Source: Arenicola marina (Eukaryota > Annelida > Polychaeta > Arenicolidae). From it: a DNA stretch of 64,000 nucleotides. Numbering within the stretch: position 1 is the stretch's first letter; each line of letters begins with the position of its first letter. A program made the translations under genes and the position numbers. Shown here piece by piece: positions 1-64,000 of the stretch. The notes below the pieces were generated by a model. It was not told where the DNA came from and made no database searches. It was given only the letters and a program-made list of their open reading frames with translations. The stretch is from positions 28,209,639 through 28,273,638 of the forward strand of contig OZ025263.1 in assembly GCA_964019135.1 (NCBI GenBank), written 5' to 3'.

Positions 1-80
1 AGCTCGGTGATATGTCGCTTGAGTGGTTCAGGGGCTGTAAGAGATTTGATTCACGTTCATGCTTGTTTTTTGGCGTTTGA

Positions 81-343
81 TTGGTTGGTTTGGTTGTATA
101 TTCAGGACGTTTTAACCATTTTTGGTCATAGCGCGTCAATGGGAGAAGGAAGGGAGCTTGGAACCATGTCCCCGGGGGTAACCCCCTACTCTTTGCGCAG
201 AAGGACATGGGATCTTTATCCTGCAACCACACAGACATGGCCACAGCGGCCCTCGAACCACCAATCCACGCGCCGTTAGGCTCTCAGGTGGCCAGAGCAC
301 TCAAGGCGAGTGCTCTAACCCACTGAGCTACCGGGTTCGCCCC
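81..343 (-). mobile_element. tRNA-derived SINE, full length
   Basis: Inverted copy of the main SINE family. The tail (TTGTATATTCAGGACG) is at the low end and the A box at the high end. Confidence 0.88.
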
Positions 344-810
344 TATAGTGTTTGATGTCCATGGCCAGGTGAGATTGGGACACGCTGTAGTCCAGCGGAT
401 ACATAGCATAGTAAGGTCAAATCGTGTAAGAGTAGTATATTTTACATTATATGCCTATCCGTTATCGTGTTACATTTAGATATATTGTCAAGTCAGATTT
501 GACCCATTGACCCAATGTTTGCAAGGTATTGAGTATTATTGCTGGCATTGTCCGCCATTTTGCAAAATGGCCACTTTGGTTAAATTCTGACTTAGACACC
601 ATATTTAACATCGACTAGACATGCGTGTCGAACGTGTGCACCAAATTTTATAATTTTGCCACTATTTGCGCGATTTTTCGCTTATGTGCTGTGTAACTTT
701 ATGTTAAACCCGAAATTCCCGAAATTCCCCAAATTCCCAAGTTTTCCAAGACCTCGTGAATGGCGCCGCAGAGTGCGCAAGGACTGAGCGCCCTACCACT
801 GAACGGCAAG
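344..810. other. Gene-free spacer
   Basis: AT-rich unique-looking sequence; no exon or element recognised. Confidence 0.5.
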
Positions 811-1018
811 ATCTGACCGTCCATGGTCTGACCTTCCACAGTCTAACCTTCCACGGTCTGACCTTCCACGGTCTGAACTTCCACGGTCTGACCTTCCACG
901 GTCTGACCTTCCACGGTCTGACCTTCCACGGTCTGACCTTCCACGGTCTGACCTTCCACGGTCTGACCTTCCGGGGTCTGATCTTCCACGATCTGACCTT
1001 CCACGGTCTGACCTTCCA
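811..1018 (+). repeat. 15-bp minisatellite, about 14 units
   Basis: Unit GGTCTGACCTTCCAC, few changes. The unit length is a multiple of three, so it is open in several frames, but it is not a gene. Confidence 0.92.
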
Positions 1019-1124
1019 AGCCCCAGGGTTGTTCGTTTCTGAGGTGATGTAGATAACGCAATCGACACATTGAAGCGAGGTTGTCAATTTCTGGTGTATG
1101 ATAATGTGATCGCGGTTAGCGGCA

Positions 1125-1680
1125 GAGGGATTTTTTTGGGGGAGGGGGGACTGGGGTGGGGATGTTTGGCGGAGGGGGGGGGGGTGGCAGATGGGGAGGA
1201 GAATATGAAGATCAGAGGGAGAGAGGAAGGACAGAGAGGAGAAGAGGAGGGGGAGGCCTGGGGTGGGGGAGAAGGAAGCGGCGAAGATAATGAAATGAAG
1301 AGGAAGAGATAAAGAGGAGGAGGGAGATGAGAAGATAAGGAAGATGATGATAGAAAAGAGGAGGAAGATGAGGAAATGAAGAAGAAGATGAGATGAAGAA
1401 GAGATAGGAAAGAGGAGGAAGATGAGGAAATGAAGAAGAAGATGAGATGAAGAAGAGATAGGAAAGAGGAGGAAGATGAGGAAATGAAGAAGAAGATGAG
1501 ATGAAGAAGAGATAGGAAAGAGCAGGAAGATGAGGAAATGAAGAAGAAGATGAGATGAAGAAGAGATAGGAAAGAGCAGGAAGATGAGGAAATGAAGAAG
1601 ATAAGATTAATAGGAAGATGACATTATGACGACGGTGAAGAAGCAGAGAAGCTAAAGAAGAGGAGAATATTCATGGGTTG
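1125..1680 (+). repeat. Purine (GA/GGA)-rich tract with a 54-bp tandem unit
   Basis: Almost pure purine on the plus strand. From about 1349 to 1600 a 54-bp unit containing GATAGGAAAGAGGAGGAAGA repeats at 1403, 1457, 1511 and 1565. Mirror-like purine tracts can form triplex DNA (known). Confidence 0.85.
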
Positions 1681-1751
1681 AGAATGAGAATGAGAATGCA
1701 TAGATGGAGGAGGCATGAGCATGAGTTGAGACGGAGGCTATGAACCGAGGG

Positions 1752-1860
1752 AGCTCGAGGCGGAGGGTGGGGTGGCGGTAGGGGGTAGGCGGAGGGTGGG
1801 GTGACGGTAGGGTGTAGGCGGAGGGTGGGATGACGGTAGGGGGTTGGCTGAGGGTGGGGT
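1752..1860 (+). repeat. 30-bp G-rich minisatellite, about 3.7 units
   Basis: Unit GGCGGAGGGTGGGGTGACGG plus TAGGGGGTA. Confidence 0.8.
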
Positions 1861-2049
1861 GGCATGTTTCTATCTGTCCTTACTCTGCCACACCCGTCAT
1901 ACGCGTTACACAACGCAGTCAGCGCCCTGGGCTACCAGGGGTTCTACAACTACTCCCCCACTTCACACCCCGGTAGCAGCTTTCAAAGCCAGTCCCCCTG
2001 GGACGGGAATGAATTGCTCCCCGGACGAGGGTCGCATTCCTATTGACTG

Positions 2050-2954
2050 ACTGGCTCCCGGCTGGTCGGGAAGATCCTCCCGCCTTCAATGGCTTCAGAG
2101 GGATCCAGGCTCCTATTATCGCCCAGGACCCCCCTGTATGGGAGTCGCTAAGAACGGTCTGCTCCGGCCTCCTCAATGCGGTGGCCAATCCCTTCATCAG
2201 GGCTAAATCAAGACTCGTCTGAATAAAGGTGGGGTGCGCTTAGAGAAAGCATCACTACCTCGAAATAGCGTGTTTGTGTGTGGGAACAATCGCGGGAAAG
2301 TGAGTTCCCCAGGCCAGGGTGATGATTTCTTTTTATATATTTGATTTTTGTCTCCACCCCATCTTTGCCGGCTCTGGTGTGAGATGAATGGCAGTGCGTA
2401 CGCCCCGTCCACACCTGCAACCAGGGTCGTTGCTAACGAGCGAGAATTCACCCGGATTTGACCCATTCGGTTTTTGGAGTGGTTTTGGCAATTGATAGAG
2501 GTTTAGGACTGAATTGGAACTGTTTGGCCTTTGATAGAGGTTTAGGACTGAATTTAGACTGGAAGTGACATGCTGGGATCCGGGGGTTAAGGGCGTGTGG
2601 GGGGGGGGGGGCAGCCATGGGGTCCAGATCTGCTACGAGTCCCGATGAATAGTGAGTCAGAGATATTGTGTACGAAAAAGTCTGTCAGTTCAGGCAGTGT
2701 GGACGCAAATGACGGGTACATGACGTCGTCCACAACCCCTGAGGTAGCATTTCGTTGGTACAGTACAGTACTAGCGGCGAAAATGTTGCTGTGATTAGGG
2801 ACACCCCGACCACCCCCCCCGACCCACCCCGCGTCCCCCGTGTGTCAGCATGTGACCAACTGAGCCTCCCAACATCAGGTTGTAAGCAGGCTGAGTTCGC
2901 CCCCCACCCACCCCCTCTGGCACCCAATCCCCTCTGGCACCCACCATCCGCTTC
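2050..2954. other. Gene-free spacer
   Basis: Contains one short duplication of TTGATAGAGGTTTAGGACTG at about 2495 and 2532 and a few G/C-runs. Short open frames show no family features. Confidence 0.45.
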
Positions 2955-3204
2955 CGGTTGGTGGTATATTCAGGACGCCTTTACCACTGTTGGTCATATC
3001 GCGTCTATGGGAGACGGAAGGGAGAGTGGAGCCATGTTCCCCGGGATAAGCCCCTACTCTTTGCGAAGAAGGACACGGGATCTTTATCCTGCGACCACAC
3101 AGATGACCACAGCGGGGCCCGAACCACCGATCCACGTGCCGTAAGCTTTTTATGTGGCCAGATCACTCAAGGCGAGCGCTCTGACCCACTGAGCCACCCG
3201 CTTC
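2955..3204 (-). mobile_element. tRNA-derived SINE, nearly full length
   Basis: Inverted copy with tail, body and both Pol III boxes recognisable; head sequence diverged. Confidence 0.85.
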
Positions 3205-4054
3205 TAGCGAATCTTTCATTCAACTCCATTTCATTCGCTCAGGAGATTTAAGGGCCAGTGTAGTCTTCGTGTGCACAGAAGGGGCCTAACACACTTACAG
3301 AATTTAATTTCAACCTCTGGTAAGACCATCTGGTGCTTGAATTTTCAAATAATATGTACATATATATTATATAAATATGGAAATATATTTCTCCCCCTCC
3401 AAGGCCGCATTGTGTGTTCCGAGGCGAGATAGGGCGGCCTCGAGATGACTCGGTCATGCAGAAGTACATTGTGCTGATATGAATACAATCTCACGCCTTG
3501 ACAATACAGTGACAGGCTGCTGCCGTCCAATTTGGCACCCACTCATCCACCCATCCATCCAAGCTCCTCGCACGGTGGCGCTACGCAAGCTAGCTTTTAC
3601 CGCTGCTGTCGCCCGGGGGCAAATTTTAAGATTCTTGAAAAACGGTCAAATCAGCTGTAACTTCTTGCAGCATCATAATTTTCAAGACGGAAACATAAAA
3701 ATAACTAGCTTTGTGTATTTAATACAGCAAAAAACATGTTGTACCCTTTCGAAAAAGTTATAATTGTGACAGAACTCTTTCATCACCTGATTTCATGTGT
3801 TATTAGGCTTAGGCTGGGTCCCAGCACTAACTTGTAGAAATGCGCGACGCATTTTTCCTATGGATTTGCGCAGCGCCGCCCTGGTGAGCGAGTGTGAAAA
3901 TGCATTGAGGACGTAGGCGATAACATAGATATAATGGAGCCCTAGCGGAGTGAGTCGAAGGCAGAGAGTGCCATCCATCCTTACACTCATCCATCCATAA
4001 CGCTGACCCCCCCCCCCCTCCCTCCCTATACGTTGGTTTAAGTAAGACACTTTA
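3205..4054. other. Gene-free spacer
   Basis: CATC-rich short tracts near 3545 and 3975; nothing else recognised. Confidence 0.45.
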
Positions 4055-4229
4055 GCCTATGTATGCGACAATGAGAAGGGTCAAGGTTGAGAGAAGCCAT
4101 ATCCCCGGAAGTAACCCCCCAGTCGCGACATCTGCACAGATGGGATTCGAACCACACACCGGCAGTTTGGACTGGGATATCAGAGCGCCATAGCCGAACG
4201 CGGCACCTACTAGGCCACGAGGTGGCCCC
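4055..4229 (-). mobile_element. Second tRNA-derived SINE family
   Basis: On the minus strand GGCCACCTCGTGGCCTAGTA resembles an A-box head and GGTGTGTGGTTCGAATCCC a B box, about 50 bp apart. The body GGGGGTTACTTCCGGGGATA recalls the main family's body, so the two may share a 3' ancestor. Confidence 0.65.
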
Positions 4230-4496
4230 GTGAGAAAGTACAAGTTCAAGTTCAAATCCCTTTACCATCGAATCACTGATCCGCATCCCTAATCCCTCTA
4301 CTATCGGATCCCGAATCAATAATCCCGATCCTTACTCCCTCTACCTCCTGATCCCGATTCCTTCATCCGTTGCCGACCTCCATGGCTTGTTATTCCGGAT
4401 AGCACCAACTAATGCCAGATTGAGACAGGAGGCCGATAAGCAAACATCAGTTTGCAAGGTCATGGTCGAATGGGATCTCCGCGCTGCTGGTTTTGA

Positions 4497-4576
4497 CCAA
4501 TCTGGATCCCCGCGTCCCGTCCCGCCTCAAGAGCCGGAGCTCTTGAGGCGGGACGGGACGCGGGGATCCAGATTGG
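4497..4576. repeat. Perfect 38-bp-arm inverted repeat (hairpin), GC-rich
   Basis: Arms 4497-4534 and 4539-4576 are exact inverse complements around the 4-nt loop CGGA. With a 2-nt bulge, pairing continues five more bases (GTTTT/AAAAC). The arms contain GGATCCCCGCGTCCCGTCCC. No flanking element is recognised. Confidence 0.9.
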
Positions 4577-5028
4577 AAAACGTGAAAACATTGTGTCTGA
4601 TCAACGATATGGCATTCCAGCAATGTTGGTATCATTCGCTGGAGTGCACTAAGACTGATATACTAAGAGTATCCATTGGCCTTATTCATAATCGCCCCTT
4701 AGGCTACGCCACTAGGGGCTAAGTGGCACATTTGTCGAGCGATTATCGGGTTCAAAATACGTAAGTAGTCACGCAAGAAGTGGATTTCCTGAATTAAGAA
4801 AGTGCTAAAATTTTATTGAAGAGGATTTCTTTATCATGAACCCCACCACAAGGACCAGGTGAGGCTAAGACGAAAATGCACTTTTTCCTGTGTAATTTAC
4901 GAGGTGATTAAAAAAATGTAAAATTAAAATGTTAATGTAAGAAAATATCATTCATTTTTCGGCCTATTTTTTTGGACTCGTATCTGATTCAGTGTCTCGA
5001 GTGTTCATCCGTACGAATGGTACACGTG

Positions 5029-5286
5029 ATTGGTTGGTTGCATATTCAGGCTGATGTAACCATTTTTGTCATATCGCGTCAATGGGAGAAGGAAGGGGGA
5101 GTGGAGCCATGTCCCCAGGGGTAACCCATTGCTCTTTGCGAAGAAAGACGTGGGATCTTTATCCTGGGACCTCACAGACATGGCCACAGCAGGGCGCGAA
5201 TCACCGATTCACGTGCCGTTAGGCTCTCAGGTGGCCATATCACCCAAAGCGAGCGCTCTAACCCACTGAGCTACCGAGGCGGCCCC
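5029..5286 (-). mobile_element. tRNA-derived SINE, full length
   Basis: Inverted copy, from the TTGGTTGG tail to the GGCGGCCCC head. Confidence 0.87.
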
Positions 5287-5654
5287 GAATGCTACATGTG
5301 AGGGTTGGATCGAATATCAACGTCGCCTATGAATCTAGATATCGACCAAGCAATCGACGTTGGGACATATATATAGCTTTTGTTTTTTAAATAAAAAAAG
5401 GCCACTTCAGGAAGTAACTTTTCCATTGATTCATGTTTTGACAAGACGTCAATGCCATCTCATGTGTGATCCCGAACAATCCGGCCGTTATAGCAAAAAC
5501 ATGGGTTGTAAAGTGCCTGTCTGTGTTGACATTGACAGTGCCTCGAAGCAGGCCATCAGGGGCATTACCACCGTCCCTGGGGTGAGGTGCCTGCCGAGAC
5601 ATTGTCCTGTTGAGGGGGTGACTCTTTCTTCCAATCTTCTCAGCCCCCAGCCTT

Positions 5655-5825
5655 CAGCTAGCCCTCCCCCCCCCACCTCCTCTCCCCTGCCACCAGCCCC
5701 CTCCCGCCTCCCTCACTCCTGCCGCCAGCCCCCCTACGCCTCCCTCACTCTGCCGCCAGCCCCCCTAACCTCCTTCCTGACGCCAGCCCCCTCCCCCTCC
5801 CTCTGCCGTGCCGCCAGCCACCCCC
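5655..5825 (+). repeat. C-rich imperfect minisatellite
   Basis: About four units of roughly 40 bp with TGCCGCCAGCCCCC and CCTCCCTCACT. Low complexity. Confidence 0.65.
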
Positions 5826-5829
5826 CCCC

Positions 5830-6784
5830 TCTCCCCCTGACTCTTCACGCTGGCCTTCCTCTCGGCTTAGCGTCACTTCCTATGGTGACATTTCACCCGT
5901 AAGCAACAACACCTCCACAGCTGAAAGCCAAAGACGATGACCAGATCGCTACCGAAAGAGTAGAATAAAAGAAAGGTAAAAAAATGCCCCCCCCTCCCCT
6001 GAAAAGTCCTCTCTCTCCCTCTCTCAGTCCATCCGCCGGATAATTATCTCACAAATCTTTATTTAGCGGAGGCGAGCTGAGTCACGTGACCGGCCAATGT
6101 GACATGACATTGGGTCTGAGATAAGCCGACGGCGTGGTGCCCCCCCACGAGGGTGGGTGGGGGGCTAGTAGGTAGGGGAAAGAGGGTGGGGCGCATGCGG
6201 CGTATAGAAAACACCCTCTGATGTGTTTTAGAGGGTGTATTTTATTAGCGCCCTCTACCGGCGACGCTGAACCCCAAGTGGAAACCGGAGATTGATTTTG
6301 GTGCCCTTCGCTGATGTAACTGCCGGAGGTGAAGTATTCAAGTTTTACTGCGGGAATGAAATCGACTGGTTGTTCTGGACATTGTTGTCACCCCCCCGCC
6401 CCGCTCTCCCCAGCCACGACCCACGGCCAGGCCTAATACAGGGAATATTGAAACTTGATTCCACAGCTGAGTACGGAGGAAATCGATCCAGTTAATATGG
6501 TGTTTGCGAGCGGTCGAACGCGTTTTGCTGTAGTTGAATCCAGCTACCATCCGCCTTCTGGATAACTTAGGATTAGTTCACGATGCGTGCGTTTCCCTGA
6601 CTATCCCAGGAAGCAGTTGGCCGCTTAATCCTTAACTGCCAAGGGCGCGTTAAAAGTTCTTAACCCGATCCCTGACATAAAATCAATTTGCGTCTGCTTT
6701 TAACTTTACCAAGCAATGACAATGACGTTTATGTGACCACGAGCATCTTCTTGTGATAATAGTATTAAAATAAAGGTTTGCAAG

Positions 6785-6836
<52 letters not shown>

Positions 6837-7635
6837 TATCAATTCACGCCTGCCTGAAATTCACTCGAAGGATTAGGAGAAAAGGTTGTTTTGGTGAAGC
6901 GACTCCCAGATGTAAAACGGCAATTCCCACCCACCCACCCTCTCCCCCACTCACCCACCCACCCACCCATCATCCATCAATCCATTCCCATTGAGCAACG
7001 AATTAAAGGGCAAGGAAGTCGGCACCGATCTATTATGGTGTGCTCTCTATTTCTCAGTTAAGATCATCCTGTCCTTTGTGGCCAAGCCCACACCATTCCG
7101 TTTCATAGCCGTGATTAAATTCCTTATCATCGTGGTATTGAAATACATTAATCGATTGGTCCAAAAACAGGTACAATAAATATTTTTCTTTCGGATGATC
7201 AATTTCACTGTAATGTATCATGCATTTATTGGAGAAATGTATGTTCATTTTTTTTTGTCTTTTTGATAAAATATATATTTTTTTTATTGTTCCTTCTAAA
7301 TACCAATATGCCAGCTAGGGCATTGAGCAGCTATAATAAATCTCTCACACCGCCCACATGTCCACCACATAACATTCGCCAAATTAGACAAAGGACATTG
7401 TGACGTCCCATCGACGGCTTTCAACGACCTTAAATACCTCCGCTCCAGTTTCTTGCATCCGTTGTCACGGTTTAGTATTATTGAGTTGTATATTATTTAT
7501 GACTTTTCGAGCCTAATCGTCAATTGATCTTAGCCGATTTAACTGTATGCTTACATTTACAGAAGGTCGCTTTCCTATTATAGTACCTCCACTTTTGTCC
7601 GTGACCCCTACCTCGATCCTCTCTCTACTTTGACA
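5830..7635. other. Gene-free spacer with (TA)n and (CCCA)n tracts
   Basis: Holds a small inverted repeat ACACCCTCT/AGAGGGTGT at about 6211-6242, a TA run, CCCACC repeats at 6927-6970 and AT-rich sequence. No gene seen. Confidence 0.45.
6787..6838. repeat. (TA)n microsatellite
   Basis: About 25 TA dinucleotides. Confidence 0.95.
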
Positions 7636-7787
7636 TGTTCGTGTGGTCGCAGGATAAAGATCCCATGTCCTTCGCAAAAAGTAGAGGGTTACCCCGCCGG
7701 GGACATGGCTCCACTCTCCCTTCCTTCTTCCATTGACGCGATATGATCAAAAGTGGTTAAAGCGTCCTGAATATACAACCAACTCGA
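7636..7787 (+). mobile_element. tRNA-derived SINE, 5'-truncated
   Basis: Only the body and tail are present, starting at GTGTGGTCGCAGGATAAAG. The tRNA head is missing, as is typical of incomplete reverse transcription. Confidence 0.8.
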
Positions 7788-8566
7788 CCTTGACATTGGA
7801 AGCGCCGTGACCTTGTGAAGGTGAAGGCGCGCAGTTAACACCACGCGGAGTAATACAGGAGAACCCACCACTCAAGGGAAGCGCGGTGATTGGTTCAGAG
7901 ATAAATGGGATATTCTTCGGATGGCCTTGACCTTTGACCTCCATGTAGAAAGTGGCGATAGGCCTGAAGGTGTCAGGCGACATGATATGAGGAGGTTATG
8001 GCTTGGTGGGGGTGGTTTTACCGTGGCCTGAGACCGGGTGGCCGGTGGTAGGGAGACATAGACGTAGGCTGATGAATGGATGAAGGATTGGGCCTTAACT
8101 ATCAACGTTAATAAACCAGTGATACGCCACTGAAGCGTTGATTTTTCTTCTGAGCTGGTCGCAAGAGCTAATACATAGAAGACTTTTACTCTTTGCTCCT
8201 CCAATGAATTTCAGATTTTTTTGTCGAAATGACCCGGACGCATCATTCGATCTGTTTCAGTGTTAATTCGTCTACAAATGTATACGTTCTTATATTTATT
8301 AGGACAAGAAGCGTAAACAACCTCCACATTCCACCTGAAAGATAAAAACAAAAATCATAAGCAAATTTAGTTGGGAAGACCTTTAGCATTCAGCATAATA
8401 TAAGCTTCTTTGTGTTCTTAGTTTCATTAAATCTCTTGTGTCTAGAGTGTTTATAGGAGTGTAACTAATTTCTAATTGTGGTACTCTGTTATGAAATATT
8501 CCTGTGCAACGTGCCTCGATCCAAATCGCTTATAGCAGGCGATGATAAAAGATGATTTACTTAAGT
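7788..8566. other. Gene-free spacer
   Basis: No recognised element. A 110-codon minus-strand frame (8204-7872) has no family features. Confidence 0.4.
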
Positions 8567-8830
8567 GCGGCCGGCCTGATAGTTCAGTGGGTTAGAGCGC
8601 TCGCATTGAGTGCTCTGGCCACCTGAGAGCCTGACGGCACGTGGATCGGTGGTTTGCGCCCCGCTGTGGTCATCTCTGTGTAGCCATGGTATACAGATCC
8701 CATGTCCTTCTTCGCAAAGAGTAGGGGGTTCCCCCGGGGACATGGCTCCACTCTCCCTTCCTTCTCCCATTGCCGTGATATGACTAAAAAGTGGTTAAAG
8801 CGTCCTGAATAAACAACCAATCAACCAACC
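8567..8830 (+). mobile_element. tRNA-derived SINE, full length
   Basis: Head GCGGCCGGCCTGATAGTTC to tail ACAACCAATCAACCAACC, with small changes in the body. Confidence 0.88.
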
Positions 8831-9239
8831 CGAAACGCGCCCTCAGTGACCTTCTCGCCGCTGTCACCTTTCGCGTGGCGTGCTCGGCGTGGCACTTACT
8901 CAGCATGCTTGTCACTCCTGCACGTAGGCCTATGACCTGCGCCGAGGCATGCTAAACACGGCCTTAAGCGATGAGCAATCCTAAAAGGAGGAAGAGAGTG
9001 AAATAAAGGCGGCAAAACGTTGCTCGTTCTCCCGGGAACCCGCAGATGTCCGTCGTTTAAAGGGCGGAAACTGGAGATGGTTATCCGACCGAGAAGTCCT
9101 GCAACCGGAAGACAGGAAACACGTGATCAAAGCCAGGAAACACGTGACCAAAGCTAAACACGGACCGTGCTGGCTTTGAGTCAACAACGTTTTGAATGGC
9201 GTGGACAGGATAGGACATGGTGTTTTATGCTCGTTGGGC

Positions 9240-9420
9240 ACGCGACCCCCCCCCCCCCCCCTCACCCCTCCCCGCCCAGCGAATTATCTTTCCACAACCA
9301 ACCCCCCTTTTCGTGTTTTCACTCAGCAATTTTCAGTTTGTTTGTGACCTCCCACCTCTCCCCTCCCCTCCCCTCACCCTCTCTCTGTCTACTCCGCCCT
9401 TTTCCTTCATTTTCTTCAGG
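9240..9420 (+). repeat. C/T-rich low-complexity tract
   Basis: C-runs and CCCCTCCC blocks. Not a gene. Confidence 0.6.
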
Positions 9421-9489
9421 AAATATTATTTCAGGGGGTAGGTCAATAAGAGTTTTGCCTCCCCACTCCACCCCCTGGGGGTATTGGGG

Positions 9490-9800
9490 TAGGGGGAGGG
9501 GGGAAGTATGGGTCGGGTTGGGGGTAGGGGTGAGGCTGGAAGTATGGGTCGGGTTTTAGGTGAGGATGGGACTGGAAGTATGGGTTGGGTTGATGGTGAG
9601 CGTCTAGGTGGGGGTGGGAGTATGGGTGGGATTGGGGGTGAGGGTCTAGGGGGGAGTGGGAGTATGGGTGGGGCTCGGAGTGAGGGTGGGAGTATGGGTA
9701 AGGATGAGGGTATATGTGGGTGCAAGGGTGGGGTTTGGCTTGAGGGTGAAGGTATGGGGGGGGGGGGGGGGGTGGAGCAAGGGTGTGTATATGGGTGGGG
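9490..9800 (+). repeat. G-rich minisatellite, about 30-bp unit
   Basis: About ten diverged units with GGGAGTATGGGTGGG and GAGGGT. Open on both strands because T is scarce; not coding. Confidence 0.8.
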
Positions 9801-10640
9801 GTTGTGTGAACTATAATAGTGAACCCTGACGCTTTGGCCAGATTGAGGGAGGGGGGAGCATTATGGATCGTTACCTGGGGAAGGATGGGACGATCTAGGC
9901 CCGCCTTGGCGCTCATGGGGTGCGCAGGGCTTGGGAAGCTGGGACATTTTACAGCCATTGTCATAATGCCTTATGTGGCGTCACGGACATGAGGCCCCGG
10001 GGGGGGGGGGGGCTATCGACTGTGAAAACCAACCTCCTCTACATACATGAAATATATTGTCTTTGATAGCGCTGCCGCGAAGAAACGGTTAAGATCATCA
10101 TGACGTCTCCCGTCCATATAGCGTTAACAATACGTTTTATGGTAGCGTTATGACATGTGATCCTCTTGTGTGAATGGGCGGATTATCCCCTTCAAGGAAA
10201 TAATCCCCAGACATATACTTATCATTACCTTGCTGTGAAAATTATGGACACATCAATGCCCGCTTATTATATATATATAAAGTATATCTATTGAATTTAG
10301 ACACCCGGCTTCTTGTACTACTACTATGTTATTATGCAAGATATGATACGGCAACAATCTAATCACGATGTAGCGGTAACTTGGGAATATGCACATATTT
10401 ACCATTATTGCAAGCCTATACTGTGACTATAACATGACTTCAAATCACATCATAACATGCATTCAATGTTTGATTCATTGTCACGTATGATCCATAGAGC
10501 GACTAACCACTGTTTGATTAAGATTCCTTAATTTAGTGTTCTTTTCTTTCCAGGTATGTGTCCCACGCCTGTAAATTCCCTGCAATTGGTAGGTGCGCAT
10601 TCGTATCACAATTCTTCTCTGGGTGACTGTTCCTTAGAAT
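9801..10640. other. Gene-free spacer
   Basis: AT-rich after 10020; nothing recognised. Confidence 0.45.
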
Positions 10641-10897
10641 AGACCGATCCAGGCTGTCAATCATTCTCTGACGTCAGTGCTTTTATCCAATCATGTGGTG
10701 AAAAAAAGTCTTTTACGTGCGTTATGTCGGACAAACAAGTCGGACAAACAAAACAGCATGTCACTGTGTTGTCAGTTTCAGAGATGAGTACTTCTCACTT
10801 GTCCCTATCATCAGCCATTATTGTCAATTTCATATTCACGAAAAAAGAAAAAAAAAGGAGCGTGGGCGGGGCTTAGTGTCAGAGTGTGGATCCGTCT
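10641..10897 (-). mobile_element. MITE with AGACCGATCC terminal inverted repeats, copy 1
   Basis: Begins AGACCGATCCAGGCT after TA and ends GGATCCGTCT. The interior has ACGTGCGTTATGTCGGACAA and TTTCAGAGATGAGTACTTCT, shared with the three copies below. No coding sequence. The TA flank suggests a Tc1/mariner-type mobiliser (inference). Confidence 0.75.
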
Positions 10898-10973
10898 TTT
10901 CTAAAGCTCTGCTGGCATGACGGGCGCGTTATGATACCAGCGTGTTGTGGACTGCCATCGGGCGCTGTGGTCT

Positions 10974-11188
10974 AGTTGGCTGGTTGTATATTCAGAAACG
11001 CTTTAACCACTTTTGGCCACATCGCGTCAATAGGAGAAGGAAGGGAGAGGGGAGCCGTATCCCCGGGGGTAAACCCCTACTCTTTGCGAAAAGGGACATG
11101 GGATCTACCCTGAGACCACACAGACATGACCAAAGCGGGGCGCGAACCACCGATCCACGTGCCGTTAGGCTCTCAGGTGGCCAGACCG
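10974..11188 (-). mobile_element. tRNA-derived SINE lacking the A-box end
   Basis: Inverted copy. The tRNA head stops after GGCTCTCAGGTGGCCAGA. Confidence 0.82.
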
Positions 11189-11368
11189 CTATGGTCTAAA
11201 CTGACGTGCCATGGCAAGCAAACGGACAACAACATAATTATATGTTGTTGCCGAATTGACCACAGCTGTTTTGTGACATGTAAATAAGGGCTGATCAACT
11301 GTAACATCTACCTCAGTATCGATCACGTGATCATGAAAATACAGGATGCCTAAATCATAAATTAGTGA

Positions 11369-11629
11369 TTGGTCGCCCGATAGCTAAGTGTGTTGGAGCG
11401 CTCGCATTGAGCGCTCTGGCCACCTGAGAGCGTAACATCGCGTGGATCGGTGGTTCGAACATTGCTGTGGCCATATCAGTGTTGTCGCAGGATAAAGATC
11501 CCATGTCCTTCTTCGCAAAGAGTAGGGCGTTACCCCGGGGAAATGGCTCCACTCTTGCTTCCTTCTCCCATTGACGCGATATGACCAGAACTTGTTATAG
11601 CGTACTGAATATACAACCAAGTCAATCAC
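11369..11629 (+). mobile_element. tRNA-derived SINE with 10-bp target-site duplication
   Basis: Full-length copy flanked by AAATTAGTGA at 11359-11368 and 11630-11639, direct evidence of retroposition. The head has TAGCTAAGTGTG, a mutated A box. Confidence 0.92.
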
Positions 11630-12044
11630 AAATTAGTGACAAAACATTGTTGCGGTTTGATGACGTATCAATTTTATCCGAATGTATTGTACATCATGAT
11701 GAAAACGTGTTTTGATATGTATTCCGCTGCCATTTTAAGACCTACATACATATGGTTTCCGATATGTGGGTGCACCCGTCTTTTTTACCCGATATCTATG
11801 CATTAAACCACGACAAATGCTATAATTACACTAGTATCCCCTAAATTAATCCCTTTCGCTATCCCTTAACAAGACTTCTTTCCACAGGATCTCTCCTTAT
11901 TCTCCCCTATCTTCATCAAAAAATTAATATATATCGATATATATATATATGCGCATATGATATCTAAATATAATTAAAATAATTGACTCCGATTATCACA
12001 GTCAGGGGAAATATTCCCTACATGATCACTGCCACTTAAGTAGT

Positions 12045-12925
12045 TCAAGCTATTAGTGCGTCACCAATGATATGATCAGGCAAGGTTGAGCCATCTTCGG
12101 CCATGGCTTGTGTCCCATGGTCTCTGGCTGTCGTTATAGACTTGTCCACCCCCGGTGTAGCCGCTTGTACGCCAGGCAGGGCTGAATCCGGCTGGAGACA
12201 TCTAAATTTCGACGCGCATCTCTGGCATTTATTTGCGCACTGAGGGCAAACATTCTCTGCCTCCTCCTCCTTTGGTGCGTCCGTCGGCACCACCAGCGCC
12301 ACCTGGTGGTGTGAAGATGCTTCCGAGACAAGCCCGGCCGACTCCGCCCCCTGGTGTAGCGACTGGGACTTCCGCTTGAGAATGCTCTTGAGCGGTCCAC
12401 CATTCCTGTGCGTCCAACCATTCGATATATGTACGATGGGGGCGTCTTTACCCCGCGGTCTGCCGGAAGTGTACGCATCCCACACATCGTTATTATCGCA
12501 TCCCTCCTTAATGATATATGTGTTTGAGGAATCGCTGCCCATGGATGTTGAAGATGAGTCGTTATTAGAGGTGGCGTCACCCCCGGGGTGGTCCCACACC
12601 AATACATTCTCCGTCTCGACCATGCAGCGGTTGTATCGCGCGCAGGGACACTCGGCCTTCTCGTCTCCCATTGGGCCCCCGCCGCCGCCCGGATGTGTCG
12701 TCATGGTAACGCAGTCGCATTTGGGCTGGTTGCCCGCGGCGCTGACGTCAGTGGCGTTCCGGTAGCGGGAGTAGAAGCGCTTGCAACAGACGCAGTCGCA
12801 TAGCGACCGCTTCTTACGGCAGTAGTACACCATCACGGCCGTTACCATGACGACCAGAATGGCGAATGCTATCACGCTCGGTATGATCAGTTTGGGAAGC
12901 TCGGCCGGGTCGCTATAGCGACTAC
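12045..12925 (-). CDS. Terminal exon of an unrecognised single-pass membrane protein (TM plus Cys-rich cytoplasmic tail)
   Basis: On the minus strand a good acceptor (pyrimidine-rich tract ending TTTACAG) precedes an open exon of 881 nt that starts in phase 1 and ends at a stop at 12045, giving 292 whole codons. A short acidic/polar stretch is followed by a hydrophobic segment of about 22 residues (LIIPSVIAFAILVVMVTAVM), then basic residues (YYCRKKR), which fits a type I topology with the tail in the cytosol. The tail begins with a cysteine cluster (CDCVCC), a candidate palmitoylation site. It continues through a low-complexity Gly/Ser region, a basic KSILKRK patch and a CPQC-x3-CQRC-x5-C cluster that could bind metal. 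The ectodomain lies in upstream exons beyond the 13-15.6 kb satellite. I do not recognise the family; an adhesion or receptor-like protein is possible. Exon confidence is high, function unknown. Confidence 0.7.
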
Positions 12926-13029
12926 CTGTAAAACAAAGCAGAGACATGTCTAAATATATACAAAATACGTCAGTCGCGTGTAAATCTCCGCATCATTAAA
13001 GGTTTCGCCTGCGCTTTCAGTGGGTTATA

Positions 13030-15572
13030 AGATACTGTACTAAATGGGTTAAACGATACTCTTATAATGGGGCTATATGATACTGTACTAAGTGGGCTAT
13101 ATGAAACTGTACTAAGTGGAATATATGATACTGTACTAAGTGGACTATATGATACTGTACTAAGTGAACTATATGATACTGTACTAAGTGGACTATATGA
13201 TACTGTACTAAGTGGACTATATGATACTGTACTAAGTGGGCTATATGCTACTGTACCAAGTCGGCTATATGATACTGTACTAAGTAGACTATATAATACT
13301 GTACTAAGTGGACTATATGATATTGTACTAAGTGGACTATATGATACTGTACTAAGTGGACTATATGATACTGTACTAAGTGGGATATATGATACTGTAC
13401 CAAGTCGGCTATATGATACTGTACTAAGTGGACTATATGATACTGTACCAAGTGGGATATATGATACTGTACTAAGTGGTCTATATGATACTGTACTAAA
13501 TGGACTATATGATACTATTAACTGAGCCATATGATACTGTACTAAGTGGACTATATGACACGGCACTAATTGGGCTATATGAAACTACTAAATGGACCAT
13601 ATGCTACCGTACTAAGTGGACTATATGATTGTGTACTAAGTGGACTATATGATACTGTACTAAGTGGGCTATATGATACTGTACCAAGTCGGCTATATGA
13701 TACTGTACTAAGTGGACTATATGCTACTGTACTAAGTGGGCTATATGATACTGTACAAAGTGGACTATATGATACTGTACTAAGTGGGCTATATGATACT
13801 GTACCAAGTCGGCTATATGATACTGTACTAAGTGGACTATATGATACTGTACCAAGTGGGATATATGATACTGTACTAAGTGGTCTATATGATACTGTAC
13901 TAAATGGACTACATGATACTACTAACTGAGCCATATGGTACTGTACTAAGTGGACTATATGACACTGCACTAATTGGGCTATATGAAACTGTACTAAATG
14001 GGCCATATGCTACCGTAATAAGTGGACTATATGATATTGTACTACGTGGACTATATGATACTGTACTAACTGGGCCATATGATACTGTACTAAGTAGGCT
14101 ATATGATACTGTACTAAGTGGGCTTTATGATAGTGTACTAAGTGGGCTATTTGGTACTGTACTAAGTGGACTATATGATACTGGACCAAGTGGGATATAT
14201 AATACTATACTAAGTGGTCTATATGATACTGTACTATATGATGCTACTAACTGAGCCATATGGTACTGTACTAAGTGGACTATATGACACTGCTCTAATT
14301 GGGCTATATGAAACTGTACGAAATGGACCATATGCTACCGTACTAAGTGGACTATATGATATTGTACAAAGTGGACTATATGATACTGTACTAACTGGGC
14401 CATATGATACTGTACTAAGTGGGCTATATGATACTGTACTAAGTGGGCTATATGATAGTGTACTAAGTGGGCTATATGATACTACTAACTGAGCCATATG
14501 GTACTGTACTAAGTGGACTATATGACACTGCACTAATTGGGCTATATGAAACTGTACTAAATGGGCCATATGCTACCGTACTAAGTGGACTATATGATAT
14601 TGTACTAAGTGGACTATATGATACTGTACTAACTGGGCCATATGATACTGTACTAAGTGGGCTATATGATACTATACTAAGTGGGCTATATGATAGTGTA
14701 CTAAGTGGGCTATATGGTACTGTACTAAGTGGACTATATGATACTGTACCAAGTGGGATATATGATACTGTACTAAGTGGTCTATATGATACTGTACTAA
14801 ATGGACTATATGATACTACTAACTGAGCCATATGGTACTGTACTAAGTGGACTATATGACACTGCACTAATTGGGCTATATGAAACTGTACTAAATGGGC
14901 CATATGCTACCGTACTAAGTGGACTATATGATATTGTACTAAGTGGACTATATGATACTGTACTAACTGGGCCATATGATACCGTACTAAGTGGGCTATA
15001 TGATACTGTACTAAGTGGGCTATATGATAGTGTACTAAGTGGGCTATTTGGTACTGTACTAAGTGGACTATATGATACTGTACCAAGTGGGATATATGAT
15101 ACTGTACTAAGTGGTCTATATGATACTGTACTATATGATGCTACTAACTGAGCCATATGGTACTGTACTAAGTGGACTATATGACACTGCACTAATTGGG
15201 CTATATGAAACTGTACGAAATGGACCATATGCTACCGTACTAAGTGGACTATATGATATTGTACAAAGTGGACTATATGATACTGTACTAACTGGGCCAT
15301 ATGATACTGTACTAAGTGGGCTATATGATACTGTACTAAGTGGGCTATATGATAGTGTACTAAGTGGGCTATATGATAGTGTACTCAGTGGGCTATATGA
15401 TACTGTACTAAGTGGGCTATATGATAGTGTACTAAGTGGACTATATGGTACTGTACTAAGTGGGCTATATGATAGTGTACTAAGTGGACAATATGATACT
15501 GTATAACCCATTTATATGTACTCAGTGGGCTATATAATATGGTACTAAATGGGCTATATGATGCTGTGCTGT
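13030..15572 (+). repeat. 24-bp minisatellite, about 105 units, with higher-order repeats
   Basis: Basic unit contains GATACTGTACTAAGTGGACT plus ATAT. Since 24 is a multiple of three, long open frames appear on both strands (LSGLYDTV and SPLSTVSY). A marker variant ACTAACTGAGCCATATGGTA recurs near 13918, 14241, 14483, 14816 and 15141, giving higher-order units of about 240-335 bp. The array ends about 100 bp from the acceptor of the membrane-protein exon and so probably lies in its intron. Confidence 0.95.
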
Positions 15573-16198
15573 GGCATAGCCGGGATCTGTCCCGTCTAAT
15601 GTCGAGCGCGGTACCACTCACCCACGGGCGATTATCTAAAGCAGATCTACTATATGATAATGTGATGCAGTCTTGACATTTGACCTATGACCCTAACCAC
15701 AGTGGCCGAGCGAAGGTTGATCACTTGAAGGCACATTATGCATGAAACAAAACATAAGCACACAGCTATACATAAATCTACATATATATGTGTCTGTACT
15801 CCTATAGTACGGATGTGTGGGATCCCGAGTTTTTCTCCCGGGCTTTGCATAAGGGTTTTTTTCAGTTTGCATAAAGTACATAGACGCCCAGCGAATACTA
15901 ATTACTCGACGTGCTGGCAATGGAGTCCTATCAACCAAGGTGAGTTTATATTGCGCCATTCTTGCCACCACTGGGCGTACCTATGGCTGTCACTGTTGGC
16001 TGGTGGAGCGTTGCCCCGTATCGCTTTGTACTGAACACGTGGCCAAAGTCCAAGCCCCCGGGGTTTGGGGGATCTGCATGTATTCGGTGCAGTTTGCACA
16101 GTGGTACGGGCTTGACGTTTATGGGTGGCCATATGGGTTATAATGTGCGGGCTACACTGATAATGGTGTTTATGAATACAATCAAGCGGTGGCCATGC

Positions 16199-16445
16199 AG
16201 GGACCCCCTGCGTAGTTCAGTGGGTAAGCGGGCTGAGCTGCGGATCAACAGGTCAGGGTCCCCCTGCGTAGTTCAGTGGGTAAGCGGGCTGAGCTACGGA
16301 TCAACAGGTCAGGGCCCCCCCTGCGTAGTTCAGTGGGTAAGCGGGCTGAGCTGCGGGTCAACAGGTCAGGGACCCCTTGCGTAGTTCAGTGGGTAAGCGG
16401 GCTGAGCTGCGGATCAACAGGTCATAGGTTCGAACCCTGGTGCAA
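16199..16445 (+). repeat. Tandem tRNA-like A-box units (4 x about 57 bp) ending in a B box
   Basis: Four copies of GCGTAGTTCAGTGGGTAAGC plus GGGCTGAGCTGCGG start near 16211, 16267, 16324 and 16380. Only the last continues into a B box (GGTTCGAACCC). It looks like a tRNA-derived SINE whose 5' half has been amplified in tandem. Confidence 0.8.
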
Positions 16446-16677
16446 TCACAGACAATCACAAACCTATCAATGTCCAGGGAGGTTTATTTATTCCGGCCTA
16501 ATGTACACTTGATCTGCACAGAAGTGGGTGAGAACGCCGATGTCACTTCTGCAATCGATGCGCACATTTATGCTCTGGATTCACCATTTATCGTGTAGGT
16601 TATGGGAGTGTACATAGTGGGGCCTGACGTGGGAGTCGGGGGGGTGGGGGTGGGGGTGGAGGTGTGTGTCTTGGTTG

Positions 16678-16877
16678 NNNNNNNNNNNNNNNNNNNNNNN
16701 NNNNNNNNNNNNNNNNNNNNNNNNNNNNNNNNNNNNNNNNNNNNNNNNNNNNNNNNNNNNNNNNNNNNNNNNNNNNNNNNNNNNNNNNNNNNNNNNNNNN
16801 NNNNNNNNNNNNNNNNNNNNNNNNNNNNNNNNNNNNNNNNNNNNNNNNNNNNNNNNNNNNNNNNNNNNNNNNNNNNN
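16678..16877. other. Assembly gap (200 N)
   Basis: Exactly 200 undetermined bases after a G-rich tract. The size is probably nominal. Confidence 0.99.
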
Positions 16878-17339
16878 CCACCGTTGTAACCGGCCGTAAA
16901 ACGCACGCAGCCCTGGATAGCTCAGGGACAGAGCGTAAACTTTAGGTCACGTGACCAAATGCCATGATCCCGGAATAAACCGTTGAACTATTTTAGCGAG
17001 CACACAGCTCATGACTCTGTGGCCGGGTTTCCCTCTTCGCGTGATGTGACTCATTCCAGCCATTTTCTCGTCTGCTATACCCCCTATTTGTATTGCCGAA
17101 TCCCTCTGTCTCGCCGCAGTCGTTGGTCTCTTGTGATTCCGGGAAACAAATTCCCCACTCGCTTCCGAGCATTAGTTCCATCAAACTAACGGCTATAAGT
17201 GAAACCTAGACGGTAACAAAGGACATTGTGACGTAAGGGTAATGAGACTAGCTGACGTGGCCATTATCATAGCTGTCCGGCTGATGCACAAGGGTTTCTT
17301 GATGGAGACAAGTTAAATTAAGTTTTCCAGACGATCGGA

Positions 17340-17525
17340 ATAGGTGGGTGGGTGTATGGGGTCGGGGGCAAAGGCACAGGTGGGTGCGGCTGAGAGGCGG
17401 CGGAGCGAGGCGGGACGATGGCGGGGTGCGAGAGGGTGGGTAGTGAGGGGGGGCACGATGGTTGGGCGAGGGGGGTTGTGGCACTGGAGGGTGGGCGGGG
17501 TGGGGGGGGGTGAGGTGGCGGGATT
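17340..17525 (+). repeat. G-rich low-complexity tract
   Basis: GGGTGGG and GGCGGAGCGAGG blocks with no clear period. Confidence 0.55.
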
Positions 17526-17681
17526 CAAGTGTAAGGGTCACTTAGCAGTAAGGCTGGGTGACTGTATGGTGAATTTGGATAAAATTTACATTCTATCCTA
17601 CGGCCACGGCAGTGCGAACGTCGTCTGAGGCATGTTGCTATGCTATTCTCACTGATACTTTCACACCCAACGCCGTTTGGT

Positions 17682-17933
17682 TGGCTGTGTGTTCAGGACG
17701 CGTTAACTACATTTGGTCATATCGCGTCAATGGGAGAAGGACGGGAGAGTGGAGCCATGTCCCCGGGGGTAACCCCCTACTCTTTGCGAAGAAGGACGTG
17801 GGATCTTTATCCGGCGACCACACAGACACGACCACAGCGGGGCTCGAACCACCGATCCACGTGGCGTTAGGCTCTCAGGTGGCCAGAGCACTCAAGGCGA
17901 GCGCTCTAACCCACTGAGCTATCGGGCCGGCCC
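17682..17933 (-). mobile_element. tRNA-derived SINE with 14-bp target-site duplication
   Basis: Full-length inverted copy between two copies of CAACGCCGTTTGGT (17668-17681 and 17934-17947). The intact duplication suggests a fairly young insertion. Confidence 0.92.
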
Positions 17934-18339
17934 CAACGCCGTTTGGTCATTTGTGGCTAATATAACTCCTGAGGCGTTGTCACAGCTCATCTCGTTTCGT
18001 CCCAAAATCTCGATACGAGGCCCGGAAATAAAGCTGGTTCCACCGCTCCTAAAAGTAGAGACAAGGGTGAGCGCGCAGGGATGAGCCTCGGGCGGCAAAC
18101 CCACGTGGCAAACACGTGAGTTGTTTTTACTTCCGTTCCCTCGCAGCCGGCAAAAAACAGGGGCCCACAAATTGAGCCACAGGGCATGGCGGTGGTATGT
18201 GGCATACATAACAAGAATGACGCCGTCACGCTGGCGAGTAGGGCACGTGTAGAAACCCCCAAATGTGTCCCTGAGGGGAATATAACCCAGCGGCAAGCCA
18301 CTTGATTTAACGGCGGCCGGGCGCGACTGACAGATGAAC

Positions 18340-18740
18340 GCCACCCCCCCCCCCCCGCCATCCCCTCCCCCTCCTTTTACAAAGGCAAGATATCTATATA
18401 CCTTTACCCCCACCCCGCCCCGCCATCGCCACCCGCTCGCCCCCCGCCCCCACCCCCCTTCACCCACGCCCCAAAATATCCCCCAAGCTCCCCCCCGCCC
18501 CGACGCTTCCCGCCATAGTGAGATTTATACCCTCAAGCCCCCCCCCCAAACACACACACTCCCACCCGCTCGCTCCGTCCCCCTCGCTCCAAAACACCCT
18601 CCCAAGCACCCCTCCCGCCGATGCTTCCCGCCATATCGAGATTTATACCCTCAAGCCCCTCCCACCACCCACCGCCCCCCGATCTACCAACATCCTACCC
18701 ACACCCGCCACCTCGCTATATTCTCACCCATCTTAACCCC
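18340..18740 (+). repeat. C-rich tract with a doubled 110-120-bp block
   Basis: CGCCATAGTGAGATTTATAC with CCTCAAGCCCC recurs at about 18510 and 18628, so the tract includes a tandem duplication. Confidence 0.6.
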
Positions 18741-18771
18741 CGATTCTTAAACAAACTCTTCCCACCACAAG

Positions 18772-19150
18772 GTGGGTGGATGGGGTAGGTAGGGGGCGGG
18801 GGCGAGGGTGGGTGGATGGGGTGGATAAGGGGGAGGGGTGCGTGGATAGGGTAGATAGGGGGGAGGGGGAGAGGTTGGGTGGATGGGGTGGATAGGGGGC
18901 GGGGGCGAGGGTGGGTCGATGGGGTGGATAAGGGGGAGGGGTGGGTGGATAGGGTAGATGGGAGGGGGAGAGGTTGGGTGGATGGGGTAGATAGGGGAGA
19001 GGGGGAGAGGGTTAGTGGATGGGGTGGATAAGGAGGAGAGGGTTAGTGGATGGGGTGGATAAGGGGGGGAGGGTCGGTGGATGGGGTAGATAAAGGGGAG
19101 GGGGAGAGGGAGGGGGTGGGTGGATGGGGTAGGTAGACGGGAGAAGGGGA
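18772..19150 (+). repeat. G-rich minisatellite, about 36-bp unit
   Basis: About ten units with GGGTGGATGGGGTGGATAAG and GGGGAGGGG. Abuts the C-rich tract at 18340-18740, so strand composition switches abruptly near 18770. Confidence 0.85.
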
Positions 19151-19599
19151 GGGCGTGGGGGGGGGGGGTGGAGGATGGCGGCTCAATCGGAACTGTCACA
19201 CCGTCAGTGTCGGAATCTCCATTTCTCTCAATGGACAAAATGTCGCACAAGACCCCCAAATATCGCCCTTCTATCGAGTCTTCGGCGTGGGTTGCCTGGG
19301 AGTGGCGCCATCTACAGGCGTAATTGGATCTGACAATTCGGGGGTGAAAAAGTCGACGTGCTGTGAGTGTATGGGGCAGAGGTGGAGGGGCTGGGGGTTG
19401 GGGATTGAGTGCTATGGAAGTGGCATGGGGTGGGGGTGGGGGTTGATACGGGTGGTATGCAGATGGTATGGGAAGGGCGCGGGGGGGAGTGGATTGGGGG
19501 TATGTATGAAGATGGTATGGGGACGGGAGTGGGGGAAGGAAAGTAAGGGGCGAAAATGAAAATGGGGTCAGGGAGCAGAAATGCTGTTGGCGGGACGCT

Positions 19600-20220
19600 G
19601 TTCGCTGTGTTACACGTCCGGGACTCGAGGGGGACGCTGCTACACGCCCGGGACTCGAGGGGGACGCTGCTACACGCCCGGGACTCGAGGGGGGACGCTG
19701 CTACACGCCCGGGACTCGAGGGGGACGCTGTTCGCTGTGCTACACGCCCGGGATTCGAGGGGGACGCTGTTCGCTGTGCCACACGTCCGGGACTCGAGGG
19801 GGACGCTGCTACAGGCCCGGGACTCGAGGGGAACGCTGTTCGCTGTGCTACACGCCTGGGACTCCGGGGGGACGCTGTACACTGTGCTACACGCCCGGGT
19901 CTCGAGGGGGACGCTGTTCGCTGTGCTACACGCCCGGGATTCGAGGGGGACGCTGTTCGCTGTGCCACACGTCCGGGACTCGAGGGGGACGCTGCTACAC
20001 GCCCGGGACTCGAGGGGGACGCTGTTCGCTGTGCTACACGCCTGGGACTCCGGGGGGACGCTGTACACTGTGCTACACGCCCGGGTCTCGAGGGGGACGC
20101 TGTTCGCTGTGCTACACGCCCGGGACTCGAGGGGGACGCTGTTCGCTGTGCTACACGCCCGGGACTCGACGGGGACGCTGTTCGCTGTGCTACACGTCCG
20201 GGACTCGAGGGGGACGCGGC
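19600..20220 (+). repeat. Mixed 30/39-bp CpG-rich minisatellite
   Basis: Units of 39 bp (TACACGCCCGGGACTCGAGG, then GGGACGCTGTTCGCTGTGC) alternate with 30-bp units lacking TTCGCTGTG. Both lengths are multiples of three, so both strands stay open for hundreds of codons. A block of units is itself duplicated (19740-19930 and 19940-20110). Confidence 0.93.
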
Positions 20221-20344
20221 GCGACACTCGGGAAGTCCCCGGGTGTCAGCCGGGTGCCGTAAATGGGTGAGGATGGGTTGCGACAATGAATGGAGGCGCG
20301 GGAGCCACCGGAAGTGGTCGGTCAAAGGGTAGGCCAGCCAGCAG

Positions 20345-21062
20345 ACAGGGGCAGAGGGTGGGGGTATGGAGGGGGCTGGCCTAGGGGCAGAGGGTGGGGG
20401 TAGGGGGGGCTGGCCCAGGGGCAGGGATTGGGGGTAGGGGAGTGGGCTGGCCCAGGGGCAGGGAGTGGGTGTAGGGGAGTGGGCTGGCCCAGGGGCAGGG
20501 AGTGGGGGTATGGGAGGGGACTGGCCCAGGGGCAGGGAGTAGGGGTAGGGGAGGGGACTGGCCCAGGGGCAGGTTGTGGGGGTAGAAGAGGGGACTGGCC
20601 CAGGGGCAGGGTGTGGGGGTAGGGGAGGGGACTGGCCCAGGGGCAGGGAGTGGGGGTAGGGAGGGGACTGGCCCAGGGGCAGAGGGTGGGGGTAGGAAGG
20701 GGGCTGGCCCGGGGGCAGGGTGTGGGGGTAGAGGAGGGGACTGACCCAGGGGCAGGGTGTGGGGGTAGGGGAGGGGACTGGCCCAGGGGCAGGGGGTGGG
20801 GGTAGGGGAGGGGGCCGGCCCAGGGGCAGGGTGTGGGGGTAGGGGAAGAGGCTGGCCCAGGGGAAGGGTTTGGGGGTAGGGGAGGGGGCAGGGTAAGGGG
20901 GTAGGGGAGGGGACTGGCCCAGGGGCAGGGTGTGGGGGTAGGGGAGGGGACTGACCCAGGGGCAGGGTGTGGGGGTAGGGGAGGGGACTGGCCCAGGGGC
21001 AGGGTGTGGGGGTAGGGGAGGGGGCTGGCCCCAGGGCAGGGTGTGGGGGTAGGGGTGGGGAC
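20345..21062 (+). repeat. 37-bp G-quadruplex-prone minisatellite, about 19 units
   Basis: Unit contains GGCCCAGGGGCAGGGTGTGG and GGGTAGGGGAGGGG. Each unit has at least four G-runs close together, the G4 pattern, all on the plus strand. Confidence 0.92.
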
Positions 21063-21221
21063 TGGCCAGTGCGGGGCAGGGCGAGATGAGGCGGGCGAGG
21101 CAGCGAAGTGGGCAAGGACAGTGGCAGTGGTGGCCAAGGGAGGGGGGGGGGCAGGTTGGCCCGTCAGGAGGCAGACTGTCCTAGGAGGGGGTTCGCAGAT
21201 ATATATTGCATATATAGCGGG

Positions 21222-21480
21222 GTATGCCGACCAGTAGTATATACCGACCAGTATACACCAGGGTATGCCGACCAGTAGTATATGCCGACCAGTATACACC
21301 AGAGTATACCGACCAGTATACACCAGGGTATGCCGACCAGTATATACCAGGTTATGCCGACCAGTATATACCAGGGTATACCGACCAGTTTACACCAGGG
21401 TATACCGACCAGTATACACCAGGGTATGCCGACCAGTATACACCAGGTTATGCCGACCAGTATATACCAGGGTATGCCGA
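21222..21480 (+). repeat. 24-bp minisatellite, about 11 units
   Basis: Unit contains GACCAGTATACACCAGGGTA plus TGCC. The first units have an AGTAGTATAT variant. It is followed without spacer by a SINE head. Confidence 0.9.
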
Positions 21481-21577
21481 TAGCTCAGTGGGTAAGAGCG
21501 CTCGCCTTAAATGCTCTAGCCACCTGAGAGCCTAACGGCACGTGGATCGATGGTTCGCGCCCTGCTGTGGCCATGTC
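21477..21577 (+). mobile_element. SINE head fragment
   Basis: Only the tRNA-like head (A and B boxes) is present. It starts exactly where the 24-bp array ends. Confidence 0.75.
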
Positions 21578-21819
21578 GCACTGAAATGGGTTACGCTATG
21601 AAGCAAGATGAACAAGACATTGCAACCACGAACGAGTCTCAATGCAACAGGCAAGTAACATTGTCATAACGTACCCTTCTCATGAGCATTTCTGGAGAAA
21701 AGACGCAACGGAAGCAGACTCGTATTGTCGGCATCCCGTACTGCAAGAGGAATCTGCAGGAGTTGAGGAGTCCCTGCAGTCCATATGTAGTATTTCTGGT
21801 CCCAGGCCCACTACCCGAA

Positions 21820-21886
21820 CTGACGGGATTCAAAACGGCGACCCTTCGCATCCAGGGCGAACACTTAACGCATTAGACCAAAGGGA
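21820..21886 (-). mobile_element. tRNA-like head, possible third SINE
   Basis: Minus strand TTTGGTCTAATGCG (A-box-like) and GTTTTGAATCCC (B-box-like) about 45 bp apart. The body is not recognised. Confidence 0.4.
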
Positions 21887-22635
21887 ACTTCCCATTTGGC
21901 CCGAGCCTCTTGGTGTATTTTATCCACCGGGCCTGGGCCGAGATATCACCCATACCCTCCTGACAGGTGGTTGCTACGTCAGCGATTCTTCAGTTCAAAT
22001 GACGCATTTCATTGAGCTGTGAGGGAACATGGAGACGCATTGCAAATAAACATAAACAGCTCGGTGTGAGAGGGGTTTCTGTCCAGAATCGAGGTCTTAC
22101 ACCATACAGGATTGGCCATGGTGACCTATGCTGATAACGCAATGCACGTTATCAATTGTAGATGACTAGGTCTAGGTGCTAAGTATCAGAAACTATTTTA
22201 TATGTAATTATGTAAGGCCGGCTTTTCATTCAATTGAAATAGCACACAGACTGCCATGATGTCCCATTATTTTTCGGATGTCCCATAATTTTAAGCTCTG
22301 AGACATTGGGACCCCCCCCCCCCCCCATTGACGTACCTTCGTACCAGAATCACTGCTATGTTATCAGGTTATATCCGGAAATGCAATGTGGAGAGCCAAA
22401 GATCAGATAATCGCTGAGTAAACATGTCCTTATCGTTTTTATTCTCTCTCATGAATCGACTAAATATCCGCAAATCAATGCCATAAGCCTCTACAACGAG
22501 GTTGCAAGAGTTCTTCCTTCAGCCTGAGCTTGGAGGTAACTTGGTGGTTGTTTCTTGCAGGCAAATTAAATCCTCATACTAACAGTGTATTCTGTACAAA
22601 CGGTGCACGTAGGACTAGACCGACTGTCTAAGGCA

Positions 22636-22880
22636 GAAGCAAGGAAGGAATCTGGAACGGGTAAATGGCGACACGCGACAGAGGCATATTTGAAAAATCG
22701 ACATTCGACGTTTGACCTCCCACATTTCCCGACAGTGGGGATCTGAAAAAGCGACATGGATACAGATTTTTGAAAAAAACGATACTGAAATGAGCCAAAA
22801 AGCGACACGGAAGGTCGTAAAAAATCGACATTCGACACTGAAAATTACGAGGCATCGACACTGAACACTGGACCCCCCCC
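22636..22880 (-). repeat. Dispersed repeat rich in CGACA motifs, copy 1
   Basis: Contains GGAATCTGGAACGGGTAAAT, GCGACACGCGACA and repeated AAAAATCGACATTCGACA. Same order in copies at 55108 and 61782. Unknown type, not coding. Confidence 0.65.
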
Positions 22881-22940
22881 CCCACCTTTCAGACCCATAA
22901 AGGCACGAAGCACATATGACATTGTCAGTAATAGACTTAC

Positions 22941-23129
22941 CATATGCGACTCTGGTTTGACCGTTCGGCAGGCATCGCTCTACATCATAACCATATCGTC
23001 ACCTCGATCGTAGCACATAAAATAAGCACATAAAATGACACTAACCTTGCGAAAACTGAAGAGAAACCACTTAGTCCCTGGGCTAGCTTCAGCGCCATCG
23101 TCAACGTTGTCGAAGAGATTCCGGCTCAG
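22941..23129 (-). CDS. Candidate internal exons, minus strand (low confidence)
   Basis: Two short minus-strand stretches have good splice signals. 23129-23046 (84 nt) lies between an acceptor ending CTTCTTCAG and a donor AAG|GTTAGT and is open only in phase 0. 22979-22941 (39 nt) lies between TGATGTAG and a strong donor ATG|GTAAGT. In phase 0 they join without a stop. Read instead in the phase of the membrane-protein exon at 12925, the 39-nt exon also stays open, but the 84-nt one does not. They could be upstream exons of that gene, with about 10 kb of satellite-rich intron, or chance. No family is recognised. Confidence 0.2.
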
Positions 23130-23280
23130 CTGAAGAAGATAAGATATGCGTAAGTACTATTAACAATAATTGGAAAAAACTACATGTCAATTAGTATGTA
23201 TATAATTGAATTTGTTTTAATGAATCAGTTTACCACAGATTTTTAATGATTGGTTCGTCAGTGTCTGCAAATTTATCAAT

Positions 23281-23451
23281 AGACCGATCCAGACTCCGAC
23301 ACTAAGCCCCGCCTACGCTTAAGTCATGTCTTCCTAATCGAGAGTATGAAATGGACAATCATAGCTGATGGTAGGTACAAGTAAGAAGTATTCATCTCTG
23401 CAACTGAGAAGAAAGTGACGTCAATGAATGATTGACAGCCTGGATCGGTCT
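23281..23451 (+). mobile_element. MITE, AGACCGATCC family, copy 2 (internally deleted)
   Basis: TIRs AGACCGATCCAGACT and AGCCTGGATCGGTCT. About 80 bp of interior are missing. TA on both sides. Confidence 0.8.
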
Positions 23452-23485
23452 ATTGGCAAGTTGGTATTCGTGTTCCGCCCGTAAT

Positions 23486-23746
23486 AAACCGATCCACACT
23501 CCGACACTGAGCCCCGCCCACGCGTGAGTCCGTTTTCTTTAGCCGTGAGTATGAAATTGACAGCCATAGCTGATGGTAGGTACAAGTGAGAAGTACCCAT
23601 CTTTGAAACTGGCGACAAAATGACATGCTACTTTGTTTGTCCGACTTGTTTGTTCGACCTAATGCACGTGGGAGGCCTTTTTGCAATACATGATTGGATA
23701 AAACTAACAGTGACGTCAGTGAATGATTGACATCTTGGATCGGTCT
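23486..23746 (+). mobile_element. MITE, AGACCGATCC family, copy 3
   Basis: Near-complete, only 34 bp from copy 2 and in the same orientation. Contains CGACACTGAGCCCCGCC and TGTCCGACTTGTTTG. Confidence 0.8.
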
Positions 23747-23819
23747 ATAACAGCGTCGACACGTGATGACCTTCGCATGTATCTCAGTTGTCTTTAGCCT
23801 GCACTACTCGCCAGCGTCA

Positions 23820-23850
23820 GGGCCGGCCCGATATCTCAGTGGGTTAGACC
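23820..23850 (+). mobile_element. SINE A-box fragment, about 31 bp
   Basis: GGCCGGCCCGATATCTCAGT plus GGGTTAGACC is the family head. Nothing follows. Confidence 0.6.
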
Positions 23851-24007
23851 AACCCGTCAGCGTCATCAAGAATGTAGCACAAGATGTCAGGCATGAGTGA
23901 CTGTAGCTCTGACATCAAGACCGCCACCAAGGTGACGGTTTTGAATACCACAACACGTTTCGATGTGGAGTCCCTTTCGAAAGCTCCCGGCGTAAACTGT
24001 TAACAAT

Positions 24008-26113
24008 ATAGAACGTGGCTTGGTAAAGGCGCTCTGCCAGGTCAGTCAGTCCACCTTTGGCGGATGTTACCCCGTCGCCCAGTCGGTATATAGCGTGGCT
24101 TGGTAAAGGCGCTCTGCCAGGTCAGTCAGTCCACCTTTGGCGGGTGTTACCCCGTCGCCCAGTCGGTATATAGCGTGGCTTGGTAAAGGCGCTCTGCCAG
24201 GTCAGTCAGTCCACCTTTGGCGGATGTTACCCCGTCGCCCAGTCGGTATATAGCGTGGCTTGGTAAAGGCGCTCTGCCAGGTCAGTCAGTCCACCTTTGG
24301 CGGGTGTTACCCCGTCGCCCAGTCGGTATATAGCATGGCTTGGTAAAGGCGCTCTGCCAGGTCAGTCATTCCACCTGTGGCGGGTGTTACCCCGTCGCCC
24401 AGTCGGTATATAGCGTGGCTTGGTAAAGGCGCTCTGCCAGGTCAGTCAGTCCACCTTTGGCGGGTGTTACCCCGTCGCCCAGTCGGTATATAGCGTGGCT
24501 TGGTAAAGGCGCTCTGCCAGGTCAGTCAGTCCACCTTTGGCGGGTGCTACCCCGTCGCACAGTCGGTATATAGCGTGGCTTGGTAAAGGCGCTTTGCCAG
24601 GTCAGTCAGTCCACCTTTGGTGGGTGTTACCCCGTCGCCCAGTCGGTATATAGCGTGGCTTGGTAAAGGCGCTCTGCCAGGTCAGTCAGTCCACCTTTGG
24701 CGGGTGTCACCCCGTCGCCCAGTCGGTATATAGCGTGGCTTGGTAAAGGCGCTCTACCAGGTCAGTCCACCTTTGGCGGGTGTCACCCCGTCGCCCAATC
24801 GGTATATAGCGTGGCTTGGTAAAGGCGCTCTGCCCGGTCAGTCAGTCCACCTTTGGCCGGTGTTACCCCGTCGCCCAGTCGGTATATAGCGTGGCTTGGT
24901 AAAGGCGCTCTGCCAGGTCAGTCAGTCCACCTTTGGCGGGTGTTACCCCGTCGCCCAGTCGGTATATAACGTGGCTTGGTAAAGGCGCTCTGCCAGGTCA
25001 GTCAGTCCACCTTTGACGGGTGTTACCCCGTCGCCCAGTCGGTATATAGCGTGGCTTGGTAAAAGCGCTCTGTCAGGTCAGTCCACCTTTGGCAGGCGTT
25101 ACCCCGTCGCCCAGTCGGTATATAACGTGGCTTGGTAAAGGCGCTCTGCCAGGTCAGTCAGTCCACCTTTGGCGGGTGTTAGCCCGTCGCCCAGTCGGTA
25201 TATAACGTGGCTTGGTAAAGGCGCTCTGCCAGGTCAGTCAGTCCACCTTTGGCGGGTGTTACCCCGTCGCCCAGTCGGTATATAGCGTGGCTTGGTAAAG
25301 GCGCTCTGCCAGGTCAGTCAGTCCACCTTTGGCGGGTGTCACCCCGTCGCCCAGTCAGTATATAGCGTGGCTTGGTAAAGGCGCTCTGCCAGGTCAGTCA
25401 GTCCACCTTTGGCGGGTGTCACCCCGTCGCCCAGTCGGTATATAGCGTGGCTTGGTAAAGGCGCTCTGCCAGGTCAGTCAGTCCACCTTTGGCGGGTGTT
25501 ACCCCGTCGCCCAGTCGGTATATAGCGTGGCTTGGTAAAGGCGCTCTGCCAGGTCAGTCACTCCACCTTTGGCGGGTGTCACCCCGTCGCCCAGTCGGTA
25601 TATAGCGTGGCTTGGTAAAGGCGCTCTGCCAGGTCAGTCAGTCCACCTTTGGCGGGTGTCACCCGGTCGCCCAGTCGGTATATAGCGTGGCTTGGTAAAG
25701 GCGCTCTGCCAGGTCAGTCAGTCCACCTTTGGCGGGTGTCACCCCGTAAAGGCGCTCTACCAGGTCAGTCCACCTTTGGCGGGTGTTACCCCGTCGCCCA
25801 GTTGGTATATAGCGTGGCTTGGTAAAGGCGTTGTGTCAGGTCAGTCCACCGTTGGCGGGTGTTACCCCGTCGCCCAGTCGGTTTATAGCGTGGTTTGGTA
25901 AAGGCGCTCTGCCAGGTCAGTCAGTCCACCTTTGGCGGGTGTTACCCCGTCGCCCAGTCGGTATATAGCGTGGCTTGGTAAAGGCGCTCTGTCAGGTCAG
26001 TCCACCTTTGGCGGGTGTCACCCCGTCGCCCAGTCGGTATATAGCGTAGCTTGGTAAAGGCGCTCTGCCAGGTCAGTCAGTCCACCGTTGGCGGGTGTTA
26101 CCCCGTCGCCCAC
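24008..26113 (+). repeat. 80-bp satellite, about 26 units
   Basis: Unit contains CGGTATATAGCGTGGCTTGG, TAAAGGCGCTCTGCCAGGTC and CACCCCGTCGCCCAGT. Units are 95-100% alike, with a few 76-bp ones lacking one CAGT of CAGTCAGT. Each has a TATATAGC. No long ORF and no tRNA-like boxes. Confidence 0.95.
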
Positions 26114-27063
26114 GTCTTACAATAACGGCGGATATTTAGGTATTCACGGCATTAGTATTTGCGTCAAAGGATAACTCATTTATATATTATATTACTTATT
26201 AATGTAACAGACTCAAGACTGTGCCACTCCTGGTCTATGGCAGCGTAAATTAAGTCAGATCTTTAATGTATCTTGTGTGCGATGTTGCTTGTCAGGTTTT
26301 CAGCAGCTGCTATATATAACTGATTAGATAATATCTGTCTATGGCGCAGTGGTTATTATTTGACCTGGGTGATAGCATATGCTATATTAAGCATAGTTAT
26401 AAGCTGATAAGTGGATTAAGTTCTTATGTAACCTACCTGCCTGCCAGTGCTTAAAGAGTATTATGCATTGTGAGCAGCTTTAATTGTTATATCTGTATCT
26501 GTGTAACTCCTGAAATTGGCAGCATAGTTGTTTAATATTCAAGCTGGTTCATCATAAAAAAAGTTAAATGCAGCAAACTAGGTTATAATTCATATGCACC
26601 CCAAACATAATGTCATGAATGAAATGAACTGGTGTTATAGGCCACTTTTGTAAATACATAGGCTTAACTGGGCCAGATACTACCATACCAAAATAACCAA
26701 ATAATCATCTAATTAGCCTAAGAAATGGTGCAGAGACAGACTTAGTGAGATAACTCAATAATGATGATGATGACCAGAGCACAAATATATGAAACATGTG
26801 TAATATGGTTTGCCTGCTTCAGATATATATAATATATATTTTCAAAATATGGGATGAATGCTATATCTATTGCACTGAAGGATTGTAATTTAGTTTAGTT
26901 CCATATCTGAAAAGCAAAATGCACCTAAATGTAATGATTTTGAAACTTTATTTCACTGCAAATTATTGCAAATTTAGCCTGGTCTGATGTGATGTTAATG
27001 CTATCTGTCGCATTAAAGCACTGACTGATACTGAGTGACTAGCACTAGAAGTATCGGTTTATG
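26114..27063. other. AT-rich spacer upstream of PPCS
   Basis: Unique-looking, with no open frame of note and no element recognised. Confidence 0.45.
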
Positions 27064-27410
27064 CCCATTTTGACCGCTGGATGAATTGACTGCCAGTGGG
27101 GTTGGGTGGGGGGGGGGGTGAAGTTTGGGTTGCATATGGTGTGAGGGGTTTGGTGGTCAATGTGTGAGGGGGTAGTGGCATGCCCAGGTGAAGAGGGAAA
27201 CATGGCAGCTGGGGCGAGCAACAGAAGAAGGTGTCACTGGGTGGCAGCGCCAGCCACATCAGCTCAGTGTCATCAGCTCCAGCGGCAGAAAGACAGGGTT
27301 GGGCATCCTGGGTTCCAATGTGCTGGCTGCCTGCCTGTAGCAGCGAGACAAGATCCCATTACCTAGCAACATATGAGGCCTACACCCCCTTCCCCTCCAA
27401 ACTTTTTTTA
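27064..27410 (+). mobile_element. MITE-like repeat, CATTTTGAC family, copy 1
   Basis: Left end CATTTTGACCGCTGG. Interior blocks (TGGTGTGAGGGGTTTGGTGG, GGCATGCCCAGGTGAAGA, ACATATGAGGCCT) match 62050-62440. The right end is eroded. Lies upstream of PPCS. Confidence 0.6.
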
Positions 27411-28382
27411 GATTTTCGGGAGTAGTGTGGATGAGTAATATGGGTGGAGGGAAGGCTGGTTTGTGGGTTATATAGCAGAGGGAGCTCTAGGGGAGGGGGG
27501 GGGGGGACATATATCAGCTTTGCAGCTTCATATATCTGGAACATGACAAATAAAAAAATTATCCAGGTACAACTTTGAGATGTATGCATAATCTCATAAC
27601 TAAGTATATTCTGGTGTAACAACTGAACAATGGGATATACAGCCTCACTCTGTATCTGTGTTTAGACATCAGACATCATCCCTTGCACATCATGCAATTC
27701 ACATGTCGCCTACAGCCGCCACGCACTGCAACCTCCCCCTGCACAGGTCGCAGCCTGCAACCGGCCCCACCCCCTCCCATCTAAGTCTAAACGATGGGGA
27801 AATGGATGTACACCCATGGATATGACTCCAATGTGTATGAGTCTATCTACAGACTACACTAAGTCTATGACTGGTTTGAGTATGACTATGTTGTCCTGTC
27901 GAGCAGTTTTTCTTAGCCAGATTTAGCCCAGAACTCTGGATTCATGGCTAAGCCAGATTTTACTCGAATTTAGCAGTTGTAAGCTTAATTCTCAGCTGAA
28001 CCTAAATAAGTGGTTCAACATACAACACATTCCGGCATGTAGGCGCCAGGAAAAGGGATATTGTCTTGCAATTACCATCGAATAATGGACCACTTACTGT
28101 TTCACACAATAGATAAATGCACGCAAGTTTCGGCTGCTTGTCTGCTTGATGACAGCTGACCTTGCTCAACGGCCTTGACCCCAAAGAAGCCGACTGGGTT
28201 CAAATTTGCTTGGATAAATTTCAATGCCTAAGCCTAATTTGTAATATTATCACTGGCCTTATCTTGTTTCTTCTGGCTGACATTAATCTAAAATAAGGAT
28301 ATAAATCTTCTCTTTTTTTCCACTTGTTTTATCAATTCTAATGTCGCAAATTCCAAATAACCTTTGAGTACCTAAATGAGGC
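27411..28382. other. PPCS upstream region
   Basis: Probably includes the PPCS promoter. No TATA box at a convincing distance was seen. GCCAGATTTAGCCCAG and AGCCAGATTTTACTCG form a small local duplication near 27916-27970. Confidence 0.4.
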
Positions 28383-28394
28383 AACATGGCGAAC
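28383..28394 (+). promoter_or_regulatory. YY1-like element overlapping the PPCS start codon
   Basis: The start codon sits in CAACATGGCGAA, close to the YY1 core AANATGGCG. Such elements at or just after the start are known in animal housekeeping genes. Seen as a motif only; function is inferred. Confidence 0.3.
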
Positions 28395-31300
28395 ACTTGC
28401 AAGGAGTTCTTCGAAAATTCAAGACTTCCCGATAATTATGATGCAAACGTTAATTCAATGGAGCAATTTATCGCCAGTAACAGAGCAGCCAACAAAGATG
28501 TCGTACTGGTGACGGTGAGTCCGTTATTGCGAGCTGTCCCATCGGCATCGTCTGCACAATTGTCATGTTTGGGTCCTGGTGACTGGTGTGTATCAGTTTT
28601 GGATTGGACAGGACGGCCGAAGCCCATGTCAGGTACAGGTCAGGCGTCTATAGACAGATAGACAGAACGGCTGTACTACCAGAACGGCCGTATGGTCTCC
28701 CTACCCCTTAGTATGGGTGGGGGAAGGAAGTGGTAGGGGGGAGAGCTTTAAATTGGAATCCTTGGATCCCAGAAAGACATGATATGTAAAAAGTAAACTT
28801 TCTAACAACAATTTTTTACAACTTCTCCTCACGGCTATGTTGCTGTTACGTCACAGTTCTCGTCGATCTCCCGGCAGAGGGCGTTACGCTTACACTATAG
28901 TCCTAGGAAAAATTGTGATGTGATGAACGAGCTCAGTGCGGTGGCTGGACTAGATTCCCTTGTGTCATATAACGGTGTGACTTCCTTTAGTTCCATGGTA
29001 TTTAACATAGAGGTAATAAGTTTTTACGCGCGACACCTCCCTCTCCAGCGAGAATCCTAAAGTTCTAAAGTTTAAGTGAATCCAGCAAGATAGAGGTGCG
29101 ATTATCCGTCAGTATTATGTTTTTTATTTCGATTACATCGAAAAAGAGTAAGTAATCACGATTGTAATCATGATTACATTGAATATAATCATAATCAATT
29201 ACTTTTATATTTCCTGTAATTGTAATCATGAAATTCCCAAGTAATCGTAATTGTAATTGATTATATTTACAATGTAATCACCCCATACCTGATGCCATCC
29301 GAGAGCAGGAGGTGGCAACAAAGATTTCTGGATTTCATAAAAATTGATGAAGACACCACATATCTTATTAACATCCAGGATACATTTATGAAGAGTTAGG
29401 CACAAAGATTGAAGGCCCCAAACGCTAAGTACTTACTCACAAATTCATCAGCCCACAAGATATCCACCAAAGCAAACCTTCTGCCACTCACTGCCATTTC
29501 AAGAACATCGCAAAAGGTTTGTTTTGGTGGATGTTTTGTGGGCTGATAAATTCATAAGTAGCACTTTAGGCCTTCAATATTTGTGCCTAACTCTTCATAA
29601 ATGTATCCTGGACATGAATATGTGATATATATGAGGCATCTTCATCACATTTTTGTGAAATCCAGACATCTTTATCCCAACCCCCTGCACTCGGATGGCA
29701 GGCTGAGATCGGTACTCCATGGCCCTCTGGTCCGTCCTGCGGCCGGTAGGCCCTTTTAGTCCCAGTGCCAAAACAGCTGTATGGGTTAGGGTTGGAGGGG
29801 TGGCGGTCTATAGGGGTGGGGAGGGGGAGAAAAGATTAAAGCTGGCAGCCGGATCAATTGGCTAGCTATGTACATACTCTGTAGTAGGGGTGGGGGGAGA
29901 GGATGGTGTGAAACTGGATTAATTGACATTCCTTAATTGATAACAACTCAACCAAAAAAAGATGGTCTGAGGATTTTTCGATATAATACAGCCATTCTGG
30001 TAATATCTGAGTGTGGCTGTCCTGTCTATAGGCCCCATGTTCAATCCATTTAATTTGGGGAGGGGACCATGAATCGTAATTTGGCGGTAGGATGGGAGTG
30101 TTACAGACTGAAAGATTCGAATTCATCAGCCTACAAGATATCCACCGAAATAAATCTTCTGCCACTCACCGCCATTTCAAAAATGTGGCTGGTTAATTTT
30201 ATCACAATGCAATTCTGTGAAGGTCCTGTTTCTTAGCTATATTTCGACTCACTGAAACCTCTCATCAGACATGTGAAGTAACAACGTGATGTCTCCGATG
30301 GTTCCCGAGAGACTTAGCAAAGAGCAGTTTACATCATGTGTGGAGTAGTTCTTGGAACACTGGAATGAACATCTGTTGTCCCTGTCAATACACATGTCAG
30401 TATTGTCACTCCTATATTTTCCTGTAATAACCAGTTCTTGTACTTGTACACCATTATTTTAATGCTGTGCTGTTGAAATATGTCAAACATTGCCATGAAA
30501 AATGTCCTACATTTCTAGTCCTTTATGCTACAACTCTTCAAAAATGGGTTTGTGAGAAATGTATTACTTTGTTTATAGAATACTTTGCTGTATTTATCTT
30601 CATAAAATCCAGCATTTTATTACAGTCTGGAGGTACAACAGTGCCACTGGAGTCAAAAACAGTTCGCTTCATTGACAACTTCAGCATTGGTACTCGTGGA
30701 TCCACATCAGCCGAGTATCCTTTCTCTATTATCTGGGCTGTATTTAATTGTGATAAATATACATGAGACATTTACGATTATCAGCCATTGGTATATACAT
30801 TTAATAACATTTCAATTTATCAGCCATATACAGATTAATGGTAAGATATTTCAGCCATCATATATTATCATCAATATAATTGTATGTTATACCAGCCATC
30901 TTATATTATCATCCATATCAATAATCTGATGAAAGTAATATTTATTAGTTTTTTTGTCATACAGGCCTATATTATTCATGAACTGAACCTTAATGCACTC
31001 CTAATAGATACTTCCTGAGACAAGGATATGCTGTGATATTTCTTCATAGAAGAAGTTCTCTGAAACCATTCCAGCGCCACTTCCAAAATATAAACTTTTT
31101 GGACTTACTTTCTCACGATGGAAACCATGTATCAGGTATATATACATGCACTAGCTATTATAAAGACCAAGTTTAGGCAGCCTTGATGCACCCACATCAC
31201 TGTGAACACCCACTGCTTGTGTAGCCTGAGATGGGCGGCCCTAGGTGATTCTTTTAAACGGCAACAGATCAGAAAATTGTTGGGACATAAATATATGTAT

Positions 31301-34300
31301 ATTTCATCTGAAAAAGATAAGTCAGGCTGGAAAGCAAGCTAATAAAAAGAGGCTACCAATACATAGCAGTAATTAATATATCAATAAGTGTATTCTATAA
31401 TATAAGGCCTCTGACCCATGTGTAAAGAACATATAAATATGCAAATATATTACATGTATATGATCTAGGACCTAGATTAAGGTCTTAGATCATATACATG
31501 TACAATATAAATTATAAATTACAAGTAAATCCTTACTTTTCATGTGAAGAACTGAAAACACTCCTGCCATAACCTGTAGATTTTTACTGTTGTATGTAAA
31601 CTGTATTTCAAGCGTGTTATAAAGATTGATGTACATATACATCTAAGATTGTACTAGCTTTTCTTTTAAACCATGTATCCAAAAGCAACGCCAATGACAC
31701 AATGTGTCATCGTTTTACAAAGTTTTTATGCACGTTAATAGCAGACATTGATGTTATTTGGTTGTGTATTACTATACCACACAACCGTATTCCTCTGGCG
31801 ATAAAAAAACGGTATCTATGCGACACGCCTCCCACAGTGACCCCGAAGCATGCCGGGAAGGTATCCGGGATCCTGCGGGAGTACAGCGAGGTGGCCGCCA
31901 GCGGTCGGCTACTGATGGTGGAATTCACCACGCTGGCCGAGTACCTCCACCTTCTGAAGGGCGCCGCCCACTGCCTGGCCGACTGCGGGTCACGTGCCAT
32001 GCTCTACCTGGCCGCCGCCGTGTCCGACTTCTACATTCCGGCTTCTGACATGGTCAGTACTCGGACCGATTTTTCATCCACGGGGGTTGCGGGGCGGGGG
32101 CGGGCAAGGGGGTTTCCAAATCACGAAGAATGAAGTTCTCTATTCCCAGATCACGATGACTTAAACGGAGAACTCCCCGCACGTAATACAAGAACGGATA
32201 CATGATATCAATTGGCGATTTCCCAATTCACGGTTATCTAATATTCAAATTTTCAGTTCACGATTACTGAAAATCCTTGATCACGACGGTCGGCTATTGC
32301 CCAATTCCCAGTTCACTATGAATTATTTTCTTCATTAGAGACCTGATGGCGTCGTTATAATCTAATGCACGAAGACGAACGACCATTGTGTATTGTCTAT
32401 ACACTATTGTAGAGACGTCCAGTGTTTAAGCTGTATGTACTCGCATTTGGCCGTTGATTCCTGGCGAATACTCCATAGCCCAAACACGAGAGTGACGTCA
32501 CTGTGAGGTCTGTGAGGGGCATGTGAGGTTTTTGTTCCTCTCATTGGTGTATGCTGGTCGTCGTACCGTGTCTAGTATCTTTACTCTAAATTTGTTACAT
32601 TATTACAAGTGACAATTGCGTGTAAAAGGACCTCTTCCAGGATATACCGTGGCATAAACCCCAAGGTTGAATGTTACTAAATTACCCGAAGACATTATCA
32701 TTGAAAATTCATCGTAAGTGTCGTACGTACGAAGAGGGGGATACCTTTTCCGATCTCCGCGATTGGCATCCAGGAATTCTTGGAGATTCGCAATTCCTGG
32801 TTCACAAGAACTTTTGCCTATTAACCGCGAGACTGCATAGCAGTCCTCGATATTCGTGATATAACGATTAAGGCGTTATTTGTCGCGCCCAGATTTAAAA
32901 TTTCCTATATTGCTCTCCCTAATTGTTTTCAATTCAGAGGTTGGCCCCCTACGTAGCCCAAACCACGTGCGTCTGGTTTTGTATTGCAGCCCGAACACAA
33001 GATCCAGTCGTCGGACGGACCTCTGAATGTGAGTCTCGCGATGGTGCCCAAGATGTTGCAGCCTCTGGTGGCAGCCTGGGCCCCCAAGGCTTTCATCGTC
33101 TCCTTCAAGGTCAGTGCTCCCTACAGCTCAGCCAACAGGTCGTGGGTTCGAACCCTGGCGCCTGCAATCAAGAGACATCTTCGCCGCCCGAAATTCCTGT
33201 CCCGGGGAACACAAATCCCACCTAGGGCTGCCCCGATAGTTCAGTGGGTTAGGGCGCTCGTATTGAACGCTCTGGCCACCTGAGAGCCTAACGGCACGTG
33301 GATCGGTGCATGGTTCGAGCCACTAAGATTCCATTACCTTTTTCACAAAGAGTAGGGGTTTACTCCCGGGACATGGCTCCGCTCTGTTCCCCTCCTTCTC
33401 CCATTGACGCGATATGACCAAAATTGGTTAAAGCGCCCTTAGCATAAAACCAACCAACAACCAATCAAAACGCACCTTGACGTCATGACGTGTTTGATTG
33501 ACATCCATGGCTGATGAGAAAACGCGGAAGGCATGGGAGAGTGTTTTCACCCCATGTCTGATCTGATCTTTTGGCTTTTCTAGCTATCGGTTAGGTCCGT
33601 TTCCCTGTGCATTCTTCTAGATAATGTGACGTGACGTGACGTCACACCATGTCTTAACGTTATCCCACTGTAAGAATTAGCAAACGGAATGTTTCAGAAT
33701 GTTTTTGGAAAGGGCAAAGACAGGGGGCCAATCAGCTGCCCTGTGCTTTACCATCAGCATGGATCAATTAGATACCATGTCAGTCAAAGTTGCTCTCATC
33801 AGTGGTCTGTGAGGTCTGTACAAAATAACAAGCCAACTTTACGTCCTTTTTGTGTAATAATGTATGTTATATCTGCGTGATATTTGCATTTGTTTAGATG
33901 ACATTTTCATTGTTTCATTGTGTTTGTCAGCTGGAGACAGACGCCAAGTTGTTGATTCCAAAGGCCAGACAATCACTGACGATATACAACCACCAGGTAT
34001 ACCACCAACTGCAATAGGACGTCATTGTCAAAACTGCACCATCGTTACAGTCTAGCGTTATTGTTACATTTTCGCGCTATTGTTATCTTCTGGCGTCATC
34101 GTTATACTCATGCGCTCCTGTTGCTCTCACGTTGTTGTTACATTGTCTTGCTAAATTTACATTCTTGGGCTATTTTTACATTCTCCGGCTATTTTTACAT
34201 TCTGGCGCTATTTTTATTTGCATTTCGCGCTATTTTTGTCTTCTCACGTTATTGTTACATTGTCTCGTTATTATTACATTTTGTTGCTATTACATTCTAG

Positions 34301-34568
34301 CGCTATTTTTACATTCTGGCGCTATTGTTACATTCTCACCCTATTGGTGCACTACGCAGCTTATTACCCCCCCCCCCCCCCCCCTCGTGTGCCGTTTCAG
34401 CTGGTTGTGGGCAACATTCTGGAGACCCGGAAGCGAGAGGTTGTCATGGTGACGCCTGAAGAGCAGTCCTGGATCAGACTCAGCGACCGGGACGTTGCGT
34501 CCGGAACAGAAATAGAGATGTACATCATTCAGGATCTTGTACAACGACACGCGGCCTTCCCGGAGTGA
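28386..34568 (+). CDS. PPCS: Phosphopantothenoylcysteine synthetase (phosphopantothenate-cysteine ligase), 7 exons, 304 aa
   Basis: Exons: 28386-28514, 30626-30714, 31008-31135, 31838-32052, 32990-33109, 33931-33996, 34401-34568. All introns are GT-AG, phases agree, and the sum is 915 nt. The enzyme joins 4'-phosphopantothenate to cysteine, the second step of coenzyme A synthesis, in the cytosol. The length is close to human PPCS (about 311 aa). Family signatures seen: [14 protein letters not shown] (about residues 39-52), [20 protein letters not shown] (56-75, nucleotide-binding region), [14 protein letters not shown] (about 142-155), [25 protein letters not shown] (about 171-195), [16 protein letters not shown] (about 218-233) and [14 protein letters not shown] near the C terminus. 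The start has a good context (AACATGG). Introns contain a fold-back repeat (1), a 22-bp hairpin (3), SINE fragments (5) and a minisatellite with a long C-run before the acceptor (6). The animal enzyme lacks the fused CoaC domain of bacteria, as expected. Confidence 0.93.
29105..29285. repeat. Cryptically simple TAATCATGATTACA-type tract in PPCS intron 1
   Basis: Irregular repetition of GTAATCATGATTACA and AATTGTAATC on both strands. Probably expanded simple sequence. Confidence 0.55.
29293..29701. repeat. Fold-back element with about 186-bp arms in PPCS intron 1
   Basis: Arms 29293-29478 and 29516-29701 are imperfect inverted copies (GCCATCCGAG ... TTTATGAAGAGTTAGGCACA) around a 37-nt loop. 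A fragment of arm plus loop recurs at 30120-30187. Probably a non-autonomous DNA element. Confidence 0.75.
30120..30187 (+). repeat. Fragment of the PPCS intron 1 fold-back element
   Basis: ATTCATCAGCCTACAAGATA and TTCTGCCACTCACCGCCATT match the left arm and loop of 29293-29515. Confidence 0.6.
31451..31502. repeat. 22-bp-arm hairpin in PPCS intron 3
   Basis: TACATGTATATGATCTAGGA plus CC pairs with its inverse at 31481-31502 with one mismatch and an 8-nt loop. Confidence 0.7.
33117..33175 (+). mobile_element. tRNA-like SINE fragment right after PPCS exon 5
   Basis: GGTTCGAACCCTGGCGC with CAACAGGTCGTG matches the B-box part of the element at 16400-16445. It starts within ten bases of the exon 5 donor. 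Confidence 0.5.
33226..33467 (+). mobile_element. tRNA-derived SINE in PPCS intron 5
   Basis: Full-length copy with an internal deletion after the B box (the GTGGCCATGTCTG part is missing). Confidence 0.85.
34060..34350 (+). repeat. Imperfect 18-20-bp minisatellite in PPCS intron 6
   Basis: About 15 diverged copies of GCGCTATTTTTACATTCTG lie before the final acceptor, followed by a run of about 18 C. Confidence 0.75.
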
Positions 34569-35528
34569 AGGCTGAGTGCCAGAATCCAGCCTGATCCGGA
34601 AGACATCCGGAAACCCAATATTGTTGTCATATTAATGGGAAATGCGTGATGATGTCCGCAAAGCCAATGTTCTTGTCGTATGGATTAGACACGCGTGGGG
34701 ATATGTTTCTTTTAAATATGGGAAGTGGGAGCATTTTGAAAAATAATACAATTATTAGACATAACAGTCGAGGGTTATGGGAATCCTAAAGTAATTGTTG
34801 AACAGTAGTCTCACATATTGTAGTGTATAATTTTACCAAGTAAAATGATGATAATGTAATGCCAATGTGAGAAACACGATCATATTAAGGTAATATTGAA
34901 GTGGGAAACGAAATCATATTAGGGTAATATGGAAGTAAGATCTCAGATAATATATAGGTAATATGGAATTGAACACTAAAATCATATTTATGTAATAATA
35001 TGAAAGTTAGAAGCAAGATGGTATCTTCAAAAGACATGGGCAGCAACATGTATGATCGTGGGAAAAGCAGAAAACTGTGTAATAATTACAAGAGATAGAT
35101 GTTGTCAAAGGTAATGGCAATCTGGTATGAAAAAGATTCTATGATAATGATAGTGATAATGATAGGTGGGTTATTAGTATAAGGCAATATGACAGCTTTT
35201 ATAGCGCCAATGACTTCTTGACAATATATTTAAGTGCCAACGCGAGTATGTGAGCGACAAAACATGCAGCTTCGAGGTGTGAGAAAACATAAATGTTTGC
35301 TACTATGAGTGGCACTTATTCATGTTATGATGAGGAAAGCGGGATTTACCACGATAGTGTATCTAGGTATCGATGTACCGTGCTCAAAGACTGATACGGT
35401 GTATTTAACACTAATGCAACAAACCTGATTTAATCGAACAAATCGGTATTGTCACAAAGCCTGTTTGCCTCAAGGTATATTGGACTACACGTCGTAACGA
35501 CAGACCACGTGACTGTCGGTATATACGG
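34569..35528. other. PPCS 3' flank
   Basis: AT-rich, with GATAAT-type short repetition. No canonical AATAAA was noticed close to the stop, so the PPCS 3' end is not placed. Confidence 0.4.
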
Positions 35529-35790
35529 GGGCCGGCCCCATAGCTCAGTGGGTTAGAGCGCTCGCATTACGTGCTCTGGCCACCTGAGAGCCTTACGGCA
35601 CGTGGATCGATGGTTCGAGCCCCGCTGTGGCCATGTCTGTGTGGTTGCAGGATAAAGATCCCATGTCCTTCTTCGCAAAGAGTAAGGGGTTACCCCCGGG
35701 GACATGGCTCCCCCCTCCCTTCCTTCTTCCATTGACGCGATATGACCACAAGTGGTTAAAGCGTCCTGAATATACAACCTACTAACCAAT
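35529..35790 (+). mobile_element. tRNA-derived SINE, main family, full-length copy
   Basis: Best reference copy of the family with 14 recognisable members here. It starts GGCCGGCCCCATAGCTCAGT with a Pol III A box (TAGCTCAGTGGGTTAGAG) and a B box (GGTTCGAGCCC). The body contains AGGATAAAGATCCCATGTCC and the tail ends CGTCCTGAATATACAACC. No protein is encoded. It would need LINE machinery in trans. Confidence 0.9.
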
Positions 35791-36132
35791 CTGTATTTAC
35801 GTTCTCGTTGTCTAGGGACATGTAAGACGGGAACTGTGCCGAAGTATGCTCTTTCGCGCTTTTATCCGGTGTGTACCGTCTAAGATACCTCTTCTGCGCT
35901 AAATGTGCTAGATATGGCTGGCAAGGCTTCCGCAATTACCCATATAAATATGCTCAATGATGTAATGTGGAGTCTGAAAAAGGATGCGATCAAATAGGTC
36001 GTATGACCGTTAATAGCGCATTCCATTTCCAGAAGTGATACGTTGGCTGTACATTTAATCAAAGGTATTAATGGTTAATACTGCCAGTATTGAGCTAGCA
36101 CTGGGGAGGTGCTACCCATTGCTTTACGTGTT

Positions 36133-36384
36133 AGCCGGCCCGATAGCTCATTGGGTTAGAGCGCTCGCCTTGAGTGCTCTGGGAGCCTAACGGCCAGATG
36201 GTCGATGGTTCGAGTCCCGCTGTGGCCATGTCTGTGTGGTCGCAGGATAAAGATCCCATGTCCTTTTTCGCAAATAGTAGGGGGTTACCCCTCGTGGGAC
36301 ATGGCTCCGCTCTACCCTTCCCTCCCCCTATTGACGCGATGTGACCCACAACGGTTAAAGCGTCCTGGATATACCAACCAACCA
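36133..36384 (+). mobile_element. tRNA-derived SINE, full length
   Basis: Head AGCCGGCCCGATAGCTC to tail ATACCAACCAACC, with a short deletion between A and B boxes. Confidence 0.88.
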
Positions 36385-36655
36385 GGTTGTGTAAACATCG
36401 GACAGTCCAGCGACAACAGGTTAGTTGTATTATCTTAGTATTTAATGTCAAATCAGTACGGCAGGGTGCAGAGGGGGGGAGGGGGAGTTGATATTTATTT
36501 TGAGGCATCTCTGGCTTTCGCATAAATTAGGCCATATAGCTCTCACCTTCATATTAAAACTGAAGTGCCCCCCCCCCCTGTATTGCACCCTGGATCCGCT
36601 CCCTACCTCCATATCAATATATACGTGATCAATATGGACCAGGTTTAAACGTAAT

Positions 36656-36893
36656 AGACCGATCCAGGCTGCGACACTAAGCCCCGCTCACGCTTGAGTC
36701 CTTTTTCCTTACTCGTGAATATGAAATTGACAATCCTAGCGGGTCATATTACAAATGAGAAGTACTCATCTCTGAAACTGACAAAAAAGTGACTTGCTGC
36801 TTTGTTTGTCCGACATAACGCACGTGGAAGACCTTTTTTCACCGCATGATTAGATAAACCCTACAGTGAATGATTGACAGCCTGGATCGGTCT
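36656..36893 (+). mobile_element. MITE, AGACCGATCC family, copy 4
   Basis: Best-preserved ends: AGACCGATCCAGGCT and AGCCTGGATCGGTCT, 238 bp apart. Confidence 0.85.
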
Positions 36894-39046
36894 GTTATGT
36901 CGCGGTCGACATTAGGTATATGGGCGTAGTAGCAATAATGTAATGGTCTTCTCTATGCAACATGCATTATATATATATGGCGATGTGTATGGTCTAGGTG
37001 CTAGAGACATGGCCGCTCAACTCAAACTCAAGCTTTACGCTCATTGGTGGCTCCTCTTTCACACCAGCCGAAGCCTGTTTGTAATAGCTGCCTCCATTGG
37101 CGCTGTCTAACGTGGTAGATGTCGTGTAAAGTTGATTTCACCTGCAACGGTTTTACCGCTATGCTTTCAGTTAATTAGGATCCATTGTTGTGGCGAGCCA
37201 TATTTACCAAGTAAGATTTGAGTAAGGCCAGTATTATGTAAGCTATTGGGCTGATGCCAGCTGTTGCACTTGCTATTTGTGTATTTAACTGTTTGTGGTA
37301 AGTTGTCCTTTGTATTATTGTTTTTGATAATTATTGGAAAGCTGTATTTGGCTGATATGTCAAATGATAATAAGTGTCATTATTGCCACCGATACGTCAG
37401 CTTTTTAAGATTTTAAGGATTTCATTACGAAATAATGTTCCTTGTATAATGTAAATTGTAACATGCGTCAAACACAAAAGGCAACACTAGAAATTATGGT
37501 ATTGTCTATGTCCATTCCAAAGCTCGGCATAACCATTATATATTGCGATAACTTGTAAGATACGTAGCTGCATATCCGTCGCTCTTTCGTCTGCAACACA
37601 CGAGCAACTAAAGGGGTTTTAACAGGAGTTAGACCTGCAACAACCCAGATAGCCGCTTGTGAACAAAGAGAACGAGTATCTTCATGCTCCAAATATGCTT
37701 GTATATCTATGACCTACTAGTTATAATATAGGTATTAAGCAGACATAGTTCAAGAATACAGAACAATACACTCAAGTTTACGGTTCGCCATATTAAACGT
37801 TAATAATAGTAATTCGCTCGTGCATGCCTGCGTGATTCTAGACGCGGAAGATAATGTATTCAATCACTGCCATGCATGGTAGCGTGTCGTACCATACAAC
37901 ATTCCACTGTTCTATTGCCTCGTGGTGGCCAAGGGTAAGGTAGACTTTTGTTGTCAATAATTGAACTTGTTTTGATGTATCGCATTATATGGTGTCATGA
38001 CAACGAATAGTGAGAATACTTCCTGTCAGTTAACGGATGCAATCATTGTGATTTTATGAAATGGGAGATGATCAGAAGTGTCAAGCCGCAGAAACCACGT
38101 GGAACAGTGGCGCCATCTGGTATAGGAATCACCCATGCAAAACAAATATCTGCCTTCCACTGATAGGGTATGTAAGTGACATCACAGAAGCGCGCGCCCA
38201 CCTCCAGCGAATCCGGTTTTGGGTACACTTCACCGCCCCATATTCATAGAAATGGACTTCCGGTCATGCGAATCATACTCGCCAGGCGGCGCACCGAGCG
38301 CAGGTGAAAACAAACGCACGTGGCCCAGCCATTTTCATGCGTTCCGCTCTGATTCTCCCCAAATCGGACGCCGTACTTTCCCTATATATAGCTCTGCCTA
38401 TGCAAATAAAATCATGCTGAAGCAGTGCAAGGTCTAGGGTTGCTCCAACCACAATATGCCAGACGAAACAAGGGTGGGGGGGGGGGCATGGGCGGAACCA
38501 GGGGGGGCCGGACCTCCTCTCCCTTTTTGAGGAGGAATGCTGTTTTTCAATGCAAGTTAGGCCATCTGAGGTGTGGACCCCCGCCCTTTTGTAGTGCTCC
38601 CCCCTCCCCCTCGGTCGCAAGCTTTTATTGGACTTCCCGCCGTCCATTTTTGCTAATTTCTGTATCCACGCTGGGCGTGGGGGCAGGACTACTTCTTGGC
38701 TATCATTTCTAGCTTGGGCCACAAATATTTGCGCTGCAATGGGAGCAATATTATTTTTATTTGGTAATATGAGAGCAAGAATTTGTCTTTATCTAATATG
38801 GGAGCAAGATTAATGTAACCTTTTTTTGTTTAGCAAACTCCCTCCCCACCCTTACCCCAAGAAATGAAAATTTAAGGGACATTTTTTCTCTCCGGTCAAG
38901 GGTTTAATTATTTTTTTGCCAAATTTATGGCAAGCATTATTGTTAGCTAGGGGTAACAGTCGGTTGATCTATAGAGCATTATGCAACCCTTTTTGAGTCA
39001 CCCCCCTGGCCCTAGCCTCACCAGGCAAGCATTCCAACAATTCGTA
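36894..39046. other. Gene-free spacer
   Basis: AT-rich. A TATA-like CCTATATATAGC at about 38381-38392 is followed by the octamer ATGCAAAT near 38399. No exon recognised. Confidence 0.4.
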
Positions 39047-39232
39047 GGACATCGTTAAATAAACAAAAACGGGCGCGAAACCACGGACAAATTCGACAGA
39101 AAACACTGAGAAAGACGCTATGCTTACGTATCCGCGGGAAAGTTTTCAAGGGCGCGATAACGAGGCTCAGTGCGCTTAGTCTGCATGCATACAAAAATTG
39201 TGACGTCAGTCCATTACCATGACGCAAATAAA
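39047..39232 (+). repeat. Dispersed repeat pair, copy 1
   Basis: Shares TAGGACAT, GCGCGATAACGAGGCTC and AATTGTGACGTCAG in order with 39917-40112. Unknown element. Confidence 0.5.
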
Positions 39233-39439
39233 AGCCCCCCCCCCCCACCAAACCCCCAAAAAAATAAATATGAATTATTTTTCACCACAAGGTTATAAGA
39301 TTGAGGGGAAGTAATTTTTTCCGTCAAGTTCAAGGCAACTTCTTCAATAAATGTAAGGACAAATTAAAATTAAAGCAATTCTGTCAAGTTCAATGCAAGG
39401 TGGGGGGTTTTTTTGGGAGGGGGGGGGGCGGGGCAGTGG

Positions 39440-39612
39440 AAAATAATCTAAGATCATAGAAGATGGGCCTACAAACATCAGAGATCTCAGATCAGACCTT
39501 GGGAAAAATCAAATATCAGAGATCAGAGAAAAATCTGAGATCAAAGATACTGCCTAAGATCAGAGAACATGCCAACCAAAAAATCAGAGATTAGAGAACA
39601 TGCCAACCCCAA
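39440..39612 (+). repeat. GATCAGAGA simple repeat
   Basis: Irregular repetition of ATCAGAGATCAGAG and AGAACATGCCAACC. Confidence 0.6.
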
Positions 39613-39916
39613 CTTAATTAGGTACGTTTCCAATTATGTATCAGCAAGTAGGAGGTGAGAACTTGGCAGGAACAATTGAGGGATGGGGATATCCACTGGA
39701 TTAATGGAAATTATGATGTTTCAATATGCATTAATTCTGACCTACATAAAGTTGTTTCTGCATTAAGTTTTTGCATGGGTCTACTCATAACAACAGGCTT
39801 CATCCCAAGAAGACGGTCGCCCACTTCTCTGTTGCTTCGTTGGGGTTTAGGTCAGCTACTTTTAGTTTTCTGGGTACCTGGCACTAACTACACCAGGTAG
39901 GGTTTCCAAATAGTTT

Positions 39917-40112
39917 TAGGACATAGCACAACGAAAGAAAAACAGACGCAAACCCACGGAACAAAACCAGTACAAAAGACACAAAACACGAGATTTGTAT
40001 GCAGATTTATAACCACGTGGCAATGTTTTCACCTGCGCGATAACGAGGCTCCGTATTTTCACCTACTACGCATGCGCACCACAATTGTGACGTCAGGCCA
40101 TTTCTATGAATG
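39917..40112 (+). repeat. Dispersed repeat pair, copy 2
   Basis: Matches 39047-39232 (TAGGACATAGCAC, CGCGATAACGAGGCTCCG, AATTGTGACGTCAGGCC). Confidence 0.5.
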
Positions 40113-42326
40113 CATTGGGAGCTCTTTGTAATGGCGTGAAACGAACAGAAAACAAGCGTCTTTCGATTAAAAACTAGTAGGGGTGTGCAGTACACCCCGA
40201 ACATTTACTCCCTATGGTTTTCAACTCAAACCGTGCATTCATATCCAAAACATCACTGTCTAGTTTGAGGCCCATAGTAAAGTATAGGGACTCGCTGACG
40301 CGTTGTACCGTGCATGGTTGTTTCTAGAGGTGAGCGCGCGCTGTCGGTGACGTCACTAACAGACATACAGAACTTTGAACGGTAGAGGGCAGCACTCTAT
40401 TATATGGAATCCGTCAATGAAATGAAAAGAAGCGATCGTCGCCCGTGAATTCTTCGTGCACTGAAGGGCGCGAAGACAATCTCTGTGTTCAATAAAGTAG
40501 CTGCACTGCCTCTTACATGTTGTTGACTCATGTGTGTCATGTTCATGTAATGAACAACACAACACAAGCCTGGGAAACGAAAAATATCGGCCTGCCCGAG
40601 AAAATTTAAAGTAAGAAAAGAAATAATAAGGAAATATCATTTATGTAGGCGCTTTTGAACTTTAACTTAAAACATATATACGACAGCAGTACCGTAAAAG
40701 CTGCAATTATATTTGGCGGGGAAGCATTTCGCGAGTTCAGAGGGCGGAGTTTTTTAAGTGAGGCCGAACCCTATGGAGTCAGGTTGGCTTGGGCGGTATA
40801 TAGATCATAAGATCGTAGGTTTTTGCGTTCTAGTTTTGATTTGTTTTTTTGGGGTTTTAATCATGGCAACAACTATTTTCTTGGGAGTAACACGAGAACT
40901 GTGAAGCTCCCCCACGGTCTTGTCTAGTCAATGCTGCCCCGCCGGTTTGCCCGTTCAGAATTTATGTAATATTATAAGACTTAAGCGATTTGGCATCTCA
41001 GTAAGTCAGATGTTGATCCAGAAACGAATGAACGGTATGCCTGATTTTCATGCAAAAGAGTTTACAATATCAAAAATATTTTCCATTATCCCATATGACG
41101 CGTTTCATGGCGAAAATGTATTAGTAGAGCTACCCTGTGACTGGCAAATGTGTTTCATTGCACGTCTACGCCACAGTGAATGAGTGGGGAGGGCCTACAT
41201 CAGCTACTTTCCACATATTATGTGTATAAGAGTTAGTGCATGTACCCCACACCCCCCTACCCCCATCCGAGCTGATTTACAGTGGTGCGACAAAATGTAT
41301 TTGGCCGTCACCTGTTTCACCCGTCCGTGCGCATCTTGTTACCCTGCGGTCACAGTCCTCTGCGGACTGAGAGTCACATGATTGACGAACAAGACCGCTT
41401 CCTCGGAACATCACAAACGACAAGGTAGGTGTACACCCGGGGTATACAGCGATGACACGCATCCTTTATGGCTGTTATCTGTGCATCGAAGCTATCAGTA
41501 TCACACAGCGTAATCCATAGCAACATTATGACAACCGGTGCTGGTCTGCAGACTCAAATTAACCCCCTGGTTGTCGCCGTAGAAAAGGTACACATGTCTG
41601 CATTCTGGCCTTTTGCGGAATGTTGTGTATAAGATGGCAGGCCGTATAGATCAAAACTAAATTTGGTCACATTTGGCCAGCATGCTTGAATCAAAGATTT
41701 TCCAGTATATCTAGGATCCACTTTGGGGCCAACTTTGAAAGGCAAATCTCTCTGAACACCTGAATAAACTGCCTCGTCGTATCTGTGAGAAACATATCTT
41801 CGCATAGTTTTTACGTGCAACGGCGTGTCATAAGAACAGTTTGCGGCTCAACCAAGTGGGACGGGTGACACATTAAAAGTGTTTCGACGCAGTGGCTTGT
41901 GGGTCCAGTGGGTGTTATGCCCCGTCTGTCCCGCGAAATCGTCCTTAATTAACCCCTAATATGGCCCAGCTAGGTACCAAGGTACTGACCGATGTCAGCT
42001 CCGGTCATTTGAAGCTGGCGCGAAATGGCGGCGTAACAACGGTGATACTTTTTGACGAGGTTTTCAGACGCGGATTTTACCACGCATGCAAGACATCAGT
42101 TTGCTATAAGTCGGAAAGATAATTTAATGTGCCGTCAGGAAGTGGTAGGCCTAATGTGCGGCCGGAAAGATAATATGCCGTCTTGTGAACAACGTCAATG
42201 AGTGGTATGAGTCTCTATATGGGTGGGTTAGATCATTAACATTTGAACCAAAAGGCAGCGGCCAATAGGCAAAGGCAGAACCATAGATTTACGTAATATA
42301 GATTCCCTCCGCCCGCCCTTCCGACG
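40113..42326. other. Spacer upstream of arylsulfatase
   Basis: No element recognised until the MITE at 42327. At 42017-42035 GGCGCGAAATGGCGGC combines E2F-like and YY1-like cores, a possible promoter site. Confidence 0.4.
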
Positions 42327-42792
42327 CACGTACACGTATAGGACCCAAAACATCATAGTGACGAAAACGTCATACCACACGGCCTGCGCCATCTGGGAGC
42401 AAATGTACAGTTTCACACTGCCTCGATCGCCGTGTCTATTAACGGAGGCTATGAATATATATATATATTAAACGATGCAACATGTGGTATCGCCCGCCTC
42501 CCTCCCCGGGGTCTATCCCTTGTAACCTTCTAATCCAAGAGACCTTAGATTTCCTTATTTTCCTGCGCCTTATTCGCGAATTTTTGACTCCAACAGGTCA
42601 CTATAATTGTCAGTCATTCACTTCTTTAACCCCAATTGGCCCTGCCCCGTCTCCTTTAGAAACGTCACACAGGGTTGTCACAGTGTGGGCGATAACCGGG
42701 ATGGTTGAAGTCAAATTTAAAACTGTGTATTTCATTCTTCCAAGGTCTGACTTTTTCGTCGCTATGACGTTTTGGGTTCTAACACACGAATT
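42327..42792 (+). mobile_element. MITE-like element with about 40-bp TIRs, just upstream of the arylsulfatase start codon (copy A)
   Basis: The ends are inverted copies of a sequence containing GAACCCAAAACGTCATAG and GACGAAAACGTC. The interior aligns in opposite orientation with 55908-56335 (shared GATAACCGGGATGGTTGAAG, TAGATTTCCTTAT and others). No transposase is present. It ends about 30 bp before the sulfatase ATG and carries a TATA-like run at 42453-42471, so it may supply promoter or 5' UTR sequence. Confidence 0.7.
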
Positions 42793-42822
42793 TTGTTTTT
42801 TATTCATTAGGTCACATGAGCA

Positions 42823-45800
42823 ATGGATTGTTCATTGGCACGGTGCTGCCTCCTAGTGATCGTGTCCTTGGCTACAGGAACGTTTGCCGACCAACGACCC
42901 AACATCGTTTTCATTCTGGCTGATGACTTGGTAAGTATAGTGTTGTTGTGACGACAGTTTTTATCTAACATGTCAAAGTATATGAATGTAGTGTCATGCA
43001 TCGATCATCGCTATAATAAATTGGGTAAACGATCGGCAGTCCCCTTGTATAACTATCGAGTTAGCTGCAGAGCAGTCCACGTGATATGATTGCCTATTTC
43101 GCTGGACTAGACTAAGTGGAGTGAGGCAAACAAACTTCAGGACTATGGCAGGAATAACATGATCTGTTGCCGCCCAAAACATTTACCAAATGTAACTGCC
43201 CATTCATTTCTACCATTTGCTTCTTTGGGGGTTTCTTTTTGGTAGGGCTGGAATGATGTCAGTTTCCATGGATCTAAAGAGATCCCGACTCCGAACCTGG
43301 ACACTCTGGCTTACGACGGTGTGATCCTGAACAACTATTACGTGCAGCCCATCTGTACCCCAACTCGAGGCACCCTCCTGACCGGCAGAGTGCCGATCCA
43401 TACAGGTATATGAACGCCGCCCTGGTGGTCCTCTTACTCATATCTCCTTTTCACTCGTAAAACTTCAAAGTTGCATTGGCGGCTCGAAGGGAACATTTAT
43501 CATTGAATTTATGATAAATATGAAGATACAAAATATACTATTGACTAATAAAAAGGACTTGGACGAAGACGGCTGCACCCTAATAATCGTTGTATAGCGC
43601 GTTTGCCATTGCTCGTAAAAGGTAGCCTGCGAGCTCGTTTCTCGTCAAATGACCCCCTGGACATCTATGCCAAGGACCTGAATATCTAGAAATCTCCAAT
43701 CACCACTTTTAAATTCTCAAATTGTAGGTCTGAATAATTATTCTGAATTCGATTCAATTCGAACCACTGCCCATGTTGTGTGTACAGACATGTAATGCCC
43801 CTGTCCAAGTTTAATGTGCGGAGACTTTAACTTCGCGTTATTCCTCTGCCCAGGCTTACATCACAAGGTCAAAGCGACGTCTCGGCCCTATGTATATGCG
43901 GAGACTGTACAGAGACTGTGCTTGGTGTACAGTCAAGTATTGCCCCTGTCTAAGTTTAATGTGCGGTGACTTTAACTCCATGTTATTCCTCTGCCCAGGC
44001 TTACAGCACAAGGTCATAGCGACGTCTCAGCCCTATGGCCTCCCGCTTAACGAGACTGTCCTGCCGGAGTACCTCAAGAAGCTCGGCTACGCCACCCACA
44101 TCGTGGGCAAGGTCAGTCAATGTTAAGGTCAAGGTCACACACCACGAGGCCACTCCACCCACATGGCGGGGAAGGTCGGTTAAGATCAAGGTCACACACC
44201 GCTTGGCTAGTCCACCCACATGGTGGGCAAGATCGGTTAGGTCAAGGTCACGCACCGCTTGGCTAGTGGGCTAGGTCGGTTAAGGTCAAGGTCACACACG
44301 GCTTGGCTAGTGGGCAAGGTCAGTTAAGGTCAAGGTCACACACCGCTTGGCTACTCCTCACATATGGAGGACATGAGTCTATACACACACACACTGCATG
44401 TATGAGCCTTATGTCGTCCGAGATGCTGCACCAAACCCAATAACACGTTGTCACAGCTAGGTTTCCTCATCGCGATTCCTATTCGACGAGTAATAATTTG
44501 TGTACCGGTAGGCCCTATATTGGAAAGTGGTTACTACCGTACTTATTGGTTTAGATATATACAAATTCCTTCAATGTCAGATGTGAGATTTATTACAAAA
44601 TGGAGTCTTTTATAGGGTGCCAAGGAAGCATATGTTATGTTCTCATAGAACGCCAAAGTGCCTGTTTTCAACTCTCCACTTAATATATCAGACCCATAAC
44701 TTAATGCAAGTTTAATCATCATTTCATGCGACGAATAATAACGTTAATTGTGTAGACAGTCAAGTCATATCGTTGACTCTACATCTATATGGAACGGAGG
44801 TTGTAGATGGGGCCATTTGAATTATGCATTAAGATAAGGTTTATGGTCTGTATATATATATAGTGGCATCTCGGGATGTTCGCCAAAGAATACACCCCGA
44901 CGTATCGTGGGTTCGACTCCCATCTGGGCTACTACTCCGGGTGTGAAGACTACTACGATCACACCTACGCCGGAAAGGGACTCCGGGTGAGCATTTCTTG
45001 TCTCTCCTTTTAAACCACAGTTCGTTTATTATTATTTTATTTTTATGTTTATTATTAATATTTTATTTTTATGTTTATTATTAATATTTTATTTTTATTT
45101 TTAATATTTTATTTTTATGTTTATTATTAATATTTTATTTTTATGTTTATTATTAATATTTTATTTTTATGTTTATTAATATATATATATATTTTTTAAA
45201 TATCTTATTGTTCAAGTTTTAGCTTACAGACGTCAAATATCAATGACATAATAATAACAACGTTCAACATAACATATACACTGACGCTCTTCAAATTATT
45301 CGTAATGTCTCTAATATATAGGATCATACTTTAACTTTATCAAATTAATACAGTTTATCGCGGCCAAGAAATTATCTATGTTGGCAAGATATTTAATAAC
45401 AGACAGTGCCCCTTGAGTTGTGACCTTTGCTTGCCGGCACCTTGATAGATAAATGTATCTCTTTACAATTAACAATATATGGTTGATATATGGATCAAAC
45501 CACCGTATATTAATTTTGAGAATTGTTCCATAATCTCGCTTCCAACTGCGCTGTTTAGAAACTTCAAATTAGGATTCGCCTTCCCTGTATGACGTACTTT
45601 AGTAAAGGTTAGTCGTGAGTAATACATGAGCTAAGTTGAAGCAATGGCTTGCACCTGCTGTTTAAATTATGTCTTCAGCGTTCTGTCTGCATGATTATGA
45701 GTACGCGCACTAATGCAGCAACTGAATGTTATTTTAGTGCAATTATAAAATGTCAGTATTGCAGCGATTGTTTATGCTATTCATAGTAATATTATAATAA

Positions 45801-48800
45801 TATCTTGTCGCTGATGTCGCTTGTATCCGTATCCAGAAGGATGTGTGGGGATTGGACTTTTGGAGAGACAGGCAACTGTTAAAGAACGACTTTAGTGTAT
45901 ATTCCACCGATGTGTTCACCAAAGAAGCAAAGAGAATCATTGAAACTCATGACACAGAGAAGGTAAGTACTGTAAAGATTTTACCTTTCAATTAATTAAT
46001 TAAATAACTCTTTTCGATCATCGTAATCGCTTAGAGCAGCTATCTATCCACATCATTTTCTTTCTATACCAGTCGCCACAGTGGTACTCCTGTCTGGTTA
46101 CAGCCATTGTTCCTGTACCTACCGTACCAGGCTGTCCACAGCGGTAACGCCGCCAGTCAGACACCGCTCGAGGCACCATGGAAATACATCCTGAAGATGT
46201 CCCACATAAAGCACAGCGGACGGAGACTGTACGCCGGTAAGCTAACCGAACACACCGTACGCCGGTAAGCTAACCGAAAACACTGTACGCCGTTAAGCTA
46301 ACCGAACACACTGTACGCCGGTAAGCTAACCGAACACACTGTACGCCGGTAAGCTAACCGAACACACTGTACGCCGGTAATTAAGCTGACCGAACACACT
46401 GTACGCCGGTAAGCTAACCGAACACACTGTACGCCGGGACTTAAGCTAACCGAACACACTGTACGCCGGTAAGCTAACCGAACACCCTGTACGCCGGTAA
46501 GCTAACCGAACACACTGTACGCCGGTAAGCTAACCGAACACACTGTACGCCGGTAAACTAACCGAACACACTGTACGCCGGTAATTAAGCTAACCGAACA
46601 CACTGTACGCCGGTAAGCTAACCGAACACACTGTACGCCGGGACTTAAGCTAACCGAACACACTGTACGCCGGTAAGCTAACCGAACACCCTGTACGCCG
46701 GTAAGCTAACCGAACACACTGTACGCCGGTAAGCTAACCGAACACACTGTACGCCGGTAAACTAACCGAACACACGGTACGCCGGTAAGCTAACCGAACG
46801 CACTGTACGCTGGTAATTAAGCTAACCGAACACACGGTACGCCGGTAATCTAACTGAATACACTGTACGCCGGTAAGCTAACCGAACACACTGTACGCCG
46901 GTAAGCTAACCGGACACATTGTACGCCGGTAAACTCACCGGACACACTGTACGCCGGTAAGCTAACCGAATACACGGTACGCCGGTAAGCTAACTGAACA
47001 CACTGTACGCCGGTAAGCTAACCGAACACACTGTACGCCGGTAAGCTAACCGAACACACTGTACGCCGGTAATTAAGCTAACCGAACACACGGTACGCCG
47101 GTAAGCTAACTGAACACACTGTACGCCGGTAAGCTAACCGAACACACTGTACGCCGGTAAGCTAACCGAACACACTGTACGCCGGTAAGCTAACCGAACA
47201 CACTGTACGCCGGTAATTAAGCTAACCGAACACACTGTACGCCGGTAAGCTAACCGAACACACTGTACGCCGGGACTTATGCTAACCGAACGCACTGTAC
47301 GCCGGTAAGCTAACCGAACACCCTGTACGCCGGTAAGCTAACCGAACACATTGTACGCCGGTAAGCTAACCGAATACAATGTACGCCGGTAAGCTAACCG
47401 AACACACTGTACGCCGGTAAGCTAACCGAACACACTGTACGCCGGTAAGCTAACCGAACACACTGTACGCCGGTAAACTAACCGAACACACGGTACGCCG
47501 GTAAGCTAACCGAACGCACTGTACGCCGGTAATTAAGCTAACCGAACACACGGTACGCCGGTAATCTAACTGAATACACTGTACGCCGGTAAGCTAACCG
47601 AACACACTGTACGCCGGTAAGCTAACCGGACACATTGTACGCCGGTAAACTAACCGGACACACTGTACGCCGGTAAGCTACCGAATACACGGTACGCCGG
47701 TAAGCTAACTGAACACACTGTACGCCGCTAAGCTAACCGAACACACTGTACGCCGGTAAGCTAACCGAACACACTGTACGCCGGTAAGCTAACCGAACAC
47801 ACTGTACGCCGGTAAGCTAACCGAACCCACTGTACGCCGGTAAGCTAACCGAACACACTGTACGCCGGTAAGCTAACCGAACACACTGTACGCCGGTAAG
47901 CTAACCGAACACACCGTACGCCGGTAAGCTAACCGAAAACACTGTACGCCGTTAAGCTAACCGAACACACTGTACGCCGGTAATTAAGCTAACCGAACAC
48001 ACTGTACGCCGGTAAGCTAACCGAACACACTGTACGCCGGTAAGCTAACCGAACACACTGTACGCCGGGAATTATGCTAACCGAACACACTGTGCGCCGG
48101 GAATTATGCTAACCGAACACACTGTACGCCGGGAATTATGCTAACCGAACACACTGTACGCCGGTAAGCTAACCGAACACACTGTGCGCCGGTAAGCTAA
48201 CCGAACATACTGTACGCCGGTAAGCTAACCGAACACACTGTACGCCGGTAAGCTAACCGAACACACTGTACGCCGGTAAGCTAACCGGACACACTGTACG
48301 CCGGTAAGCTAACTGGACACACTGTACGCCGGTAAGCTAACCGAATACACGGTACGCCGGTAAGCTAACTGAACACACTGTACGCCGGTAAGCTAACCGA
48401 ACACACTGTACGCCGGTAAGCTAACCGGACACACTGTACGTCGCTAAGCTAACCGGACACACTGTACGCCGGTAAGCTAACCGAATACACGGTACGCCGG
48501 TAAGCTAACTGAACACACTGTACGCCGGTAAGCTAACCGAACACACTGTACGCCGGTAAGCTAACCGAATACACTGTACGCCGGTAAGCTAACCGGACAC
48601 ACTGTACGCCGGTTATTAAGCTAACCGAATACACGGTACGCCGGTAAGCTAACTGAACACACTGTACGCCGGTAAGCTAACCGAACACACTGTACGCCGG
48701 TAAGCTAACCGAACACACTGTACGCCGGTAAGCTAACCGAACCCACTGTACGCCGGTAAGCTAACCGAACACATTGTACGCCGGTAAGCTAACCGAACAC

Positions 48801-51800
48801 ACTGTACGCCGGTAAGCTAACCGAACACACTGTACGCCGGGAATTATGCTAACCGAACACACTGTACGCCGGGAATTATGCTAACCGAACACACTGTACG
48901 CCGGTAAGCTAACCAAACACACTACGCCGGTAAGCTAACCGAACACACTGTACGCCGTTAAGCTAACCGAACACACTGTACGCCGGTAAGCTAACCGAAC
49001 ACACTGTACGCCGGTAAACTAACCGAACACACGGTACGCCGGTAAGCTAACCGAACGCACTGTACGCTGGTAATTCAGCTAACCGAACACACTGTACGCC
49101 GGTAAGCTAACCGAATACACTGTACGCAACCGAACACACTGTACGCCGGTAAGCTAACCGAATACACTGTACGCAACCGAACACACTGTACGCCGGTAAG
49201 CTAACCGAACGCACTGTACGCTGGTAATTAAGCTAACCGAACACACTGTACGCCGGTAAGCTAAACGAACACACTGTACGCCGGTAAGCTAGCCGAACAC
49301 ACGGTTAGCCGGTAAGCTAACCGAACACACTGTACGCCGGTAATTAAGCTAACCGAACACACGGTACGCCGGTAAGCTTACCGAACACACTGTACGCCGG
49401 TAAGTTAACCGAACACACTGTACGCCGGTGAGCTAACCCAACACACTGTACGCCGGTAATTAGGCTAACCGAACACACTGTACGCCGGTAAGCTAACCGA
49501 ACACACTGTACGCCGGTAAGCTAACGGAACACACTGCACGCCGGTAAGCTAAACGAACACACGTACGCCGGTAAGCTAGCCGAACACAGTGTACGCAGGT
49601 AAGCTAACCGAACACACTGTACGCCGGTAAGCTAACCGGACACATTGTACGCCGGTAATTAGGCTAACCGAACACACTGTACGCCGGCAAGCTAACCGAA
49701 CACACTGTACGCCGGTAATTAAGCTAACCGAACACACTGTACGCCGGTAATTAAGCTAAACGAACACACTGTACGCCGGTAAGCTAACCGGACACATTGT
49801 ATGCCGGTAATTAGGCTAACCGAACACACTGTACGCCGGCAAGCTAACCGAACACACTGTACGCCGGTAATTAAGCTAACCGAACACACTGTACGCCGGT
49901 AATTAAGCTAAACGAACACACTGTACGCCGGTAACCTCACCGAACACACTGTACGCCGGTAAGCTCACCGAACACACTGTACGCCGGTAAGCTAACCGGA
50001 CACTGTACGCCGGGAATTATGCTAACCGAACACACTGTACGCCGGTAAACTAACCGAACACATTGTACGCCGGTAAGCTAACCGAACACACTGTACGCCG
50101 GTAAGCTAACCGAACACACTGTACGCCGGTAAGCTAACCGAACACACTGTACGCCGGTAAACTAACCGAACACACGGTACGCCGGTAAGCTAACCGAACG
50201 CACTGTACGCTGGTAATTCAGCTAACCGAACACACTGTACGCCGGTAAGCTAACCGAATACACTGTACGCAACCGAACACACTGTACGCCGGTAAGCTAA
50301 CCAAACACACTGTGCGCCGGTAAGCTAACCGAACACACTGTATGTCCGGACCCCCTGGACACCACCCCTGGATCTGCCCTTGCGTACAAGGACTAAACCA
50401 ACCCGCGCCATGTGTGGGATGAAGGACGGTGTAAAGCAATCCCCGTGAGAGATTTATAATAAAGAATCGAATATGGGACTCCCGTCCTACTCAAGAACAA
50501 ATAAGCTGTTCAAGTGTACACCTAAAATCCAACTGTCATTATAATATTGGCCAATCACATGCATTGCAATCATTCTTTGCCGACCGAGTTTCTGTCCAAC
50601 CTAGGCTTCATCTCTTGTCCATGGATAAATTTTATATCAAAGCACGTATACATCCCCCGCTATAGTCGAACAAACTCTTTTCTTTCTCTCCGCCAAATAT
50701 TCTTACAATATTGGCCAATCACTGGCGTTGCTATCATTCCATGCGGACAGCTATGATGTCAGCGCTTGACGACGCGGTGGGTCAGGTGACCAGCGCTTTG
50801 CACGCGCGCGGCCTCCTCAACAACACCATATTGGTCTTCTCAACGGACAACGGTGGCTCCGCCAACGGCATCTGGCTGAACTGGGGCAACAACTGGCCGC
50901 TAAGGTTAGTTAGTGCATGATATATATGTATATATTGCAGAGCATTTTATCGGCAATGGAAGAAAGTTTTTAATGATGTGCATAATGCATATTGGTAAAT
51001 TATTGCTGGCTAAAACATGTATTGATTAAATTGTCAGTTTAATTATTATTGCGCAAATCGTGGGCGTCCATAATCTATGACATGAAGCAGAACATTACTT
51101 CAATTATACGAGAAAACGTTTATAACGACAATAATAATTACTGTATTTTCTCACGGTTCCATACTATCGTTCAGAAGCATGAAGAGTACAGTGTGGGAGG
51201 GCGGTTCCAGAGGGGTCGGGTTCATCTGGAGCCCCTTGCTCCCCCGCTCCGGATACGTCTCTCAAGATCTCATCCACGTCAGCGATTGGCTGCCCACGCT
51301 GCTGCACGCAGCCGGATATGACGTCACGCGGCTACCGCGTAACCTCGATGGCGTGGATGCCTGGGAACTGCTCTCCGGTACAGATGACGTCATCAAGTCG
51401 GCCAGACGAACGGAGATGTTGTATAACATCGACCCCATCCAGCCGACCTTCGCGCTTCGGGTCGGCGATTTGAAGGTCATTTACGGGAACGGAAGCACGA
51501 CGCAGAAATTCCGGGGCTGGTATCGCCCGATTAGTTACCATGACAGAGGTCTGCTCCTGCCCCCGCGAGACGAGGAGTACGATAACGCTGGAGACGGCGC
51601 CCTTCCTCGGGAAGAAGCACGTGCGTATGCAGACGTGTACCCGAGGGAGCGCCCGTCAAATCGGCCCTCTGGGGTCAAGGCTGCGCCCGAGTACCTCTTC
51701 CGGTCAGACTTGGCAGCCATCTTGCGCGACTTGGGGCGAAAGCCAAGACCCAACAACCCAGTTGTCGTAAACTGCGGACCGCGACCGGCTAACTACAGCC

Positions 51801-52084
51801 AGAACTGCCAACCGGAAGTGTCCCCCTGCGTCTTCAATCTCACCGCCGACCCGTGCGAGTTCAATAACCTGGCCCCCTGGCGCCCGGACATGCTGCGCTC
51901 GCTGCTCACCCGGCTGGGGGACTTCAACGCGACAATGGTGCCCCCCGGGAACAAGCCTGAGGATCCCCTGGGGTTCCCGGGCCTGCACGGCGGGGCCTGG
52001 GTCCCCTGGCGCAACCTGACCGCCACAGACCTCAGCCAGCTCAGCCAACGGAAGCATGACCTGGACAGCATAGCAATTCATTAA
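42823..52084 (+). CDS. Secreted/lysosomal arylsulfatase, ARSB/ARSI/ARSJ group, 8 exons, 608 aa
   Basis: Exons: 42823-42930, 43246-43405, 43999-44111, 44864-44986, 45837-45962, 46104-46236, 50751-50904, 51175-52084. All introns are GT-AG, phases agree, and the sum is 1827 nt. A signal peptide covers about residues 1-22. Sulfatase landmarks in order: [11 protein letters not shown] (metal Asp34, Asp35), GWNDVSFHG, the formylglycine motif [12 protein letters not shown] (Cys73), ATHIVGKWHLG (Lys127, His129), QAVH (His222), FSTDNGG (Asp287, Asn288) and NNWPLR...[11 protein letters not shown]. The C-terminal half carries HNIDP-like [22 protein letters not shown] and GGAWVPW, as in ARSB/I/J. It hydrolyses sulfate esters, probably of glycosaminoglycans, in lysosome or secretory space. 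Several NXS/T sites are present. Thr replaces the usual Ser in C-X-P-S-R, which is tolerated in the family. Intron 6 is 4.5 kb and almost wholly a minisatellite derived from its own donor. The precise paralogue is not decidable here. Confidence 0.93.
43577..43662 (+). repeat. Dispersed repeat, copy in arylsulfatase intron 2
   Basis: Contains AATAATCGTTGTATAGCGC, a GAGCTCGT block and CCCCTGG. The same order is found at 53188-53298. Short dispersed element of unknown type. Confidence 0.5.
43781..44037 (+). repeat. Tandem duplication of the exon 3 acceptor region (145-bp unit)
   Basis: 43781-43892 and 43926-44037 align throughout at a constant offset of 145 bp. Each contains the intron end CTCTGCCCAG and the first codons of exon 3. 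The upstream copy is a decoy: spliced in, it would reach a stop after about 36 codons. The downstream copy is the functional exon because it keeps the family sequence [18 protein letters not shown]. Confidence 0.85.
44095..44350 (+). repeat. Tandem copies of the exon 3 donor edge in arylsulfatase intron 3
   Basis: Beginning in the last codons of exon 3 (CACATCGTGGGCAAG|GTCAGT), about five imperfect units of roughly 45-65 bp follow. Each has a version of GTGGGCAAGGTCAGTTAAGG and then GGTCAAGGTCACACACCGC. One copy at 44312-44324 keeps GTGGGCAAG|GTCAGT exactly. Confidence 0.8.
45028..45195 (+). repeat. AT-rich 26-bp tandem repeat in arylsulfatase intron 4
   Basis: About six units of ATTATTAATATTTTATTTTT plus ATGTTT, ending in a short TA run. 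Confidence 0.75.
46227..50348 (+). repeat. 28-bp minisatellite (about 147 units) made from the exon 6 splice donor of the arylsulfatase gene
   Basis: The unit is 28 bp (some 32-bp variants with an extra TTAA-like insert). It contains CTGTACGCCGGTAAGCTAAC. The first copy includes the last ten coding bases of exon 6 (CTGTACGCCG) and its donor GTAAGC. Thus nearly every unit repeats the exon-intron junction, plus CTAAC, which matches the branch-point consensus. Variant units recur about every 200 bp near 46377 and 46580, showing higher-order duplication. The array fills over 90% of intron 6. Confidence 0.95.
50539..50752 (+). repeat. Duplicated exon 7 acceptor flank in arylsulfatase intron 6
   Basis: About 45 bp around ATATTGGCCAATCAC occur at 50541 and again at 50705, about 164 bp apart. 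The second copy runs into the exon 7 acceptor. The first has lost the AG equivalent. Confidence 0.6.
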
Positions 52085-52614
52085 GGTTACACACCAATAG
52101 AAACCAACCCCATGATAAACAATGGAAAATCCCAAATTTTCAACCCCATGCTAGAGAAAAATCGGTAACCATGTTTGACTATGTGGGCCATAGGAAATTA
52201 TAGAGCAAGTGTCCAGCTCTATTTTAAAAACAAGCACAACAAGGGTTGACGTGCGATATTTTTTGCTACAGCCCATAGCAGGAGACCCCCCTAGCGCAAC
52301 CCGATGAAAATTAGAGACCCTGCGAATCAGCATGTGATGAGGTCGACCGAACCACGCACCCGCAACATCCGCATGCATAGTTAAATACGTCACAGATTAA
52401 TTGAACAGGCATTTTGCTGGCCAAACATTAGTAAAAGAAACAATATATACCAAGACAGAAATAATTAGTAACCATATATCCCTGATATACGACCACATTT
52501 TTGGCACTACTTGACGGTATATACTTTTCTACGCCCGACCTATTGGTGTGTAACCTTAAAGCAGCCTATTTACATGCGTCACTTTCCCCGTGTTCTGCTC
52601 TGTCTGTTCACGTT

Positions 52615-52842
52615 GGCCGCCCCGATAGCTCAATGGGCTCGAGCGCTCGCCTTGAGTGCTCTGGCCACCTGAGACCCCCGCTGTGGCCACGTCTGTGTGT
52701 TCGCAGGATAAAGATCCCATTTCCTTCTTCGCAAAGAGTAGGGGGTTACCCCGGGGACATGGCTCCGCTCTTCCCTTCCTTCTCTCATTGACGCGATATG
52801 ACCCAAAATGGTCAAAGCCTCCTGAATATACAACCAACCCAA
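52615..52842 (+). mobile_element. tRNA-derived SINE with B-box deletion, 3' of arylsulfatase
   Basis: A-box head and complete body/tail; about 30 bp around the B box are lost (GAGACCCCCGCTG). Confidence 0.85.
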
Positions 52843-53187
52843 CAATCGAATCTGTGATATATACGTTTTTTTATTATTTTGCTCTATGTAACACCGCGCC
52901 TGCTCCGGCCTCTGATACCATGAGCCGAGTGAGCTGGCCACGCACAGGTCACGTGTTCGTTTCAGTCCACCAATGGGAACGGAGTTCGCTTCACCGACAA
53001 CACACTGCATCAAGACTCTCCAAAGTAATTCAATGTTACCGCCGGGATGTCATTTCACTAAGCTCTCGCAACATTTGCTCATAATTTTTTTTTCTTTTTT
53101 ATTGCGCCCAAAGATAAATGAAAATTGTTGAATTGATCACAAATATATGTTTTTAATCTTATTGGCGGAAAATAAATTGCTCAGAGC

Positions 53188-53298
53188 CCCAATAATCGTT
53201 GTATAACGCTTATTTCCGGTGCATTTGCGATGTCGTTAACTTAGTGTGTAAAAGATACGGTTACGAGCTCGTAACTCTTAGTGAAACGATCCCCTGGT
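53188..53298 (+). repeat. Dispersed repeat, second copy
   Basis: Matches 43577-43662 (AATAATCGTTGTATAACGC, then GAGCTCGTAACTC and CCCCTGG). No coding content. Confidence 0.5.
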
Positions 53299-54443
53299 AG
53301 CGATATCATAACAATAACGTTGTTGTCGACAATATAAACTGGCAGTGATGTCTTCTTATAGCAGTACAGAATCCTGTACCACATACTTTGCTCATGTTAT
53401 AAAGGTGTATATCACGTCTTGTAGGTTTGTTTCACACATTTATGGCACATACTTCACATAATATAAATCCTAACAGTTGAATTGCCCACCATACAGTTAT
53501 TTAGAAAACAACACTACATCATAAATAAAAACTTCTAATATCTTATATCTTATTCCATGTACGCTATTTATATAAAACAAAAACATGTCTGAGGTACTTT
53601 TGTTAAATATCACACATATTCGACGCTATAGCGCTGTGTTCGAGAGGTAGGAAAATGTTTATACCATGTACAAACAAAAGTTTAATTGATCAAATGCCAC
53701 ATCCGCCAATGACACATTGAGTTACGACGTCCTTTAGACCGAATAGATACGGAATCGCCATAAAATCACAAGCCTAAAATCTTAGAAGTTCTTAAATCGA
53801 CAATTATAGACGTTTTAAAGCTGAAATGGATCAAGTCCTTGCTGATAGCAACTTCTATAAACTTCATCAATGGAAGATTGTGTATCCGTACCCTTGGTCT
53901 GTAATACCCAGAAGAACGACCTCAAAAAATCAGCTAATAATAATAAAATAACCTGTATTGTATTGATGTGTCTATTAAATATTCCGCTGCCTCAAATGCG
54001 CGTATAGAACGACAAAAACATTGTTGGGACTAGCACTGCACATAACGACACCACAAAAGTTAATACTAAAATTTCCTTATTCTAATACAATACAGCTCCA
54101 GAAAATATCTCACAAAAAAACAACAGTTTATTTGAAACTTGTATAACTAAAATAAGAACCAACTCGGATTTAAAAATATATCAATCTCACAATTTTTCAA
54201 TATTAAAGCGCTCTTCTTCCTTTGGTGTGCGGCTAACAGACCCGAGCGGCGAATTCTCTTTTGCAGAGAGACAGCGTCTCTTTTGCAGAGAGCCAATCCG
54301 TGAGATTTGATCAACAACCGCACGGTATTTGGCTGACTTTGGTACAATTCCCAGCTGGATTGATACATGATCGTCATCAGTATAATGTATGCATATAAAT
54401 CACAATCAGACATAAAGCTACGCACCCATACATGGAAATATAA

Positions 54444-54474
<31 letters not shown>

Positions 54475-55107
54475 GTCCAGTACAAATACAATCCGTGACC
54501 CTTTTGAAGCGGTCAACCATAGTCGCTGGATACAGTTTATGTACGATGGCTTGAGACGGATAGAGGTAGCAACATGTTAACTATCAATAGCATAAACAGG
54601 TGCAAGAATATGGACAGAGTTTGCAATACGATTCCTGTTAAAACAAGCAAAACTGATGTTTGATCGCGAGGTTACTGTGGCATTGTGAACTGAAATAATA
54701 CCTTCTACAGAAAAACGACGCAAATATATATATATATAATCTCGTGGAAATCGATGTAGTACTTTATACACATTACATCGGGACATGGACTTTAGAACAG
54801 AGTCTCAGTGCCACTTAACCAGGTCAAGCGTTGTGTGGTTACACAGACAATCTAGCCTAATATATTACACATTTGTACCCTATAGTGGATACAGTAAATC
54901 AATAAATATTTGTCAAGAAAACCTTTCATAATTTGTGTAATAAATGATGACTTGGTTATCGAATTTACTAGCGGGTTCGTTAATATTTTCTCACCGGTAC
55001 TACTATTAACATTAACGTCTTTTAAATAACCACAAAACCTTGGAGAAGATTCGTTCACAAATAGTGTCCCATACGCATGTAGAACGGATTAAAGCTAACA
55101 ATAAAAG
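53299..55107. other. AT-rich spacer between arylsulfatase and the zinc-finger gene
   Basis: TA microsatellites at about 54447-54475 and 54724-54740. TCTTTTGCAGAGAG is repeated at 54250 and 54279. No gene recognised. Confidence 0.45.
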
Positions 55108-55335
55108 GAGTCTGGAAGGGGTAAATGGCGACACGCGACACAGGCATATTTGAAAAATCGACATTCGACATTGACTCCCAAATTGCGACACTGAGGATCT
55201 GAAAAAGCGACATAAACACAGATTTTGACGACACTGAAAAACGACACTGAACTTAGCCAAAAACCGACACGGAACGTCGTGAAAAAACGACATTAGAATG
55301 TTGAAAAATCGACACTGGTCACTAGACTCCCCCCC
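55108..55335 (-). repeat. Dispersed CGACA-rich repeat, copy 2
   Basis: Aligns with 22636-22880 along its full length. Ends in a short C-run in both copies. Confidence 0.65.
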
Positions 55336-55907
55336 CACTTTTCCAGACCGCTATTAAATAAATACACGCAGGCCAACAAGGCAATCTAACAGTTTGGTGG
55401 GATACTTTTGTTCGCAGTGACATGTTGCCAAGTAGACAGTATATTTTGTACATACATAAACTATCACGTTTCCCAGTCTCCAAGAAACATGACACTGTCA
55501 GCTTCAATGAGTCCATCGCCCTGATTGAAGTGTTAATAGAAATGTAAGTGTGAATAATCACTGAGGTAGAACAGGGCTAAATGCTAGTGTACAACTAACC
55601 TTCAATTGATACAATCTTCTTACATTTACATTTTGACTGTTTGAGGATAAAAACTTTACCCATTTCACTGGCCATCGTGAATAACGAATTAACGTTAACA
55701 GCATAGACACGGTGTCTTACAAGAAAAATATATTATTATTATTTCTCTGACATTCAGTTTTGATTTTTCTTTGGTCTGAATTTCAGATGATGTCAAAACC
55801 AATTAAAAGAATAAACAAAAAACGACGCCGTGGAGATGTAGTCCACCAGACACGCAGAACAATGTTAAAGACAACACCATCACAATAGGAATTCCAGGCG
55901 CACACAC

Positions 55908-56335
55908 CTCCACGTATGAGACAACCCAAAACGTCATAGTGTCGAAAACGTCAGACTTTGATAGAATGAAATAAACAGTTTTAAGTTTGACTTCAACCAT
56001 CCCGGTTATCGCTCACACAACCCTGCGTGACGTTTCTGAAGTGATTGATTGGCAATTAGTGACCTGTTGGATGCCGAAATTCGCGAAAAGTAGGTGCAAA
56101 CACATAAGGAAATCTAAGGTGGAAGGTTCTAAGGGATAGACTCGGGGATTATGATTTATGAGAGCAGTTATATATATCTGAAACTGAAGAAATACTACTG
56201 ATTCATATATTCCCCCCCGGCAACAGACGATCGAGGCACAGAGTGAAACTGCACATTTGCCCCAGAGATGGCGCCGGACGTTTTCGTCACAGTGACGTTT
56301 AGGGTTCTACCACACGTATTTGCTCATCATGCACT
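55908..56335 (-). mobile_element. MITE-like element with about 40-bp TIRs (copy B)
   Basis: Second copy of the element at 42327-42792, inverted and diverged, with the same TIRs and shared internal blocks. Non-autonomous. Superfamily not assigned. Confidence 0.65.
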
Positions 56336-57131
56336 GATTCGTATCAAGTAGCCGTAACCGCTCACCAATCACAAAGATACACGAATACTTCGCATACAGT
56401 ATACCCATAACATCCAGTTTAAATAATTAATAATGAAACAAGACATTTTCAACAGAATATTTACAGGTATATGTGTAAATTCTCAATCACAGGAAGTATA
56501 AGTGAATTAGACTCCATAATGTTTAACGCCACGCAGTATTAAACAGACCGTTACAATTCAAAGACATGTATAATTATACATCAATTGCTTGGTTGTAGAG
56601 ATAGCTATGAACCATATAGATGGGTTGCATGACCTTGACCTTGCTTCGTTCGAGCCAGGAGAGACCGCCGTGCATAACAGAACATACAGTACACGTGACT
56701 TGAGATTTAATAGCAATAGGACATTTTTCTTGATACTGGCGGACAGAGAATAGGTTACTTATATGCATGAATACTGGCTTCGGATTTTCAACAGACCGTC
56801 TGATGTACCCCATTAACCAACATTGGCTACATGGCTCTACATTTATATTTCTTCAGTATCGCACCTTGTGTGGCACTTTTTCACATAAATGTATATCTGA
56901 TCCTCTATTATTTTCTTCGATATCTCACATTGTGACATTTTTTTCAACTTCTACTGTGTAATATTTTTCTTTAGTGTCTCATTCACTCCTGAATGCCATT
57001 TGTATTAAAAAATATCTCTGTACTGTGTGCTTTTTCCTAAATGGATCACCTACTTGGCGTTATTTTTCTTCAGTATCTGATCCTCTACTGTCAGTTATTT
57101 TCGTAAATATCTCACCTTGTGCTGTGTGCTA

Positions 57132-57137
57132 TTTATT
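57132..57137 (-). terminator. Candidate poly(A) signal for the zinc-finger gene
   Basis: Minus-strand AATAAA about 490 bp beyond the stop, just past the 73-bp array. It is the nearest canonical hexamer noticed downstream. Weak, because the region is AT-rich. Confidence 0.3.
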
Positions 57138-57240
57138 TTCAGCTGATTATCTCATATCTCCTTCTCTACAGCGTCCGATATTTCTTCAGTATCCTCTCCT
57201 CTACTGCATGCTACGTGATCCAGGTTATAACTTCCCCATT

Positions 57241-57652
57241 CAGCTTGTGGGGTGAGATTCAGGACGCATACACATCGGGATCCCGACAACTTCCAATCGG
57301 TGGCGTTCCGGATCAGCTTGTGGGGTGAGATTCAGGACGCGTCCACATCGGGATCCGAACAACTTCCCATTGATTGCGTTCCGGATCAGCTTGTGGGGTG
57401 AGATTCAGGACGCGTCCACATCGGGATCCGGACAACTTCCCATCGGTGGAGTTCCGGATCAGCTTGTGGGGTGAGATTCAGGACGCGTCCACATCGGGAT
57501 CCGGACAACTTCCCATCGGTGGAGTTCCGGATCAGCTTGTGGGGTGAGATTCAGGACGCGTCCACATCGGGATCCGGACAACTTCCCATCGGTGGCGTTC
57601 CGGTTTAGCTTGTGGGGTGAGATTCAGGACGCGTCCACATCGTGATCAGGAT
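57241..57652 (+). repeat. 73-bp minisatellite seeded from the end of the zinc-finger coding sequence
   Basis: Units start at 57241, 57314, 57387, 57460, 57533 and 57606, exactly 73 bp apart and nearly identical. The last unit runs into the coding exon. Read on the minus strand each copy contains GATGTGGACGCGTCCTGA, i.e. the last codons (DVDAS) and the stop of the zinc-finger protein. The array therefore occupies the start of the 3' UTR and repeats the stop region about six times. Confidence 0.9.
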
Positions 57653-60439
57653 TCGTTTTCAGATGGCGCTCCAGCTCGCTGGGGAACCGGAAGCGTCGGT
57701 CGCACCCGGGACACGGATGCTTCAGGGCGGCCTCCTTCTGGGCCGGACTCTGGTATGTGTGCTTATTGCGCACGTGGTTGTGGAGGGAGCTGTGATGGGT
57801 GAACGAGTCCCCGCAGTGGTTACACACGTTGGGTTTCTTGCCCAGGTGGCTGTTCATGTGCTCGTACAGACTGTTGCGCACTTTGAACATGTTGCCGCAC
57901 GTCTTACAGCGGTAGCGGTACACGCCGTGCTCGGTCTTCACGGACACCTGGTCGAAAAACTCCGTCACCGTAAAGTTGGGAGACGCCGGGAGGGGGGAGA
58001 CGCTCCTCCGACCTTCACCTTCGCTGGATTCAAAGCCTTGACCTTGGCTTTCTTCCAAAACGTACTGCTCCTCCTCTGCAACCATGGTAACAGGCCAGTC
58101 AGGACGGAGGTAAGGCGCGAGACCAAATTGATTCTTTAAATATTCTTGGCTTTTTCTCTCTTTTATTTTTATCACATCGCTGCGCAATTAACCATAACAG
58201 GGGATGTAACAAACTAAAAGTATTTAAATACAAAAGTTGGCTTAAACGAAATTTAGTTTAAAAACGTAAAATCATAAAATAATATAATCCAATATCAAAA
58301 GCATTCTGTGGTTAGAAACTCAATACATAATCGCGTCCATATGAAGGGGCTGGATATATTAGTTTGGAATCAATTTGGCCTCTTGGCCCTACCTTTGACG
58401 GGACTCTGGGTGGAGGGGCTGGTCGACGCGCCCGGTATCTCTTCCAGCAGTTGTTCCGGAAAGACATGCTGCAGAGATATGGCCGGCAGCGACATGACTC
58501 CACCCTTCATGAAGGCCTCGACAGAAGGCAGGGTGGGGGAGACGGGGGAGGGGAGGGGCTGCGAGACCCCCCCTCCCCCTACACCCACGGTGCCGGTGGC
58601 GGTGGTGGCGACGCCCGCTGCTCCGGTCGGAGACGACAGCTGCGGCCTCTGGTGGTGGTGGTGGGCAGCGGCGTCACCACCCGTCAGCGACGCCGACGGG
58701 CTGCGCCGAGGCGAGCCGCCGGAACCGGAAGTGGCGGCGCCACCACCCGTGAGCGACTTCATCAGCGGGAACTTGGTGTCCTTGTGCCGCCACGTGTAGT
58801 GCTGCTTAAGCGACTGGAGGTTCATGAAGTCCTGGGCGCAGATCTCACACTGGAAGTCCTTGGGGATCTTGTCCTTGTGGCGCCGCTTGATGTGGGCGCA
58901 CAGGCTGGCGAAGTGGGTGAAGGAGTCGCCGCAGTGCTTACACACGTGCGGCTTCTTGCCGAAGTGCGTGTTGATGTGGTCCTTCAGCGTGTGTTTGAAG
59001 TTGTACGCCTTCGCGCAGTACGGGCAGTTGAACTTCCCGTCCGGGGACCGCTGGATGTCCGCCGCCGGATCCTTGGGTTCCTGGAGCGGGAAGCCGAAGG
59101 CCATGGGGGGGACCGGGCCACCCCCGGGCGAGGGCGGCGGGGGGAGGGGGAACATGGGCATGGGCGGCAGCATGGGGAAGGCCCCCATGGGGGAGAACTG
59201 GGTGCACATGCTCAAGAGGGCGTCCTGCGCCCGGGAGTGCGGGGTGCCTTCACCCCCGCGGGGCAGGGGCGACGGCAGCTGCTGCTCCGGGGGTAGGCAG
59301 GCCGCGTTCTCCGTCTTAATCCTGTCCAGCAGGGATAACTGTCCTGAGCCACCATGCACGGAACCGTCGACGGTCGTCTGCCCAGTGTGGTGGTCTCTGT
59401 ACAGCGTTGCTTCTTCTGTCGTTGCCCCGCCATATTTTCTACGTGAATTACTCTCAGCGGCAACTCCCCCGCCACCACCATTTTCCTCCTCCATCCAGGA
59501 CCCCGCGTTCATGTTATGAACAGCGTCCGAAGGGCGTTGATCTGGATTCCGAGCGGCTTCCTCTCCGTTGCCGCTGTCCCAGGCGGCGAGAGGATCCATC
59601 TGGTTCCTGGCGGCGGAAGCGGCGGCGGAACCAGCCGCCTTCTTCCGGCCGCGCGCCGCCTTGTGGCCGGGGTTGTGTCTCCAGGTCACGTGCTGCTTCA
59701 GCGACTGCTCATTGGGAAAGCGATTCCCGCAGAGGTCGCACTGGAACTCCCGCGGCATGAAGTTGAAGTGTCTCCGCTTGATGTGCGCGCACATGCTGGC
59801 CAGGTGGGAGAACGTCAGGGCGCAGTACTTGCACACGTGCGGCCGGCGACCCGTGTGCTTGTTGATGTGGTCCTTTAAATTGTGCTTAAAGCTGTAGTTC
59901 TTGGGGCAGAAGGGACAACGGTACTTGCCGTCCTTGCGCGACAACGTCATCATAGGCTGGAGTTCAGACTGGGGCTGGGGCGGCTGAGGGGGCGGGGCTG
60001 GAGGCGGCTGCGATCGCTTTCTGCCCTGCTGCGTCCCGGGCGCTCTGGGCGTCGTCTGCTTCCCGACATCCCTCGCGCGCTCGCGGCCATCAGCCAATCC
60101 CCTGCCGTGTCCACACACGGCTTCCTCGCGCGTCTCCCTGGCCCGGCCACCCGATTCCAGATCTCCATCACCCGGATCCTCCTGTTTGATCACCTGATCC
60201 GGCAACAGTTCCTGCTCGCACTCCAGGTAGGGCAGACCCTGCGGCGTCTGCAGACGCGGCGGGGATTTCTCGCCTATTTGCTCGGTGATCTGGGCGATGA
60301 GCACTGAGGACCGGTCAGACACCAAGCACACGGTGCCTTCAATGCGCAGCTCCTCCACGTAGAAGGCCTCCTTGCGGCACAACTCGATCAGGGCATCCGT
60401 GATGAGAGCTCGCATGACTTGATGCTTGTTCGTCCCCAT
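57624..60439 (-). CDS. C2H2 zinc-finger protein, two exons, 832 aa with nine fingers (689 aa if the intron is retained)
   Basis: Exon 1 is 60439-58393. A donor (AAAG|GTAGGG) joins in matching phase to exon 2, 58075-57624, whose acceptor is GGTTGCAG. Reading through the intron instead ends at 58370 after KGRAKRPN. The start MGTNKHQV has a good context (G at -3, G at +4); a GTG three codons upstream is not used. The N-terminal 60 residues (DALIELCRKEAFYVEEL... FLV-like strand pattern) look like a small folded domain that I recall from other amphioxus zinc-finger proteins. Fingers 1-3 lie at about 173-255, fingers 4-6 at about 470-552 and fingers 7-9 at about 737-829, each triplet separated by Pro/Gly/Ser-rich linkers. 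Triplets share the pattern DGKYxCPxC...KHxLKDHINxH...KPHVCKxC...SFTHxASLCAHIKRRH, so they arose by internal duplication. Probably a nuclear DNA-binding regulator. The target is unknown. Confidence 0.85.
58370..58392 (-). other. Alternative C terminus of the zinc-finger protein by intron retention
   Basis: If the 317-nt intron (58392-58076) is not removed, translation runs seven codons past the donor (GRAKRPN) and stops. The product has six fingers and lacks the third triplet. Both forms are open, so the intron could switch finger number. No transcript evidence is available here. Confidence 0.45.
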
Positions 60440-61781
60440 GACGAACACACGGAATCCAACCTACACCAACGTCATCTGAATGAGAGGAAAATAGTCTTTC
60501 CTGAAGCTGAAAGTGCCCAGTATTGCAGGAAACAAAAATGTCATATAAATCAAAATGTCAAAATAGGCAATGTCTCAAAGGCATATTAATGTTATCTATG
60601 TATAATTTTCCATGATGATATATAGTGGCTGCCATGCATAAAAAAATCATGGCTGAGAAAGATATATACATGTGTATTCTTTTATGCTCACATAAATGTA
60701 CCTCTTGCAGTTACAACTACTATGATCAGATTTCAAATATATATTCAAATATTGAGATAATTTAGGTGCCTGAAACAAGTCTATTTGAGTTAGCAAGTGT
60801 ACTGGCACTGCAGTAGGATGTTATCATTATTACAGGGTTATAGTGGGTCGCAATGTCTAGTAGATACAAATAGTTTTAAGAGCAAGTATGCAATATATAA
60901 GTTATAAGTTATAAAGATAAAAGAGGTGTTATAGCTAATTTAGAATATATATACATTATATAGGTAATGAGCATGCATGTATGTTACATGCCTTAGTCTT
61001 TGCTTACCCATTTTTGTAAACAAGAAACAATTAATTTGTGGCCTTAAAGATTGCCCTAAGAGGGGATTTTCATTGGTCAGCTGGCTAATACTTTCAGTTT
61101 GGTCAGCAAGGGTGGGTCCCTACCCATAGGCTGGATGAGTGTATGGTTGCTGTATAGGTCCAGGGGCATGGCATGGACAGTTTTCATAACTATGATTTGT
61201 GAGGGCGGAGACATGACCCAGTGGAGATAACATTCAGATTACCTGACCTCGGCCAGGTATTATTCATTAAGCAGCTTGAAAATGTTGCTACTACAATAGC
61301 ATAACAGAACTACTGTACACTGCCTTTTTGAAGCTTGCGGCTACTATTAGGAAGTTGCATGATGCACCTTCTGGATTTGACTGCAAAGTTGTGGTACAGC
61401 TTTAAATACGGCATTTTGCCGATTTCAAGTAGGCATAGCGAGGGGGCGGTGTTGCAAAAATAATTGAAAACATCATCAGTGTAACTTGATATGGCTGTCA
61501 TCCTCACATGAACTGTAATAGGTTACTCGGGCTAGACAGAAACGTGGTACTGGGTAGGCGTGACAAGTAACTCATAAATATGCAGTACATGTCAGGAGAT
61601 CCCGCCACTGGTGTGACACTTGATAAGAGGTGTGATGGCAGAGGGATAGGCAAATGTTTGTCATAATGACTGCTTGTATAAACAACCTTACTTGACGCCA
61701 GAGTAATTGGCTTGGTTCGATGGATGGGGTTATGATAAGCAGGGACACAGGAAAGGGCATTGGGTAGCAGTAACATATAGG
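60440..61781. other. Upstream region of the zinc-finger gene
   Basis: AT-rich. A GTTGGTGTAG just before the coding start on the minus strand could be an acceptor for a 5' non-coding exon. Promoter not located. Confidence 0.35.
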
Positions 61782-61925
61782 GGTCTGGAAGGGTTAAATG
61801 GGGAACAGGCATGTTTAAAAAATGGCATTCGATATTGACCTCCAAATTCTGATACTGAGGATTTGAAAAAAGAAGGTTGTGAAAAATTTACAATTGATAT
61901 GGAAAATTTAAAAAAATTGATACTT
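61782..61925 (-). repeat. Dispersed CGACA-rich repeat, copy 3 (decayed, partial)
   Basis: GGGTCTGGAAGGGTTAAATG then CATTCGATATTGACCTCC matches the left part of the two other copies with many CpG-decay changes. Confidence 0.5.
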
Positions 61926-62049
61926 AGATGCTAGGCCTAATAAGATATCAAATGTGGCTTCTGCTGAAATCAAATGTTTATGCATATAATTTCCCTAATG
62001 CCTAAAAAATGTTTAGTTCAGTAATAGCTGATATAAGTGTTATTATACC

Positions 62050-62440
62050 TATTTTGACCGCAAGACGTTTTGACCACCAGTAGGGTTAGAAGGTAAAGTT
62101 TGTATTGGGCATGGTGTAGAGGGTTTGGTGGTTGGTATTTAAACGGGTAGAGACATGCCCAGATGAAGAAGGATTGAAATAGCTGGTCGTTATCCTTAAT
62201 CAGCTGATATATGGCAACTGGGGCGTTACTGGGCAGCTATGTCAGCTACATTAACTCAACGATATCAGCTCCACCGGCCGGAATACAGGGTTGGGAATAC
62301 TAGGATCTGATGAGCTAGCTACCTGCCTGGAGTAGCGACTCACCCACTACTAGCGAGACAGGGTCCCATTCCCCAGCTACATATGAGGCCTCCTTCCCCT
62401 TGACACTTCCAGTTAAATCACCCAGCAGTCAAAATGAACC
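62050..62440 (+). mobile_element. MITE-like repeat, CATTTTGAC family, copy 2
   Basis: Left end ATTTTGACCGC and right end GCAGTCAAAATG are inverted. The interior aligns with 27064-27410 with extra insertions. No coding sequence. Confidence 0.6.
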
Positions 62441-63063
62441 ACTGTCAAAGTGAGCATACACATGTACACTGATGCAAATACTTGAGGCAGGAGTGCAATA
62501 ATTGGAAAAGCCTGCAATTTAATTTGCATAAACAAAGGACGATTGATTTAATAAAGGCCCAGTTCGAGACAGGCCTGATTCCACTGGCAAGTGACATCAG
62601 ACTTCTGACAAAAGGCTAAGACTAGTAGGCTAAGATCTTCCCGAATTATCGCTCATTTATTACCTTGTCGTCAGTTATCAATATACGTAGCATGGCGGGT
62701 TCCATCGGTTTAGAGTATCCACAACATCTTTGCAAATATATATGGCGAGATGATACCGCTAAAGATGGCTCTATATTAATGACATGATAAAGAAATATTC
62801 CCTACTTTTGGTTCTTAGCAGAGGAATATTTTCATTATCCAACTCTGTCACTGATGGACTGAGTATTTTGTTCTAGCTTCTTCCACCCAGTGGTCACATT
62901 TTTCAGCCCGGTAGATCGTTCCCGCGGTCGGGGTGGGGGCACTATACATATAGTTAGGTATATACAGATGTGCCGCCCAAATGACGCCCCTTTTTTGCCT
63001 TTTTTCTCTCAATCCCCGAAGCAGAAATCTACAATTTCTGTCGATGTGCCCATCTGAGACTGC

Positions 63064-63348
63064 AGGGGCGGATCTAGGAATTTGCCAAGGGGGGGGTTGC
63101 TCTCTGAAAACTTCCGACCGGGGGTGTGCTCTCTGAAAACTTGCGACCGGGGGGGGGGGGGCTTGGGCTTGGAGAACCCGAGTTTAACAAAGATGTATGT
63201 TCAGTTTCCCAAGAGGGGGGGGGGGGGTTGCTCTTAAGACTTGGGACTTTACCATGTATGTTATCATGTTTCTTGTATGTTCTGGTTCCCAAGGGGGGGG
63301 TGGTGTTGCAAACCTCCTAACCCCCCCCCCCCTAGATCCGCCCCTTGA
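63064..63348 (+). mobile_element. MITE with AGGGGCGGATC terminal inverted repeats
   Basis: Ends AGGGGCGGATCTAGG and CCTAGATCCGCCCCT are perfect inverses. The interior is made of G-runs and C-runs with TGCTCTCTGAAAACTT twice. Such ends are widespread in non-autonomous hAT-type elements of marine animals (recalled). A clear 8-bp duplication is not evident. Confidence 0.7.
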
Positions 63349-64000
63349 CTGACGTTTCTTTTCTTCAAAATTGCAGTTCTTTAACTAGGCCTGGTCCAGT
63401 TAATTGACATCGAAACTGTTCAAATAATTAACCTCCAGACACTTTGTCATGTTCGAATGTCAGTGTCAAATTTAGATGTCTCTTTTAACCCCAAAGTTTT
63501 GTCAGTGAGTGTTTATTTTATATGCCTTTTTTAACCACAACTTTCTGTCAGTGTCTACTAAAATTTTTTTTATCTCCCAATGGCCACAAAATCGCGCACT
63601 TTTCTCTCGCTCTCCAAATGCTTTCTATGACATGGGGCGGCACACTCCAACACAGTACTAATGTAGTGCGCCACCCCCTCTCCCGGGGTCGTTCCACACG
63701 ATCGATCAAAAACACATTTTGCACCATAATTAGGCTGGGCCTCGGAAGGATTTTTCCATCATAAAGTGCATATGAATTGATAAATATAGGTCTAAAAAAT
63801 GCTTCTTTTTTTGGCTAGAATCGAAGTGACTTGCAATTTAATCAGTGTGATCGTAGAAAGAGCTCTGATAATAAACTGTATTTAACACATTTTATTTTGG
63901 CTCGTGTCCTTTCTTAAACTATGCAGTTTTCATAGAATGAACCATATCTATACGCTTTCGGGGGACTGTTCAATATTTGGTTTAACGTTTCAATTCAAAT
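63349..64000. other. Gene-free spacer to window end
   Basis: AT-rich; nothing recognised. Confidence 0.4.

Follow-up and report, generated by a model that had tools for sequence, protein, structure and literature searches.

A 28-bp minisatellite repeating an exon end and its splice donor occupies most of an intron in an arylsulfatase-B-like gene of the annelid Arenicola marina

An intron that repeats, unit after unit, the end of the preceding exon together with its splice donor raises the question of whether such an array regulates splicing or is tolerated by it. We analyzed a case of this kind in a 64-kb stretch of the Arenicola marina genome (hereafter, the window). The spliced open reading frame model of the host gene consists of 8 exons encoding 608 amino acids in an open frame, and all seven introns begin with GT and end with AG. 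Profile search identified a full-length sulfatase domain (PF00884, residues 26-354, 1.4e-53), and human ARSB (1fsu) was the best match (1.1e-111) among the 83 distinct sequences matched. Thus, by its sulfatase domain and by ARSB as the closest solved relative, the gene is arylsulfatase B-like. The features of the locus are listed in Table 1.

Table 1. Exons, splice sites, and repeats of the host gene and a neighboring gene (window coordinates)
Feature	Position	Strand	Basis or remark
Two-copy duplication (90%) spanning the exon 3 acceptor and the start of exon 3	43780..44037	+	
Second array in the host gene: exon 3 end (GTGGGCAAG) with donor gtcagt, about 5 diverged copies, intron 3	44085..44353	+	
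Arylsulfatase-B-like exon 6	46104..46236	+	last 10 bases CTGTACGCCG, with which repeat unit 1 begins
28-bp minisatellite, 145 units	46227..50342	+	TRF, wrap-around alignment, unit-core matches
Authentic intron 6 donor, CCG/gtaagctaa	46237..46245	+	read from the sequence; joins exon 7 in frame
Intron 6, 4514 nt, of which the array takes up about 4.1 kb	46237..50750	+	gene model
Diverged (79%) duplicate of the intron 6 end just before the acceptor	50529..50748	+	copies 50529-50584 and 50693-50748
Exon 7	50751..50904	+	gene model
73-bp array, 5.6 copies; unit 1 contains the coding end of a zinc-finger gene (last codons with the TGA stop)	57240..57651	-	

The consensus unit of the intron 6 array combines 10 nt of the exon 6 end with 18 nt of intron including the donor, and unit 1 spans the exon/intron junction. 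As proposed in the preliminary description of this locus, the array opens with the last ten coding bases of exon 6 and the donor gtaagc. The start at 46227 given there also stands, but the end at 50348 does not: TRF delineated 46226-50342 (period 28, 144.2 copies). Wrap-around alignment resolved 145 units of 54 kinds, the final one partial. Nearly all units were said to keep the donor CCG/GTAAGC and the motif CTAAC; we counted 92 copies of CCGGTAAGC and 128 of CTAAC, so that the exact donor is kept in about two thirds of the units. The exact exon 6 sequence is present in 40 of the 145 units, unit 1 among them. No higher-order period was detected, that is, no unit lag up to 79 at which over a third of the units are identical, and the array includes an exact internal copy of 201 nt.

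The unit core had 108 matches in the window and none in 100 shuffles, which excludes chance. Across the 867-Mb assembly, the same 108 forward matches were found, with 0 in reverse and 0 for the control; the unit core is absent from the assembly outside intron 6, which rules out a dispersed satellite. An occurrence of the array away from exon 6, named at the outset as the observation that would speak against its derivation from this exon, was looked for in both the window and the assembly and was absent. Given that the shared residues align with human ARSB and that the unit core is found nowhere else, exon 6 is, on these sequence grounds, the source of the array. In three paralogues, the protein matches to exons 6 and 7 lie only about 0.4-0.7 kb apart. 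A separate array, with a different intronic part, is present at the exon 6 donor of paralogue L131; of its four repeat units matched downstream of the exon copy, three have a dinucleotide other than GT at the donor position (GC in two, AT in one). No array was found at the exon 6 donor in L130 and L132.

Because the repeated sequence comes from the exon end together with its donor, intron 6 holds a field of decoy donors, as originally suggested. The 9-mer CCG/GTAAGC occurs 91 times in the array in addition to the authentic first donor, and a scan of the array for GT donors after CCG, CTG, CGG or CAG returned 125, the first included. None of the 124 distal donors leaves the frame open. An in-frame stop follows 10 residues past the exon for donors 3-12 (those examined individually) and 15 residues for donor 2, in agreement with the earlier estimate of about ten codons. 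Predicted U1 pairing is the same for the first donor and the 92 copies (-8.2 kcal/mol); one unit carries a stronger predicted donor, CCG/GTAAGT (-10.9 versus -8.2 kcal/mol for the first), which could compete with the first donor. The GT columns (11 and 12) match in 136/145 and 139/145 units, little different from the other columns, so that extra conservation of the array donors is not indicated, in what is a weak test given that the units are not independent. The reading of CTAAC as a branch-point-like signal is not supported, as the units contain no pyrimidine tract by inspection of the sequence.

Other repeats in the window also involve gene edges, including a second array at an exon end of the same gene (Table 1). 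The array in the zinc-finger gene is a coding-end counterpart of the exon-end arrays.

We then surveyed exon edges in the assembly, taking as edges the ends of profile matches rather than annotated exons and retaining rows with internal stops. The first batch comprised 60 loci, 30 of them sulfatase (in 19 of these, a single frame covers the whole domain). Of the matches listed, 70 of 77 for myosin and 20 of 133 for kinesin were retrieved, and the 90 edges counted, with a uniform 200-nt flank, are myosin and kinesin only; none of the 97 p450 and 68 ABC-transporter profile matches is in the sample, and two loci of the first batch, L030 (repeated at the acceptor edge, with 18 stops in the profile match) and L035 (a sulfatase locus repeated at the donor edge), stand outside the count. 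Both boundary types carry repeats extending into the intron, at 15/90 donor edges (about one in six) versus 6/90 acceptor edges; by batch, myosin-head and kinesin exons had donor-edge repeats in 4/30, 8/40, and 2/20 cases. Mismatched-locus decoys yielded 0/90 and 0/90, and intronic pseudo-edge controls were repeated in 72/237 and 71/237 cases. Donor edges are thus below the intronic control (15/90 versus 72/237, Fisher 0.012), as they also are in the coverage profile, and therefore the idea that donors are duplication hotspots was rejected. The donor versus acceptor contrast is borderline (Fisher 0.061; discordant loci 14 versus 5, 0.064) and is not seen in the kinesin batch (2/20 donor, 2/20 acceptor). 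In the 70 myosin loci, TRF coverage within 20 nt of the edge was 0.207 at donors and 0.073 at acceptors, compared with about 0.26 deeper in the intron. By a stricter copy measure applied to 15 loci, L035 and L084 had no copies although the earlier scans had found them repeated, and the assigned donor of L083 is doubtful; the later unit comparison covered 11 of those 15 loci, with L035, L083, L084, and L102 left out. Repeats are common in the introns of this genome; compared with the deeper intron, donor edges appear to carry somewhat fewer of them and acceptor edges far fewer.

Comparable structures are the mirages of lancelets, found in Adh3, the globins BflGb6 and BflGb9, troponin C, and PGBD5 (PMC3087553, PMC3902484). 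Like these, the annelid repeats are minisatellite-like tandem copies across an exon/intron boundary with splice signals in many units, either boundary can be affected, and several genes per genome are involved; the intron 6 array itself has the boundary-spanning unit, the minisatellite-size unit (28 bp), and the splice signals in its repeats that characterize a mirage. The two BflGb6 haplotypes have 6 and 3 units, and Adh3 units are 10-72 bp (PMC3087553, PMC3902484), unlike the 145 units of 28 bp in the annelid, where, also unlike in lancelets, prevalence was measured on sampled exons. One of these papers (PMC3087553 or PMC3902484) notes that the units might serve as cryptic splice sites. In the minisatellite of human IFI6 (6-16), splicing also occurs at two downstream units, giving three mRNAs (PMC4526556, citing Turri 1995). 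There, as here, repeat units carry donors at the exon end, but the later annelid units, if used, would truncate the protein. In human segmental duplications, internal tandem repeats at the borders of exons and introns are likewise minisatellite expansions, averaging four 30-bp units; unlike the annelid array, they are associated with differences in splicing or with intron gain among paralogues (PMC2812944). Among annelids, minisatellites of about 180 nt lie in introns of earthworm metallothionein and are not demonstrated to span a donor (PMC12783039), and minisatellites make up 2.65% of the genome in an assembly of the earthworm Amynthas, in passages silent on splice sites (PMC12130307). No annelid report of mirages was recognized in the literature searched, which was covered in part and included few subscription papers.

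The array is very probably a neutral minisatellite of the mirage type, with the first donor being the one used. The junction-spanning unit 1, the unique unit core, the short intron in three paralogues, the separate array of L131, the intron 3 array, and the repeats at myosin and kinesin exon edges argue for this reading, and two reports that lancelet mirages do not disturb regular splicing (PMC3087553, PMC3902484) would favor it by analogy. A short segment of the exon 6/intron 6 junction would have been tandemly duplicated and then expanded within the intron to 145 units. Copies would pile up downstream because the intron absorbs them, and the protein would stay unchanged while the exon-proximal donor joins exon 7, the later donors being passive. 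Since unit 1 is identical to 39 others, the donor as such cannot decide which copy is chosen; the choice would depend on position or on the exon sequence that precedes the array, for example, through pairing with the exon 6 acceptor. Selection may remove arrays that disrupt the acceptor signal, which is the longer one, or that create another acceptor upstream, in which case acceptors would be expected to be spared more than donors, as the survey suggests.

Regulation of host gene splicing by copy number, put forward in the preliminary description, is unlikely. In its explicit form, the array donors would compete with the first, and copy number would determine what fraction of the mRNA is truncated and degraded and hence the enzyme dose. 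The 92 identical donors and the protein-breaking outcome of every one of the 124 distal donors fit such a rheostat, as do the IFI6 units that serve as donors (PMC4526556), the human boundary minisatellites with alternative splicing (PMC2812944), and the minisatellite CeRep25B, enriched near multiply spliced regions in Caenorhabditis elegans, where the minisatellites are intronic and not junction copies (PMC4039745). It is nevertheless improbable: similar repeats are common at exon ends in other gene families and no more frequent at donors than deeper in introns, the GT columns of the non-independent units behave like the others, most of the L131 units compared lack GT, and lancelet mirages are reported without aberrant mRNA (PMC3087553, PMC3902484). 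With such repeats at about one in six sampled exon ends, the array probably does not act as a switch but is simply tolerated. Very improbable, too, is a functional decoy field, in which competition between about a hundred near-identical donors would determine what fraction of the sulfatase mRNA is productive, array length would differ from one individual or tissue to another and serve as a heritable dial, and many other exon ends of this genome would be controlled likewise.

Tolerance could have another cause, namely, that the host gene is a decaying copy whose splicing no longer matters. The many sulfatase copies in the assembly (at least 119 profile matches) and the motif CTPTR, where the usual sulfatase form is CxPSR, are in line with decay, which is nonetheless a very unlikely account of a gene with 608 open codons, GT-AG introns throughout, and a full-length domain, the more so as myosin and kinesin exons bear similar repeats. 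There is only a slim chance that the length or the existence of the array is an assembly error. It is known from a single assembly, arrays are difficult to assemble, and the 201-nt exact copy might be taken as a symptom, but the 54 unit kinds occur in complex order, the genome has numerous other arrays of this type, and long reads can span 4.1 kb. Insertion of a satellite or mobile repeat at the exon, from which the exon end would then derive, has a practically negligible probability: the search for the unit core across the assembly found no supporting evidence, the shared coding bases encode residues aligning with human ARSB, and in the myosin locus L047 the repeated part is the myosin exon end.

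The intron 6 array is an extreme case of the structure known from lancelets and suggests that mirages are not confined to them. Choice among equal neighboring donors is usually studied with built minigenes. Intron 6 offers a natural experiment, with one donor to be picked among 92 identical 9-mers, 40 of which lie in identical 28-nt units, and with the right one distinguishable only by its position and the upstream exon sequence. The survey provides a sampled, many-gene version of this experiment, with repeats at about one sixth of donor edges and fewer at acceptor edges.

The eight exons of the arylsulfatase-B-like gene (see the table) join into an open frame of 608 residues, with GT-AG ends in all seven introns. 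The protein carries a complete sulfatase domain (PF00884, profile match at 1.4e-53), and its closest relative of known structure is N-acetylgalactosamine-4-sulfatase (1fsu, 1.1e-111), which we take to be human ARSB. The active-site motif, usually CxPSR in sulfatases, is CTPTR here (residues 73-77, exon 2). Across the 867-Mb assembly (the window being G000:C18:28209639-28273638), there are at least 119 sulfatase profile matches, with a cluster on another contig (G000:C1:43706951-43967545) in which many are single open frames of about 503 amino acids.

Features of the window and of four sampled loci elsewhere
Feature	Position or locus	Strand	Basis
Sulfatase exon 1	42823-42930	+	spliced gene model
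Sulfatase exon 2	43246-43405	+	spliced gene model
Sulfatase exon 3	43999-44111	+	spliced gene model
Sulfatase exon 4	44864-44986	+	spliced gene model
Sulfatase exon 5	45837-45962	+	spliced gene model
Sulfatase exon 6	46104-46236	+	spliced gene model
Sulfatase exon 7	50751-50904	+	spliced gene model
Sulfatase exon 8	51175-52084	+	spliced gene model
Two-copy duplication (90%) over acceptor and first bases of sulfatase exon 3	43780-44037	+	
Exon 3 end and donor, ~5 diverged copies in sulfatase intron 3	44085-44353	+	repeat analysis
73-bp array, unit 1 holding last codons and TGA stop of C2H2 zinc-finger gene	57240-57651	-	
Large minisatellite, 24-bp unit	13019-15567		TRF
Large minisatellite, 80-bp unit	24007-26112		TRF
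62-bp unit, 23 further copies	L047		
~100 bp, 14 copies	L067		
42 bp, 10 copies	L070		
Myosin exon with GC donor CAG/gcaagt, 85 bp, 5 more tandem copies, donor side	L072		

The array in intron 6 received a single TRF call (46226-50342, period 28, 144.2 copies), and alignment to a cyclic 28-base consensus resolved 145 units, which fall into 54 kinds; the sequence of unit 1 is shared by 40 units, itself counted. Unit 1 consists of 10 exon bases, CTGTACGCCG, and the donor after them, GTAAGCTAACCGAACACA. The preliminary description was right that the array is real and starts at the exon 6 end, but placed its end at 50348 and the number of units at about 147; the field of decoy donors that it described is also present, although its “nearly all” intact was too strong, with CCGGTAAGC occurring 92 times in 145 units (CTAAC, 128 times). 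The exon 6 end, RRLYA-A-M, aligns opposite RHHYA-G-M of ARSB; hence, the exon sequence is ancestral and served as the source of the array, as had been proposed. The unit core (up to two mismatches) was found 108 times genome-wide, all forward (100 of the places listed), and 108 times within the window, so that every copy sits in the array and none elsewhere in the assembly, away from exon 6; the backward-read control gave no matches.

In three paralogues, the exon 6 and exon 7 protein matches lie about 0.4-0.7 kb apart, compared to an intron of 4514 nt here. Two of these paralogues (L130 and L132) have no array at the exon 6 donor. The third (L131, same contig, 28.84 Mb) has its own array at the exon 6 end (L131 76-240), with CTGTATGCCG and GTATGTTAGGGG on the two sides of the boundary, followed by four matched units and, by eye, one more partial unit. 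Its units differ in intronic make-up from those of the window array, and the donor place lacks GT in three of the four (two GC, one AT). Either the two genes share an older array in which units have been replaced, or the arrays started separately. Dispersed tRNA-like pieces also seem recurrent in the window and L131; 56-bp repeats at 16198-16424 resemble a tRNA-type promoter box (TAGTTCAGTGGG).

The array contains 125 GT donors preceded by CCG, CTG, CGG or CAG, the first included. None of the 124 later donors, when joined to exon 7, keeps the frame open: donor 2 shifts the frame, with a stop after 15 residues, and donors 3-12 (those printed) lead to a stop after 10, in agreement with the earlier suggestion that distal donor use soon meets a stop. 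The first donor and the 92 copies have the same predicted U1 pairing (-8.2 kcal/mol), so the right donor would bear no distinguishing mark in itself; one unit has a stronger GTAAGT (-10.9), and values for the gene's other exon donors lie between -6.5 and -12.0.

The array shows all the tested features of mirages, the lancelet-type tandem copies spanning exon/intron boundaries, as judged here from sequence alone. Canestro 2002 is reportedly an earlier Adh paper. In excerpts of two reports (PMC3087553, PMC3902484), lancelet mirages are minisatellite-like tandem duplications of such boundaries (Adh3, globins, troponin C, PGBD5) that are said to leave regular splicing intact, to contain units that could serve as cryptic sites, to vary in length among alleles and even to show somatic instability. 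Excerpts of other papers indicate that the human IFI6 minisatellite supplies donors in actual use (cited in PMC4526556) and that minisatellites at exon-intron boundaries of human paralogues can alter splicing (PMC2812944). Because the gene is intact and given the lancelet reports, the first donor is probably the one used; regulation of sulfatase splicing by copy number, as previously proposed, appears unlikely.

The mitochondrial contig, read in the invertebrate mitochondrial code, encodes nad3, nad2, cox1, cox2, atp8 and cox3 (cox1 named by profile, the rest from reading translations), an annelid order unlike that of lancelets. The haemoglobin-linker domain Eryth_link_C, to our knowledge restricted to annelids, has four matches in the genome and none in 14 control genomes, which, where named, are prokaryotes and hence uninformative on other animals. 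With a mirage-type array in an annelid genome, mirages therefore appear to exist outside lancelets; a limited literature search recognised no report of annelid mirages.

Survey edges are the ends of profile matches, including matches with stops, and are thus approximate. The donor-side edge was repeated into the intron in 4/30 and 8/40 myosin head loci (two samples) and the acceptor-side edge in 0/30 and 3/40; for kinesin, both counts were 2/20. By a strict measure, 2 of 15 loci examined lacked copies, and second-donor use, followed in 11 of the 15, would give a stop in seven and a frame shift in the other four. Kinesin matches on three contigs (C390, C504, C536) contain in-frame TAG and TAA, without TGA; our guess is contamination from a TAA/TAG-as-glutamine organism, e.g., a ciliate.

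With a uniform 200-nt flank, 15/90 donor and 6/90 acceptor edges were repeated, compared to 72/237 downstream and 71/237 upstream pseudo-edges, taken within introns away from the match at 30 longer myosin loci; against a different locus (decoy control), 0/90 of either kind were repeated. The donor as a duplication hotspot is ruled out, its edges being repeated less than intronic pseudo-edges (Fisher, 0.012; acceptor versus intron, 2e-6). Across 70 myosin loci, donor-side TRF coverage is 0.174 over the last 10 exon bases and climbs to 0.257 at 20-50 nt; acceptor-side coverage climbs over the same intervals from 0.063 to 0.137 and does not reach 0.24 until 150-200 nt. An array base lies within 10 nt of the edge in 14/70 donor and 6/70 acceptor cases. 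Arrays are therefore spread throughout introns, apparently with selection removing them near acceptors and, to a lesser degree, near donors. The donor/acceptor contrast is suggestive, not firm (Fisher, 0.061; discordant loci 14 to 5, 0.064). TRF arrays with periods of at least 7 make up 21.7% of the window sequence and 29.8% of the myosin flanks; an excerpted earthworm assembly report gives 2.65% minisatellites, measured differently (PMC12130307). The array at the end of the zinc-finger gene is the coding-end version of donor spill-over.

From general splicing knowledge, tandem duplication across a donor would add a donor downstream and keep the exon's own, and choice of the exon-proximal donor would render the copies invisible. 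Duplication across an acceptor would add an acceptor upstream that tends to be encountered first, would also upset the branch-point and pyrimidine region, and would be selected against. The survey counts fit such tolerance at donors and clearance at acceptors. In this genome, as far as it was sampled, arrays of this type are ordinary; the sulfatase array stands out by its extreme size and can serve as a natural test of donor choice.
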